Source: Sideroxydans lithotrophicus ES-1
GTDB lineage: Bacteria; Pseudomonadota; Gammaproteobacteria; Burkholderiales; Gallionellaceae
Assembly: GCF_000025705.1 (NCBI RefSeq)
Contig: NC_013959.1
Location: forward strand, 983,063-1,047,062
Reading direction: 5' to 3'
Length of the DNA: 64,000 nucleotides
Shown: one piece after another, positions 1 to 64,000 of the stretch
Layout: each line of letters opens with the position of its first letter
Position numbering within the stretch: position 1 is the stretch's first letter
Notes under the pieces: generated by a model
What the model saw: only the letters and a program-made list of their open reading frames with translations
Database searches by the model: none
Told to the model about the DNA's origin: nothing
Translations under genes and position numbers: made by a program

Positions 1-2
1 CG

Positions 3-386
3 CGTATCGACGCACATGGCAGCCTTGCACGGTGCAAATCGGCGGAAGTCTTTCTGGACACAGACCTTGCGGGTCGCTCGGATGCATTTAATCCAGCCGA
101 ACTGCTGCTGGCAGCCTTGTCTGCCTGCATCATCAAGGGTGTCGAACGCGTCACGCCCATCCTGAAATTCGAATTGCGCGGCGTGGAAGTGCGGATAGAA
201 GGCATACGGCAGGATGCGCCGCCGAAGATGGAATCCATCACCTACGAGATCATCGTGGATAGCGACGAGAGAGAACGGCGGCTGGAACTGTTGCACGATA
301 ACGTCAGGAAGTATGGAACCGTATTCAACACCATCGCGCCGGGTACGCAACTGAGCGGCACATTGCGCAGAAAAAATCTGGCATGA
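3..386 (+). CDS. OsmC-like family protein (5' end outside window)
   Basis: The frame is open from the first bases, so the N-terminus is missing. The segment NPAELLLAALSACI is the typical OsmC/Ohr core helix carrying the first redox cysteine. Where OsmC and Ohr peroxidases carry the second cysteine in an HCPV-like motif, this protein has YGTVFNTI and no cysteine. It therefore belongs to an OsmC-like subgroup that probably lacks classical thiol peroxidase chemistry. Family assignment is firm; the biological role is not known from sequence. Confidence 0.85.
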   Translation, partial: RIDAHGSLARCKSAEVFLDTDLAGRSDAFNPAELLLAALSACIIKGVERVTPILKFELRGVEVRIEGIRQDAPPKMESITYEIIVDSDERERRLELLHDNVRKYGTVFNTIAPGTQLSGTLRRKNLA

Positions 387-582
387 CACCCGCACGAAAT
401 CCCTGTTGCCCCGCCCGTCGATTGTAGCTCTTCGTCAATGGCAACGCATAGTAAAGCGCTTTGATCGTTGCCGGGCTGGCAATCGAAGCCGACCTGACGC
501 ATTGGCAGAGCTGGTGTGCAAAATCTGCTGAAACGCCGCAATGTCATGGACAGGAAATGCGCGATTGGATTTAGAATCAGCC

Positions 583-807
583 ATGGACATCAGACTTTAC
601 GGAACCAGGTTTTGCCATCTGTGTGAGCAGGCGGAAGCCATACTTCAAGCGATGGGGCTTGCAGCCGACTACATCGATATCGCGGACGATGATGAGCTGG
701 CGGAGAAGTACGGCGTGCGCATTCCGGTATTGCTGCGTATGGATACTGGGGGGGAACTGGGGTGGCCGTTCGATGCCGCGGCTGTTTCCCGATTTTTGGC
801 GTTATAG
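583..807 (+). CDS. Glutaredoxin family protein (DUF836-like)
   Basis: Small thioredoxin-fold protein of 74 residues if it starts at the ATG at 583. An in-frame ATG at 541 would add 14 residues with no family resemblance. It opens with a beta strand (MDIRLYGT) followed by a CHLC dithiol motif, then YIDI and the RIPVLL cis-proline strand expected of glutaredoxins. The likely role is thiol-disulfide exchange in the cytoplasm. It stands alone, convergent with proB, and a hairpin-rich repeat begins immediately after its stop. No strong ribosome binding site is visible. Confidence 0.8.
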   Translation: MDIRLYGTRFCHLCEQAEAILQAMGLAADYIDIADDDELAEKYGVRIPVLLRMDTGGELGWPFDAAAVSRFLAL

Positions 808-810
808 CGA

Positions 811-973
811 AACCAAGTTGTGGTTCCGACGTCACATTCGCTGCGCGAATATGAGTCTTCACCGCAACTTGGTTCAGTTGTTTTACAACAGAACCAAGTT
901 GTGGCTTCGGCCGTCGCTACGCGACTTAACTTGCTGCGCAAGTTAGCCTTCGCCGCAATCTGGTTTTGCTGCT

Positions 974-992
<19 letters not shown>
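811..992. repeat. Composite hairpin repeat between glutaredoxin gene and proB
   Basis: Three nested or adjacent inverted repeats: 811-820 pairs with 865-874; 865-880 pairs with 886-901 (15 of 16); 956-970 pairs perfectly with 978-992. The central block 901-955 has the order ggcttcggcc, a GTCGC-TAC-GCGAC stem (913-925), a TAACTTG/CAAGTTA stem, then gccttcgccg. The same block recurs at 13967-14024 next to argF with substitutions. The right end runs into the 3' end of proB. Confidence 0.75.
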
Positions 993-3217
<2,225 letters not shown>

Positions 3218-3237
3218 CATTTTAACTGCCTGAATGC

Positions 3238-3495
3238 TTAAGCAGCGACGATGCTGACTGTCTTACGCTTCATTGCGCCCTTGACCGCGAAGACCACCTT
3301 GCCGGTGATCTTGGCGAACAGGGTGTGGTCCTTGCCCATGCCGACGTTGTCGCCTGCGTGAACCTGCGTGCCGCGTTGACGCACGATGATGCTGCCCGCG
3401 CTGATGAGTTCGCCGCCGTAGCTCTTGACACCCAGTCGTTTCGAGTGTGAGTCGCGGCCGTTACTGGTACTGCCTCCGCCCTTTTTCGATGCCAT
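3238..3495 (-). CDS. rpmA: 50S ribosomal protein L27
   Basis: 85 residues. The N-terminus ([16 protein letters not shown]) is the flexible tail that reaches the peptidyl transferase centre, followed by the conserved KRLGVK and RQRGT segments. Family starts usually read MAHKK; here the third residue is Ser. It lies 18 bases downstream of rplU, in the universal L21-L27 pair, with an AGGAG-type ribosome binding site before the ATG. Confidence 0.99.
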
Positions 3496-3513
3496 GTTGC
3501 AGCTCCTTCAGAA

Positions 3514-3825
3514 TTAAGCCGAAATTCCGTCGATGCGGATCTCGGTGTAGTTTTGACGATGACCTTGATGTTTCTGGTAGTGCTTGCGGCGACGCATCTT
3601 GAAGATGGTCACTTTGTCGTGGCGGCCGTTAGAGACGATGGTCGCCTTGACAGTAGCACCGCTCAGCAGAGGCTTGCCAACGGAGACCTTGTCGCCATTG
3701 CCAACCATCAGCACTTTGTCCAATACGATCGCGCCGCCGACGTCGCCGTCAATGGATTCGACCTTCAGGGTTTCACCTTCGACAACGCGATATTGCTTGC
3801 CACCGGTTTTGATTACTGCGTACAT
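3514..3825 (-). CDS. rplU: 50S ribosomal protein L21
   Basis: 103 residues, the standard length. [14 protein letters not shown] at the N-terminus and the basic [17 protein letters not shown] segment, which binds 23S rRNA, identify the family. It is first in the rplU-rpmA transcription unit and has a near-consensus sigma-70 promoter about 85 bases upstream, leaving a leader where autoregulation could act. Confidence 0.99.
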
Positions 3826-3909
3826 AACGACCTCGCTTGATGCGGTTTTTAGTTACGGCATAACCTAAAGGTTAGCCTCCACTGAAATTGTGGATTTTCA
3901 GAGCCGCGC

Positions 3910-3938
3910 ATTATACATAAACATGACCAACCGTCAAA
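3910..3938 (-). promoter_or_regulatory. Sigma-70 promoter of rplU-rpmA
   Basis: On the minus strand TTTGAC (3933-3938) and TATAAT (3910-3915) are separated by exactly 17 bases, an almost perfect sigma-70 promoter. The -35 box overlaps the 3' side of the rho terminator, so rho transcription ends essentially on this promoter. Confidence 0.85.
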
Positions 3939-3953
3939 ACCCTTTTTTCAGGG

Positions 3954-3955
<2 letters not shown>
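3935..3955 (-). terminator. Short terminator of rho, overlapping its stop codon
   Basis: Minus-strand hairpin AACCCT / AGGGTT (3938-3955) followed by a short T run. The first arm begins inside the rho stop codon, and the 3' end overlaps the rplU -35 box. The stem is weak, so part of the rho message may read through into rplU. Confidence 0.55.
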
Positions 3956-5210
<1,255 letters not shown>

Positions 5211-5383
5211 AAGTAGATGGTGCGCAGCCGCGCTGGGTTGTGAAGAGTCGCTAGAGAAGTGGAGCAGTTTTCCTGGGGATTTGCGGGTTACCCCGCACCG
5301 AGCTGCCTTGTGTGTCTTTGTTTATTTTGTACGGCTGAGTTTCAGGACGAAACAGGGCAGGTGCGGGCAGGAGATTAAAGGGT

Positions 5384-5710
5384 TCAGATGTGACTGTCAA
5401 TGAAAGCGGTAAGCTGGGATTTGGACAAGGCGCCGACTTTGGTAGCTTCGATGTTGCCGTTCTTGAACAGCATCAGGGTCGGAATGCCGCGCACACCGTA
5501 TTTTTGCGGCGTTTGCTGGTTCTCGTCCACATTCAACTTGGCGACGTTCAGGCGTCCTGCATACTCCTTGGATACTTCATCCAGAATCGGGGCAATCATG
5601 CGGCAGGGGCCGCACCATTCCGCCCAGTAATCGACCAGCACGGGTAGCGGCGATTGCAGCACCTCGGCGGTGAAAGTGCCATCGGTGACATAACGGATAT
5701 GTTCGCTCAT
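5384..5710 (-). CDS. trxA: Thioredoxin 1
   Basis: 108-residue thioredoxin with the canonical WCGPC redox site, the buried Asp in the preceding strand and the RGIPTLMLF cis-proline loop. It would keep cytoplasmic protein dithiols reduced and could supply electrons to the APS reductase encoded later in this window (CysH). It is monocistronic or co-transcribed with rho, which follows after 173 bases. Confidence 0.99.
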
Positions 5711-5936
5711 GTTTGTTTCTCGCTTTGGGTTAAATTTTTATTGGGATGCAGTCTATGCCGCTTGGATGTGCAACTGGATTGGGGAGGCATCCTATCTAAA
5801 AAAATCCGGGTTGGGAAGAGTTTCGGATGGCGTTTTATAACTCATTGATGAAACTGGTTTTAGTTTTCTGAAATCGGCGTCATCACGAATGACAGCGCAA
5901 TTCACGGGAAGCGGGCCGAACGAAATTGATCAATAT

Positions 5937-5999
5937 TTAAAGCTCCTGCCTGTACCAGCCCACCACAAAATTGGCCGCCACGCGTACTTTCGGCAAGTC
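5937..5999 (-). pseudogene. Possible C-terminal remnant of a LysR-type regulator
   Basis: Between the sensor kinase stop and trxA the minus strand reads DLPKVRVAANFVVGWYRQEL followed by a stop. The LPKVRV...F pattern resembles the last helix of many LysR regulators. Nothing upstream in this frame continues the gene: a stop codon lies 17 codons before it, inside the kinase gene. The match is short and could be chance. The remainder of 5711-6009 holds only an attgatcaat palindrome (5930-5939) and no other gene that I can see. Confidence 0.3.
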
Positions 6000-6009
6000 G
6001 TTGCATGCG

Positions 6010-7362
6010 TCATGGCTTGAAAACCACCATTGCGTTCAGCCCGTTCCCGTCGTGTTTGGGCGAGAGCTGCAATGTCGCAGAATGGATTTCGGCGATGCGT
6101 TTGACGATCGACAGTCCCAATCCGCTCCCGCTTGCACTTGTGCCCAACGGTCGATAAAACCTTTCCGCCACCTTGTCCAGTTCCGCTTCCGGTATGCCGG
6201 GGCCATTGTCGCTAACCGACAGGCTGACCCGCCCGTGTTCTTCTGCGATGCCGATTTCAACCGATGTCCCGGGCCGGGTATGGCGCACCGCGTTGTCTAT
6301 CAGGTTGCGGAGCAATATTCGCAACAATACGGGATTGCCTCTCACCACCGTTTCTTCGCCGCCCATTGTCAGTTCGAGGCGGACGTTTTGGCTTAATGCC
6401 ATGGGGGCGATGGAGGAAATCACCTCCGAGGCGATCTCCTTGAGCCGGCACGGCTCGGTCACTTCATCACCCAGTGTGTCGATGCGCGCGAGAGTCAGCA
6501 GCTGTTCGATCAGGTGTGCTGCGCGGTCGCAACCGAGTATCGCGTTATCCAGAGCATGGGCGCGTTCGGTTTCGGCAGAAGCGGTGCGGGCTACCTGAGC
6601 CTGGGCTTTGATGGCGGCGACCGGGGTGCGCAGTTCGTGTGCTGCATCAGCGGTGAAGCGGCGCTCCTTCTGCAGGGAGGTTTCGATGCGGGCAAACAAT
6701 TTATTGAGACGTTCGATCAACGGGACAACCTCGCGCGGCGCCGTTCCCGCAGCAAACGCGGCCAGGTTGTCTGGCGCGCGTTGTACCAGCTCGTCGGTCA
6801 GCAGGACCAGCGGGCGCAAACCGCGCGCGACGGCGATCCAGAGCAGGAGAGCCAGGAAAGGGAGCGAGATCAACAGCGGTTTCAGCAGGTTTCCAGCAAT
6901 TTCCCGCGCCAGTTCATCTCGATCCTGGGTGCTTTCGGCGACATGGATCAGATTCTTGCCGGACTCATCCCATGTGCTGAAGACGCGCCAGTGGCGCCCG
7001 TCAATGATCTTATCGCTGAAACCCTGGACCCGATCGGCCAACGGTTGTTCCGGGGCGTTGGCTGAGTGCAGGCGCAGCACGCGTCCTCTTTCCCATATCT
7101 GAAAGGCGACCCGGCGGGAATATTTGTGCGGGAAGGCGATGTGTTCGGTTTCGATCTCGCCAAGTTCATGTGAGGACTGGACGATCAGCAGCGAGGCCGA
7201 TTGCGCCAGATGCTCATCGAACATCTCGTCAAATTCATCACGGGCGTCGTAATAGGTGAATGCCGCCGCCGCACACCAGACGATGACGACAGTTGTGATG
7301 GACAGGGCCAGTAGTCTGCGCTTTAACGAACCGTGGCCGCGGGTTTCAGACATTTTTGTCAT
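6010..7362 (-). CDS. Sensor histidine kinase, QseC/PmrB type
   Basis: 450-residue membrane kinase. TM1 is about residues 14-36, a periplasmic sensor of about 120 residues follows, and TM2 is about 158-178, then a HAMP-like linker. The dimerisation helix carries the phosphoacceptor His242 in DAAHELRTP, and the ATPase domain shows NLIDNAVRHT, DNGPGIP and GSGLGLSI. The start codon lies inside the response-regulator gene (17-base overlap), so the pair is translationally coupled. An ATG 9 bases downstream is also possible. The neighbouring cytochrome genes suggest it senses a redox, metal or oxygen-related cue; the ligand is unknown. Confidence 0.93.
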   Translation of the reverse strand: MTKMSETRGHGSLKRRLLALSITTVVIVWCAAAAFTYYDARDEFDEMFDEHLAQSASLLIVQSSHELGEIETEHIAFPHKYSRRVAFQIWERGRVLRLHSANAPEQPLADRVQGFSDKIIDGRHWRVFSTWDESGKNLIHVAESTQDRDELAREIAGNLLKPLLISLPFLALLLWIAVARGLRPLVLLTDELVQRAPDNLAAFAAGTAPREVVPLIERLNKLFARIETSLQKERRFTADAAHELRTPVAAIKAQAQVARTASAETERAHALDNAILGCDRAAHLIEQLLTLARIDTLGDEVTEPCRLKEIASEVISSIAPMALSQNVRLELTMGGEETVVRGNPVLLRILLRNLIDNAVRHTRPGTSVEIGIAEEHGRVSLSVSDNGPGIPEAELDKVAERFYRPLGTSASGSGLGLSIVKRIAEIHSATLQLSPKHDGNGLNAMVVFKP

Positions 7363-8014
7363 TGGGTATCAGATAGCCTACGCCACGGATGGTCTCGATC
7401 AATTCAGGGAACAGTTTGCGGCGCAGATGGTGGATATACACTTCGACCGCGTTGCTTTCGACTTCTTCGCCCCAGGCATAGAGCTGCTCTTCGATCTGGG
7501 TGCGAGACAACACTCGCCCGGCGTTAAGCATCAGGGCATGCAGCACGGCGAATTCCTTGGCGGGAAGCTCGATCGCGCTGTTGCGGTACAGCACACGGTG
7601 CGCTGCCGGTTCCATCTCCACGCCGGCAACCTGCAATGCAGGCGCAGGCTTGCCGCTGGCGCGGCGGATCAGTGCGCGCAAGCGTGCTGCCAGTTCTCCC
7701 ATGTCGAACGGTTTGACCAGATAGTCGTCTGCGCCGGCATCCAGCCCCTTGATGCGGTCCTCCACCGTATCCATCGCGGTCAGGATCAGTACCGGTATCG
7801 GCGTGTTGCGGCTGCGCAGACGCTGCAGCACTTCCAGGCCGGACATGCGGGGCAGCCCCAGGTCCAGGACTGCAGCGGCATATGCTTCGGTGCTGAGCGC
7901 TTGGTCGGCCGACACGCCATCCTTCATCCAGTCCACGGCATAGCCGGACTGTTTCAGTCCGGCCTGGATCGCATCGCCCAGCAGGGCATCGTCTTCTATC
8001 ACCAATATACGCAT
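7346..8014 (-). CDS. OmpR-family response regulator, QseB/PmrA type
   Basis: 222 residues starting MRILVIEDD at 8014; longer in-frame starts add a tail with no homology. The receiver domain has Asp8/Asp9, phosphoacceptor Asp51 (AVLDLGLPRMSG), Thr in LILTA and the KPF lysine. A winged-helix DNA-binding domain follows (SNAVEVYIHHLRRKL and the RGVGYLI ending). It overlaps its kinase gene. A PmrA-box-like direct repeat upstream of the SHP gene (9103-9119) is a good candidate for its target, since regulators of this subfamily bind TTAA-containing direct repeats. Confidence 0.95.
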   Translation of the reverse strand: MRILVIEDDALLGDAIQAGLKQSGYAVDWMKDGVSADQALSTEAYAAAVLDLGLPRMSGLEVLQRLRSRNTPIPVLILTAMDTVEDRIKGLDAGADDYLVKPFDMGELAARLRALIRRASGKPAPALQVAGVEMEPAAHRVLYRNSAIELPAKEFAVLHALMLNAGRVLSRTQIEEQLYAWGEEVESNAVEVYIHHLRRKLFPELIETIRGVGYLIPNDKNV

Positions 8015-8084
8015 TTGTCCGCTCGTTGATGGGCTGTCAATTGCCGGTTGGCCGGAACATGATGCCACGCATGGCGCTCCGGCG

Positions 8085-8103
8085 CACCTGTGCGCGACAG
8101 GTG
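8085..8103. other. Perfect 7-bp inverted repeat between DHC gene and response regulator
   Basis: CACCTGT and ACAGGTG flank a 5-base GC spacer in the 105-base gap between the diheme cytochrome stop and the regulator start. No T run follows it on the minus strand, so it is more likely an operator, or a stabilising mRNA hairpin separating the cytochrome part from the regulatory part of the operon. Confidence 0.35.
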
Positions 8104-8119
8104 GCTCAGCAAGTTTTCA

Positions 8120-8620
8120 TCACTTCGGGATCCGGATATTGTGCTCGCTGTAGTTGCCGCTCTCCGCCTGAGTGTGGCAGGCCGAACAGTTGGCAGCACT
8201 TCTAACTTTCGGGTTCTTCCATACGCGTGCCGGTACCTCGTCATGCTCACGCACGAACCAGCGGGTCTCGGTGATGCGCAGGACGGGTTTACCGGTGGTC
8301 GCGTAGCGGCTGCTGCCCGCATTCCTTTCCAGGAATGCCCCGATTTCGCGGGCAGTTGCCGCATCCAGACTGGCATCGCTGCCGAAGTGCTTGTCCAGTC
8401 CCGTCATCACTGCCCGCCAGGATTCGGCCGGGAGCAATCGGGGCGGGTAGGCGACGTGACAGGCACCGCACTCGTTCTGCCACTGGACATTCCTGACGAC
8501 GGGTGCCTGTTCATCGTCATCGTCGTCGTCATCTTCGGCATGGGCGACGGACATCATGATGCCCATCAGAAGTGTGGCTACGGCGAATATCCGGAACAGA
8601 TTTCGATAATCAGATGACAC
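8120..8620 (-). CDS. Periplasmic diheme cytochrome c (DHC family)
   Basis: 166 residues with a signal peptide (about 1-28, ending SVAHA). It carries two c-heme sites: CGACH at 51-55 and CSACH at 144-148. This fits the DHC family known as electron partner of SHP in Rhodobacter. Just after the signal peptide lies an acidic run (EDDDDDDDE), encoded by a GAC/GAT triplet repeat. The start is GTG at 8620, chosen because an AAGGAG site lies 6 bases upstream. That site overlaps the SHP stop codon, so the genes are coupled. DHC usually passes electrons between a membrane cytochrome b and SHP; no cytochrome b gene is present here. Confidence 0.9.
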   Translation of the reverse strand: MSSDYRNLFRIFAVATLLMGIMMSVAHAEDDDDDDDEQAPVVRNVQWQNECGACHVAYPPRLLPAESWRAVMTGLDKHFGSDASLDAATAREIGAFLERNAGSSRYATTGKPVLRITETRWFVREHDEVPARVWKNPKVRSAANCSACHTQAESGNYSEHNIRIPK

Positions 8621-8630
8621 GGCAATCTCC

Positions 8631-9053
8631 TTAAATTTTTACAGTGAGCAAATAAGCGAGTGCATCGCCTTTTTCCTGGGGCGTACAGGCGCGAACCAAT
8701 ACATCATGACAATTGCGCTTGAACCATTTTTCCACTTTTGCAGGATCGGTGAAACGTTCTGCATTTGCTGCTGGCGCCAGCGCCTGGATGATCTTGCCGG
8801 TCTTGGTATGCTTGCCGGAGGCGGCCGGGTTTTCAGTGTGACAGGAAGCGCAGCTCAATTCGTTGCCGTGAGTCTGCTTGAAGAATCGCTCGCCACGTTC
8901 TGCCGAGAATCCTCGAAACGAGGGGCTCGAAGTCTGCGCTTCGGCTTTGATGGTGGCGAGCACCTGGTCTGGCGTCTGCGCCGCAGCAGAGATCGACATC
9001 AATCCTGTGACGGCCACAAACACCATCAGGAATACATGAATTATGCGGATCAT
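8631..9053 (-). CDS. SHP-like monoheme cytochrome c (DUF1924)
   Basis: 140 residues beginning MIRIIHVFLM at 9053, where AAGGAGAT lies 7 bases upstream. Signal peptide about 1-25 (ending SAAAQ). One heme site, CASCH at 68-72. An Asn-Cys pair (N114, C115) and a second Cys at 123 match the region where SHP of Rhodobacter sphaeroides has its unusual Asn heme ligand and disulfide. SHP proteins bind oxygen or NO, so a ligand-binding rather than purely electron-transfer role is likely. First gene of an operon with DHC and the two-component system. Confidence 0.88.
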   Translation of the reverse strand: MIRIIHVFLMVFVAVTGLMSISAAAQTPDQVLATIKAEAQTSSPSFRGFSAERGERFFKQTHGNELSCASCHTENPAASGKHTKTGKIIQALAPAANAERFTDPAKVEKWFKRNCHDVLVRACTPQEKGDALAYLLTVKI

Positions 9054-9102
9054 TCTTGATCTCCTTGGTTGCATTGCGATGGGCGCAGGATAAGGAGGCA
9101 AG

Positions 9103-9119
9103 CTTAAGAGTGGCTTAAA
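9103..9119 (-). promoter_or_regulatory. PmrA/QseB-like box upstream of the SHP-DHC operon
   Basis: On the minus strand TTTAAG-CCACT-CTTAAG matches the PmrA box pattern YTTAAK-N5-YTTAAK at every position. It ends 49 bases upstream of the SHP start codon, with a possible -10 (TATCCT) about 10 bases further on. A regulator of the same family is encoded in the operon, suggesting autoregulation. Confidence 0.6.
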
Positions 9120-9146
9120 CGGCGAATTCAGGGATGAGACCGAAAT

Positions 9147-9908
9147 TCACATGCGCCACAGATACAGCGTCGAGTGATGCAGGTCATCAACGGTGAGGGT
9201 TTCCTGTGGCGGATGATCGGGTACGGCGAAGGTATTGCTGATGAACAGGCTTCCGGGACGCATCTCCAGTCTGGCTTTGTGCCACAGAGCCTCCATGGGA
9301 GCAGGAGAAAGATAAGCGAAGACAATGTCATATTGTCCCAGGTCGCTGTTCCATAAGCTGCCCCAATGCACGACGCAATTGCGCAAGCCGCTGGACTTGA
9401 GGCGCAACCAGCTCCACAGGAAGGGTAACGGTGCGGCTTCGATGCCAAGGTATCGGCCCTGCGGGTGAGTTTTGGCGAGATGAGTCAGCACACCGCCAAT
9501 GCCGGAGCCGAGATCGATGAAGGTAAAAGGCTGTCCGGCAGGCAGCTTCGTTTCCAATGCCTGCCATACCTTGCCGCTGGACAGGTAGAGTGGCACTTGC
9601 GTCCGGAATGTACTCCAGTAGACCGCCAGCATGACGAGGAATGCGGCGAGAAAGAACCCGGACGGGATATCGAGAGACAGCATCAGGACCAGGGCAGGGG
9701 CGAAGACAAACTGGATGAACAGCCACCATGGCGCCATGCCTGCGATCCGGCTGAATATCGCAGCAAGCATGCCGCAGAGCAGTGCCGAAGCGAGCGGTGT
9801 CGGATGCAAACCGGACAAGGATATGGACAAGAAGACGAACAGAGTGGCCGTCAGTTGCAGCAGCAGTGCAACAATGGACGGGGGCAGCCTGACGAACCGC
9901 GAGTTCAC
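9147..9908 (-). CDS. Membrane-anchored class I methyltransferase
   Basis: 253 residues. The first about 105 are hydrophobic, with roughly four membrane helices (for example IVALLLQLTATLFVFLSI and FFLAAFLVMLAVYW). A soluble domain follows with a class I SAM-binding signature FIDLGSGIGGVLTHLA and an acidic strand end at GIEAAP. The second half keeps a DIVFAYLSP motif-IV strand. The substrate cannot be told. The start overlaps the DJ-1 gene stop by 4 bases (ATGA), making it the last gene of a coupled yajQ-PAP2-DJ-1-methyltransferase run. Confidence 0.8.
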   Translation of the reverse strand: MNSRFVRLPPSIVALLLQLTATLFVFLSISLSGLHPTPLASALLCGMLAAIFSRIAGMAPWWLFIQFVFAPALVLMLSLDIPSGFFLAAFLVMLAVYWSTFRTQVPLYLSSGKVWQALETKLPAGQPFTFIDLGSGIGGVLTHLAKTHPQGRYLGIEAAPLPFLWSWLRLKSSGLRNCVVHWGSLWNSDLGQYDIVFAYLSPAPMEALWHKARLEMRPGSLFISNTFAVPDHPPQETLTVDDLHHSTLYLWRM

Positions 9909-10450
9909 ACCCGCACCAGGCCGTACTCCACTTCATCCCGTTTGGCTTTGCCTGCCAGACGTTCGACCAGTGTCAGCGCAAAATCCATTGCCGTGCCGGG
10001 GCCGCGAGAGGTGATCGTTTTTCCGTCCTCGACCACGGCTTGCGGCTCGCGCAACACTTGCGGGAAGGCATCCAGCGCACCGGGGAAGCTGGTCGCACGC
10101 TTGCCGTCGAGCAAGCCTGCCGTGGCCAGCACGGATGGTGCAGCACAGATGGCGCAGACATAACGGTCTTCCGCAGCCATGCGCTGTATCAGCTTGATGA
10201 TGCGGGCATCGGCTTTCAGGTTGTTGGTGCCGGGCTGTCCGCCGGGCAGCACCACCATGTCGAAGTCGCGCTTGAGCGCTTCTTCCAGGCCGGTGTCAGT
10301 GATGAGCATGGTGCCGCGGCTGCCGCGTATCGGATGGCCATCCAGACTGGCGCTCACGGCCTCGATGCCGGCACGGCGGAGTATATTGAGCACGGTCACG
10401 GCTTCCAGCTCTTCGCTGCCGTTAGCCAAAGGAACGAGTACGGATTTCAT
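9905..10450 (-). CDS. DJ-1/PfpI family protein, YajL-like
   Basis: 181 residues covering the whole DJ-1 fold. The conserved Glu is in NGSEELEAVT (about residue 14), the nucleophilic Cys102 in AICAAPSVLA, and LPGGQPGTNNL precedes it. YajL and DJ-1 proteins protect against oxidative and carbonyl stress; reported deglycase or chaperone activities remain debated. A GGGAGA ribosome binding site precedes the ATG, one base after the PAP2 stop. YajL would be a reasonable name, but the enzyme class is not certain from sequence. Confidence 0.9.
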   Translation of the reverse strand: MKSVLVPLANGSEELEAVTVLNILRRAGIEAVSASLDGHPIRGSRGTMLITDTGLEEALKRDFDMVVLPGGQPGTNNLKADARIIKLIQRMAAEDRYVCAICAAPSVLATAGLLDGKRATSFPGALDAFPQVLREPQAVVEDGKTITSRGPGTAMDFALTLVERLAGKAKRDEVEYGLVRV

Positions 10451-10451
10451 C

Positions 10452-11237
10452 TCAGAATCTCCCTGCTATACGTACACCGATTAGACCCCGGGAAAAGTCG
10501 GGAAGCAAGGCCAATTTGCCGTTGCGCAGGCTGGCGTTGTAGGAAACCACGCTTTTGCCGACCAGCGTGCCGATCATCGCGCCGGCGACAACGTCGGACG
10601 CAAAGTGCGCCTGGTGATAGGTGCGGGCGAGACCGACCAATCCGGCGATGCTGTACGAGGCGCAGGTGACCCAGGTCTCGTCGTAATGGTTGGCGATCAC
10701 CGAGGCGAGCGCGAATGCTTCGGTCGTATGTCCGGAAGGAAACGATGAATTGGCGTCGCTGAACGGCTTGAAGTTATAGATGTCTTCGTCTGCACGCGGG
10801 CGGCTGCGCCCGGCGAGCAGCTTGATGGTCGGCGTGACGATGCCGCTGGCGATCAGGCTGGCGGCGATGCCGTCCTGGGCGACCTGCACGGCGGTATTGT
10901 TGCCGGTGAATGCGCCAACGACATAGAAGCCACCGACTACGCCGGCGGCATATTGCGAGCCGAAACGTTCCACCTGGGTGATGAAGCTGTTGTTGCCGCT
11001 ATGGCGGCGCATCTCGTCGCGCAGGGGACGGTCAACGACCAGCGCAGTGCCGACTACCGCAAGTGAAGCCCAACCGGCTGTGTGCCATTCGGTTTCTTCC
11101 CAGCGTGCAGGAGAAGTGGCGACGTGTTTTACATCGTCGAGCAATATCTCAGGGTAGGAAAGTTCGGTCGCACCGGCCCTGTGCATCAAGCACAAGGCCA
11201 GCATTGCAACCGCAAGTGGCCGAGCGATATGCTTCAA
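10452..11237 (-). CDS. Secreted or membrane PAP2-family phosphatase
   Basis: The three PAP2 motifs are present in order: [17 protein letters not shown] and R-x5-H-x3-D in [12 protein letters not shown]. The proposed start is TTG at 11237, whose bases overlap the yajQ stop codon (TTGA). It gives 261 residues with a convincing signal peptide ([16 protein letters not shown]...AGA). An internal ATG (MLALCL) would shorten it by 11 residues. The substrate is probably a lipid or undecaprenyl phosphate at the outer face of the inner membrane, but acid-phosphatase activity on soluble substrates is equally possible. Confidence 0.85.
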
Positions 11238-11722
11238 TCGCGGAAGTTCTGGTACTGCAGCGGAAAGTCGGTGATCGTCTTTTTTACGAAGGCGATGGCC
11301 GCCTGCAGGTCGTCGCGGCTCTTGCCGGTGACGCGTACGGTATCGCCCTGGATGCTGGCTTGCACCTTCATCTTGCTGTCCTTGAGGTGCTTCACGATCT
11401 TCTTTGCCAACTCGGTCTCTACGCCCACTTTGACAGTGCAGGAGCGCTTCACCTTGTTGCCGCTGACCTTCTCGATCTTGTCGCTGATCTCCAGGCATTT
11501 GATATCCACGCCGCGCTTGGTCAGCCTGCCATTGAGGATATCCTGCACCTGATTCATCTGGAACTCGTTGTCGGCATGAACGGTGAGCACCAACTCGGCC
11601 TGCTCGACGCGGGCATCCGATCCCTTGAAATCGAAACGCGTGCTGACTTCCTTGTTGGTCTGCTCGACCGCGTTCTTGACTTCGGTCTTGTCTACTTCTG
11701 AAACGATATCGAAAGATGGCAT
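11234..11722 (-). CDS. yajQ: YajQ family nucleotide-binding protein
   Basis: 162 residues starting [19 protein letters not shown], the family-typical N-terminus and length. A longer frame upstream is not conserved. It has two ferredoxin-like halves, the second with [16 protein letters not shown] YajQ homologue in Xanthomonas binds c-di-GMP and acts as a transcriptional co-regulator; that is family knowledge and not proven here, though this window carries several c-di-GMP enzymes. It leads the coupled gene run that continues with the PAP2 phosphatase. Confidence 0.95.
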
Positions 11723-11794
11723 TGAGTATCTCCTCGAACTATTAACCACAACATACCGCAAGGCGGTGTGTTGCGGCGAAGACTTACCTTCAGG

Positions 11795-12118
11795 TTAGTC
11801 GGAGCCAAAGCTGCAGATGTAGTTCACTTCATCCTTGGCATGGATCTCGAAGCTGCCGTTCTCGGCCACTTTGAAGCTGCTGCCGGCAGCATAGGTTTTG
11901 AAATCGGGTTCTCCGGCGATCCTGACCTGGCATTCGCCAGCGGTGATCTCCATCAGCTCCGGTGCACCGACGTTGAAGGTGAGCGCGGCTCCCGGCATGA
12001 TCACGCCAACTGTCTTGCGCGAACCATCGGGGAAGAATACCGAGTGGGACACACATTTTCCATCAAAGAACACATTGGCTTTCTTGCCGACGCTGATGTT
12101 GTCGATTTTGTCTGACAT
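11795..12118 (-). CDS. ppnP: Pyrimidine/purine nucleoside phosphorylase (DUF1255)
   Basis: Small cupin-fold protein of 107 residues, slightly longer than the E. coli PpnP/YaiE protein. The N-terminal NISVGKKANVFFDGKCVSH, the central TFNVGAPELMEITAGE strand and the FKVAENGSFEIH ending fit the family. PpnP phosphorolyses a range of nucleosides in salvage. It lies between yajQ and the macro-domain gene on the same strand with small gaps. Confidence 0.9.
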   Translation of the reverse strand: MSDKIDNISVGKKANVFFDGKCVSHSVFFPDGSRKTVGVIMPGAALTFNVGAPELMEITAGECQVRIAGEPDFKTYAAGSSFKVAENGSFEIHAKDEVNYICSFGSD

Positions 12119-12145
12119 ACTGTTATTTCCTTTGGGACGATTGGA

Positions 12146-12637
12146 TTATTTTGCTGGTTCGCTGGCTTTTACGCCTTTTTGATAATTGGCATAAATATAG
12201 ACAGGGATGTTCAGGTCGCCAAGATGTTTCTCGATCAGCGGTCTTACGTCATCCCAGTCCAGTCCTCCCACACCGCATGCCAGACGGGGCAGGGCAAGGC
12301 TGCCGACCTTCTCTTTCTGTACGAAGCTGCGCAGCGCATGCAGACTGTGGTTGATGTGTTGCAGTGTGGCATGGCCGGGCTTGCTGCCATGATCGTAAGC
12401 GCCGTCCTGCGTGAACAGGTTGACGAGATGGCGGCCGTCAGCGCTCATCCATGTCCACAACTCGCCGGACTTGGGATGCCGGGTCTGGCAATAATGGCGG
12501 AAGTCCTTGTACATGGCAGGCATGCGTTCGCGCAGTTGCAGTGCCAGACCCTGATGGAAGTCATCGTTCGGCGCGACACCTTGCACGATGGCCTTCGCGC
12601 CGCTTAACAGGATGTCACCGCTCAGGTCGTGCAGCAT
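12146..12637 (-). CDS. Macro-domain protein, Poa1p-like ADP-ribose phosphatase family
   Basis: 163 residues forming a single macro domain. GDILLSGAKAIVQGVAPNDD begins the fold and LPRLACGVGGLDW is the ADP-ribose-binding glycine loop typical of the ALC1/Poa1p-like class. Such proteins hydrolyse ADP-ribose-1''-phosphate or remove ADP-ribose from nucleic acids and proteins. There is no toxin or ADP-ribosyltransferase gene next to it, so it is probably a housekeeping enzyme and not the antitoxin half of a DarTG pair. Confidence 0.88.
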   Translation of the reverse strand: MLHDLSGDILLSGAKAIVQGVAPNDDFHQGLALQLRERMPAMYKDFRHYCQTRHPKSGELWTWMSADGRHLVNLFTQDGAYDHGSKPGHATLQHINHSLHALRSFVQKEKVGSLALPRLACGVGGLDWDDVRPLIEKHLGDLNIPVYIYANYQKGVKASEPAK

Positions 12638-12659
12638 GATGTCTCCCGTAGCCTTTGCC

Positions 12660-13886
12660 TTATTTGCGATTCTTCAGGTTCGCCGCGATGCGCATGCGCA
12701 AGGCGTTCAGCTTGATGAAGCCGCCCGCATCCTTCTGGTCGTAGGCGCCCTTGTCGTCCTCGAAGGTGGCGATGGTCGGGTCGAACAGCGAATCGGTCTT
12801 GGAGTCGCGGCCGACGACGATGACGTTGCCCTTGTACAGCTTGACCCGTACCCAGCCGTTCACGCAGCTTTGCGTGTGGTCGATCAGCACCTGCAACGCC
12901 TTGCGCTCAGGACTCCACCAGTAGCCGTTGTAGATCATGCTGGCGTAACGCGGCATCAGGTCGTCCTTCAAATGCGCCACCTCGCGATCCAGCGTGATGG
13001 ATTCGATGGCGCGGTGCGCCTTCAGCATGATGGTGCCACCGGGGGTCTCGTAGCAGCCGCGCGACTTCATGCCGACATAGCGGTTCTCCACCAGGTCGAG
13101 GCGACCGATGCCGTGCTTGCCGCCAAGCTCGTTCAGCTTGGTCAGCACCTGTGCCGGCGACATCTTGTTGCCGTTCAGCGACACGATGTCGCCGTTGACG
13201 AACTCGAGATCCAGATATTCTGCCTGGTCTGGAGCTTTCTCCGGAGAGACCGTCCAGCGCCACATGTTCTCTTCTGCTTCGGCAGCAGGGTCTTCCAGGT
13301 GGCGGCCTTCGTAGCTGATGTGCAGCAGGTTGGCATCCATGGAGTAGGGCGAGCCGCCTTGCTTGTGCTTCATCTCGATGGGGATGCCATGCTTCTCGGC
13401 GTAAGCCAGCAGTTTCTCGCGCGACAGCAGATCCCATTCGCGCCACGGCGCGATGATCTTGATGCCGGGCTTCAGCGCATAGGCGCCCAGCTCGAAACGC
13501 ACCTGGTCGTTGCCCTTGCCGGTCGCACCGTGCGAGATGGCTTGCGCACCCGTCTTGTTGACGATGTCGATCAAACGCTTGGCGATCAGCGGGCGGGCGA
13601 TGGAGGTGCCAAGCAGGTATTCGCCTTCGTAGATGGTGTTGGCACGGAACATCGGGAACACGAAATCGCGCACGAACTCCTCGCGCAGGTCGTCGATGAA
13701 GATGTTCTCCGGCTTGATGCCGAACTTCAGCGCCTTCTGGCGCGCTGGTTCGAGTTCTTCGCCTTGCCCCAGGTCGGCGGTGAAAGTCACCACTTCGCAC
13801 TGGTAGGTGTCTTGCAGCCACTTCAGGATGACCGAAGTATCGAGTCCGCCGGAGTAGGCGAGGACGGCTTTTTTGATTTCGCTCAT
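12660..13886 (-). CDS. argG: Argininosuccinate synthase
   Basis: Penultimate step of arginine synthesis: citrulline plus aspartate plus ATP gives argininosuccinate. 408 residues. The PP-loop motif AYSGGLDTS lies near the N-terminus, followed by family blocks such as [12 protein letters not shown] and [15 protein letters not shown]. It is transcribed with argF and argD upstream, an arginine gene group. The gap to argF holds a displaced second copy of the argF tail. argH is not in the window. Confidence 0.99.
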
Positions 13887-13903
13887 TGCTTTTTACTTCC
13901 GAT

Positions 13904-13966
13904 TTAGTTGTTGATCTTGCCCGGCAGTAGATATTCCATCAGGGCTTTCTGTACGTGCAAACGATT
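13904..13966 (-). pseudogene. Orphan second copy of the argF 3' end
   Basis: The minus strand reads NRLHVQKALMEYLLPGKINN and a stop. The intact argF ends NRLHVQKALMEYLLLGKVGN: 17 of these 20 residues are identical, while many of the DNA differences are silent. The copy lacks everything upstream and is separated from argF by a hairpin repeat (13967-14024). It looks like the old tail of a replaced or interrupted argF, or the scar of recombination with a related allele. Confidence 0.8.
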
Positions 13967-14024
13967 TTGGCTTCGGCCACCGCTACGCGGTTTAACTTGC
14001 TACGCAAGTTAGCCTACGCCGAAA
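13967..14024. repeat. Hairpin repeat between argF and its orphan tail
   Basis: Same block as at 901-955 next to proB: TTCGGC...GCCGAA outer arms (13972-14023), an inner ACCGC-TAC-GCGGT stem (13979-13991) and a TAACTTG/CAAGTTA stem. Relative to the proB copy the inner stem has changed from GTCGC/GCGAC to ACCGC/GCGGT, with both sides changed together so pairing is kept. Its right edge (14022-14033) is also the exact complement of 14103-14114 inside the argF coding end. Confidence 0.75.
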
Positions 14025-14050
14025 CAGGCTGCACATTCTTTCCGCTTCGA

Positions 14051-14980
14051 TTAGTTGCCCACTTTACCCAAGAGTAGATATTCCATGAGAGCTTTCTGCA
14101 CATGCAGCCTGTTTTCAGCCTCGTCCCACACCACGGACTGGGAGCCGTCGATGACCTCCGCCGCGACCTCTTCGCCGCGATGGGCGGGCAGGCAGTGCAT
14201 GAACAGTGCGTCCCTGGCGGCTACGCGCATCATGTCGCCATCCACCTGCCAGTCGGCGAAGTCCTTCATTCGTTCTTCGTTCTCCGCCTCGAAACCCATC
14301 GAGGTCCATACGTCGGTAGTCACCAGGTCCGCGTTCCGTGCCGCTTCCATCGGGTCGGTGAACTCCTCGTAATGATCTTCGCCGAACAATCCGGCGCGCT
14401 CCGGCTCTACCTCGTAGCCGGGCGGGGTGGAAACGTGGACGTTGAAGTCCAGGATCTCCGCTGCCTGCAGCCAGGTGTTGCACATGTTGTTGGAATCGCC
14501 GATCCAGGCCACGGTCTTGCCTTTGATCGAGCCTCGATGCTCGACATAAGTGTAGATATCTGCCAGCACCTGACAGGGATGATATTCGTTGGTGAGGCCG
14601 TTGATGACTGGGACGCGCGAGTTGCGCGCGAAGCGCTCGATGATGTCCTGTTCGAAAGTGCGGATCATCACGATGTCGCTCATGCGCGAAATGACCTGCC
14701 CGGCGTCTTCCACCGGCTCGCCGCGACCGAGCTGTGAATCGCGCGTGTTCAGGTAGATGGCCGAACCGCCGAGCTGGTGCATGCCGGCCTCGAACGACAG
14801 GCGAGTGCGTGTGCTGGCTTTTTCGAAGATCATTACCAGCGTGCGGTCTTCCAGCGGCCAGTATTTCTCATAGCGCTTGAAACGTTCCTTGATGATGCGG
14901 GTGCGCTCGAACAGGTATTCAAGCTCGTTGCGATCCAGATCCTTGAATTGCAGAAAATGCTTGATGGGTTTGCTGCTCAT
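14051..14980 (-). CDS. argF: Ornithine carbamoyltransferase
   Basis: Makes citrulline from ornithine and carbamoyl phosphate, the latter supplied by CarAB encoded further along. 309 residues from MSSKPIKHFLQF; an upstream in-frame start would add 13 unconserved residues. The carbamoyl-phosphate motif STRTR, the HPCQ loop and the HCLPAHRGEE ornithine loop are intact. The last 20 codons are duplicated 85 bases downstream. argD ends 2 bases upstream of the argF start, so the order of transcription is argD-argF-argG. Confidence 0.98.
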   Translation of the reverse strand: MSSKPIKHFLQFKDLDRNELEYLFERTRIIKERFKRYEKYWPLEDRTLVMIFEKASTRTRLSFEAGMHQLGGSAIYLNTRDSQLGRGEPVEDAGQVISRMSDIVMIRTFEQDIIERFARNSRVPVINGLTNEYHPCQVLADIYTYVEHRGSIKGKTVAWIGDSNNMCNTWLQAAEILDFNVHVSTPPGYEVEPERAGLFGEDHYEEFTDPMEAARNADLVTTDVWTSMGFEAENEERMKDFADWQVDGDMMRVAARDALFMHCLPAHRGEEVAAEVIDGSQSVVWDEAENRLHVQKALMEYLLLGKVGN

Positions 14981-14982
14981 GT

Positions 14983-16158
14983 TCACTCCTGCGCCAGAAA
15001 TTCCGTGATCAGCGGACACAGGATATCCAGCAACTGCAGCGCATCGCTTTCCGAAAAAACGAGCGACGGCAGCAAACGGACCACATTGTCAGCGGTGACA
15101 TTGATGAGCAGGCCTTGTTCGCGTGCTTTGCCGACCAGGTCGCCGCACGGTTTATCGAGTTCGATGCCCAGCATCAAGCCTTGTCCGCGCACGGTCACGA
15201 CGCCTTTCGTGCCGCCCAGTCTTGCCAGAAACTGCTGCTTGAGCCATGCGCCCAGTTTGGCGGCATGATCGAGCAACTTGTCCTGTTCCATGATGTTCAG
15301 CGTTGTCAGCGCGGCGGTCGAGGCCAGCGGGTTGCCGCCGAAAGTCGAGCCGTGGTTGCCCGGCTTGAACGTACCCGTCGCCTTGCCTGCAGCCAGGCAG
15401 GCGCCCACAGGCACGCCTGAGCCCAGCCCTTTGGCCAAGGTCATCACATCCGGCATGATGTCCGTATGCTGGAACGCGAACCATTTGCCGGTCCTGCCCA
15501 AGCCGCATTGCACCTCGTCCAGCATCAGCAGCCATTCCTGTTCGTCGCAGATATTGCGCAAGCCATGCAGATAGCTGATGTCTGGTGTGCGGATGCCGCC
15601 TTCGCCCTGGATAGGTTCGACCAGTACGGCGACGACATTCGGTGTGTGCCGGGCAACTTGGCGGATGGCCTCCAGATCGTCGTAAGGGACGCGCACGAAA
15701 CCTTTGACCAGCGGTTCGAATCCGGCTTGTACCTTGCGGTTGCCTGTGGCGGAGAGGGTGGCCAGCGTGCGGCCATGGAAGGCTTTTTCCATGACGATGA
15801 TCGAAGGATCGGCCACGCCCTTGTTATGTCCGTATAACCGTGCCAGCTTGATCGCTGCTTCGTTCGCTTCGCAGCCAGAGTTGCACAGGAACACCTCCTG
15901 CATGCCGGAAAGTTGGCACAGCTTGTCGGCGATCAGCTCCTGTTCCTGTACCTGGTAGAGATTGGAGGTGTGGATCAGCTTGCCGATCTGCTTGGTGAGC
16001 GCGGCGGTGAAGCGCGGATGCGCGTGCCCCAAGGTATTGACCGCGATGCCGGAAAGAGCGTCGAGATATCGTTTGCCGTTGATGTCCCATAGCCAGACAC
16101 CTTCGCCGTGGGTAAAGGTGACATTCTGTCTTGCATAGGTATTCATCAAATGTGACAT
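14983..16158 (-). CDS. argD: Acetylornithine aminotransferase
   Basis: PLP-dependent class III aminotransferase, 391 residues, converting N-acetylglutamate semialdehyde to N-acetylornithine; many homologues also act in lysine synthesis on succinyl-diaminopimelate. Family motifs include DALSGIAVNTLGH, LCNSGCEANEAAIKLAR, LDEVQCGLGRTGK and the lysine-bearing LAKGLGSGVP. It is first of the argD-argF-argG group and lies immediately downstream of the rpsT terminator, so it should have its own promoter or depend on read-through. Confidence 0.97.
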   Translation of the reverse strand: MSHLMNTYARQNVTFTHGEGVWLWDINGKRYLDALSGIAVNTLGHAHPRFTAALTKQIGKLIHTSNLYQVQEQELIADKLCQLSGMQEVFLCNSGCEANEAAIKLARLYGHNKGVADPSIIVMEKAFHGRTLATLSATGNRKVQAGFEPLVKGFVRVPYDDLEAIRQVARHTPNVVAVLVEPIQGEGGIRTPDISYLHGLRNICDEQEWLLMLDEVQCGLGRTGKWFAFQHTDIMPDVMTLAKGLGSGVPVGACLAAGKATGTFKPGNHGSTFGGNPLASTAALTTLNIMEQDKLLDHAAKLGAWLKQQFLARLGGTKGVVTVRGQGLMLGIELDKPCGDLVGKAREQGLLINVTADNVVRLLPSLVFSESDALQLLDILCPLITEFLAQE

Positions 16159-16205
16159 GGCAAGCTTCCCGGTCTTGTTGTTTCTCTGATGCTGGAACTA
16201 TAAAC

Positions 16206-16234
16206 AAAAAAGGCCGACAGTTCGTCGGCCTTTT
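16206..16234 (-). terminator. Intrinsic terminator after rpsT
   Basis: Arms 16208-16218 and 16224-16234 (AAAAGGCCGAC / GTCGGCCTTTT) are perfect. On the minus strand the stem is followed by a run of six T, giving a textbook terminator between rpsT and argD. Confidence 0.9.
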
Positions 16235-16260
16235 GTCGCAGACTCATCGTCTGCAATAAA

Positions 16261-16524
16261 TCAGGCCATCGCCTTGATCGCAGCGGACAATCGGCTCTTA
16301 TGGCGAGCTGCCTTGTTCTTGTGCACGATCTTCTTGTCGGCGATGGAATCTACCACGCTGGTGGATTCCTGGAACACGGCCTGTGCGGCTGCCTTGTCGC
16401 CGGCTTCGATCGCCTTGGCGACCTTCTTGATCGCGGTACGCAGTTCGGAACGCAGGCTGGCGTTGTGCTGGCCTTGCTTGACTGCCTGTTTTGCACGTTT
16501 TCTAGCTTGTGCGCTATTTGCCAT
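16261..16524 (-). CDS. rpsT: 30S ribosomal protein S20
   Basis: 87 residues, highly basic and helical: [17 protein letters not shown] at the N-terminus and [15 protein letters not shown] at the C-terminus are diagnostic. It is monocistronic, framed by a sigma-70 promoter (16567-16595) and an intrinsic terminator. Its position next to DUF3579 and murJ on the opposite strand is typical of betaproteobacteria. Confidence 0.99.
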
Positions 16525-16566
16525 GAGTACTACTCCTTGAGAATTCGGCTTTTCAGAAAGGGGCGC

Positions 16567-16595
16567 ATTCTAGAGGCTCATTCAAGGTTTGGCAA
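16567..16595 (-). promoter_or_regulatory. Sigma-70 promoter of rpsT
   Basis: Minus-strand TTGCCA (16590-16595) and TAGAAT (16567-16572) are spaced by 17 bases, about 45 bases upstream of the rpsT start codon. Confidence 0.7.
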
Positions 16596-16797
16596 ACTCT
16601 TTTTTCTGGGGAGGCCAGTGCCGTGTTCATATGATTTGAAAAGTGGCTTTGGATATCGATTCCATCCCCGCTTGATGATAAACGGTCTGGTTCCTGGCGC
16701 GGTGGGCATGGTTTCGCCGTTGGCGAAAGGGCGGTGGTATGATGGCTTCACAAGTTGCCATCAAGCATTTCCAATTAAGAACAGGGTGGAATGAGCA

Positions 16798-17148
16798 ATG
16801 CTGCCAGGTGTCGCCGAATTCGTGGTTCAAGGGATCACCGTGGACGGTGAGGTGTTGCAACCGCCGGAATGGGCAGAGCAGTTGTGCAGTAGTCTGGGTA
16901 AGGCTGACCCTGATGGTCGGGTTTATGCCTCCCATGCGCGACCCATGGTGGTCAACGGCGTGCAGTCGGTTGTGGTGCGGCTATCCCTGAAACTGGTCGA
17001 CGAGAATGCCTTCGAGACGATCAAGCAATTCGTCACCGAGCATCGCCTGCAAGTGCGCGCCGGTCGCGGCAGCCGCGATGCCGAGGGGGCGGAATCCCAT
17101 CTGGTGGTGGAGCAGGAGCGGCGTTCGCCGAAGAACAACGACTGGTAG
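16798..17148 (+). CDS. DUF3579 family protein, first copy
   Basis: 116 residues, soluble, no signal peptide. It begins VAEFVVQGITVDGE and ends in the strongly conserved ERRSPKNNDW. The function of this largely betaproteobacterial family is unknown. A GGTGGA ribosome binding site lies 7 bases before the ATG. The next gene is a second member of the same family, and murJ follows, so a role at the cell envelope is possible but unproven. Confidence 0.85.
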   Translation: MLPGVAEFVVQGITVDGEVLQPPEWAEQLCSSLGKADPDGRVYASHARPMVVNGVQSVVVRLSLKLVDENAFETIKQFVTEHRLQVRAGRGSRDAEGAESHLVVEQERRSPKNNDW

Positions 17149-17223
17149 CCCGTTGATTGGGTTGTTATCTTGGGTGGCGGCTCGATGTTACAATGACTTC
17201 AATTCGATTTCCGGGAATCAAAA

Positions 17224-17595
17224 TTGTTAGACAGAAAAGATCGTTCGCCTGACCTCGCCGAGTTTGTCATTCAGGGTATCAACAAAGACGGAACGCCGTT
17301 CCGCCCTTCCAACTGGGGAGAGCGGTTGAGCGACATGCTGTCCACGACGGGTCATGATGGCCGGATCGTTTATTCATCCTATCTGCGCCCGATGGTGATA
17401 CAAGGCATACCTTCCGTTGTTGTGCGCTTCTCTCTGGAAACGGCCGATCCGCATGCCTTCGAACTGGTCAGGCAATTCGTGGCGAGCAATCACCTGACCG
17501 TCCGCGCAGGGCGCAGCCGGGTGGATGCCGGTGCGACGGGGCTGTTTCCGACGATCAGCATGGAGCGCCGTTCTCCCAAGAACAATGGCTGGTGA
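17224..17595 (+). CDS. DUF3579 family protein, second copy
   Basis: 123 residues starting at TTG (17224). It aligns end to end with the preceding gene: LAEFVIQGINKDG, RPMVIQGIPSVVVRFSLE and the terminal ERRSPKNNGW correspond to VAEFVVQGITVDG, RPMVVNGVQSVVVRLSLK and ERRSPKNNDW. The two have diverged considerably elsewhere, so the duplication is old. It lies 39 bases upstream of murJ and is probably co-transcribed with it. Confidence 0.85.
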   Translation: MLDRKDRSPDLAEFVIQGINKDGTPFRPSNWGERLSDMLSTTGHDGRIVYSSYLRPMVIQGIPSVVVRFSLETADPHAFELVRQFVASNHLTVRAGRSRVDAGATGLFPTISMERRSPKNNGW

Positions 17596-17634
17596 TGTCG
17601 GCCTTGGTCGGGTTCATTAGATCGCCAAGACTCG

Positions 17635-19179
17635 ATGAATCTGCTTAAAGCCCTAGCTGCCGTCAGCAGCCTGACCCTGGTATCCCGCATCCTGGCCTTC
17701 GTGCGCGATGTATTGATCGCCCGCATCTTCGGCGCAGGCATGGCGACCGATGCCTTCTTCGTTGCTTTCAAGCTGCCCAATCTGTTGCGCAGAATGTTCG
17801 CTGAAGGCGCGTTCTCGCAAGCCTTTGTGCCGATCTTCGGCGAATACAAGAATCGCAAGAGCCCGGAGGAGACCAAGCTGCTGGTGGATCATGTGGCCAC
17901 CCTGCTGGCGATCATCCTGTTCATCGTCACTCTCGTCGGCATCGTCGCCGCGCCGATCCTGGTCTATATCAACGCTCCGGGTTTTGCCAAAGAGCCGGGC
18001 AAGTTCGAGCTTACCGTGCAGTTGCTGCGGATCACGTCGCCTTATATCTTCTTCATTTCGCTGGTCGCCGTAGCGGCCGCCATCCTCAATACCTACAACA
18101 AGTTCTGGGTGCCGGCGTTCGCGCCCATCCTGCTCAATTTGTGTTTCATCGGGGGGGCGTTGTGGCTGGCACCGTATTTCGACCCGCCCATCCTGGCGCT
18201 GGCGTGGGCGGTGTTCATCGCAGGATTTGTGCAACTTGCATTCCAGATACCGTTCCTGAAACAAATCGGCATGCTGCCGCGCATCCGCTTCAGCCTGAAG
18301 GATGCAGGCATGCGCCGCGTCATCCGGCAGATGGGGCCGGCCATGTTCGGCGTGTCCATCGCGCAGATCAGTCTCATCATCAACACCATCTTCGCCTCGT
18401 TCCTGGTGGCAGGCAGCGTGTCCTGGCTGTATTACGCCGACCGCCTGATGGAATTCCCGTCCGGCCTGCTGGGGGCGGCGCTCGGCACCATCCTGCTGCC
18501 TTCGCTTTCCAGGCATCATGCCGACAACAGCACAGCGGAATATTCCAGGTTGCTGGATTGGGGATTGCGCCTCGTCTTCATGCTCACGCTGCCGGCTGCG
18601 CTGGCGCTGGGCATGATCGCAGTGCCTTTGCTGGCGACGTTCTTCCAGCATGGCGCATTCGTCGCCAACGATGTGCTGATGACGCGCAACGCACTGGTCG
18701 GCTACAGCGTCGGGTTGATCGGTCTCATCGCTGTAAAAGTGCTTGCTCCAGGTTTCTATGCGCGGCAGGACATAAGAACCCCGGTCAAGATCGGTATCGC
18801 CACGCTGGTCGCCACGCAGTTGATGAATCTGCTGTTCGTGTTCGGCCTGCAATTGCACCACGCGGGGCTGGCACTAGCCATTGGTCTCGGTGCCTGTTTC
18901 AATTCTTCAGTGCTGTTCTATTTTCTGCGCAAACGCGGCATCTACCAGCCCGAGCCGGGATGGGGTGGATTCTTCCTCAAGCTTTGCGTCGCCCTGCTGG
19001 CGCTGGCCTTGACGCTCTGGCTCGGCATGGGGGGCGAACAGCACTGGCTGACCACGCATGGATGGACGCGTATCATCCACCTTTCCTGGCTGGTGCTGCT
19101 GGGCGTGGTGGTGTACTTTGCAGTGCTTTTCGCGCTGGGTTTCCGTCTCAGGGATTTCTCGAAGCGCGGGGCAAGCTGA
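17635..19179 (+). CDS. murJ: Lipid II flippase MurJ
   Basis: 514-residue polytopic membrane protein of the MOP superfamily that moves lipid II across the inner membrane for peptidoglycan synthesis. The N-terminus ([48 protein letters not shown]) is the diagnostic MurJ block with its essential arginines. About 14 hydrophobic helices follow. It is third in a rightward run after the two DUF3579 genes. Confidence 0.98.
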
Positions 19180-19309
19180 TCAGGTTTGCCTTTGATCCAG
19201 GGCGGATTACAGCGTGACCTGAACCGTTGTTGTCGCATACCGAATAAGAATAAGCACGCCAAACGTGCAAATGCTCTGCCAGTATCTGTTGCGTCAAGGC
19301 CATGGGGGA

Positions 19310-20596
19310 ATGAGCGTGGTTACACAAAGAACCGAAGGGTATCCTGTCCTGATCATCGGAGCCGGGCGAGGTGGATCTGCACTGCTGGAGATGTTCCTGG
19401 AAGACAGTCTGGTGAGGGTCGTCGGTATTGCGGATTCGAATCCCGATGCGCACGGGATCCAGCTGGCAAAAGACCGCGGCATTCCCACCTATGGCGATGC
19501 AGTCAAGGCCCTGCAGGCCTGCAAGGACTATCCCGACTGCATCGTGTACAACTTGTCGCATGACGATGCGATCGCTGAAGAGGCTTACAAGGTCTTCGGC
19601 GACAGGCGCGTGGCCAGCGGTCCCGAGGTCAAGCTGTTCTGGCAGATGGTCACCAACCTGAAACAGATCAAGGTCGACCTGGAGAAGAGCCAGGATCAGC
19701 TGCAATCCGTCATCAGCAACGTGATGGACGGCATCATCACGATCAACGAGTCGGGGCTGATCCAGGGGTTCAACCCCGCCGCCGAGGATATCTTCGGCTA
19801 TTCGCAGCAGGAAGCATTGGGCAAGAACGTCAATATGCTGATGCCGGAGCCTCACCATAGCCTGCATGACACCTATATCGACCGGTATTTGCATACCGGT
19901 CAGGCCAGCATACTCGGCATACGCGGCCGGGAGACGAGTGCCATCAAAAAGAACGGCGAAGAATTCCCGATGGAAATATCTATTTCCGAGATGGTATTGG
20001 GCGGACATCGCTATTTCATCGGCATCGTGCGTGATATCACGGAGCGCAAAAAAGCCGAGCAGAAGATCGCGCATTTGGCCCACTATGATTATCTGACCGA
20101 CCTGCCCAACCGCGCACTGATGCTGGATGTGCTGGATCATTCCGTTGCGTTGGCCAAACGCAACAAGCACAAGGTGGCTGTCCTGTTCATCGATCTCGAT
20201 GGGTTCAAGAACATCAACGACACTCTCGGTCACGACGCAGGCGATCTGCTGTTGAAAGGGGTGTCAGGACGGCTCCGGCAGACTATCCGCGGTTCGGACA
20301 CCGTGGCGAGGGTAGGGGGGGACGAGTTCATCGTCGTTCTGGACAATGTCGGATCGGACAGGAACGCTGCCCTTGTGGCCGACAAGATAATCATGTCGCT
20401 GACCGAAGCATTCGACCTGAAAGGAACAAGCAGTTTTATTGGGGCCAGTATCGGCATCTCGTTGTATCCGGATGACGAGAAGGATTCCATCAAGCTGATC
20501 AAACTGGCTGATGAGGCGATGTACCTGGCCAAGCAAAGCGGGAAGAACACGTATCGGTTTTCCCGGGAAGTGGCTGCGGTCCGGCAAGGTGATTGA
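19310..20596 (+). CDS. Diguanylate cyclase with N-terminal Rossmann-like and PAS domains
   Basis: About 428 residues, no membrane helix, so cytoplasmic. Residues 8-125 look like a nucleotide-binding Rossmann domain: VLIIGAGRGGSALLEMF (GxGxxG), a beta2 ending GIAD, then AVKALQACKDYPDCIVYNLSHD. A PAS domain follows (about 140-250; VMDGIITINESGLIQGFNPAAEDIFGYS), then a GGDEF domain with the intact RVGGDEF active site and an RxxD inhibitory site (RGSD) five residues before it. The start is ambiguous: ATG at 19310, or GTG at 19316, which is better placed after GGGGGA. Upstream ATG at 19265 has no ribosome binding site. Confidence 0.88.
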   Translation: MSVVTQRTEGYPVLIIGAGRGGSALLEMFLEDSLVRVVGIADSNPDAHGIQLAKDRGIPTYGDAVKALQACKDYPDCIVYNLSHDDAIAEEAYKVFGDRRVASGPEVKLFWQMVTNLKQIKVDLEKSQDQLQSVISNVMDGIITINESGLIQGFNPAAEDIFGYSQQEALGKNVNMLMPEPHHSLHDTYIDRYLHTGQASILGIRGRETSAIKKNGEEFPMEISISEMVLGGHRYFIGIVRDITERKKAEQKIAHLAHYDYLTDLPNRALMLDVLDHSVALAKRNKHKVAVLFIDLDGFKNINDTLGHDAGDLLLKGVSGRLRQTIRGSDTVARVGGDEFIVVLDNVGSDRNAALVADKIIMSLTEAFDLKGTSSFIGASIGISLYPDDEKDSIKLIKLADEAMYLAKQSGKNTYRFSREVAAVRQGD

Positions 20597-20763
20597 GTCT
20601 GCCGATCGAAAAGGTTCCGATCACATTCCTTTATCGCTCTGCAGTTCCTGGTGGGCAGCTACCGGACGGATGTGCGGGTAGTGCAGATTTGCACGGAGCA
20701 AACTCGCTTGACCACGGTGTACCGTCGGTGCCGTGTTCATATGGTCTGATTCGCGGTGTCTTC

Positions 20764-21690
20764 CTATGTCGTCAGATGCAGCGCTTTCGATACCACATCG
20801 CGCGTGAGATGCGGCGCGAACAGTTCGATGAAATGATAGCCGAATCCTCGCAGATACTGGTTCTTGCGGATGGCGATGCGGGTGGTGCTGGGCTGGATCA
20901 GGTGCCCTGCGTCGATCATGCGCAGATGGCGGTCGCGGTCCGGGATGAAGGCCATCTGTGCCACGATGCCGACGCCAAGTCCAAGTTCCACATAGGTCTT
21001 GATCACGTCGGCATCGATCGCGGTGAGTGCGATGTTGGGCTCGATCCCCGCATCGTGGAACGCCTGGTTGATCTTGTTGCGTCCGGTGAAGGCGAAGTCG
21101 TAAGTGATGATGGGATATTCCGCCAGCTTCTTCAGCGTCAGGCGTTTTTCCTGCAACAGCGGGTGCCTGGGCGGCACCACCACGCAGTGATGCCACTCGT
21201 AGCAGGGCAGGGTGACCAGTTCGTCGTATAACGCCAGGCTTTCGGTGGCGATGCCGATGTCCACTTCGCCGCCCAGCACCATCTCGGCGATCTGCGTCGG
21301 GTTGCCCTGGTGCAGGCCGAGCTTCACGCCCGGGTAGCTTTGCGTGAACTGCTTTACCACGGGCGGCAACGCGTAACGCGCCTGGGTGTGGGTGGTGGCG
21401 ATGGTGAGCGAGCCGCTGTCCTGGGTGCGGAATTCCTGTCCCACCTGTTTCAGATTCTCCGTCTCGTGCAGCATGCGCTGCGCGATCTCCAGCACCGCCT
21501 TGCCCGGCTCTGTGATGGCGACGATGCGCTTGCCGTTGCGCACGAAGATGTCGATGCCCAGTTCCTCTTCCAGCAACTTGATCTGTTTGCTCACGCCGGG
21601 CTGTGAGGTGTACAGCGCATTGGCGGCATCGGAGATATTCAGGTTGCAGCGCACGATCTCGTTCAAATAGCGCAGTTGTTGCAGGTTCAT
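20764..21690 (-). CDS. cysB: LysR-type regulator CysB
   Basis: 308 residues from MNLQQLRYLNEIV; a longer frame adds an unconserved lead. The winged helix-turn-helix occupies residues 1-60 (SDAANALYTSQPGVSKQIKLLEEELG) and the effector domain contains the CysB-type TTHTQARYALPPVV segment that binds N-acetylserine or sulfate in homologues. Divergent from the TSUP-cysIHDN genes, with dyads in the shared 108-base spacer. The 167 bases between its stop and the upstream cyclase gene hold no feature I can name. Confidence 0.95.
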   Translation of the reverse strand: MNLQQLRYLNEIVRCNLNISDAANALYTSQPGVSKQIKLLEEELGIDIFVRNGKRIVAITEPGKAVLEIAQRMLHETENLKQVGQEFRTQDSGSLTIATTHTQARYALPPVVKQFTQSYPGVKLGLHQGNPTQIAEMVLGGEVDIGIATESLALYDELVTLPCYEWHHCVVVPPRHPLLQEKRLTLKKLAEYPIITYDFAFTGRNKINQAFHDAGIEPNIALTAIDADVIKTYVELGLGVGIVAQMAFIPDRDRHLRMIDAGHLIQPSTTRIAIRKNQYLRGFGYHFIELFAPHLTRDVVSKALHLTT

Positions 21691-21696
21691 GATGCG

Positions 21697-21756
21697 GCCT
21701 TTATATGTCTTATGGTTATAAGATATTAACATAAAAGTATTTAGCAATATAAAGGC
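21697..21756. promoter_or_regulatory. Candidate CysB operator region with inverted repeats
   Basis: In the cysB/TSUP spacer a perfect 10-base inverted repeat (GCCTTTATAT at 21697-21706, ATATAAAGGC at 21747-21756) encloses a second dyad CTTAT-ggtt-ATAAG (21709-21722). AT-rich dyads upstream of a -35 box and next to a LysR gene are what a divergent CysB-controlled promoter should look like. Assignment to CysB is inferred from position. Confidence 0.5.
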
Positions 21757-21769
21757 GCCAGCCTAGAAT
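21741..21769 (+). promoter_or_regulatory. Promoter of the TSUP-cysIHDN operon
   Basis: TTAGCA (21741-21746) and TAGAAT (21764-21769) are spaced by 17 bases, 30 bases before the TSUP gene start. The poor -35 box fits a promoter that needs an activator such as CysB. Confidence 0.55.
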
Positions 21770-21798
21770 GCGCCTCATTCGAGCGTGGCGGGGCAATC

Positions 21799-22581
21799 AT
21801 GGATGGTCTATATACAGTTTCGGGCTTTCTGGTCGGTTTGATCGTCGGGGTGACCGGCGTCGGCGGCGGGTCGTTGATGACCCCGCTGCTGGTGCTGTTC
21901 TTTGGCATTTCACCAACTACGGCAGTCGGTACCGATCTGCTGTATGCCTCGCTGACCAAGGCATTGGGCGGCTGGGTGCATGGCCGCAACGGCACGGTGG
22001 ACTGGAAAGTGGTAGGACTGCTGAGCCTGGGCAGCCTGCCCGCAGCACTGATCACCATCGTCTTGCTGAAATACCTCGCGCTGGATGCAAAGACCCTGAA
22101 AGGGCTGGTGACCGGCGTGCTGAGCGTCGCCTTGGTGTTGACCGCCACCGCATTGCTGCTCAAAGAACGGATCAGGAAGCTCGCGCAGCGCGAGGATGGC
22201 ACGGTGTACGAGTTGCATCACCGTCATCTGACCGGGGCGACCGTCGCTACCGGCTTCATCGTCGGTGCGCTGGTGACCATCTCCTCCATCGGTGCCGGTG
22301 TGCTGGGCACGGTGGCCTTGCTGTTCCTGTATCCGCGCATGTCTGCATCCAGGGTGGTGGGCACCGATATCGCCCATGCCGTACCGCTCACTGCTGTGGC
22401 GGGCATAGGGCATGTGGCGCTGGGTACGGTGGACTTCGTGCTGCTGGGCAGCTTGTTGCTGGGATCCTTGCCCGGCATCTACATCGGCAGCCATCTCTCC
22501 GCGAAAGTCCCGGAAAAGATTTTACGTCCTGTTCTGGCGTCGATGCTGTTGCTCATCGGCACCCGTCTGGTTTTGTATTGA
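21799..22581 (+). CDS. TSUP/TauE-family sulfur-anion transporter
   Basis: 260 residues, about eight hydrophobic helices in two homologous halves. Each half has a family motif: GLIVGVTGVGGGSLMTPLL near the N-terminus and GALVTISSIGAGVLGTVAL in the middle. TSUP proteins move sulfite, sulfate, sulfonates or related anions. Placement as first gene of the sulfate reduction cluster, 12 bases ahead of cysI, suggests sulfate uptake or sulfite handling; direction and substrate are not decided by sequence. Confidence 0.88.
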   Translation: MDGLYTVSGFLVGLIVGVTGVGGGSLMTPLLVLFFGISPTTAVGTDLLYASLTKALGGWVHGRNGTVDWKVVGLLSLGSLPAALITIVLLKYLALDAKTLKGLVTGVLSVALVLTATALLLKERIRKLAQREDGTVYELHHRHLTGATVATGFIVGALVTISSIGAGVLGTVALLFLYPRMSASRVVGTDIAHAVPLTAVAGIGHVALGTVDFVLLGSLLLGSLPGIYIGSHLSAKVPEKILRPVLASMLLLIGTRLVLY

Positions 22582-22593
22582 AAGGAAATCGAA

Positions 22594-24624
22594 ATGAGCC
22601 TGAACACCCGTAACTTGTCCGACCTGGAAGAGATCGAACGCTTCGAGCAGGCGATCGCCACCTTCAATGCCGGCGGCATCGACCCCGACCGCTTCACTGC
22701 CATCCGCCTGCAACAGGGCGTGTATGGTCAGCGCCAGCAAGGTGTGAACATGTTGCGCATCAAGATCCCCGGCGGCCGCCTGACCGCAGTTCAACTGGAC
22801 GCGATCGCCGATGTGGCGGGAGAGTTTTCACAACACCAGATCGCCCACCTGACCACGCGGCAGAGCATCCAGATCCACTACATCCCGCTGGTACAGATGC
22901 CAGACGCGATGCGCCGCCTGGCCAAGGTTGGCCTGACCACCCGTGAAGCTTGCGGCAACACCATCCGCAACATGACGGCCTGCCCACTGGCGGGCGTTTG
23001 CCCGAAAGAGCATGTCGACGTGTCCAGACATGTGGACGGGGCGACCGTGCATTTCCTGCGCAATCCGCTCAACCAGCAGTTGCCGCGCAAGTTCAAAATC
23101 TCGTTCTCAGGTTGCGAGGCTGATTGCGCCCAGTCGCTGCTGCACGATTGCGGCGTGATCGCGGTGACCAAGGACGGCCAGCATGGCTTCAGGATCAGGG
23201 CCGGCGGCGGGCTGGGACACAAGCCGCGCGAGTCCATCGTGGTCGAGGAGTTCATTCCCGAACGCGAATTGCTGTACGCGATGGAAGCGCTGGTGACTTT
23301 GCACAACAAATACTCCGACCGCACCAAGCGGGCGAAATCGCGCATCAAGTTCCTGGTCGAACGTTTCGGTGCGGAAGGTTTCATCGAAAAGTACCGCGAA
23401 GAGTTCGAACGTACCCGGCAAGCCCTGGCCGACCAGCCCTGGCCGCAAGGTGAGTGGCGTACGCCGAGCGGAACCGAAGCTCCGGGACAAGGTGCACCGC
23501 GCAAGATCTTTGCGCAACGCCAGAGTGGATTGTTCGTGTTCCCCATCGCCTTGCCTATCGGCGACGTTCGGGCGGAGCAGCTGCGCGGGATAGCCCAGGT
23601 GCTGCAGGAACAAGGACTGGACGAGATCCATGCGACGCAGGACCAGAATTTTGCGGTGTTGAACGTTCCGCAGGCGAAAGTCGCAGCATTGCGCAGCGGC
23701 ATCGCGGGGCTCGGGCTGACGGAGCCGAAGATCGGCGACAACGTGGTGGCCTGCCCTGGTACTTCGACCTGCCGCCTGGGTATCACATCCAGCACGGTGC
23801 TGGGACCGTTGCTGTCAGGCGGCAAGGCCGACCTGCACATCCGCGTCTCCGGTTGCCACAACGGTTGCGCGCAACCGGAGACCGGCGATATCGGCATCTA
23901 CGGCGAGGGCAAGCGCCTGCACGGCAAGTTGGTGCCGCATTACCAGATGTATTTTGCCGGCAAGGGTACATCGGGCGGTGCACTGGCCTTGAAAGGCCCG
24001 TCGTTGCCGGTGGCGCGCGTCAAGCAGGCCATCGAGCGAGTGCAGGTGGCGCATCTGGCCAGCGGCGAAAGCAGCTTCTTCGTCTGGGCGCGCAAGCAGG
24101 AAGCGGATTATTTCAGGACGCTGCTGGCCGACCTGGCCGAAGTGAAAGCGGAAGAGCTGGAAAGCGTGATGCGCGATTACGGCGACAAGGCCGACTTCCG
24201 TGTGCTGCAACTGGGTGGCGGCGAGTGTGCAGGCGCATCGCAGGTGTTGATCGGCGCGAATTTCTTCGAGGCGGCGCACGAGCGCGAATACCGCAACGCC
24301 CTGGTGTTCCAGCGCAAATACAGCGAAGCGGCGCAATGCAACGAGTCCATCCTGCGCCTGCTCGGTTCCGGCGTGGCGCAGTTGCTGGGCGGTGCGCGCC
24401 AGGACGACCTGGCGAAACTGGCCGAGCAACTCAACCTGCTGGCACCGGAAGAGATCGCTGCGGAATTCGCCCACGCTGCGCTTGAGCTGGCCGGCAGCGA
24501 GGAGATCGACAACGATGCACTCGCCGCCGCCAGTGCAAAAGTGGATGCGTGGACGGTCAAGGTGGCGGCATTTGCCGCCGAGAAGGACGGACAACTGGAC
24601 TTGAAGGAGGCTTTGCCAAAATGA
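22594..24624 (+). CDS. cysI: Sulfite reductase hemoprotein (nitrite/sulfite reductase family)
   Basis: 676 residues, reducing sulfite to sulfide with siroheme and a [4Fe-4S] cluster. The C-terminal half has the expected ligands: C387-x5-C393 (CPGTSTC) and C421-x3-C425 (CHNGC). Unusually the N-terminal half keeps the same spacing, C130-x5-C136 (CPLAGVC) and C174-x3-C178 (CEADC). About 110-130 residues beyond the usual reductase end form a helical, alanine-rich tail with further cysteines (GGGECAGAS, AAQCNES). No flavoprotein cysJ is nearby, so the electron donor is probably ferredoxin. The stop overlaps cysH by 4 bases. Confidence 0.92.
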   Translation: MSLNTRNLSDLEEIERFEQAIATFNAGGIDPDRFTAIRLQQGVYGQRQQGVNMLRIKIPGGRLTAVQLDAIADVAGEFSQHQIAHLTTRQSIQIHYIPLVQMPDAMRRLAKVGLTTREACGNTIRNMTACPLAGVCPKEHVDVSRHVDGATVHFLRNPLNQQLPRKFKISFSGCEADCAQSLLHDCGVIAVTKDGQHGFRIRAGGGLGHKPRESIVVEEFIPERELLYAMEALVTLHNKYSDRTKRAKSRIKFLVERFGAEGFIEKYREEFERTRQALADQPWPQGEWRTPSGTEAPGQGAPRKIFAQRQSGLFVFPIALPIGDVRAEQLRGIAQVLQEQGLDEIHATQDQNFAVLNVPQAKVAALRSGIAGLGLTEPKIGDNVVACPGTSTCRLGITSSTVLGPLLSGGKADLHIRVSGCHNGCAQPETGDIGIYGEGKRLHGKLVPHYQMYFAGKGTSGGALALKGPSLPVARVKQAIERVQVAHLASGESSFFVWARKQEADYFRTLLADLAEVKAEELESVMRDYGDKADFRVLQLGGGECAGASQVLIGANFFEAAHEREYRNALVFQRKYSEAAQCNESILRLLGSGVAQLLGGARQDDLAKLAEQLNLLAPEEIAAEFAHAALELAGSEEIDNDALAAASAKVDAWTVKVAAFAAEKDGQLDLKEALPK

Positions 24625-25418
24625 GCGAAGAACTGACAGGGAAGATCGAAGCGACCATCGCTGTGTTGCACCAGGCTGCGAACGAGTTCGCCCCGGTGGT
24701 GTTCGCCAGCAGTCTGGGGGCGGAGGACATGGTGCTGACCGACCTCATCGCAAAGCACCGGCCCGACATCCAGATGTTCAGCCTGGATACCGGACGCTTG
24801 CCGAAAGAGACCTACGACCTGATGCAGGAAGTAAGGCTGCGTTACAGCGTGCCGCTCACGATCTACTTTCCGGACGGCAAGCTGGTCGAGGATTACGTGG
24901 CACAGCACGGCATCAACGGTTTCTACGACAGCGTGGAGAACCGCAAGGGCTGCTGCTTCGTGCGCAAGGTGGAACCGCTGCGCCGGGCGCTGGCCGGAAA
25001 AGGCGCCTGGATCACCGGCATGCGCCGCGACCAGGCGGTGACGCGCGGCACGCTGGCAGTCTCCGCATTCGATGTGGACAACGGCCTGCAGAAGTTCAAC
25101 CCGCTGCTGGAGTGGTCGCACAATGACGTCTGGACATACATCCGCCAGCACGATGTGCCCTACAACAAGCTGCATGACCAGTTCTACCCCAGCCTGGGCT
25201 GTGCACCCTGCACGCGCTCGGTCACACCGGGCGAGGATATCCGCGCCGGGCGCTGGTGGTGGGAGGATCCGGCAAGCAAGGAATGCGGATTGCACGTGAG
25301 CCTGCGCGGCAAGGTAGCGCATGGGACCGGCGTCAGCAGCACTTCGCTGCAGGCGAGCCGTGAACGCATCATCGAGATCGCAGCGCAGGCCGAAGTCAAA
25401 CAGGAGGTCTCTGCCTGA
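24621..25418 (+). CDS. cysH: Adenylylsulfate (APS) reductase
   Basis: 265 residues beginning MSEELTGKIEA at the ATGA overlap with cysI. It reduces APS to sulfite and AMP. The paired cysteines C111-C112 (KGCCFVRK) and C194-x2-C197 (CAPC) are the [4Fe-4S] ligands that separate APS reductases from PAPS reductases, and C222 in KECGLH is the catalytic cysteine. The absence of a cysC kinase in the cluster agrees with direct APS reduction. Thioredoxin would be the reductant. Confidence 0.95.
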   Translation: MSEELTGKIEATIAVLHQAANEFAPVVFASSLGAEDMVLTDLIAKHRPDIQMFSLDTGRLPKETYDLMQEVRLRYSVPLTIYFPDGKLVEDYVAQHGINGFYDSVENRKGCCFVRKVEPLRRALAGKGAWITGMRRDQAVTRGTLAVSAFDVDNGLQKFNPLLEWSHNDVWTYIRQHDVPYNKLHDQFYPSLGCAPCTRSVTPGEDIRAGRWWWEDPASKECGLHVSLRGKVAHGTGVSSTSLQASRERIIEIAAQAEVKQEVSA

Positions 25419-25434
25419 CCGCAGAGCAAACAAC

Positions 25435-26361
25435 ATGAAACTGGTCGAAAACAACATGAGCAAACATGCCTTCACCCACCTGGACGCGCTGGAGAGCGAA
25501 TCCATCCACATCATGCGCGAGGTCGCGGCGGAATGCAGGAACCCGGCACTGTTGTTCTCGGGCGGGAAGGATTCCATCGTCATGCTGCGTTTGGCAGAGA
25601 AGGCGTTCCGTCCGGCGAAGTTCCCGTTCCCGCTGGTGCACATCGACACCGAGCACAACTTCCCGGAAGTGATCGCCTGCCGCGACAAGCTGGCGAAAGA
25701 CCTGGGCGAGCGGCTCATCGTGCGTTCGCTGGAGGATTCCATCAAGCGCGGCAGCATCGTCATCAAGGACGAGAGCAAGCCGCGCAATCCCTACCAGTCG
25801 GTGACGCTGCTGGAGACCATCGCCGAGTTCGGCTTCGATGCCTGCATGGGCGGTGCGCGACGCGACGAGGAGAAGGCGCGCGCCAAGGAACGCATCTTTT
25901 CCTTCCGCGACGAGTTCGGTCAATGGGATCCGAAGAACCAGCGCCCGGAGCTGTGGGATACCTACAACACCCGCGTGCATGCCGGCGAGAACATCCGCGT
26001 CTTCCCGATCAGCAACTGGACCGAGATGGACATCTGGGAATACATCGGCCGCGAAAAGCTGCATCTCCCCGACATCTATTTTGCGCATGAACGCGAAGTG
26101 ATCCGCCGCGGCGGCTCCGTGATCCCGGTGTCGCACCTGGTACAGCCGAAGGCGGGCGAGAAGGTGGAGGTGTTGTCGGTGCGCTTCCGCACCGTGGGCG
26201 ACATGACCTGTACCGCACCGGTGGAATCGACTGCATGTACGGTGGACGAGATCATCGAAGAGACCGCGGCCACGCGCATCACCGAGCGCGGGGCGACGCG
26301 CATGGACGACCAGACCTCGGATGCGTCGATGGAATTGCGCAAGAAGGAAGGGTATTTCTGA
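25435..26361 (+). CDS. cysD: Sulfate adenylyltransferase subunit 2
   Basis: PP-loop ATP pyrophosphatase subunit of ATP sulfurylase, which forms APS from sulfate and ATP together with CysN. LLFSGGKDSIVMLRLA is the PP-loop and GGARRDEEKARAKERIFSFRD the family block; it ends SMELRKKEGYF as in E. coli CysD. Two starts are possible: ATG at 25435 (MKLVENNM...) or 25456 (MSKHAFTHLD), the latter giving 301 residues, closer to E. coli. Neither has a clear ribosome binding site; the gene follows cysH by 16 bases and may be translationally coupled. Confidence 0.96.
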   Translation: MKLVENNMSKHAFTHLDALESESIHIMREVAAECRNPALLFSGGKDSIVMLRLAEKAFRPAKFPFPLVHIDTEHNFPEVIACRDKLAKDLGERLIVRSLEDSIKRGSIVIKDESKPRNPYQSVTLLETIAEFGFDACMGGARRDEEKARAKERIFSFRDEFGQWDPKNQRPELWDTYNTRVHAGENIRVFPISNWTEMDIWEYIGREKLHLPDIYFAHEREVIRRGGSVIPVSHLVQPKAGEKVEVLSVRFRTVGDMTCTAPVESTACTVDEIIEETAATRITERGATRMDDQTSDASMELRKKEGYF

Positions 26362-26368
26362 CAGAGAG

Positions 26369-26456
26369 CTCCCTCATCCCAACCCTTCCCCAGAGGGAGA
26401 AGGACTAAGGACTTGACCTCCCTCTCCCCATGGGAGAGGGAATGAGGGTGAGGGAG
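26369..26456. repeat. Palindromic intergenic repeat between cysD and cysN
   Basis: The outer arms ctccctcatccc (from 26369) and gagggtgagggag (to 26456) are nearly complementary and enclose a second dyad, ccctctcc...ggagaggg. It is of the widespread CCCTCaCCC/GGGAGAGGG type of proteobacterial intergenic repeat. It separates two genes whose products form one enzyme, and its right end supplies a GGGAG next to the cysN start region. Confidence 0.75.
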
Positions 26457-26492
26457 CGCAGCATGATGCAAAACCAAATCAGGGCACAAACT

Positions 26493-27746
26493 ATGAGCAA
26501 CACGACACAACTGTTACGTTTCATCACCGCCGGCAGCGTGGACGACGGCAAGAGCACGCTGATCGGCCGGTTGCTGCACGATTCGAAATCCATCTTCGAG
26601 GACCAGTTCTCGGCCATCGCCAGGACCAGCGAAAAGCGCGGCATGAGCGCGGTCGACCTGTCGTTGCTCACCGACGGCCTGCAGGCCGAACGCGAGCAGG
26701 GCATCACCATCGACGTGGCCTACCGCTACTTTGCCACGCCGAAGCGCAAGTTCATCATCGGAGATACGCCGGGGCACGAGCAGTACACGCGCAACATGGT
26801 GACTGCGGCTTCCACCGCCAATCTTGCCATCATTCTTATCGATGCGCGCAAGGGTGTGCTGACGCAGACCAGGCGTCATTCCTACCTCGCCAGCCTGCTC
26901 GGCGTGCCGCACATCGTGCTGGCGGTAAACAAGATGGACATGGTGGATTACTCCAAGCAACGCTTCGAGGAGATTATCGGCGAGTACCGGAAGTTCGCCG
27001 CGCAGCTCGATCTGCACGACGTGCACTGCATCCCGCTGTCCGCCCTGAACGGCGACAACGTGGTCGACCGCAGCGAAGCCATGGACTGGTACATCGGCCC
27101 GACCCTGCTGGAGCTGCTGGAAACGGTGGAGATCGACCACGACGTGAACACCCGCGACTTTCGCTTTCCGGTGCAGTGGGTGTGCCGCCCGCAGTCCGAG
27201 GAGCACCATGATTTCAGGGGCTTCATGGGGCGCATCGAAGCTGGCGAGGTATCGGTCGGCGACGAGATCACCATCCTGCCATCGGGCCGCACTACCACGG
27301 TCAAGGAGATCGTCACTTATGACGGCAAGCTGCACACTGCCTTTGCGCCGCAATCGGTGACCCTCACGCTGGAGGACGAAATCGACATTTCGCGCGGCGA
27401 CATGTTTGTCAGAACCAGCGCGCATTCTCCAACAGTGGCAAAGGAATTCGAAGCGACGCTGTGCTGGCTGTCGGAAGCGCCGCTGGACAAGAGCCGCAAA
27501 TATCTCGTCAAGCACACTACGCGTACGGCGAAGTGCCTGTTCTCGCGCCTGGATTTCCGCGTCGACGTGAATACGCTGGAGCAGCATGCGGTTGAAAAGC
27601 TGAATATGAACGATATCGCACATGTGACGCTCAAGATCCAGCAACCGCTGGTGTTCGACAGTTATGGGGTAGACAGGGCAACGGGCAGCTTCATCGTCAT
27701 CGACGAGGCGACCAACAATACGGTGGCGGCGGGCATGATCGCGTAG
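26493..27746 (+). CDS. cysN: Sulfate adenylyltransferase subunit 1 (GTPase)
   Basis: 417 residues from [10 protein letters not shown]. This EF-Tu-like GTPase couples GTP hydrolysis to APS synthesis by CysD. G1 is [10 protein letters not shown]3 is [12 protein letters not shown] and G4 is NKMD; beta-barrel domains follow. There is no C-terminal APS kinase fusion. An in-frame ATG at 26463 sits 6 bases after GGGAG from the preceding repeat and would add ten residues; the conserved region begins only after 26493. Bases 27747-27945 downstream hold partial palindromes but no gene. Confidence 0.96.
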
Positions 27747-27945
27747 GAATCCTCGCTAACCTGCTGCGCGACTCGATGACGGCGTTGCACCAAAGGTACG
27801 CAATCCGCTATCCGGCAAGCCAGGTGCGGAGTTGTCTGCGCGGTGCCCTCGAGTCGCTCGCTACGGTTTTCGAGGCTTCCATTGGAGTCCGAGGCTTGGC
27901 CTGTGGTATCTTTCTCCCATCCGAGTTTGATGTCCCGTTGAAGCC

Positions 27946-28881
27946 ATGAGCCTGCTTTCCCTGATCGCCGCGTTGTTGCTGGAACAACTGCACCCGCTGT
28001 CGTCCCGTAAGTACCTGTATACCTGGCTTGCGGGCTATGTCGAGTTCTTCCAGCGCAATTTCAACGCAGGTCAGCATAGTCATGGCCGTATCGCCTGGTT
28101 ACTCGCCGTTATAGTGCCGGTGGTGCTGGTCACCTCGGTGCATTGCCTGCTGCTGAATGCCCATCCCATCTTTGCCTGGGCGTTCAGCGTGCTGGTGCTG
28201 TATCTCACCATGGGCTTTCGCCAGTTCAGTCATTACTACACCGATATCCACCAGGCCCTGCGCGAAAGGCAATTGGACAGGGCACGCGAGTTGCTCGGCG
28301 ACTGGCTGGGGAAATCCTGCAACGACTTGAGCCACGAAGAAGTTGCACGCGTCACCATCGAGCAGGCACTGCTTTGCACCCATCGCAACGTTTTCGGCGT
28401 GGTGTTCTGGTTCGTCATATTCATGATGCTGGGACTGGGGCCGATTGGCGCCATCCTGTATCGACTGGCGCTGTTCCTCAACAATCGCTGGGGGAATCAG
28501 GACGAGGCCGATTTCGGCAGTTTCGGTGAGTTCGCGCGGCAGGCCTACCACCTGATGGAATGGCTGCCGCTACGGCTCACCGCTGGTACCTTTGCCATCG
28601 TCGGCAACTTCGAGGACACCGCCTACTGCTGGCGTACCCAGGCTGACAGCTGGCCAGACCCGGAAGCGGGCATCATCCTTTCCAGCGGTGCAGGGGCGCT
28701 TGGTGTGAAACTGGGCCAGACCATCCTGCAGGATCAGCAGCCAGTTTTCCGTCCGGAGCTCGGCATCGGCGACGAGGCCGACACGGACTTCATGCAAAGT
28801 GCCATCGGCCTGGTCTGGCGTGCCCTGGTGTTCTGGCTGTTCATGCTGTTGCTGCTGACGGTGGCCAATCTGCTGGGGTGA
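27946..28881 (+). CDS. CobD/CbiB-AmpE-like integral membrane protein
   Basis: 311 residues, with hydrophobic helices around 1-15, 48-90 and 145-170 and a C-terminal one (ALVFWLFMLLLLTVANLLG). Family features include RQFSHYYTDIHQAL, LGLGPIGAILYRL and EWLPLRLTAGTFAIVGNF. Betaproteobacterial members are usually labelled CobD/CbiB family or AmpE-like. No cobalamin genes are nearby, so adenosylcobinamide-phosphate synthesis is not supported by context; a signalling-modulator role like AmpE is as likely. Confidence 0.8.
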   Translation: MSLLSLIAALLLEQLHPLSSRKYLYTWLAGYVEFFQRNFNAGQHSHGRIAWLLAVIVPVVLVTSVHCLLLNAHPIFAWAFSVLVLYLTMGFRQFSHYYTDIHQALRERQLDRARELLGDWLGKSCNDLSHEEVARVTIEQALLCTHRNVFGVVFWFVIFMMLGLGPIGAILYRLALFLNNRWGNQDEADFGSFGEFARQAYHLMEWLPLRLTAGTFAIVGNFEDTAYCWRTQADSWPDPEAGIILSSGAGALGVKLGQTILQDQQPVFRPELGIGDEADTDFMQSAIGLVWRALVFWLFMLLLLTVANLLG

Positions 28882-28893
28882 CGGCACCGAAGG

Positions 28894-30411
28894 TCAGGAA
28901 TCGCCGGCGATTCTTGGATTGCGCTTGTGAGTGGCCGTCAAGCTGGACAGCATTTCCGTATGCACGTCTTGTATCTGGTCCCATGAGAAACGCCATTCCC
29001 AGTTGCCCCATATCGTTCCCGGAAAATTCATCCGATGGCTGCTGTCCAGTCCGAGCACGTCCTGCAGCGGGAAGATCACGGTATTGGCGGCGGAATCAGC
29101 AAGTGCATCCATCATGTCCCGGTTGATCTCCCTGCCTTCGCTGTGCAGGTAAAATTTCGCGAAGCTCTTCTCGTGATCCTTGGCCGAGTTCCACCATCCC
29201 AGAGTGGTGTCATTGTCGTGCGTCCCGGTGTAGGCGACGGAATTGGCTGTGTAGTGGTGGGGCAGGAAATAATTGCTGTCGTTGTCGCCAAATGCAAACT
29301 GCAGGATACGCATGCCGGGAAGGTTGAACTTGTCCCGCAACTCGATGACTTCGGGCGTGATCAGCCCCAGGTCTTCGGCAATGATGGGCAGGTTCCCGAA
29401 AGCTTGCTGAAAAGCCTCAAACAGTTTTTCTCCGGGGCCCAGCACCCATTCCCCGTTGATGGCGTTGGCAGCACCGGCCGGAGTCGCCCAGTAATTCACG
29501 AAGCCGCGGAAATGGTCGATGCGGACCAGGTCGAACAGGCGGAAGGCATGTGACAAGCGCTCGATCCACCAGGTGTAGCCGGTTTGTTCATGGATATCCC
29601 AGCGGTACAGCGGATTGCCCCACAATTGTCCTGTCTCGCTGAAGTAATCCGGCGGCACTCCTGCCACCACGATCGGACGCCCGCTCGCATCAAGCTCGAA
29701 CAGATCCTGATGCTCCCATACGTCGGCACTCTGATAGGACACGAATATGGGGACGTCCCCGATGATGCGGATGCCACGATCATTCGCATAATTCTTCAGT
29801 AGCAGCCACTGCCGGTAGAAGCACCACTGGCAGAATTTGCAGAAGTCGACTTCGTCTGCGTAGCGCTGCTTGGCATCCGCAAGTGCACCCGGTTCGCGCC
29901 TGACGAGCAGCTCTGGCCAATGATCCCATTCCTTGAATTGCTCGTGGTGTTCTATTGCTTTGAACAGCGCAAAATCGTCCAGCCAGTGTTTCTCCGATTC
30001 GCAGAAAGCCTGGTATTCGGAGCGACGGGTGTCATCGGTTCTGGAAAAGAAACGTTGTGCCGCGAGTTGCAATCGTTGCAGTCGATAAGGTTTGACCAGA
30101 TCGAAATTTGCCCGGTCCGATTTGAATCCCGGATCCGGGATCAATTCCTGAGGATCGAGCCAGCCCTGCTTTGCCAGCTCCTCCAGATCGATCAGCAGGG
30201 GATTCCCTGCGAATGCCGAACAGCTTGTATAGGGGGAATTGGAAGAGCCGACTTCTCCAAGAGGGAGCATCTGCCAGTAAGTCTGACCTGCGCTGACCAG
30301 CCAATCGACGAATCGATATGCATTTGCACCAATATCGCCTGAGCCGAACTGTCCAGGCAGCGATGTGGGATGAAGCAGGATTCCGCTTGCTCGTATAGCA
30401 ATCATGTTCAT
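28894..30411 (-). CDS. malQ: 4-alpha-glucanotransferase (amylomaltase, GH77)
   Basis: Transfers alpha-1,4-glucan chains in glycogen or maltodextrin metabolism. About 505 residues; GH77 markers are SGILLHPTSLPGQFGSGD, SSNSPYTSCSAFAGNPLLI, the nucleophile region LVRIDHFRGF, PIIAEDLG and YTGTHDNDT. The start could be ATG at 30411 or 30405; none has a clear ribosome binding site. It is isolated and convergent with the CobD-like gene. The 262-265 bases between it and the next gene contain no ORF or RNA that I recognise. Confidence 0.96.
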   Translation of the reverse strand: MNMIAIRASGILLHPTSLPGQFGSGDIGANAYRFVDWLVSAGQTYWQMLPLGEVGSSNSPYTSCSAFAGNPLLIDLEELAKQGWLDPQELIPDPGFKSDRANFDLVKPYRLQRLQLAAQRFFSRTDDTRRSEYQAFCESEKHWLDDFALFKAIEHHEQFKEWDHWPELLVRREPGALADAKQRYADEVDFCKFCQWCFYRQWLLLKNYANDRGIRIIGDVPIFVSYQSADVWEHQDLFELDASGRPIVVAGVPPDYFSETGQLWGNPLYRWDIHEQTGYTWWIERLSHAFRLFDLVRIDHFRGFVNYWATPAGAANAINGEWVLGPGEKLFEAFQQAFGNLPIIAEDLGLITPEVIELRDKFNLPGMRILQFAFGDNDSNYFLPHHYTANSVAYTGTHDNDTTLGWWNSAKDHEKSFAKFYLHSEGREINRDMMDALADSAANTVIFPLQDVLGLDSSHRMNFPGTIWGNWEWRFSWDQIQDVHTEMLSSLTATHKRNPRIAGDS

Positions 30412-30676
30412 CACTCGATCATTTTTATGAATCCATGTGTATCGTACAAGCTATTGCCCGAGGATAAACGTAAAGTTGTCAGTCGCGCCAGTGAAAAAAA
30501 TCATCAAGGTGAAGTTTGATAAATACGCTTTGGTATAAGCGGTGTGCGTCCATGATAAAACACGACCCATAAAGAAACTGTTAAAGACCATCGTTATTTG
30601 CTGCCTGCCAGGTTGGCATTGACGTCATGAGTAGTTGATAGAATGGCTTTCAATTCATCACTTGAAGTCGACTTAA

Positions 30677-31933
30677 ATGACCAACTCGGCAAATTGCCAT
30701 GATCAGCAGCCCTTTATGGGGATGGCGGCACTTTCGCGCATGGCGATGTCCGGCGCGGACCTGTCCGCGCTGGTAAATGCAGCGGCACATGACCCGAACG
30801 ATGCGAACATGCTCATGGGCTTGTCGATCATATTTCAGCTCACGGGAAATCGCGAGATGGGCATGCAACTTCAAGGCAAGGCCCTGGGCATGCGGCAGCT
30901 CTATCATCTTGCTCCAGCCAGTGGCCGCTCCGAGATCCGGCTGCTCGCCATCTTGCAACCCGGCGACATGCTGGATAACACGCCTCTGGATTTCCTGCTG
31001 GAAGGATCGAACGTGGGCCTCGATCTGCTCTACGTGTCGCAGGAGCTGCCATTCCCCACGGTATTGCCCGAACACGATGCCATCATGGTTGGCATCGCCC
31101 AGTCAGACCAGAGCCAGTCTTTGCTGGAAAAGGTGGGGGAGCTTGTAAAGTCTTCGCCTTGCCCGGTGCTGAACAGCCCGGAAAGGATCGCCAGACTTGC
31201 GCGCGACAGCGTAAGTGCCATGCTGGGATCCGTTCCCGGGATGGAGGTACCTCGTACGGTCCGGATCGGCAGGCAGGATCTGCAACAGATACGATGCGAA
31301 GAAAGTTCGCTCTCCGCATTGTCCGGGGAGGTGGCCTATCCGGTCATCGTGCGTCCAATCAATTCGCATGGCGGACTCGGCCTGGCCAGGATCGCCGGCG
31401 ATGATGATCTCGGTGACTATCTGGATGCAAACCCCGATCAGGAATTCCATGTGGCCCCCTTCGTCGATTACCGCAGTGCGGATGGCCTGTATCGCAAGTG
31501 CCGTATCGCCCTGATCGGCGGGCAGCCATTCGCCTGCCATCTGGCCATATCGGAAGACTGGATGATCCATTACCGCAATGCCGGCATGTCGGAAAGCGAA
31601 ACAAAACGTGCCGAGGAAGAGCGCTTCATGCAGGATTTCGATGATGACTTTGGGGCCAGATACCGGCAGGCCTTCAAGGCCATGGATGAAATATTGGGAC
31701 TGGATTACCTTGTCGTCGATTGCGCAGAGACGCAGGATGGCCGCTTGCTGGTCTTTGAGGCGGACAACCTCGGCTTTGTTCATGCGCTGGACCCGGTAGA
31801 TGTCTTTCCATACAAACAAACGCAGATGCGCAAGGTGTTTGGCGCGTTCCAGAGCATGCTGAAAAACAAGGTGTCGGGGCTCAAGAGCGGCAATGATGCA
31901 TCGCCGCCGGATGAAACATCTAGTGCGCTGTGA
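30677..31933 (+). CDS. Uncharacterised ATP-grasp protein with helical N-terminus
   Basis: 418 residues. The first about 80 are helical and TPR-like (DPNDANMLMGLSIIFQLTGNREMGMQLQGKAL). Residues about 90-200 resemble a pre-ATP-grasp domain, and 220-380 an ATP-grasp fold: YPVIVRPINSHGGLGLARI in place of the usual lysine-bearing strand, EFHVAPFVDY, and a metal-binding LLVFEADN near the end. Carboxylate-amine ligases such as RimK or glutathione synthetase share this fold. The substrate cannot be inferred. Its 3' end overlaps convergent rsgA by 14 bases. Confidence 0.75.
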   Translation: MTNSANCHDQQPFMGMAALSRMAMSGADLSALVNAAAHDPNDANMLMGLSIIFQLTGNREMGMQLQGKALGMRQLYHLAPASGRSEIRLLAILQPGDMLDNTPLDFLLEGSNVGLDLLYVSQELPFPTVLPEHDAIMVGIAQSDQSQSLLEKVGELVKSSPCPVLNSPERIARLARDSVSAMLGSVPGMEVPRTVRIGRQDLQQIRCEESSLSALSGEVAYPVIVRPINSHGGLGLARIAGDDDLGDYLDANPDQEFHVAPFVDYRSADGLYRKCRIALIGGQPFACHLAISEDWMIHYRNAGMSESETKRAEEERFMQDFDDDFGARYRQAFKAMDEILGLDYLVVDCAETQDGRLLVFEADNLGFVHALDPVDVFPYKQTQMRKVFGAFQSMLKNKVSGLKSGNDASPPDETSSAL

Positions 31934-32783
31934 TCTGCTGGAAAAGTTTCAGGCGCCGTTCGTCTATCTTTCCTTCCGCCGTAGCCTTGCGTATCGCGCA
32001 GTCGGGTTCGTGCGAATGGCTGCAATTGGCGAAACGGCACGATCCCAGGTAGGGCAGGAATTCGGGGAAGCTTCTTTCCATCGCGGCAAAATCCAGGTGG
32101 TGCAGGCCAAACAGCTGCACGCCGGGGCAGTCGATCAGGTGGCTGTCGGCATTCAGGTGGTAGAGCCGCGCGTGTGTCGTGGTGTGCTTGCCTGAGTCGA
32201 GTACGGTGGAGATCTCGCGCGTGGCGGCGTGTGCGGCGGGGATGAGGGCGTTGACGAGTGTGGATTTGCCCATGCCGGATTGGCCCACCAGCACGCTGGT
32301 GTGCCCTTGCAGGAATGGCAGCAGCGAGGTCACGTCCTTCTTCGCGGATAGTTCCAGCACCTTGTAGCCGATCTTGCCATAGGGAGAGAGCTGCGCGCGT
32401 GCCGCGGCGATCTGGGGCAGGTCGCATTTGTTCAGCACGATCAGCGTTTCCAGCTTCTGCTCGTGCGCGGCGAGCAGGCAGCGCGCCAGCAATTCGTCGT
32501 TGAACGAGGGTTCGGTGGCGACGACGACGATGATCTGGGTGACGTTGGCGGCGATCAGCTTCTGTTTATAGGCGTCGGAGCGGTAGAGCAGGGTGCTGCG
32601 CGGCGCGATGCCGTTGATCACGCCCTGGTCGGTGCCGGTGCGTTCCACTTCGACCACATCGCCACAGGCGACTTCGCTCTTCTTGCCGCGCGGCACACAT
32701 TCGAGGATCTCGCCACCGGGCAATTCTGCCAGATAGTGCCGGCCATAGGCGGCGATGACTTGGCCGCGCAGTTTTTCGCTCAA
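31920..32783 (-). CDS. rsgA: Ribosome small subunit-dependent GTPase RsgA
   Basis: Circularly permuted GTPase that aids 30S maturation. 287 residues from TTG at 32783. No ATG is available, and the TTG shares bases with the stop of the pterin dehydratase gene (TTGA), so the two are coupled. An OB-fold is followed by the permuted G motifs in the order NKCD (G4), GQSGMGKSTLVNALI (G1) and DCPGVQLFGL (G3), then a zinc-binding segment CRFANCSHSHEPDC. All key residues are present. Confidence 0.96.
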   Translation of the reverse strand: MSEKLRGQVIAAYGRHYLAELPGGEILECVPRGKKSEVACGDVVEVERTGTDQGVINGIAPRSTLLYRSDAYKQKLIAANVTQIIVVVATEPSFNDELLARCLLAAHEQKLETLIVLNKCDLPQIAAARAQLSPYGKIGYKVLELSAKKDVTSLLPFLQGHTSVLVGQSGMGKSTLVNALIPAAHAATREISTVLDSGKHTTTHARLYHLNADSHLIDCPGVQLFGLHHLDFAAMERSFPEFLPYLGSCRFANCSHSHEPDCAIRKATAEGKIDERRLKLFQQITAH

Positions 32784-33121
32784 AGCTTGAACAGCGCGTC
32801 CACTTTTGCAGCGCAGATGAAGTCGTTCTCGGACAAGCCGCCGATGGCGTGGGTGGAATATTCGACGCGGCACTGGCTGTAGCCGACGCTCATGTCCGGA
32901 TGATGGTCTTCGCGGTGCGTCATCCAGGCCACGGCGTTGACGAAGGCCATCACCTGGTAATAGTTCTTGAACGAGAAGGTCTTGCCGATGCGGTTGTCGC
33001 TCAGTGTCCAGCCATCGAGCTGTTGCAGCAGTTCGCGCGATTCCTTCTCGCTCAGCGGTGGTACTCCGCCCTCGCAGGGCTTGCATTGTTTGTCGGTCAG
33101 GTTGCAGACATTGTCAGCCAT
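32780..33121 (-). CDS. Pterin-4a-carbinolamine dehydratase
   Basis: 113 residues. The catalytic motif region is THREDHHPDMSVGYSQCRVEYSTH (key residues EDHHPD). The enzyme dehydrates 4a-hydroxytetrahydrobiopterin during aromatic hydroxylase turnover; in organisms lacking phenylalanine hydroxylase it may have other pterin roles. The N-terminus has three cysteines (CNLTDKQCKPCEGG), a pattern often seen in bacterial members. It lies between a cytochrome c gene and rsgA in a tightly packed operon. Confidence 0.93.
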   Translation of the reverse strand: MADNVCNLTDKQCKPCEGGVPPLSEKESRELLQQLDGWTLSDNRIGKTFSFKNYYQVMAFVNAVAWMTHREDHHPDMSVGYSQCRVEYSTHAIGGLSENDFICAAKVDALFKL

Positions 33122-33131
33122 GTTAGCCTCC

Positions 33132-33437
33132 TTACTTGAAGTGGTAGTACTTCTGATTCAGATAGGCAGCCAGATCCAGTTTTTCCTGTGCGGGAAGGTT
33201 CTTGCCGATGGCGCCTGAACATTGCTCCATACGAGCTATGAGCATTTCGGCACTGTTCACGATGCGGTCCGGCCGGGTGAAGATGGCGTTTCCGTCACCG
33301 CCTACCTTGCCCTTGTGGCAACTGTTGCAGTCGTATTTTGTGAATAGGTTCTTGCCGTTTGTTGCGTCGCCCTTGGCGAACGGGTCGGCATGGGCGGTGC
33401 TGGCGGCGAGGATGAGCAGGAAAAGATATTTATTCAT
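33132..33437 (-). CDS. Small periplasmic class I cytochrome c
   Basis: 101-residue precursor with a signal peptide (MNKYLFLLILAASTAHA). One heme site CNSCH near residue 37 and a likely axial Met in ARMEQCSG near residue 70. Its ATG overlaps the protease gene stop by 4 bases. It resembles the small soluble cytochromes c of betaproteobacteria that shuttle electrons in the periplasm; the partner is not indicated by neighbours. Confidence 0.92.
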   Translation of the reverse strand: MNKYLFLLILAASTAHADPFAKGDATNGKNLFTKYDCNSCHKGKVGGDGNAIFTRPDRIVNSAEMLIARMEQCSGAIGKNLPAQEKLDLAAYLNQKYYHFK

Positions 33438-34690
33438 TTAAAGCCTCCTATTTTCTGCAGATGTGCGATACGTATCGGTGCTGGCGGGTGCGATTCGTAA
33501 AAAGTGGCGTACAGCGGATCGGGGGTCAGCGTCTTGGCATTGTCCTGATACAGTTTGACCAGCGCATTGACCAGTTCGTGCGCGTCGGTGTGGCTTGCTG
33601 CGTAAGCGTCGGCTTCGAATTCATGCTTGCGCGAATAGGCCGAGGCGATCGGGTGCAGCAAAAAGGTGAATACCGGCATCACCATGAAGAACAGCAGTAA
33701 TGCCAGCGCAGTCGATTGACCGGTGATGCCGAGTCCCTGGTAGAACCATTGGGCATGCAGCAACTGCGCGAGCAACCAGAGGAAACCCAGGCTGAGGGCA
33801 AAGGTGAAGGCGATGCGCTTGATCACGTGGCGATGCTTGAAATGCCCCAGTTCGTGCGCCAGCACGGCGTCGACCTCGTTCGCGGTGAGTCTTTCCAGCA
33901 GCGTGTCGAAGAACACGATGCGCTTGGTCTTGCCGAAGCCGGTGAAGTAGGCATTGCCGTGGGTGCTGCGTTTGCTTCCGTCCATCACGAACAGACCGCT
34001 GGCACTGAAACCGCATCTGTGGAGCAGCTCTTCGATGCGCGCTTTCTGTGCCTCGTCCTGCAGCGGTTCGAAGTCGTTGAACAGCGGCGCGATGTAAGTG
34101 GGATAGATGAACAGCAGCAACAGGTTGAACAGCACCCACACTCCCCACACATACAGCCACCACAGGTCGCCCATGCGTTCCATCAGCCACAGCACGCCGA
34201 ACAGTAACGGCAGGCCAAGCGCTGCGCCGAGCAACAGGCCCTTGAGCGCGTCGAGCAGGTAGAGCTTGAGCGTCATCTTGTTGAAACCGAAACGCACTTC
34301 GATGTTGAAAGTGCGGTAGAGGTCGAAGGGCGACTCGAGGATCGATTGCAGCATCAGCACAGAAACGATCAAGACGGTGCCCTGCATCAGGGTGCCGCTG
34401 AAAGCGCCTGTGACCCATGTGCTGAGCCACTGGATGCCGCCGCCGAGGGTGAAGCCAAGCAGCAATGCCGCTTCGAACAGGACTGTGAGCATGTCGAGGC
34501 GGATCAGGGCGCGGGTATAGTCGGCAGCCTTCTGGTGTGCGGCAAGGTCGACCTTTTCGTGGAAGGCGGCAGGCACCTCGGCACGATGCGCGGCGACATG
34601 GCCAAGCTGGCGGTAGGCCAGCCAGAATTTGATCACGACATTGGTGGCCAGGGCGGAAACAAACAGGGCGGTGAATTGGGTTGCGGTCAT
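33434..34690 (-). CDS. M48 family (Ste24-like) integral membrane metalloprotease
   Basis: 418 residues from MTATQFTALFVSAL; the longer frame upstream is not conserved. Several membrane helices surround the zinc site VLAHELGHFKHRH (HExxH), with the third ligand Glu in KHEFEADAYA. The architecture matches CAAX prenyl protease 1 (Ste24p) rather than the shorter HtpX. In bacteria lacking prenylated CAAX proteins it probably serves membrane-protein quality control. First gene of the four-gene leftward operon and divergent from orn. Confidence 0.93.
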   Translation of the reverse strand: MTATQFTALFVSALATNVVIKFWLAYRQLGHVAAHRAEVPAAFHEKVDLAAHQKAADYTRALIRLDMLTVLFEAALLLGFTLGGGIQWLSTWVTGAFSGTLMQGTVLIVSVLMLQSILESPFDLYRTFNIEVRFGFNKMTLKLYLLDALKGLLLGAALGLPLLFGVLWLMERMGDLWWLYVWGVWVLFNLLLLFIYPTYIAPLFNDFEPLQDEAQKARIEELLHRCGFSASGLFVMDGSKRSTHGNAYFTGFGKTKRIVFFDTLLERLTANEVDAVLAHELGHFKHRHVIKRIAFTFALSLGFLWLLAQLLHAQWFYQGLGITGQSTALALLLFFMVMPVFTFLLHPIASAYSRKHEFEADAYAASHTDAHELVNALVKLYQDNAKTLTPDPLYATFYESHPPAPIRIAHLQKIGGFK

Positions 34691-34759
34691 GGTCGTTGGA
34701 TTGAGTGGCGTGGCTGTGCGACAATGGGCCACACTTCTAACTGAGAACTACGGCGGATT

Positions 34760-35305
34760 ATGGCACAAAACCAAAACAACCTTGTCTGGATAGACATGGA
34801 GATGACAGGGCTTTTACCGGACACGGATCGCATCATCGAGGTGGCACTGGTGGTGACCGACAGCGAGCTGAATACCGTGGCCGAAGCGCCCGTGCTGGTG
34901 GTGCATCAGTCCGACAGCGTGCTCGACGGCATGGATAACTGGAACAAATCCACCCACGGCAAATCGGGCCTGATCGACAAGGTCAAGGCCTCGACGCTGG
35001 ATGATGCGATGGTGGAGGCGCAGATGCTGGCGTTCCTGCAGGAGCATGTGCCGACGCGCACTTCGCCGATGTGCGGGAATTCCATCTGCCAGGATCGCCG
35101 TTTCCTCGCGCGCTGGATGCCCAAGCTGGAGGATTACTTCCATTACCGCAATCTGGACGTGAGCACGCTCAAGGAACTGGCAAAACGCTGGAAGCCGGAA
35201 GTGGCGAACGGGATCAAGAAGCACGGCAAGCATGAAGCGCTGGCGGACATCTATGAGTCCATCGCCGAGATGAAGCATTACCGAGAGCACTTCATCAAGC
35301 TATAA
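34760..35305 (+). CDS. orn: Oligoribonuclease
   Basis: 181-residue DEDDh exonuclease that degrades short RNAs, including pGpG, the linear product of c-di-GMP breakdown. [10 protein letters not shown] holds the first acidic pair, and [18 protein letters not shown] and the C-terminal [18 protein letters not shown] carry the others. It directly precedes two c-di-GMP pathway genes (cyclase and PilZ receptor), a functionally sensible neighbourhood, though orn is essential housekeeping in any case. Confidence 0.98.
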
Positions 35306-35347
35306 CAAAGTCCGGCAGGCATCGCCTGAACCGGATACGGGGGAGGG

Positions 35348-37042
35348 ATGAATATACTCATCAAAGGGTGGCGCGCACTGGGCGTGCAGGGCAAGCTGCA
35401 CATCCTGATCCAGGGTGTGCTGCTGATCCTGTTCTTCGTACTATTGGAGAATGCGACCGATCGCTTCGAGAGGCAGATCGAACACTCCGCTGAGGCGCGT
35501 GCCGAGGATACGGCAGACGGCCTCATCAACGGCATGAACATGCTGATGCTGACCGGGCAGATATCCAACCCGGAAAATCGCAAACTGCTGTTAAACAAGA
35601 TGTCGCAGTCGCACGGTGTGGCCGAGCTGCGCATCATCCTCGGCCGGGCCGTGGTCGAGCAGTTCGGCCCGGGCCTGCCAACGGAGGCGCCGATTGACGA
35701 CATGGATCGCGAGGTGCTGGATACCGGCAAGACCCTGTTTCGCAATATGACGGGCAAGGATGGCCGCCCGGCGCTGCGGGTGATGGTGCCGTTCATCGCC
35801 CGGAAGAATTTCCGCGGGACGAATTGCCTCATGTGCCACCATACGCCGGATGGCGGCGTCAACGGCGCGGCCAGCGTGACCATCGACCTTTCCGAAGAGG
35901 AGGCCCAGCTTGCCGAGATCAAGACCTGGCTGTGGATCGGGCTGGTCGTGCTGCAACTGGTACTGCTGGTCATCATCTCCCTGTTTGTGCGCATGGTCAT
36001 CGTGCGCAACATCACTCGTCCCATCAAGAACCTGCAGAATGCGATGGCGCATATCCAGACCGACATGGATCTGTCCAGGCGAGCGGATGTGGATGTGGAC
36101 AATCCTGATATTGGCGAGATGGCGCAGAATTTCAATCGTCTCGTTGAAAAGCTGGAACATGCCAACGAACGTCTGCAATTGTTCGTGAAGATGTTCAACA
36201 GCAGTGGAGAGGCGATCCTTATCACGGATGCGCAGCGCAAGATCATCGCGGTGAACCCGGCCTTCTACAGGATCACCGGATACGACGAGAAGGACGTGAT
36301 AGGCGAGAACCCGAAGATATTGAGTTCAGGGCGGCAGAGTGCGAAGTTCTATGAAGCCATGTGGCACTCGATCAACGAGACCGGTTTATGGCAGGGGGAG
36401 ATCTGGAACCGGCGCAAGAACGGCGAGTTCTATCCGGAGTGGCTTTCCATCGGTACGGTGAAGAATGCCCAGGGCGAGACCATCAATTACATCGCGTTGT
36501 TCTCTGACATCACCAAGCGCAAGGAGGCCGAGGCGCGCATCGAACATCTGGCACACTACGATTCGCTGACGCAATTGCCTAACCGGGCGCTGTTCGCGGA
36601 GCGATTGAAGCATGCACTGCTGGTTGCCCAGCGTAACAGGACGATGACGGCATTGCTTTTCCTCGATCTGGACAAGTTCAAGTTCGTGAACGATACGATG
36701 GGGCATCTGGCCGGGGATCTGCTGTTGCAGTCTGTCGCACTGCGCCTGAAGGCCTGCGTACGGGAGTCGGACACGATCTGCCGCCAGGGGGGCGATGAGT
36801 TCATGATCCTGCTTCCGGAGATAGGCGGTGCGGAAGATGCCGAGAAGGTCGCGCGCAAGATCGTCGATGCGATGACGGAACCACATCGCATCGAAGGCAG
36901 GGAGCTGACCATCACTTTCAGCATCGGTATCAGCATCAGCCCGGGCGATGCGGCGGACGATGAGGCCATGGTCAGGCACGCCGACGATGCCATGTATGCC
37001 GCCAAGGAAGGCGGCAGGAACAATTACAGGTTTTTTGCCTAG
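35348..37042 (+). CDS. Membrane diguanylate cyclase with periplasmic c-heme sensor
   Basis: 564 residues. TM1 about 17-36, then a periplasmic domain with a CxxCH heme attachment site C160-LM-C163-H164, TM2 about 194-220, HAMP about 216-270, PAS about 285-395 (SSGEAILITDAQRKIIAVNPAF) and a GGDEF domain with RQGGDEF and an RxxD inhibitory site (RESD). The periplasmic part resembles DUF3365/Tll0287-like heme sensors. It should make c-di-GMP in response to a redox state, oxygen, NO or similar heme ligand. A YcgR-type c-di-GMP receptor gene follows after 97 bases. Confidence 0.92.
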   Translation: MNILIKGWRALGVQGKLHILIQGVLLILFFVLLENATDRFERQIEHSAEARAEDTADGLINGMNMLMLTGQISNPENRKLLLNKMSQSHGVAELRIILGRAVVEQFGPGLPTEAPIDDMDREVLDTGKTLFRNMTGKDGRPALRVMVPFIARKNFRGTNCLMCHHTPDGGVNGAASVTIDLSEEEAQLAEIKTWLWIGLVVLQLVLLVIISLFVRMVIVRNITRPIKNLQNAMAHIQTDMDLSRRADVDVDNPDIGEMAQNFNRLVEKLEHANERLQLFVKMFNSSGEAILITDAQRKIIAVNPAFYRITGYDEKDVIGENPKILSSGRQSAKFYEAMWHSINETGLWQGEIWNRRKNGEFYPEWLSIGTVKNAQGETINYIALFSDITKRKEAEARIEHLAHYDSLTQLPNRALFAERLKHALLVAQRNRTMTALLFLDLDKFKFVNDTMGHLAGDLLLQSVALRLKACVRESDTICRQGGDEFMILLPEIGGAEDAEKVARKIVDAMTEPHRIEGRELTITFSIGISISPGDAADDEAMVRHADDAMYAAKEGGRNNYRFFA

Positions 37043-37139
37043 GATATTCGTCCGGAAAATGCAGAAGCCCAGAGCGTGGTTTGTACTGTTATGCAATACT
37101 GCACTTTGATGGAATCAGAAATTTGATCGGCCAGCGAAC

Positions 37140-37862
37140 ATGACGAATCACCCGGAAGAATCACAATTTGCGCTGCATAATCGCAAGGAAATCGTATTCA
37201 TACTGGAAGATCTGGCGAAACATCGGGTCGCGATCAATCTCGACACTTCCGAGGGGGTGGGGCTGGTGACTTCCGTACTGGGTGTCAGCTCGGAAGGGAA
37301 CTATGTCTATATGGACGTCAGTCCGGACGACAGGATCAACGAGAAGATCACCCATAGCAAGCATGTGTCGTTCGTGACTCAGGCCGGGGTGAAAGTTCGC
37401 TGGCATGCGACACATCTGCATCTTGTCGAGCTGCAGGACGGCAATGCCTTTTCCATGCTTGTTCCTTCGGTGATCGAGCGCATCCAGCGCAGGGAATATT
37501 TCAGGTTAAGCACCCCTCAAGGCAGCAAGGCGCTCATTTGCAGGATACCCAGCGGCACTGCTGTCATCGAAGCCATCATCGCGGATATGAGCCTGGGTGG
37601 GATCGGGATAGTCATCAGGGGGGCGCTACATGAGGTGTTCACGCATGGGGCATTGCTGGAAGGCTGCACTATGGAGCTGCCTGTCATTGGCGTCGTTCCA
37701 ATGAACTTGCGCGTACGCGGGATATGGACGTCGATGAAGACCAAGAGCGGAGAACAGCTGCATCGTCTTGGCCTGGAGTTCGAAGGCTTGAGCCGGGGGG
37801 CCTCCAATGTCATCCAGCGCTATATGATCCAGCTTGAAGCCGAAAGGATCAGTTTGTCCTGA
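37140..37862 (+). CDS. YcgR-like PilZ protein (c-di-GMP receptor)
   Basis: 240 residues: an N-terminal YcgR/PilZN domain (about 10-115) and a C-terminal PilZ domain. The c-di-GMP-binding motifs QRREYFR (RxxxR) and DMSLGGIGI (D/NxSxxG) are both intact. In enterobacteria YcgR slows flagellar motors when c-di-GMP is high; here the target could be flagella, pili or matrix. It sits next to a diguanylate cyclase and likely reads its output. Convergent with hemH, 6 bases apart. Confidence 0.93.
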   Translation: MTNHPEESQFALHNRKEIVFILEDLAKHRVAINLDTSEGVGLVTSVLGVSSEGNYVYMDVSPDDRINEKITHSKHVSFVTQAGVKVRWHATHLHLVELQDGNAFSMLVPSVIERIQRREYFRLSTPQGSKALICRIPSGTAVIEAIIADMSLGGIGIVIRGALHEVFTHGALLEGCTMELPVIGVVPMNLRVRGIWTSMKTKSGEQLHRLGLEFEGLSRGASNVIQRYMIQLEAERISLS

Positions 37863-37868
37863 CCGGGG

Positions 37869-38957
37869 CTATCGTCTGCCCTGCAAATCGAGCGCGCGCT
37901 CCCGGCTTTGCTCCAGTTCTGCTGCATCCGGTAAGTTCAGCCAGCCTTGCAGATTGTCCATCACCAGGTCGGTCAGTGCGTGGATCCAGTCGTTGCGGTC
38001 ATTGAGGCAGTTGATGTAGTTGAATTCCCCGCCGCCGGCGTGCTGGAAATCTTCCTTGCCCTCCTGCGCGATCTCTTCCAGCGTCTCCAGGCAGTCAGCC
38101 ACGAACCCAGGGCAGACCACGTCGACACGTTTTGTCTTCAGCGTTCCCCACTCCTTCAGCGTGGCAGTGGTGTAGGGCTTGAGCCATTCCGCCTTGCCGA
38201 AACGGGACTGGAAGCTGATGGCGTACTGGTCCGGTTTCAGTCCCAGCTCCTGCGCGAGCAGGCGGCTGGTCTTGTGGCATTCGCAGTGGTAGGGATCGCC
38301 TTTGTGCAGGGTGTATTGCGGCAGGCCATGGAAACTCATCAACAGCTTTTCCGGGCGGCCATGCTTCATCCAGAATTCGTTGATGTTGTTCGCCAGCGCC
38401 TTGATATAGCCGGGATGGTCGTGGAAGTTCTTGATGGTGCGCAGGGCAGGTGCGTTGCGCATATGTCGCAGTTCGTCGAACACGATATCGTTCGCCGTGG
38501 CCGTGGTGCTGGCGGCATATTGCGGATACAGCGGCACGACCAGGATGCGCTGGCAATTCTGTTCCTTGAGTCTGTGCAGTGCGTCGGGTATCGACGGTTT
38601 GCCGTAACGCATGGCGTACTCGACCACGAACGGCGCCTTGGTGCGCTGGCTGAGGTAGCCTTGCAGCAGGGCGGTCTGTTTCTCCGTATGGACGCGTAGC
38701 GGCGAACCTTCCTTCGTCCACACCGTGGCGTACTTGGCTGCCGACCTCTTGGGGCGGATGTTCAGGATGATGCCGTTGAGGATGAGCCACCAGACCGGTT
38801 TGGGGATCTCCACCACGCGCGGATCGCTGAGGAATTCCTTCAGGTAGGCGCGCACCGCCGAGGGGGTGGGCGCGTCCGGGGTGCCGAGGTTGACCAGCAG
38901 GATGCCGGTCTTTTGGGGAGTGCCGTGTTCGTGGATGGTCTCGGTTTGATAGCGCAT
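37869..38957 (-). CDS. hemH: Ferrochelatase
   Basis: Inserts iron into protoporphyrin IX, the last step of heme synthesis; needed for the several c-type cytochromes encoded here. 362 residues from [12 protein letters not shown], chosen because hrcA stops 7 bases upstream. Key motifs are [28 protein letters not shown] and the metal-handling [24 protein letters not shown] segment, whose His is catalytic. The C-terminus carries [14 protein letters not shown] with the conserved Glu. Confidence 0.98.
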
Positions 38958-38964
38958 CGTGGGT

Positions 38965-39984
38965 TCAGTGTTGTGAAAGGGCGTTGCTGAGCAGTTTTGC
39001 AGTGATGTCCACGATGGGCACAACACGTTCGTAATTCATGCGCTTGGGCCCGACCACGGCAAGCGTGCCGATGATCTGGCCGTCGGCCTTGTATGGCGCG
39101 CTCACCACGCTGCATTCATCCAGACCGATCAGGCCGGATTCGTTGCCGACAAAGATATGCACACCGGGTGCATGGCGACCGGCATCGAGCAGTTGCAGCA
39201 ACTCGGTCTTCTTTTCGAACACATTGAACAGGTTGCGCAACTGGTTCATGTTGGCCGCAAGGTCGTTGATGTGCAGCAGGTTGCGCTCGCCGCTGATCAC
39301 GTAATCCTCGTTCTTGCGCGCGATGGCCTGATCGCTGGCAGCCATCGCCGCGCTCATCAGGGCGGTCATGTCGTGCTGCAACTGGCGCAGCTCGCTCTGC
39401 ACCCGCTGGTGGATGTCGCCGAAAGCCAGGTCGGCGTAGTGCTGGCTGAGGAAGTTGCCGGCCTCGGTGAGCTGCGCCTGGCTGTAGTCCTTGTGCGTCA
39501 CCAGCACACGGTTCTCCACTTCGCCGTCGGGCATCACGATGATCAGCAGCACCCGCTTGTCGGACAGGCGCAGGAACTCGATCTGGCGCACGGTGATGCT
39601 GGCGCGCTTGGGGGTGGCGACGACGCCGGCGAACTGGGTGAGCTCCGAAAGCAGATTGGAGGCCTGGGTCAGCAGGCGACTCGGGTTGTCGGGTTGCAAC
39701 TGGCTTTCCAGCTGTTGCACGCGCGCTTCGGAAAGGGGTTGCACCACCATCAGCGTGTCGATGAACAGGCGGTAACCCAATGCGGTGGGTACGCGGCCGG
39801 CGGAGGTGTGCGGGCTGGCGACCAGCCCCATCGTCTCCAGGTCTGCCATCACGTTGCGGATGGTGGCAGGGCTGACTTCCAGGCCGGAGTACTGCTGCAA
39901 GGCACGCGAGCCTACCGGCTGGCCGTCGCTGATATAGCGTTCCACCAGGGTCTTGAGCAGTATCTGTGCGCGGTCGTTCAACAT
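38965..39984 (-). CDS. hrcA: Heat-inducible transcription repressor HrcA
   Basis: 339 residues. The N-terminal winged helix ([38 protein letters not shown]) binds the CIRCE element upstream of groE and dnaK operons in other bacteria; the C-terminus has the GAF-like [23 protein letters not shown] block. No CIRCE sequence is visible in its own upstream region or elsewhere in the window, so its targets lie outside. Divergent from nadK across a 61-base spacer. Confidence 0.97.
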
Positions 39985-40045
39985 GGCGCCTATTCTATCA
40001 TCGCTGCTTTGTCATTAAATCGCGCCTATGGTTTAATCCGCCATC

Positions 40046-40918
40046 ATGAAATCCCACTTCCAAGCCGTCGCGCTGATCGGCAAATACAAATCGCTGGAGA
40101 TCGCCGAGCCTTTGCTCAAGCTGGCCGATTTTCTGGTGAGCATGGGGCTGGATGTGGTGGTGGACAACCTGACGGCCGAGCACCTTGCGAGCAATCCCTA
40201 TCCGGTGCTGGCGCTCGATGAGATGGCAGGCAAGGTCGATCTTGCGATCGTGCTGGGGGGCGACGGCACCTTGCTCAATGTGGCCCGGATGCTGGCTCCT
40301 TTCGATATCCCGCTGGTCGGCGTCAATCAGGGGCGCCTGGGGTTCCTCACCGACATCTCTATCGACAGCATGCAGCGAACCATCGCCGGCATGTTGCGCG
40401 GCAACTTCGTCACCGAGAAGCGCATGCTGCTGAATGCGTCGATATTGCGCGGCGAGAGGCACATCTTCGATTCGCTGGCGTTCAACGATGTGGTCATCCA
40501 TCGCGGGAACAATAGCAGCATGCTCGAATTCGAGGTGCGCATCGATGGCGAGTATCTTTACAATCAGCGCGCCGACGGCCTGATCGTGTCGACGCCTACC
40601 GGCTCCACTGCTTATGCCCTGTCTGCAGGCGGTCCTATCCTGCATCCTGCGCTCGAAGTGATCGCGCTGGTGCCGGTCGCGCCGCATACCCTGAGCAATC
40701 GCCCGATCGTGCTGAAGAGCGAATCGAAACTGGATATCCTGATGCATCGGGCCGATGAGGCGCGCGTCCGGTTCGACGGGCACACCCATTTCGACCTGCA
40801 TTGCAACGACAAGGTGACGATCACGCGGTATTTCAAGCCGGTGCGCCTGCTGCATCCGGAAGGCCACAGTTACTACCATACCCTGCGCGAAAAACTGCTC
40901 TGGAACCAGACGCCATAA
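40046..40918 (+). CDS. nadK: NAD kinase
   Basis: Phosphorylates NAD to NADP in the cytoplasm. 290 residues; the catalytic GGDGTLL motif lies near residue 70, NDVVIHRG and the glycine-rich TPTGSTAYALSAGGPI loop follow. recN starts on the base after its stop codon, so the two are translationally coupled, a common betaproteobacterial arrangement (hrcA-nadK-recN). Confidence 0.98.
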   Translation: MKSHFQAVALIGKYKSLEIAEPLLKLADFLVSMGLDVVVDNLTAEHLASNPYPVLALDEMAGKVDLAIVLGGDGTLLNVARMLAPFDIPLVGVNQGRLGFLTDISIDSMQRTIAGMLRGNFVTEKRMLLNASILRGERHIFDSLAFNDVVIHRGNNSSMLEFEVRIDGEYLYNQRADGLIVSTPTGSTAYALSAGGPILHPALEVIALVPVAPHTLSNRPIVLKSESKLDILMHRADEARVRFDGHTHFDLHCNDKVTITRYFKPVRLLHPEGHSYYHTLREKLLWNQTP

Positions 40919-42580
40919 ATGCTCAAGAACCTCATCATTCGCGATTTCGTCATCGTCGACACCCTCGAACTCGATTTCTCTGCCGGGTTTACCGCGCTGA
41001 CCGGTGAGACCGGGGCGGGCAAATCCATACTCATCGACGCTTTATCCCTGGCGCTGGGCGAACGCGGCGATGCGGGCATGGTGCGGAGCGGTTGCGAGAA
41101 AGCCGAGATCGGCGCGGAGTTCGATATTGCCGGTATGCCGCAACTCCAAAGCTGGCTGCGCGAACAGGAGCTGGAAGGCGACGAGGGGGTGTGCCTGTTG
41201 CGCCGCACACTGGATGCTGCAGGGCGTTCGCGCGGTTTCATCAACGGTCGCAGCGCGACGTTGCAACAAATGCGCGAAGCGGGCGAGCACCTGATCGACA
41301 TTCACGGCCAGCACGCGCATCAATCGCTGTTGCGCGCCGATTCCCAGCGCGACCTGCTGGACAGCCATGCCGGTCTGGGCAAGCAGGCGGAGGAGGTCGC
41401 GACCGCTTTCAAGGACTGGCAGACCCTGCATCGCCGCCGCCTGCAGCTGGAGCAGAATGCCGAAGCGGTGGCTGCCGAGCGCGAGTTGCTGTCGTTCCAG
41501 CGCCGCGAACTGGAGACGCTGAATTTTTCAGTGACCGAATGGGAGGCGTTGCAGGCAGACCATGCGCGCCTGTCGCATGCAGCCAGCCTGCTGGAGACCG
41601 CGCAGTTTGGCGTGGAGGTGCTGTCGGATTCCGACACGGCATGCCTCGCCCAGCTCAATGCGCTGACCGTACGGTTGCGCTCGGGGCTGGAATTCGATGC
41701 TGGTCTGCAAGACACGCTGACCATGCTGGAGAGCGCGCAGAACGAATTGCAGGAGGCAGTGTATGCACTGCGCCATTACCAGCAGCGGCTGGAAACCGAT
41801 CCGCAGCAGTTGCGCCAGCAGGAGCAGCGCATGGCGGACGTGGTCGAAGCGGCGCGCAAATACCGGGTGCCGCCGGAGCAGCTGCCGGAAGTGTTGGCGG
41901 GAACCGCCGCCCGGCTGGACGAATTGGGCGGCAGCGCCGATCTGGCCGAGCTGGCCAGGCAGGACGAGGCCGCGCGCCACGCCTATCTTGAGGCGGCAGG
42001 CAAATTGAGCGAGGCGCGCATCACGGCGGCGCAGAGCCTGTCCGCAGAGATCACCGCCGCGATGCAGGCGCTGGCGATGCAGGGCGGACAATTCTCCGTG
42101 GCCTTGTTGCCGTTGAACGAGGGCAATGTACACGGGCTGGAAATGGTGGAGTTCCAGGTGGCGGCCAACCAGGGCACGCCGCTGCGCAGCCTGGCCAAAG
42201 TCGCTTCCGGCGGCGAGCTGTCGCGCATCAGCCTGGCCATACAAGTGGCGGCCAGCCGCGCGGCAACTGTCCCCACGCTGATCTTCGACGAAGTGGACAG
42301 CGGCATCGGCGGACGGGTGGCGGAGATCGTCGGTGCGCTGCTCAAGCAACTGGGCCGCCGCCATCAGGTGATGTGCGTCACCCACCTGCCGCAGGTGGCC
42401 GCGCAGGCTGACGCGCAATGGCAGGTGAGCAAGGCGGCGCACGCGGGCAAGACCTTGAGCAATATCCGCGTGCTGGGCGGGCCCGAGCGCATCGAGGAGA
42501 TCGCGCGCATGCTGGGCGGGGTGAAGATCACCGAAACGACGCGCAAGCATGCCGCCGAACTTCTGGGCATCCCTGCTTGA
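40919..42580 (+). CDS. recN: DNA repair protein RecN
   Basis: SMC-like ATPase acting in double-strand break repair, 553 residues. Walker A is LTGETGAGKSILIDAL, the ABC signature VASGGELSRISLAIQ, Walker B PTLIFDEVDSGIGG, with a long coiled coil between them. It abuts nadK directly. No LexA box is evident within the nadK-recN junction, so any SOS control would act further upstream. Confidence 0.97.
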   Translation: MLKNLIIRDFVIVDTLELDFSAGFTALTGETGAGKSILIDALSLALGERGDAGMVRSGCEKAEIGAEFDIAGMPQLQSWLREQELEGDEGVCLLRRTLDAAGRSRGFINGRSATLQQMREAGEHLIDIHGQHAHQSLLRADSQRDLLDSHAGLGKQAEEVATAFKDWQTLHRRRLQLEQNAEAVAAERELLSFQRRELETLNFSVTEWEALQADHARLSHAASLLETAQFGVEVLSDSDTACLAQLNALTVRLRSGLEFDAGLQDTLTMLESAQNELQEAVYALRHYQQRLETDPQQLRQQEQRMADVVEAARKYRVPPEQLPEVLAGTAARLDELGGSADLAELARQDEAARHAYLEAAGKLSEARITAAQSLSAEITAAMQALAMQGGQFSVALLPLNEGNVHGLEMVEFQVAANQGTPLRSLAKVASGGELSRISLAIQVAASRAATVPTLIFDEVDSGIGGRVAEIVGALLKQLGRRHQVMCVTHLPQVAAQADAQWQVSKAAHAGKTLSNIRVLGGPERIEEIARMLGGVKITETTRKHAAELLGIPA

Positions 42581-42629
42581 GGTATCATGCCGCCTGTTTT
42601 GTGAATCCCTGATTGAGACAAGAATCCAA

Positions 42630-43788
<1,159 letters not shown>

Positions 43789-43798
43789 AGGAATCATC

Positions 43799-44359
43799 AT
43801 GGAAAATAACAAACTGCCAGCCGCTGGCTGGGACTGGGTGGGTCGTTATGTGGCCGTCATCGTGCTGTCGCTCATCCTGGCGACAGCACTCGGCAATATG
43901 GAATTGTTCGTGAAGACCACGATAGGCGGCAAACTCAATGCATCTCACATTGTGGAGTTTCTCGGATATGGCATGGCATTGGTGGCATTCTGGGTGCTTG
44001 GCCAGCGTGCCACCATCGCCGTGCAGCAGCATGAAGGGAAATGGTCGTTCATGCAGCACCTGATCCTGCCGACGGTGAGCCTGGTCGCTGTTGCGCTGGC
44101 CTACTCGGTCATGCTCCTGCTGCTCAAGCCGGTGATGGACGCTGCGCTGCACAATATCTACAACTGGACATTCATCGTCGGCATCCTGGGCTGCGCAGGC
44201 TGGCTGGTCATGGCAGTGCTGAATCAATCTGCGTCGCTGACCGCACTGTTCACCGAACGCAAATCGACGGAACCGGATCGCACTTGCCCAGGTTGCGGGG
44301 CGAGCTGCAAGGAACCGGACAAGTTCTGCAAACGATGCGGCATGGCGCTGGGCGGATAG
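43799..44359 (+). CDS. Membrane protein with C-terminal zinc ribbon
   Basis: 186 residues with four predicted membrane helices (about 16-34, 50-65, 82-104 and 122-140), then a short cytoplasmic tail with a two-knuckle zinc ribbon, TCPGCGASCKEPDKFCKRCG. The ribbon is of the small zinc-ribbon type often attached to membrane proteins of unknown function. It follows dapB by 10 bases. I do not recognise a specific family beyond this. Confidence 0.8.
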   Translation: MENNKLPAAGWDWVGRYVAVIVLSLILATALGNMELFVKTTIGGKLNASHIVEFLGYGMALVAFWVLGQRATIAVQQHEGKWSFMQHLILPTVSLVAVALAYSVMLLLLKPVMDAALHNIYNWTFIVGILGCAGWLVMAVLNQSASLTALFTERKSTEPDRTCPGCGASCKEPDKFCKRCGMALGG

Positions 44360-44489
44360 CTCACTGATTTTGCCCGCAAGGCCGGGGAGACTGTGGCTCA
44401 TGTGGAATAGATCAAGAGCAGGTTGCAAGAGGATGTGATGAGTTCGAAATAGACCGCGAACGAATGCGGCATTTGATCGGGGAGTCGAT

Positions 44490-45248
44490 ATGCGCAACAT
44501 CGTGTTATTCAGTGGTGACGACCACAAATTCGTCCTGTTGAACGAGAGCGAGCCGGGTGAGGAAAGCGGTGTCCGTTCCAACCAGTACCTGATCCAGCAT
44601 GCCGATTCCGGCGTGATGCTCGATCCGGGCGGGTTCGGCGTGATGCCGCGCGTGCTGGCGGAGTTGTTGCGCTATCTTTCGCCGCAGCAATTGAAAGGCA
44701 TCGTGCTCTCGCACCAGGATCCCGACATTGTCGGGGGGCTGGCGACTTGGCTGGAACTGACCGGGGCGCCGGTCTATGTCTCCGAGATATGGTTGCGCTT
44801 CCTCCCGCATTACGGCATCAAGGGCATGAGCCGCTTTGTGGGAGTGCCGGATATCGGCATGGATTGGGAAGTTGCTCCCGGATTCGAACTGAAGCTGGTC
44901 CCTGCGCATTTCTTGCACTCCGAAGGCCAGATCAACGTTTACGACCCAAGATCGAAAATACTGTTCAGCGGAGATATCGGTGCAGCCATGCTGCCAACGG
45001 ACAAGGACTATGTCTATGTGGACGACTTTGCCGGGCATCTGCGCTATATCGAAGGGTTCCACCGCCGTTACATGTGTTCCAACCGTGCGGCTCGCATCTG
45101 GGTGGATCGAGTCTCCAGGCTGGATATCGACATGATCGCACCGCAGCATGGCCCCATCTATCGCGGCAAGGCAGTGAAGGAATTCCTGGCCTGGTTCAAG
45201 GAATTGCAATGCGGTGTCGACCTGATGGTCGAGGACGGGCGAGTCTGA
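44490..45248 (+). CDS. Metallo-beta-lactamase-fold diiron protein (ODP/flavodiiron-like)
   Basis: 252 residues of the flavodiiron-type beta-lactamase fold without a flavodoxin domain. The iron ligands expected for this class are visible: H75-x-D77-x-D79 (HQDPDIVGG), H140 or H143 (PAHFLHSEG), D162 (FSGDIGAA) and H220 (APQHG). Stand-alone proteins of this kind (ODP) bind oxygen and act as sensors in chemotaxis systems. A GGDEF-EAL gene starts 2 bases after its stop, so the pair probably forms an oxygen-to-c-di-GMP switch. Hydrolase activity cannot be excluded. Confidence 0.87.
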   Translation: MRNIVLFSGDDHKFVLLNESEPGEESGVRSNQYLIQHADSGVMLDPGGFGVMPRVLAELLRYLSPQQLKGIVLSHQDPDIVGGLATWLELTGAPVYVSEIWLRFLPHYGIKGMSRFVGVPDIGMDWEVAPGFELKLVPAHFLHSEGQINVYDPRSKILFSGDIGAAMLPTDKDYVYVDDFAGHLRYIEGFHRRYMCSNRAARIWVDRVSRLDIDMIAPQHGPIYRGKAVKEFLAWFKELQCGVDLMVEDGRV

Positions 45249-45250
45249 GC

Positions 45251-47434
45251 ATGACCTCCATTTTTTCTGTCGCCCCGCAGAGTCTGGAGGAGATGCGCCA
45301 GCAGGTGCTGGAGCGTTTTGCCTCGCTGATCGAAAACCAGACGCGTACCCAGTTGTTCGCCAACAACATCGGTGCACTGGTGCATGACGTCAATGCCGAG
45401 ATCAATGCCGGGCACGAGCAGAGCATCCGGTTGCTGGACAATATCGATATCAGCCAGACGGATCGGGATGCGATCCAGTCTCGTTTACGCAGCGATATGG
45501 CGCTGGCAGGGCGGCTGGACAAGACGCTGGAATTGCTGTTGGGCGAACGGCAGCGACAATGGGATATGAATGACGAGCACCTCAAGCGCGTCATGCTAGA
45601 TTTCAACAGGACGGTGGAGAATCTGGCGGGCACGCTGATCGAGAAGGATCTGCTCGAACGCCAGAGCCATGTGCTGGAGAACATCATCATCTCGCATGAG
45701 AAAGTGACGCAGTGGCGGCAGTTCGTGCAGGGCATATTGGCCAGCTTTCACTCCATCTTCCCCTTCAATTTTTTCTATATCGCTTTTGCTGAAGAGCACG
45801 GCTTGGCGCTTTACCTGTATTTCCTGGGGGACTATTCGGACGAGGTCAAGACGTCGGTGCGCGGTAAGCTGACCCGCGAGATGTTGGCCAAGCTGGGATT
45901 GCCCGAGGACACGCTGATCGATATCGAGGAGTTCGAGATCCCAGCGCATACCAAGGCCGATTCGATCAGCGACATCGATCTCATCACCGTGCGTGTGCCG
46001 CAACTCGACATGCTCAATCTGGCTGGCGTGCTCGGGGTGGCTTACGGTTCCATGCAGAAGTTGACGGCGCAGGAGGCCAGCGTCATCCGTTCCATACTCG
46101 CCGTGATGGTGATGGTGGTCGGTTCCAGCAAGGCGTTGAGTAAGACATTGGCTGAACTGGAATACTACTCGACGCATGATCCGTTGACTGGCCTGCATAA
46201 CCGGCGGCATTTCAACGAGATGCTGGAATACGAGATCGATCGTTCGGAGCGACATAATCATGAGTTCTCGATCCTGATGCTGGATCTGGACGACTTCAAG
46301 GACATCAACGATACCTATGGGCATCCTTGCGGCGATGCCACTTTGTGCGCGGTGTCAGAGATTGTGCGCAGTACGATGCGCAAGGGCGACCTGACTACGC
46401 GCATCGGCGGCGACGAATTTGCCATCATCCTGACCGAGACCAGCCAGGAGGGCGCGCGCGAGGTGGCTGAAAAGCTGCGAGTGGCGCTGCGCGATCACAA
46501 GTTCGAAGCGCCCAATGGCAAGACTTTCCATACCACCACATCCATCGGACTGATCGCCTACCCCAAGGATGCGCAGAACATCTCCGACCTGATGGCCGGT
46601 GTGGATATCGGCTTGTATCGTGCCAAGTCCATTGGCAAGGATAGTGTGTGTTCCGTCGAAGAGGTGGAAGACAAGATACAGACGGGGCGCAATGTGCGCG
46701 ATCATGCCGAGAAGATGCGCGAAGCCTTGCGCAATGACCATATCAAACCCTATTTTCAGCCTGTCATCGACTGCAAAAGCGGCGAGATATTCGCTTATGA
46801 GGCGCTTGCGCGCCTGGTGGAGCCCAACGGTGAAACCATTTCAGCTGGCGCATTCATCGAAATCATCGAGAAATATGGCATGGGCCGGGAGCTGGATCGG
46901 GTGATGATCCAGAAATCCCTGGAAACCCTGAAAGCACATATTGCCGCTCAAGGTGCGCCGCGCAAGCTGTTCATCAACCTTTCATCCCAGGAGATTCAGG
47001 GGCGCGGAGTACTGGGATTCGCAGAAAAATTGTGCCAGGAACTGGAGATCCCGCCGCAGAACATCGTGTTCGAGTTGCTTGAGCGCGATGCCATCGGCGA
47101 CATGACTCGCATGCGCAAATTCCTGGCCGAGCTGAGAAAGAGCGGATTCTCCTTCGCGCTGGACGATTTTGGCAGCGGCTACAATTCATTCCATTACCTG
47201 CGCGAACTGCACTTCGAGTTCGTCAAGCTGGACGGGGATTTTGTGCGCAACATCCTTGTTTCCAAGATAGATCGTGCATTGGTAAGCAATTTGAGCCGCT
47301 TATGCCGTGACTTGGGTATGCTGATGGTGGCGGAATTCGTCGAGTCGCAGGAGATCATGGATGAATTGAATGCCATGGGCGTGGACTATGCCCAAGGTTT
47401 CCATCTTGGCGTACCTACGCCAAGAATCAACTAG
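45251..47434 (+). CDS. GGDEF-EAL protein paired with the ODP-like sensor
   Basis: 727 residues, no membrane segment. Residues 1-300 form a helical region plus a GAF-like part of unclear ligand. The GGDEF domain (about 305-470) has an intact RIGGDEF site and an RxxD inhibitory site (RKGD). The EAL domain (about 490-725) keeps EAL (near 515), NLSSQE, the ELLERD glutamate, DDFGSG, KLDGDF and VAEFVES, so both synthesis and breakdown of c-di-GMP are possible. The start is the ATG 2 bases after the ODP stop; a longer open frame inside the ODP gene is spurious. Confidence 0.92.
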   Translation: MTSIFSVAPQSLEEMRQQVLERFASLIENQTRTQLFANNIGALVHDVNAEINAGHEQSIRLLDNIDISQTDRDAIQSRLRSDMALAGRLDKTLELLLGERQRQWDMNDEHLKRVMLDFNRTVENLAGTLIEKDLLERQSHVLENIIISHEKVTQWRQFVQGILASFHSIFPFNFFYIAFAEEHGLALYLYFLGDYSDEVKTSVRGKLTREMLAKLGLPEDTLIDIEEFEIPAHTKADSISDIDLITVRVPQLDMLNLAGVLGVAYGSMQKLTAQEASVIRSILAVMVMVVGSSKALSKTLAELEYYSTHDPLTGLHNRRHFNEMLEYEIDRSERHNHEFSILMLDLDDFKDINDTYGHPCGDATLCAVSEIVRSTMRKGDLTTRIGGDEFAIILTETSQEGAREVAEKLRVALRDHKFEAPNGKTFHTTTSIGLIAYPKDAQNISDLMAGVDIGLYRAKSIGKDSVCSVEEVEDKIQTGRNVRDHAEKMREALRNDHIKPYFQPVIDCKSGEIFAYEALARLVEPNGETISAGAFIEIIEKYGMGRELDRVMIQKSLETLKAHIAAQGAPRKLFINLSSQEIQGRGVLGFAEKLCQELEIPPQNIVFELLERDAIGDMTRMRKFLAELRKSGFSFALDDFGSGYNSFHYLRELHFEFVKLDGDFVRNILVSKIDRALVSNLSRLCRDLGMLMVAEFVESQEIMDELNAMGVDYAQGFHLGVPTPRIN

Positions 47435-47494
47435 GAATTGTCTGCAGGGGATGTTGCATGCATCACGGCGATCAAAACCCGGTCCTTGACTGTC

Positions 47495-48028
47495 CTAAGT
47501 AACGAGCATTTTGATCCCGATCAGGATCAATACCGCACCGCCAAAGATTTCCGCCTTGTTTTCCAGCCAGGTGCCGCTGTTTTTGCCAATTCGCACGCCT
47601 AGCCAGCTGAAAGCAAAAGTCGCCACGCCGATGATCAGGCAGGCAAGGTAAACATTGATATCCAGCAGAGTCAGGCTGAAACCGGCGGCCATGGCGTCGA
47701 TGCTGGTGGCGACAGACAGCAGCAACATCATTTTGTTGGTGATTGCCGCAATGTCTTCTTCAATGCCTTCGTGCAGGCCTTCGTAAATCATCTTGGCGCC
47801 GATCAGGGCCAGCAATCCAAAGGCGATCCAGTGGGCATAGGCCTCGACCCAGCCCAATATGCCTTTTCCTCCCAGGTATCCGATGAAGGGCATCAAAGCC
47901 TGGAAAGAGCCAAAGAACAAGCCGGCTTTCAAATCCAGTCCGCGGCTATTGTCTTTTGCGCCAAGTCCGATGGAAACGGCAAAAGCATCCATGCTCAGTG
48001 CGACTGCCAAAACGATTACTTCGAGCAT
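47495..48028 (-). CDS. mntP: Manganese efflux pump MntP
   Basis: 177-residue, six-helix protein with the two family Asp motifs, [13 protein letters not shown] near the N-terminus and [15 protein letters not shown] in the second half. It exports Mn2+ in E. coli. In many bacteria mntP is under a manganese riboswitch; I looked upstream and see no such conserved core here. A minus-strand TATAAT (48095-48100) could be its -10 box, though no matching -35 is apparent. Confidence 0.95.
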
Positions 48029-48143
48029 GTCAGGTGGTTTTCGATCCGGTTGATTGGAGTGCGCTCTTGCCCAGCAGCGGCGCGGAAGAGGCGAATTATA
48101 CGGTATTGGCCTCGCCAGGCAGTTGCAAGCGCAGAGCTTCCGT

Positions 48144-48172
48144 TTGATGCGGGCCCGCTAATCCGCTATAAT
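48144..48172 (+). promoter_or_regulatory. Sigma-70 promoter of carAB
   Basis: TTGATG (48144-48149) and TATAAT (48167-48172) with a 17-base spacer, about 75 bases upstream of the carA start. The leader between them has no obvious attenuator hairpin. Confidence 0.75.
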
Positions 48173-48245
48173 GCACGACGAATCAAAGGCGGGATGGACG
48201 CAACGTTCTTCCCGCTTCTTTATGTCCAGTTCAAGGGAGCCTCCG

Positions 48246-49370
48246 GTGTCGCAAACAAGTCCTGCCATTCTAGTTTTAGCCGATGGGACAGTGTTTCGCG
48301 GAACCGCCATCGGCGCCTCCGGCAGTAGCGTCGGCGAGGTGGTGTTCAACACTTCCATCACCGGTTACCAGGAAATTCTCACCGACCCATCGTATTGCAG
48401 GCAGATCGTCACGCTGACCTATCCGCATATCGGCAACGTCGGCTGCAACCCGGAAGACGTCGAGTCGCGCCAGGTGTTCGCCAGCGGCCTGATCATCCGT
48501 GACCTGTCCATGACGGTGAGCAATTTTCGCAGCACCCAGTCTTTGCCCGAATACCTCAAAGCCAACAACGTCGTCGCCATCGCCGGCATCGATACGCGCA
48601 AACTGACACGTATCCTGCGCAGCAAGGGTGCGCAGAACGGCTGCATCGCCACTGGCAACAACGTTGAGGCCGCATTGGCGGCCGCACGCGGTTTTGCCGG
48701 CTTGGCGGGCATGGATCTGGCGCAGGTCGTGACTTGCGATAAATCTTATCAATGGACACAGCGCGAGTGGAAACTGGGCGAAGGCTTCCGCGATGTGGCC
48801 GAATCGAAGTTCCATGTGGTGGCTTATGATTTCGGCGTGAAGCGCAACATACTGCGCATGCTGGCCGAGCGCGGCTGTCGCATCACTGTGGTTCCCGCGA
48901 AAACCGCCGCTGTCGATGTGCTGGCGCTGCAGCCGGACGGTGTGTTCCTGTCCAACGGCCCTGGCGATCCTGAACCCTGCGATTACGCGATCGCAGCGAC
49001 GCAAAGATTCCTCGAAGCCGGCGTGCCGTTGTTTGGCATCTGCCTTGGACACCAGATACTGGGGCTGGCTTCAGGCGCAAAAACGGTGAAGATGAAGTTT
49101 GGCCACCGCGGTGCCAACCACCCGGTGCAGGACACACAGACCAAACGCGTGATGATCACCAGTCAGAACCACGGTTTCGCGGTCGATGCGGCGACGCTGC
49201 CTGCGAACACGCGCGTCACCCACATCTCGCTGTTCGACGGCACACTGCAAGGCTTCGAGCTGACCGATAAGCCCGCGTTCTGTTTCCAGGGGCATCCCGA
49301 GGCGAGTCCCGGCCCGCACGATGTTGCCCCGTTGTTCGATCGCTTCGTGGCGATGATGGAGAAGAATTAA
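48246..49370 (+). CDS. carA: Carbamoyl-phosphate synthase small subunit
   Basis: Glutamine amidotransferase subunit delivering ammonia to CarB. 374 residues from GTG at 48246, which has GGGAG 6 bases upstream; an in-frame ATG at 48222 would add 8 residues. The catalytic triad lies in GICLGHQ (Cys) and HPEASPGP (His, Glu), with [11 protein letters not shown] before it. Supplies carbamoyl phosphate for arginine (argF in this window) and pyrimidines. Confidence 0.98.
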
Positions 49371-52589
<3,219 letters not shown>

Positions 52590-52609
52590 TAGAAGAAGGG
52601 AAGAGCAGC

Positions 52610-53086
52610 ATGAGTAAGGTTCCATTGACAGTGAACGGCGCGGAGTTATTGCGTCAGGAATTACACCGCCTGAAGACGGTGGACAGGCCTTCGGTCATCA
52701 ATGCCATTTCTGAAGCGCGTGCTCAGGGCGATCTGTCGGAGAATGCCGAATACGAGGCGGCCAAAGAGCGCCAGTCGTTTATCGAGGGTCGTATCGTCGA
52801 GTTGGAATTCAAGCTGGGAAGCGCGCAGGTCATCGATCCAAAAACGGTCAATGCGGATGGCCGCTGCGTTTTCGGTTCGACCGTAGTGATTGAAGACACC
52901 AATAACGGCGATGTGGTGACATACCAGATCGTCGGCGATGACGAGGCCGACATCAAACAGCGCAAGATATCGATCAGCTCGCCTATTGCGCGAGCCCTGA
53001 TCGGCAAAGTCAGCGGCGATATTGCAGAAGTGCAGGCGCCTGGCGGTATCCGGGAATACGAAGTGGTGGACGTTCAGTACATCTAG
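52610..53086 (+). CDS. greA: Transcription elongation factor GreA
   Basis: 158 residues: an N-terminal coiled-coil that enters the RNA polymerase secondary channel, with its acidic tip in SEARAQGDLSENAEYEAAKE, and a C-terminal FKBP-like domain (KISISSPIARALIGKVSGD). It rescues backtracked polymerase by stimulating RNA cleavage. A GAAGGGAAGAG ribosome binding site precedes the ATG. Confidence 0.99.
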   Translation: MSKVPLTVNGAELLRQELHRLKTVDRPSVINAISEARAQGDLSENAEYEAAKERQSFIEGRIVELEFKLGSAQVIDPKTVNADGRCVFGSTVVIEDTNNGDVVTYQIVGDDEADIKQRKISISSPIARALIGKVSGDIAEVQAPGGIREYEVVDVQYI

Positions 53087-53118
53087 GCAGGTATTCCCTT
53101 GCCAGCATGGGACGGAGC

Positions 53119-53466
53119 TTAAGTGCGGCTACCGAGCTGTTTCTTGCTCAGGACGGTCTTGCCCTGACGGCGTTTGGGAGGTTTTGCAATAGGTATTTCC
53201 AGTGGGCGATACACCACCAGAATCTTGCCGATATGCTGAACGGGCCCAGCCTTCAGTTGTTCGCATATCTCCTGCAGCATCGTTGCGCGCACCTCCCGGT
53301 CGTCATTCATCACGCGGATCTTCATCAGGTCGTGGCTTTTCAGGCTGCGTTCGATCTCGCCCAGAACGGCAGGGGTCAACCCGGCGTTGCCGATGATGAC
53401 GACAGGATGGAGTGCATGCGCGCGCGCCTTGAGGTCGCGGCGCTGTGAAACGGAGAGGTTCAACAT
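53119..53466 (-). CDS. yhbY: YhbY family ribosome-associated RNA-binding protein
   Basis: 115 residues from MLNLSVSQRRDLKARAHALH. The CRM/YhbY fold shows HPVVIIGNAGLTPAVLGEIERSL and the basic C-terminus IAKPPKRRQGK. E. coli YhbY binds pre-50S particles. A longer frame extending into rlmE on the other strand is not real. Divergent from rlmE, 33 bases apart, a conserved head-to-head pair. Confidence 0.94.
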   Translation of the reverse strand: MLNLSVSQRRDLKARAHALHPVVIIGNAGLTPAVLGEIERSLKSHDLMKIRVMNDDREVRATMLQEICEQLKAGPVQHIGKILVVYRPLEIPIAKPPKRRQGKTVLSKKQLGSRT

Positions 53467-53499
53467 GATATTCCTTAAAGTAAGCGCGGATTCTAAACG

Positions 53500-54120
53500 A
53501 TGAAGGCATCCAAAACCAGCAAACAATGGATGCGCGAACACGTGAACGACCCCTATGTACAGCAGGCGCAAAAGGATGGTTATCGCTCGCGTGCTGCTTA
53601 CAAGCTGCTGGAGATCGACGAGCGTGACCATTTGATCAAGCCCGGCATGGTTGTCGTAGACCTGGGAGCTACGCCTGGCGGGTGGTGTCAGGTGGTGGCG
53701 AACAGGCTGGGGGCGAACGGACGCATCATCGCGCTGGATCTGTTGCCGCTGAATCCGTTGCCTCGGGTCGAGTTCATCCAGGGCGATTTTCGCGAGGACA
53801 GCGTACTGGCGCAGCTCGAAGAAAAGCTGGAGGGGCGCCAGATCGGCCTTGTAATTTCGGATATGGCACCCAATATCAGTGGCGTAAGCTCGGCTGACCA
53901 GGCTCGTGCCATGCATCTGGCTGAATTGGCGCTGGATTTTGCAGTCGAACATCTCGCGCCGGGAGGTTCGTTCCTGGTCAAAGTGTTTCAGGGTGTGGGT
54001 TTTGAGGACTATCTGAAGCTGATGCGCAGTAATTTTGCCAAAGTGGTCGCGCGCAAGCCGAAAGCATCGCGCGACCGCAGTAGCGAACAGTATCTGGTGG
54101 GGCTGGGGAAGCTTGAGTAA
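53500..54120 (+). CDS. rlmE: 23S rRNA 2'-O-ribose U2552 methyltransferase
   Basis: 206 residues (RrmJ/FtsJ). SAM motif [16 protein letters not shown] and the K-D-K-E catalytic residues: Lys in [13 protein letters not shown], Asp in [10 protein letters not shown], Lys in SFLVKVFQG and Glu near the C-terminus. Methylates the A-loop of the large subunit late in assembly. It precedes ftsH, the widespread rlmE-ftsH pairing. Confidence 0.98.
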
Positions 54121-54174
54121 TGGCCTCGGACAGTGTTTAATGCAACTTCGTATTACCGCTCATAAGGAGCATAT

Positions 54175-56073
54175 GTGAACAATCTATTCAAAAGTGTCGG
54201 AATCTGGCTGGTCGTGGCGTTGGTGCTGATGACCGTATTCAATCAATTCAACGCGCGCCAGCAATCGACCGCACAGGCGCAGCTGGATTATTCACAATTC
54301 CTTGAGGAAGTGAAAGCCGGACACATCGAGAAGGTGGTCATTGAAGGGCGTACTCTCAGGGCCACCACGACCGACGGCAAGCGCATCACCACTTATGCGC
54401 CCAGCGACCTCTGGATGGTCTCCGACCTGCTCAAGAACGGCGTCAAGATCCAAGCCAAGCCTGAAGAAGAGCAATCCTTCCTGATGAGCATCTTCGTATC
54501 ATGGTTCCCCATGCTGCTGCTGATCGGGGTGTGGATATTCTTCATGCGCCAGATGCAGGGCGGCAAGGGCGGCGGAGCATTTTCGTTCGGTAAGAGCAAG
54601 GCGCGCATGCTGGACGATGCCAAGGAGCGCGTGACTTTCGCCGATGTGGCAGGGTGCGACGAGGCCAAAGAAGAAGTTTCCGAACTGGTCGACTTCCTGC
54701 GCGATCCAACCAAGTTCCAGAATCTGGGCGGGCGCATCCCGCGCGGCGTGCTGATGGTCGGTAGCCCGGGTACCGGCAAGACTTTGCTGGCCAAGGCCAT
54801 CGCAGGCGAAGCCAAGGTGCCGTTCTTTTCCATTTCGGGATCGGATTTCGTCGAGATGTTCGTCGGCGTCGGTGCGGCGCGCGTGCGCGACATGTTCGAG
54901 CAAGCCAAGAAACAGTCCCCGTGCATCGTGTTCATCGATGAGATCGACGCAGTCGGTCGCCAGCGCGGCGCAGGACTGGGTGGCGGCAATGACGAGCGCG
55001 AGCAGACACTTAATGCATTGCTGGTAGAGATGGATGGATTCGAGGGCGCTTCAGGCGTGATCGTCATCGCCGCAACCAACCGTCCCGATGTGCTCGATCC
55101 TGCTTTGCTGCGTCCAGGACGTTTCGACCGCCAGGTGGTGGTGCCGTTGCCAGATATTCGCGGTCGCGAGCAGATCCTCATGGTGCACATGCGTAAAGTG
55201 CCGGTGGCAGCCGACGTCAAGGCCGATATTCTGGCAAGGGGCACGCCCGGGATGTCCGGTGCCGACTTGGCCAACCTGGTGAATGAGGCCGCGTTGTTCG
55301 CAGCCCGGCGCAGCAAGCGCTTCGTCGATATGGAAGATTTCGAGGCGGCCAAGGACAAGATCATGATGGGCGCCGAGCGCAAATCCATGATCATGCCGGA
55401 AGAAGAGCGCCGCAACACCGCATACCACGAATCCGGACATGCAGTGGTGGCGAAGTTGATGCCCAAGACCGATCCGGTGCACAAAGTCACCATCATCCCG
55501 CGCGGTCGCGCGCTGGGCCTGACCATGCAATTACCGTCGGAAGATCGGTACAGCATGGACAAGATTCGTATCCTGTCGACCATCGCCGTGCTGTTCGGTG
55601 GCCGTATCGCGGAAGAGATATTCATGAACCAGATGACCACTGGCGCATCCAACGACTTTGAGCGTGCGACCGACATGACGCGCAAGATGGTCACGCAATG
55701 GGGCATGTCTGATGCGCTGGGACCGATGGTGTATGCCGAAAACGAAGGCGAAGTGTTTCTCGGACGTTCGGTGACCTCGCACAAGAATATCTCCGAAGCG
55801 ACCATGCAGAAGGTGGATAACGAGATACGCCGCATCATCGACCAGCAATACGCTTTGGCGCGCAGTCTGATCGAAGCGAATCGCGACAAGATCGAGGCCA
55901 TGACCAAGGCGCTGCTGGAATGGGAAACCATCGATGCGGATCAGATCGACGACATCATGGCGGGCAATCCGCCGCGACCGCCCAAACCGAGCCAGAGCAA
56001 TAAAGCACCTGAGCCGCCGAAGGATGAGGCTCCGACGGCAACGGCGACCAATAAGCCGGCCGAAGGCGTCTAA
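54175..56073 (+). CDS. ftsH: ATP-dependent zinc metalloprotease FtsH
   Basis: 632-residue membrane-anchored AAA+ protease. The start is GTG at 54175, 5 bases after AAGGAG; an overlapping out-of-frame ATG ends at once in a stop. TM1 is about 5-23, a small periplasmic domain follows, and TM2 is about 103-122. The AAA domain has Walker A GSPGTGKT (commonly GPPGTGKT), Walker [10 protein letters not shown] and the [23 protein letters not shown]; the protease site is HESGH. The Pro/Lys-rich tail is typical. It degrades LpxC, sigma-32 and unassembled membrane proteins in E. coli. Confidence 0.99.
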
Positions 56074-56079
56074 ACACAT

Positions 56080-56104
56080 ACGGGGGCTAAGCCCCCGTTT
56101 TCTT
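56080..56104 (+). terminator. Intrinsic terminator between ftsH and folP
   Basis: A perfect GC-rich stem CGGGGGC / GCCCCCG (56081-56087, 56091-56097) with a 3-base loop and a T-rich tail (56098-56104). The proposed folP ATG begins on the next base, so folP has almost no untranslated leader room after it. Confidence 0.85.
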
Positions 56105-56962
56105 ATGTTCTATTGCGGCAAATTCCAGTTCGATCTTTCGCGCCCGCTTGTGATGGGCATCGTCAATGTCACCCCGGATTCATTTTCCGATGGAGGTCAT
56201 CACTCCTCGACCGCTAGTGCCATAGACCATGCACAGCAACTGATAGCGGATGGTGCTGACATTCTCGACATCGGCGGCGAATCCACGCGCCCCGGTGCTG
56301 CAACAGTAAGCACGCAGGAAGAACTGGATCGCGTGCTGCCGGTGATCGAAGGGCTGCACGACATCTCTGTTCCAATCTCCATCGACACCTGGAAGCCGAA
56401 AGTGATGCGCGCCGCGCTGACGGCAGGCGCGAGCATGGTCAACGACATCAACGCGTTGCAGGAGGAAGGTGCGCTGGAAATGGTGGCCGCGAGCGGCGCG
56501 GCAGTGTGTCTCATGCACAAGCAAGGCGTGCCGCAGACCATGCAACAGCAGCCGCAGTATCAGGATGTCGTTGCCGAGGTGAGCGCGTTCCTGCGCGAAC
56601 GCATTGCTGCTGCAGAAGCGGCGGGCATCGCACGCGAAAGCATGGTGATCGACCCGGGTTTTGGTTTTGGCAAGACGCTGGCGCATAATCTTGCCCTGTT
56701 ACGCAATCTGGACGCATTCTGCGCCTTGGGCGTGCCGGTACTGGCGGGTTTGTCGCGCAAATCCATGCTGGGCGCGATCATCGGGCGCGATGTGGGGGAA
56801 CGCATGGCAGCCAGTGTGGCAGCCGCCATGCTGGCAGTGCAACGCGGCGCAGCCATCGTGCGGGCGCATGATGTGCGCGAGACAGTGGATGCATTGAAGA
56901 TTATGAACGCATTAAACCCAAAAACTGCAGTTGACCGCTCCATTGAGGACGCAGGCAAATGA
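56105..56962 (+). CDS. folP: Dihydropteroate synthase
   Basis: Condenses p-aminobenzoate with the pterin pyrophosphate in folate synthesis; target of sulfonamides. 285 residues. Motifs: VMGIVNVTPDSFSDGG, DIGGESTRPGA, VNDINAL, VIDPGFGFGK and AGLSRKSMLG. The start at 56105 directly follows the ftsH terminator and has no ribosome binding site; a shorter start at the internal Met of VMGIVNV would cut off a conserved strand, so 56105 is preferred. Confidence 0.96.
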   Translation: MFYCGKFQFDLSRPLVMGIVNVTPDSFSDGGHHSSTASAIDHAQQLIADGADILDIGGESTRPGAATVSTQEELDRVLPVIEGLHDISVPISIDTWKPKVMRAALTAGASMVNDINALQEEGALEMVAASGAAVCLMHKQGVPQTMQQQPQYQDVVAEVSAFLRERIAAAEAAGIARESMVIDPGFGFGKTLAHNLALLRNLDAFCALGVPVLAGLSRKSMLGAIIGRDVGERMAASVAAAMLAVQRGAAIVRAHDVRETVDALKIMNALNPKTAVDRSIEDAGK

Positions 56963-56989
56963 ACCGAAAAGAATTGAGATTTTTATCCA

Positions 56990-57130
56990 CGCTCACCCAA
57001 TGGGTGGGTCGCTACGAAGCGTATTGCGCGTCCCTCACGGCACATGGCGGCGTTGCTCCTCCTCGGAATGGAACGACCATTCCTCGTTGTCGCGCCTTGC
57101 TCTGCGCCACGATGAACGCACACTACACTT
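56990..57130. repeat. Dyad-rich spacer between folP and glmM
   Basis: The 206-base gap contains short inverted repeats: CACCCA-a-TGGGTG (56994-57006) and GGAATGG/CCATTCC (57065-57083), set in a gcgttgctcc...gtcgcgcc context that looks like a degenerate intergenic repeat. No ORF of substance is present. The glmM promoter must lie here if glmM is not read from folP. Confidence 0.4.
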
Positions 57131-57168
57131 CGTCCAACTGCGGTTTCTAGGTTAAACGAGAGCGAACG

Positions 57169-58524
57169 ATGAGCAGAAAATATTTCGGTACCGACGGCGT
57201 GCGCGGACGTGTGGGCGTTCATCCCATCACCCCGCAATTCGTGATGAACCTGGGCTATGCAGCAGGCAAAGTACTGGCCAAAGCCGAACACGCGCAGAGC
57301 GATCGCCCGGCCGTGCTGATCGGCAAGGACACGCGCATCTCCGGCTATATGCTGGAGTCGGCCCTGGAAGCCGGGCTTATAGCGGCAGGCATCGATGTGT
57401 ATCTGGCAGGGCCGATACCGACACCCGCAGTGGCTTACCTGACGCGTGCTTTGCGCTTGCAGGCCGGGGTAGTGATCTCCGCCTCACACAACCCGTTCGA
57501 CGACAACGGCATCAAATTTTTCTCCGGCAGCGGTACTAAATTGCCGGACGAGGTGGAACTCGCCATCGAGGCGGCACTGGATGAGCCGATGCAAACCAAT
57601 CCGTCGGAAGGATTGGGCAAGGCCAAACGTATCGACGACGCCGTGGGGCGTTACATCGAGTTCTGCAAGAGCACCTTTCCCGCAGACATGAATCTACGCG
57701 GCATGAAGATCGTGGTCGATAGCGCGCACGGCGCGACCTACCACATCGCCCGCAACGTGTTCCACGAACTCGGTGCGGACGTGATCGCCATCGGCGCCGA
57801 GCCGAACGGCAAGAACATCAACGAGGGCTACGGCGCAACAAAACCGCAGAATTTGCAAAAGGCCGTGGTCGAGCACAAGGCGCACATCGGCATCGCTCTC
57901 GATGGCGACGGCGACCGCCTCATCATGGTGGATGCTGGAGGAAAACTCTATGACGGCGACCAGTTGCTCTATGTCATCGCCAAGCATCGTCAGGCGCTGG
58001 GCACCTTGCACGGCGGCGTAGTCGGCACCCTGATGACCAACCTCGCGTTCGAACATGCGATGCTGAAGCTGGGCATCCCTTTCGCAAGGGCCAAAGTGGG
58101 CGATCGTTATGTGATGGAGGTGTTGCAGGAAAAGAAATGGCAACTCGGCGGCGAGAACTCCGGCCACATCATCTGCCTGGACAAGCACAGCACCGGCGAT
58201 GGCATTGTCTCTGCACTACAAGTGTTGTGTGCGTTGCGCATGAAGCAGCAGACGCTGGCGCAGGCAGCAAGCGACCTGCACATGTATCCGCAGATACTCA
58301 TCAACGTGAGAGTGAAAGGCAAGGCGGCCGAGCTGCTGGAGCTCACGCCGGTCAAAGCGGAAGTGGCCAAAGCCGAACGTGACTTGAATGGCAAAGGGCG
58401 GGTGTTGTTGCGCCCTTCCGGCACTGAGCCGTTATTGCGGGTGATGGTGGAGGGGGAGGATGGTGGGCAGGTTAAGTTGTGGGCGGAGCGGATTGCAGAG
58501 GCGGTTAGGGGAGTGGCGGGGTAA
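57169..58524 (+). CDS. glmM: Phosphoglucosamine mutase
   Basis: Converts glucosamine-6-phosphate to glucosamine-1-phosphate for peptidoglycan and lipopolysaccharide. 451 residues; the N-terminus reads [10 protein letters not shown], the phosphoserine loop is [14 protein letters not shown], the metal loop [10 protein letters not shown] and the phosphate-binding loop [14 protein letters not shown]. It ends the rightward rlmE-ftsH-folP-glmM group and is convergent with the pst operon across a repeat region. Confidence 0.98.
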
Positions 58525-58552
58525 GGTTCTGTTAGTCTGCATTCTGCAGAGC

Positions 58553-59121
58553 CAACACCGTCGGGGGTAGCCCGACAGCTAGTCACTTTTCTCGTCTTGC
58601 CGAGAAAAGTAACCAAAAGAGGGCGCCCCCAGCGCGCCGCCCCTTCGGGGTTCCCTCGATATTTCACAAACAAGCGGGGCTGCGCAACTCGCCCTAGCGG
58701 GGTACGCAAAACGTACCCCGCCGCGGAGCTCGAACAGTGCTCGCCTAAATCTCCGCTTGTTTGCGAAATATCGAGGCGGCGCACAGGGGAAGGAAATTCA
58801 AGAGCGGTTTTGTGTGGGCATAGCCCACGCTGTTCTTTTGTGTGTAGGTGGGCGCGCAGCGCCCACCTACGGGTTTGGCTTTTCACTTTTCTCTCCCCTG
58901 TTCCGCCACCGAGTAGCGGAGGCGGGTCAGGGAATTCTGACGAATATGTTTGAGCACGTGGCCGCGTAGCGGATCGTGCGAGTTTATGAGGAAGCCTGAC
59001 CTGCCGAGCAACGCAGGGAATCCCGAAGGGATGGCGGATTGGGGTCGCCTTTTCTTGGGTTACTTTCTTTTGGCGAGACAAAAGAAAGTGACTAGCTGTC
59101 GGGCTACCCCCGACGGTGTTG
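58553..59121. repeat. 569-bp palindromic element with 37-bp perfect terminal inverted repeats
   Basis: This is the largest stretch without a gene. Ends 58553-58589 and 59085-59121 are perfect 37-base inverted repeats, and similarity continues inward through aaccaaaagagggcgcccc-type sequence. Just inside each end is a 10-bp hairpin: 58585-58610 on the left and 59062-59089 on the right, different in sequence but each perfectly paired. Inside are further dyads: 58654-58677 with 58753-58776 (23 of 24), CGGGGTACG/CGTACCCCG (58698-58720) and a 12-bp stem at 58844-58870. I see no transposase and no convincing protein. It resembles the abundant intergenic repeats of beta- and gammaproteobacteria. Confidence 0.8.
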
Positions 59122-59149
59122 TTTTTGAATTGGAAGACGGGGAAATAAT

Positions 59150-59182
59150 CCGTTCATGGTTCGACAAGCTCACCACGAACGG
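59150..59182. repeat. Short palindromic repeat of the TTCGACAAGCTCA type
   Basis: CCGTTCATGGT (59150-59160) and ACCACGAACGG (59172-59182) are complementary at 10 of 11 positions around TCGACAAGCTC. This is a very common bacterial interspersed palindrome. It lies 16 bases from the pstB stop and may help end or stabilise the pst message. Confidence 0.75.
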
Positions 59183-59198
59183 ATCAGGAAGCGTTGAA

Positions 59199-59990
59199 TT
59201 AACCGAAACGTCCGGTGATGTAATCTTCGGTTTCTTTCCGCTTCGGATTGGTGAACACGTTGCTGGTGTCGCCGAATTCGATGAGTTCGCCCAGATACAT
59301 GTAGGCGGTAAAATCGGAGATGCGCGCCGCCTGTTGCATGTTGTGAGTGACGATGACGATGGTGAAGTCCTTCTTCAGTTCGTCGATGAGCTTTTCGATG
59401 TGCGCCGTGGAGATGGGGTCGAGCGCGGAAGTGGGCTCATCCAGCAACAGCACTTGCGGTTTGACGGCGATGGCGCGAGCGATGCACAGGCGCTGCTGCT
59501 GACCGCCGGAGAGGCCGGTACCGCTCTGTTTCAGCTTGTCCTTTACTTCATTCCACAGTGCTGCCTTCTTCAACGCCCACTCGATGCGTTCTTCCATTTC
59601 GTGGCCGCTGAGGTTCTCATACAGCTTCACGCCGAAGGCGATGTTGTCGTAAATGGACATCGGGAACGGGGTGGGCTTCTGGAACACCATGCCGATCTTG
59701 GCGCGCAGCGTGTTGAGGTCCTGTTTCTTGTCCAGCAGGTTTTCCCCATCCAGCAATATCTCGCCGGTGGCACGCTGTTTCGGATAAAGCTGGTACATGC
59801 GGTTGAAGGTGCGCAGCAGGGTGGACTTTCCGCAGCCGGAAGGCCCGATGAAGGCGGTGACCATCTTTTCCGGAATGACGAGGTTGATGTCTTTCAGCGC
59901 ACGGTCGGCGCCGTAATAGAAGTTCAGGTCGCGCACGATCACTTTGGGTGCGGAGATGATTTGTTCGGCTGTCATTTCATTGATCCTCAT
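59199..59990 (-). CDS. pstB: Phosphate ABC transporter ATP-binding protein
   Basis: 263 residues starting [10 protein letters not shown] at 59990, where the ATG overlaps the pstA stop (ATGA). Walker [10 protein letters not shown], the Q-loop [12 protein letters not shown] characteristic of PstB, the signature [16 protein letters not shown], Walker [13 protein letters not shown] and the H-loop [12 protein letters not shown] are intact. It energises high-affinity phosphate uptake. No phoU follows within the window; instead the repeat region and convergent glmM do. Confidence 0.98.
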
Positions 59991-60835
59991 TGTGCGTTCG
60001 CCTTCTGGCGGAATAGTACTCGGGCTACGATGTTCAGGGTGAGGACGCTCAGGGTGATGAGCAGGGCTCCTGCCCATGCTAGGCTGTGCCAATCGTCGTA
60101 TGGACTCATGGCGAACTGGAAAATGACCACCGGCAAGTTGGCCATCGGCTGGTTCATGTTGTTGCTCCAGAACTGGTTGTTCAATGCGGTGAACAGTAGC
60201 GGTGCAGTTTCGCCGCTGATGCGTGCGATGGCCAGCAATATCCCGGTCAATATCCCGGCACGCGCGGCGCGCAGCGTGACAAAACTGATGATTTTCCATT
60301 GTGGCGCACCCAATGCAGCTGCGGCTTCGCGCAAGCTGTTGGGGACCAGGCGCAGCATGTTCTCGGTGGTGCGGATGACCACCGGGATGACGAGGATGGC
60401 GAGCGCGAATGCGCCGCCCCATCCGGAAAAGTGTCCGACTTTGATCACGTAGACCTCATACACGAACAAGCCGATGACGATGGAGGGTGCGGACAGCAGG
60501 ATGTCGTTGATGAAACGCGTAGCCGGGGCCAGCCAGCCGCGCTGGCCGAATTCGGCAAGATAGGTTCCGGAGAGGATGCCGATAGGAGTGCCGATGAGAA
60601 TGCCGACTACGGTCATCATCACGCTGCCCCAGATGGCGTTGATCAGGCCACCGGAGCTTCCGGGAGGGGGGGTGGTCTGGGTGAATACATGCATGCCAAG
60701 CAGGCCGGGAATGCCATTCACCAACAGCGTCCACAATATCCAGACGAGCCAGAACAGGCCGAACAGCATGGCCAGAACAGAGATGCCCAGGCTGATTGCG
60801 TTGACGAAGCGGCGGCGAGTGTACAGATCGAACAT
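59987..60835 (-). CDS. pstA: Phosphate ABC transporter permease PstA
   Basis: 282 residues, about six membrane helices. The ABC permease EAA-like loop is [35 protein letters not shown]-like [13 protein letters not shown] near residue 210 is typical of PstA. It lies 3 bases after pstC and overlaps pstB by 4 bases. Confidence 0.97.
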
Positions 60836-60838
60836 GTC

Positions 60839-61801
60839 TTAGGCCCCATGCCCTTCACGCTTTGCCAGTTTATGCAACATCAGGCGAGCGAGTGAAAGGA
60901 CAACGAATGTGATGAAGAACAGTATCAGGCCGAGCTCGATGAGCGATGAGGTATACAAGTCGCCTACCGCCTCGTTGAATTCGTTGGCCAGCGCCGATGA
61001 GATGCTGTTGCCGGGCATAAGCAGGGACTTGTTGAGATCGTGCGCATTGCCGATGACGAAGGTCACTGCCATGGTTTCGCCCAGCGCCCGGCCCAAGCCG
61101 AGCATGATTCCGCCAACCACACCGATCTTGGTGTAAGGCAGCACCACTTTCCACATCACCTCCCATGTGGTTGCCCCCAAACCATAGGCCGACTCCTTGA
61201 GCATGGCGGGCACGACGTCGAACACGTCGCGCATCACCGAGGCGATGAAGGGGATGACCATGATGGACAAGATGATTCCGGCGGTCAGAATGCCGATACC
61301 CATCGGCGGGCCGGAGAAAAATGCGCCGATCAAAGGAAGTGTGCCGATATGGTGGTTGATCCAGGGCTCGACGTGCTCGGCAAACAAGGGGGCGAAAATG
61401 AATAGCCCCCACATACCGTAAATGATACTGGGTATACCCGCCAGCAATTCGACTGCGATGCCGAGAGGGCGGCGTAGCCATTTAGGTGATAGTTCGGTCA
61501 AGAAGATGGCAATACCGAAGCTGACCGGTATCGCGATCAATAACGCGATACCAGAAGTAATTAAGGTCCCGATGATGGGAATCAACGCCCCGAATTTGTC
61601 GTTGACTGGATCCCAGTCAGGACTGACCAGAAAACCGAAACCGAAGGCATGGATAGCGGGGAGACTGCCCATGATCAACGAACCGATGATCGCAGCGAGC
61701 AGCGCCAATACTGCAACGGCAGCCAGTCGTGTCAGGTTGCGGAACAGCAAGTCGAACACGGTTTGTCGTTTAAGGTGCGCTTCGCGTATGAACGTCGGCA
61801 T
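60839..61801 (-). CDS. pstC: Phosphate ABC transporter permease PstC
   Basis: 320 residues, about six membrane helices. [51 protein letters not shown] (the permease cytoplasmic loop) and [16 protein letters not shown] are PstC hallmarks. It is the first permease gene after pstS, separated by 73 bases that contain a terminator hairpin. Confidence 0.97.
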
Positions 61802-61821
61802 AATTCAATTCTAGGAGTTGG

Positions 61822-61852
61822 AAAAAACGCGGGGGCGTTTAAGGCCCCCGCG
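61822..61852 (-). terminator. Intrinsic terminator between pstS and pstC
   Basis: On the minus strand a perfect 9-bp stem CGCGGGGGC / GCCCCCGCG (61828-61852) is followed by six T (61822-61827). It would cause partial termination after pstS, giving more binding protein than permease. Confidence 0.85.
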
Positions 61853-61874
61853 ATTATATCTTAGAAGCAGTGAC

Positions 61875-62921
61875 TTACTTCCAGATTGCTTTGCCAGATG
61901 TATCCTTGACTTGCGCTTTCCATGCGGCGCGAATCATGTTCTTGACGTTGGCAGGCAAGGGTACGTAGACCAGATCGGAAGCCATCTTGTCGCCGTTTTC
62001 GTAAGCCCAGTCAAAGAACTTCAATACAGCTGCGGCGTTTTCCGGTTTGTCTTGTGTCTTGTAAAACAGGATGAACGTTGCACCGGTGATAGGCCAGCTG
62101 TTCGCGCCCGGCTGATTGGTCAGGATCTGGTAAAAACCCTTGTCGGCTTCCCAGTGTGCATTGGCAGCTGCAGCCTTGAAGTTTTCTGCCACGGGGCTGA
62201 CGAAATTGCCGTCGTGGTTTTTCAATTCGGCATAAGTCATCTTGTTTTGCAGCGCATAAGCGTATTCCACATAACCGATGGAATTCTTGATGCGCTGAAC
62301 ATAGGAAGCAACACCTTCGTTACCCTTGCCGCCGGTACCGACAGGCCATTGAACCGCTGCGCCAGCGCCAACGCCACGCATCCAGTCCAGGCTGACCTGG
62401 GAGAGGTAGGTCGTGAAGATGAAAGTAGTGCCGGAGCCATCAGCGCGGTGCACCACGGTGATCGCCGCATCCGGCAGGTTCACGCCACTGTTGGTGGCCG
62501 CGATCTTTGGGTCATTCCACTTGGTGATCTTGCCTTGATAGATATCTGCCAAAGTTGCGCCGGTCAACTTCAGTTGTCCCGGAGCAATGCCGTCCACATT
62601 AACGACCGGGACAACGCCGCCAATTACGGTCGGGAACTGTGTCAGCCCGGCCAAGCCCAATTCTTCAGGTTTCAACGGGGCATCGGAAGCACCGAAGTCC
62701 ACTGTTTTGGCCTTGATTTGCTTGATGCCGCCGCCGGAACCGATGGACTGGTAATTCAGGCCGATGTCGGTTTGAGCCTTGTAGGCTTCTGCCCATTTGG
62801 CATATACCGGGTAGGGGAAGGTGGCGCCTGCACCCGTGATGTCGCCAGCAAAAGCGACGCTGGCAGACAGCAAGGCAGCAACTGCACCGATGCTGCTAAG
62901 AAGACGATTCAGTTTGATCAT
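61875..62921 (-). CDS. pstS: Periplasmic phosphate-binding protein PstS
   Basis: 348 residues from MIKLNRLLSSIGAVAALLSASVAFA, a clear signal peptide. The mature protein begins with DITGAGATFPYPVYAKWAEAY and has SIGSGGGIKQIK, DFGASDAPLK and VHRADGSGTTFIFT, the phosphate-binding loops of the family. A start 15 bases upstream would add MEKIE. A candidate Pho box lies about 73 bases upstream. Confidence 0.97.
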   Translation of the reverse strand: MIKLNRLLSSIGAVAALLSASVAFAGDITGAGATFPYPVYAKWAEAYKAQTDIGLNYQSIGSGGGIKQIKAKTVDFGASDAPLKPEELGLAGLTQFPTVIGGVVPVVNVDGIAPGQLKLTGATLADIYQGKITKWNDPKIAATNSGVNLPDAAITVVHRADGSGTTFIFTTYLSQVSLDWMRGVGAGAAVQWPVGTGGKGNEGVASYVQRIKNSIGYVEYAYALQNKMTYAELKNHDGNFVSPVAENFKAAAANAHWEADKGFYQILTNQPGANSWPITGATFILFYKTQDKPENAAAVLKFFDWAYENGDKMASDLVYVPLPANVKNMIRAAWKAQVKDTSGKAIWK

Positions 62922-62976
62922 TTCAATTTTCTCCACTAAGGATAGTTAACTTGCTTGCCGTTTTCCAGCGTGGTGC

Positions 62977-63011
62977 ATCTTAGTGCTCATTTGTTACACA
63001 ATTATTACACA
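62977..63011 (-). promoter_or_regulatory. Candidate Pho box and -10 of pstS
   Basis: On the minus strand TGTGTAA-TAAT-TGTGTAA (62994-63011) is an exact 7-base direct repeat with an 11-base period, the geometry of PhoB half-sites, although the bases differ from the E. coli CTGTCAT consensus. TAAGAT (62977-62982) follows 11 bases later as a -10 box, the usual spacing in Pho promoters. Confidence 0.55.
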
Positions 63012-63146
63012 ATGTAGCAATTGAGATGGGTGTCGATTCAGGGTAAGCGGGGAGGGGTATTTTGAGGTGGTGCCGGGCTCGGATTGACCATTTAAGTTTT
63101 CATCGGTACTATCGCCGCCTTCGGTCAAAGGCGGAAATTGATTTTG

Positions 63147-63899
63147 ATGCGTCGTAAAATGGTGGTCGGAAATTGGAAAATGCACGGCTCGCTGGTTCAG
63201 AATGAGTCGTTGTTGTCCGCCCTGAAGAGTGGTGCCGCGCAACTATCCCATGTGGATATTGCCGTCTGTGCGCCATTCCCTTACTTGGCGCAACTCCAAC
63301 AGCAATTATCGGCTTCGTCAGTGAAGTGGGGCGCGCAGGACGTGCACCAGCTCGAAAAGGGCGCTTTCACTGGCGAGGTGTCCGCGGCCATGCTGGCGGA
63401 TTTTGGATGTACTTATGTGATTGTCGGGCATTCCGAGCGTCGCAGCATCTACGGCGAGGACAGCCGGCTGGTGGCGGAAAAGTTCTCTGCGGCCCAGCAG
63501 GCGGGGTTGATACCGATCCTGTGTGTGGGGGAAACTTTGCAGCAGCGCGAAAGCGGCGAGACTGAGGCGGTGGTGGCTGAACAGCTGGATGCTGTGATCG
63601 CCTTGGTTGGAGTTCAGGCATTGCGCAAGGCAGTTGTGGCGTACGAGCCGGTCTGGGCGATCGGTACCGGCAAGACCGCGTCGCCGGATCAGGCGCAGTC
63701 GGTGCATGCCTTTATTCGCCAGCGAGTGGCCGGCCATGACGAACAGGTCGCACAAGGCCTGGTTATACTGTATGGGGGCAGCGTAAAGGCGGCGAATGCG
63801 CCGGAGCTGTTTGCCAAGGCGGATATCGATGGCGGCTTGATCGGTGGTGCTGCTTTGGTGGCCGAGGAGTTTTTGGGGATATGTCGCGCTGGCCAGTAA
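63147..63899 (+). CDS. tpiA: Triosephosphate isomerase
   Basis: 250 residues from the ATG at 63147 (MRRKMVVGNWKMHG). TTG codons at 63138 and 63144 are in frame, and the first sits closer to a GGCGGA site. Catalytic residues are visible: Lys in GNWKMHG, His in VIVGHSERR and Glu in AYEPVWAIGTGK, with the phosphate loop ILYGGSVKAANAPEL. It interconverts dihydroxyacetone phosphate and glyceraldehyde-3-phosphate. Followed by secG, as in most proteobacteria. Confidence 0.98.
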   Translation: MRRKMVVGNWKMHGSLVQNESLLSALKSGAAQLSHVDIAVCAPFPYLAQLQQQLSASSVKWGAQDVHQLEKGAFTGEVSAAMLADFGCTYVIVGHSERRSIYGEDSRLVAEKFSAAQQAGLIPILCVGETLQQRESGETEAVVAEQLDAVIALVGVQALRKAVVAYEPVWAIGTGKTASPDQAQSVHAFIRQRVAGHDEQVAQGLVILYGGSVKAANAPELFAKADIDGGLIGGAALVAEEFLGICRAGQ

Positions 63900-63947
63900 T
63901 AATATAAGGTCAGTAACAAGTGTGTTTGAACAGTTTCGAGGTGGTGT

Positions 63948-64000
63948 GTGGAAAATATAGTCTGGGTAATACATGTGGTAACAGCGGTGGTGCTGATCGG
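63948..64000 (+). CDS. secG: Preprotein translocase subunit SecG (3' end outside window)
   Basis: Only the first 17 codons are present: a GTG start with GAGG 6 bases upstream, reading MENIVWVIHVVTAVVLI, the first transmembrane helix of SecG. The tpiA-secG order supports the call. The remainder lies beyond the window. Confidence 0.85.
   Translation, partial: MENIVWVIHVVTAVVLI

Follow-up and report, generated by a model that had tools for sequence, protein, structure and literature searches.

The argF gene of Sideroxydans lithotrophicus ES-1 probably carries an integrated gene-end cassette, which belongs to a family of small non-coding elements and whose insertion we infer to be guide-directed and to involve single-stranded DNA. 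The gene is encoded on the minus strand of the window (the whole stretch of 64,000 nt analyzed here), where its coding sequence, matched by the NCBIfam ornithine carbamoyltransferase model, extends from 14980 to 14051. The putative cassette, delimited by the spacing of a direct repeat and by its boundaries, is 147 nt long (13968-14114). Read along the minus strand, it starts with a new argF ending of 20 codons and a stop (14051-14114), which the tail comparison assigns to the element (tail A) and which opens with a 12-nt stretch, S (14103-14114, preceded by GA and defined by an inverted repeat). The stop is followed by a spacer, the left arm rc(S) directly before the core (14022-14033), a T-shaped hairpin core of 58 nt (13967-14024) and a terminal ...GCCA. 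The left arm was assigned from the inverted repeat, the family signature and the covariation in ftsW and proB units. Behind the cassette lies tail B (13904-13967, minus strand), the displaced resident argF ending with its own stop.

The second, diverged argF end beyond a hairpin had been described in the initial annotation and is confirmed here. The two copies form a 65-nt direct repeat (13904-13968 and 14051-14115) with 74% identity and a start-to-start distance of 147. The encoded endings, NRLHVQKALMEYLLLGKVGN and NRLHVQKALMEYLLPGKINN, agree in 17 of 20 residues and are each followed by TAA. Third codon positions hold 10 of the 17 DNA differences between them; as the initial annotation proposed, both copies did diverge as real argF tails. 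The initial annotation overlooked an exact 12-nt inverted repeat (14103-14114 vs. 14022-14033), by which the start of the new ending recurs as its reverse complement beside the hairpin. Of the 30 argF loci examined, three (the window's own, L017 and L025) have a second tail within 600 nt, and each of these bears a core; L029, the fourth core-bearing locus, has no second tail. At none of the 25 core-free loci with enough downstream sequence was a second tail found (the sequence of L028 is too short to judge), and the orphan tail is thus not a feature of relatives without the repeat. Comparison with the element-free relatives L026 and L027 identifies the stranded tail as the resident one, since both tail B and the stretch up to argG agree with them (KINN*, TAAATCGGAA, argG).

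The same arrangement occurs at proB in the window (802-992, minus strand), with three proB-like endings. The proB ending (NLVLL*, stop at 974-976) is folded with its own reverse complement (956-992) into a perfect 16-bp hairpin. Behind it is the best-scoring core of the genome (901-958), followed by a decayed tandem unit (802-901) with endings at 901-883 and 820-802 and a weak core at about 820-867. The covariance model described below yields 12 core matches in this genome at E ≤ 2.6e-4; outside the window, cores are located at ftsW, smpB, accB and tRNA-Ser. In L201 and L206 (both G238), L202 (G177) and L203 (G225), three to six near-identical units stand in tandem at one gene end. In one Burkholderiales MAG (L232, L236, L240, L268, L280, L287, L303), bare cores occur one behind the other, linked by a minimal hairpin such as AAAC-GAA-GTTT, and could represent the element in its basic form.

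Nine copies of the core share the T-shaped fold, with changes on both sides in eight of 20 pairs, and a covariance model was built from them. A search of 100 chosen loci with this model returned 122 matches, 118 of them distinct. In the alignment of these 118 cores, which was fitted to the model, 97.5% of the cells are paired and 15 of 20 pairs show double changes, while none of 500 shuffles was as good. The two internal loops read GNA in 270 and 261 of 274 distinct cores. GNA turns such as GCGAAGC are described as very stable in DNA (PMC6582339), and the loops may therefore favour a single-stranded DNA form of the core. No curated Rfam 15 family was found over the core in eight loci at E-values up to 10.

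Within the family, 115 of 158 genomes, from all 15 genera, contain the core (E ≤ 1e-3). At the level of the order it was detected in 96 of 399 genomes and 46 of 158 genera (E ≤ 1e-5), and at that of the class in one of 274 genomes, the window's own. Among the matches listed from a pattern scan of named genomes, most titles are betaproteobacterial, with exceptions that include two Alcanivorax/Alloalcanivorax records and one MAG titled Blastocatellia. The Alcanivorax/Alloalcanivorax copies (L298, 5574-5635; L266, 5051-5112), of which that in L298 is located at the end of an acyl-CoA dehydrogenase gene, suggest a rare jump beyond the betaproteobacteria. A plasmid search with the core gave zero matches.

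The anatomy of the units was analyzed on 139 of 173 core matches, leaving out same-place duplicates and matches below about 43 bits. It follows a recurring layout, ...GA|NAA(S)–gene end–stop–spacer–rc(S)–core–CCA|NAA(S')–second gene end. The left arm is the reverse complement of the upstream stretch S (score of at least 9 in 102 of 139 placed hits vs. 9 of 410 controls). To the right of the core, a second copy of S and its continuation follow, and this similarity is above chance level (score of at least 40 in 54 of 137 cases vs. 2 of 137 mismatched controls). Repeated 3' ends across the same hairpin are thus found in many genes and genomes, which supports the bolder of the two options in the initial annotation, replacement of a gene's tail by the element that inserts there. 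All 117 distinct units have A immediately before S; this A is preceded by G in 103 and by C in the remaining 14 (tandem units, other CCA sites and four tRNA-type sites). The right-hand joint is exact across unrelated genes. The distance from S to the core is 21-93 nt overall and clusters by target (34 in most proB units, 58 in most ftsW units, 85-93 in argF), with three tandem units at 117-125 when counted from the first S. Among the units listed, distances above 125 nt between S and the core are limited to tandem units and a single weak match (L077, 518 nt).

In 14 ftsW units, S and rc(S) are paired in 97.4% of the cells, and eight of 14 pairs are changed on both sides; the 16 proB units reach 97.7%, with nine of 16 pairs changed on both sides. 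Neither covariation score is reached by any of 500 shuffles; the number of further pair types in the ftsW and proB arms is unexceptional, being equaled by 153 and 74 of 500 shuffles. The untranslated arm therefore keeps its complementarity to the coding sequence as the latter changes. The cores also group by target gene, with 71.4 of 109 nearest neighbours belonging to the same gene compared to 12.1 after shuffling, a grouping that may in part reflect descent within related genomes.

An arm complementary to the start of its own unit and a site completed by the next unit is also the topology of integron cassettes, and an integron integrase is present in 86 of 158 genomes including that of S. 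lithotrophicus. Movement of the unit as an integron-type cassette by the resident integrase is nevertheless very improbable. The attC sites of the resident integron are of the ordinary GTTAGGC type and do not resemble the core, the joint is A|NAA and the arms are gene-specific, and cores occur in G103, G054 and G031, where TIGR02249 has no match at 1e-60. A GTTRRRY-type core site, as expected for attC, was not found at the joint, which reads (G/C)A|NAA in 117 of 117 units. A chromosomal integron with an integrase and a cassette array bearing ordinary attC sites was observed (388278-389222 of the S. lithotrophicus genome; L174, 9900-12500).

Besides argF, NCBIfam matches at or above the curated cut-off support ftsW, proB, metK, glmS, smpB, acs, serS, ccmE, dnaJ, dapD, pterin dehydratase, folE2 and accB as target genes. 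An nrdA fragment and the acyl-CoA dehydrogenase of L298 have strong scores below their cut-offs, and a recurring target ending in KLPLLYAGLTR has no NCBIfam match at 1e-20. At galU, the 5' end is the target and the element is reversed, as read from the sequence. Such placements, together with elements within tRNA copies, count against a selected, non-mobile transcript structure (a terminator or stability element). This explanation appears improbable, even though the elements mostly stand behind genes of the same direction and have long stems with covariation, since no T-run is apparent after the core in the sequences shown and two diverged tails would be left unexplained.

ARAGORN places a tRNA-Leu, tRNA-Ser, tRNA-Phe or tmRNA next to 11 of 13 loci tried. 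The inserts at tRNA sites are 78-86 nt long, gene-free and equipped with a small left hairpin of their own, and they split partial tRNA copies. When joined, the flanks rebuild the sequence of the intact neighbouring tRNA without a gap in L095, L192, L211, L242 and L043 (left match of 25 nt in the first four and 23 nt in L043; right match of 8-11 nt). They are less complete in L116 (7 nt left, 11 nt right) and L296 (10 nt left, 25 nt right), while the joints of L161 and L142 are not informative. No target duplication was found at the tRNA joints, and a MITE of a DDE transposon was rejected on this ground. Insertion of IS200/IS605 elements likewise makes no target duplication, and the tRNA joints agree with their mode of insertion 3' of a short motif. 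At tRNA-Leu, it is the gene downstream of the core that is intact, with an orphan half upstream, and the rebuilt end is therefore the 5' end; in some tRNA-Ser cases, too, the intact copy is found on the opposite side. The cassette boundary differs in these cases, which counts against the gene-end cassette as the best explanation. An extended element interrupts a tRNA-Ser remnant in L221 (7073-7133; 1627572-1627632 of the S. lithotrophicus genome). The sequence there reads GGGTTCGA, about 190 nt and then AATCCGCCCTCTCCGCC, and a similar stretch is present in L152.

A gap-free second tail is present in 65 of 112 coding loci, the other 47, in which it is decayed, gapped or absent, being left out of the tail counts. 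The 642 differences between the paired tails fall on codon positions 1, 2 and 3 in a ratio of 187/56/399, a pattern weakened by at least two of the 65 loci (L120, L217) that look wrongly framed. The in-frame stop is kept in 58 of the 65 second tails, and one internal stop was found. Given the third-position excess and the kept stops, each tail evolved as a coding sequence in a lineage of its own, and decay of the stranded one comes later. The same two features, together with the resemblance of tail A to tail A of other genomes, argue against a purely local origin, in which template switching or fold-back copying would have duplicated the gene end beside a hairpin and the copies would have diverged afterwards. 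In its favour, fold-back copying would produce the exact inverted repeat of S, spacer A is similar to the stretch between argF and argG, tandem arrays exist, and near-identical tails (identity 1.0) occur in L183 and L202. As an account of the whole arrangement such an origin is nonetheless unlikely, but it may explain how a cassette is first made.

For argF, tails were compared between 13 loci and 25 native genes. Tail A is nearest to another tail A in 12 of the 13 loci (exception L093). This closer resemblance of the element-borne endings to each other than to native ones indicates that a foreign ending arrived with the element and that the resident ending was left stranded. Tail B is nearer to native tails than to tail A of other loci in eight of the 12 loci that keep it; of the other four, one is tied and three are lower by 0.01-0.02, and in a separate comparison tail B was not always nearer to the natives than tail A. 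The GC3 of tail A (0.45) is below that of tail B (0.64), native tails (0.66) and the argF body (0.78), and identity of the argF body does not predict identity of tail A (r 0.12). The extra distance of tail A from native tails is confined to the closest group (0.745 vs. 0.808); where the body identity of the natives is lower, tail A is no farther from them than native tails are from one another. Averaged over all same-gene pairs, element tails are no more alike than the upstream gene (argF 0.77 vs. 0.84).

Such foreign-like tails could also result from plain homologous recombination, in which an argF allele with the hairpin already behind it replaced the 3' part of the gene. Same-locus transfer of this kind needs flanking homology only and no dedicated mobility. 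The edge of the foreign segment bears on this point. In 70 comparisons over nine loci, made with natives whose gene bodies are 0.86-0.93 identical, the element-bearing genes resemble natives up to the joint (0.89 vs. 0.88 over the final 20 nt) and are lower in identity beyond it (0.75, 0.81 and 0.70 vs. 0.78, 0.87 and 0.81). At the level of single pairs, L017 and L064, from different genera, show a step in identity from 0.80 to 1.00 at S; this was the sharp case among seven argF pairs, the other six being less sharp. Plain recombination of a foreign argF allele, the other option of the initial annotation, is disfavoured because the departure from the native sequence starts at the insertion point and because the right joint is precise in a large number of unrelated genes; the basic units also interrupt tRNA copies cleanly. 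We regard it as unlikely, though less so than a local origin. Considering the left edge, the tails and the grouping of the cores together, the unit acts like a cassette that passes from one copy of a given gene to another.

In the proposed mechanism, the element would move as folded single-stranded DNA, with the core as the part recognized by an enzyme and rc(S) as a guide able to pair both with its own S and with S' of the target. Cutting and joining at A|NAA would then transfer it to the same gene of a new host. The host gene would stay intact because the element carries the ending of that gene, while the resident ending would be stranded and decay. Joints after (G/C)A without target duplication, folded ends and an arm capable of dual pairing together fit an IS608-like guide-directed insertion. 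The first capture of a gene end in the left hairpin could be due to fold-back template switching, given that spacer A is similar to the gap between argF and argG. The best guess for the enzyme is an HUH nuclease of the IS200/IS605 or REP type acting in trans. Y1 genes (PF01797) occur in 122 of 158 genomes; they are absent from at least 20 core-bearing genomes, including the single-contig G044, and none is carried by the units, so that a Y1 HUH transposase does not accompany the core throughout. S. lithotrophicus has a REP-type transposase gene of its own (L221, 2754-3485; 73.7 bits, just under the cut-off of 80), located 3.6 kb from one core. Neither a core beside this gene nor inverted repeats of at least 8 nt in its flanks were found, and it therefore stays a mere candidate, differing from REP/RAYT systems, in which the transposase is flanked by its repeats. 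No autonomous copy or excised circle was seen, nor any gene-bearing unit among the units listed.

Several known systems share part of these properties. Integron cassettes are organized in a comparable way, their folded recombination site being completed by the unit that follows, whereas the element lacks an attC core site and has many genomic targets and gene-specific arms. Some genomic islands and prophages rebuild the 3' end of their target gene with a silently differing substitute. These are kilobases long and have one integrase per site, whereas the element measures about 80-150 nt and uses one core for many genes. IS608 chooses its target by base pairing between element and target, and targets of 12/17 nt have been engineered (PMC5934647). 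Folded ends and base-paired target choice are features that IS200/IS605 elements share with the family described here. Insertion beside a short motif, without target duplication, is likewise common to both. IS608 pairs 4 nt and encodes its transposase (PMC5934647), whereas the present arm matches 12-20 nt of one gene and the element carries a replacement gene end and no gene. REP/BIME-RAYT systems are likewise small palindromic DNAs with GNAG-like motifs, but REPs measure 20-40 bp and often exceed 100 copies (PMC3733652, PMC2817692, PMC8266576). The cores here are 58 nt long, with at most 12 clear copies in the S. lithotrophicus genome and the transposase absent from many carriers. BRE (Beta-proteobacterial repeat element), a repeat of Bordetella, is a mobile-looking sequence of about 90 bp, with units of 75-91 bp and a function given as unknown (PMC3110155). 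Both occur in Betaproteobacteria and in tandem arrays of variable number, some BRE copies overlap gene ends, and the gene-free units found here are 78-86 nt long; gene-end replacement, a guide arm and an insertion site are not mentioned in the accessible portion of the BRE description (PMC3110155). Compared by description only, the family probably overlaps BRE as part of the same superfamily. A search of the literature, largely among papers open without subscription, found no hairpin element that carries a gene end.

A mobile element can inhabit essential genes without damaging them by carrying the gene's own ending, and the family would explain the duplicated gene tails in many betaproteobacterial genomes and offer a possible account of BRE repeats. 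Tandem arrays of near-identical units could act as strain markers. As the last residues of housekeeping proteins such as ArgF, SmpB and FtsW may be swapped between species through these elements, the family matters for phylogenetics and annotation. It also suggests that DNA-guided insertion with long, gene-specific guides, engineered in the case of IS608, occurs in nature. We tentatively propose, at a confidence somewhat short of even, that these elements form a class of self-guided mobile DNA. Each would be a non-coding unit of about 80-150 nt with a guide arm that is directed against the coding sequence of a single host gene and evolves together with it. On reaching a new host, such a unit would home into that gene and supply a working substitute for the interrupted end, and would thereby persist in essential genes throughout the order without harm. 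If true, these would be the natural counterpart of engineered long-guide IS608 elements.
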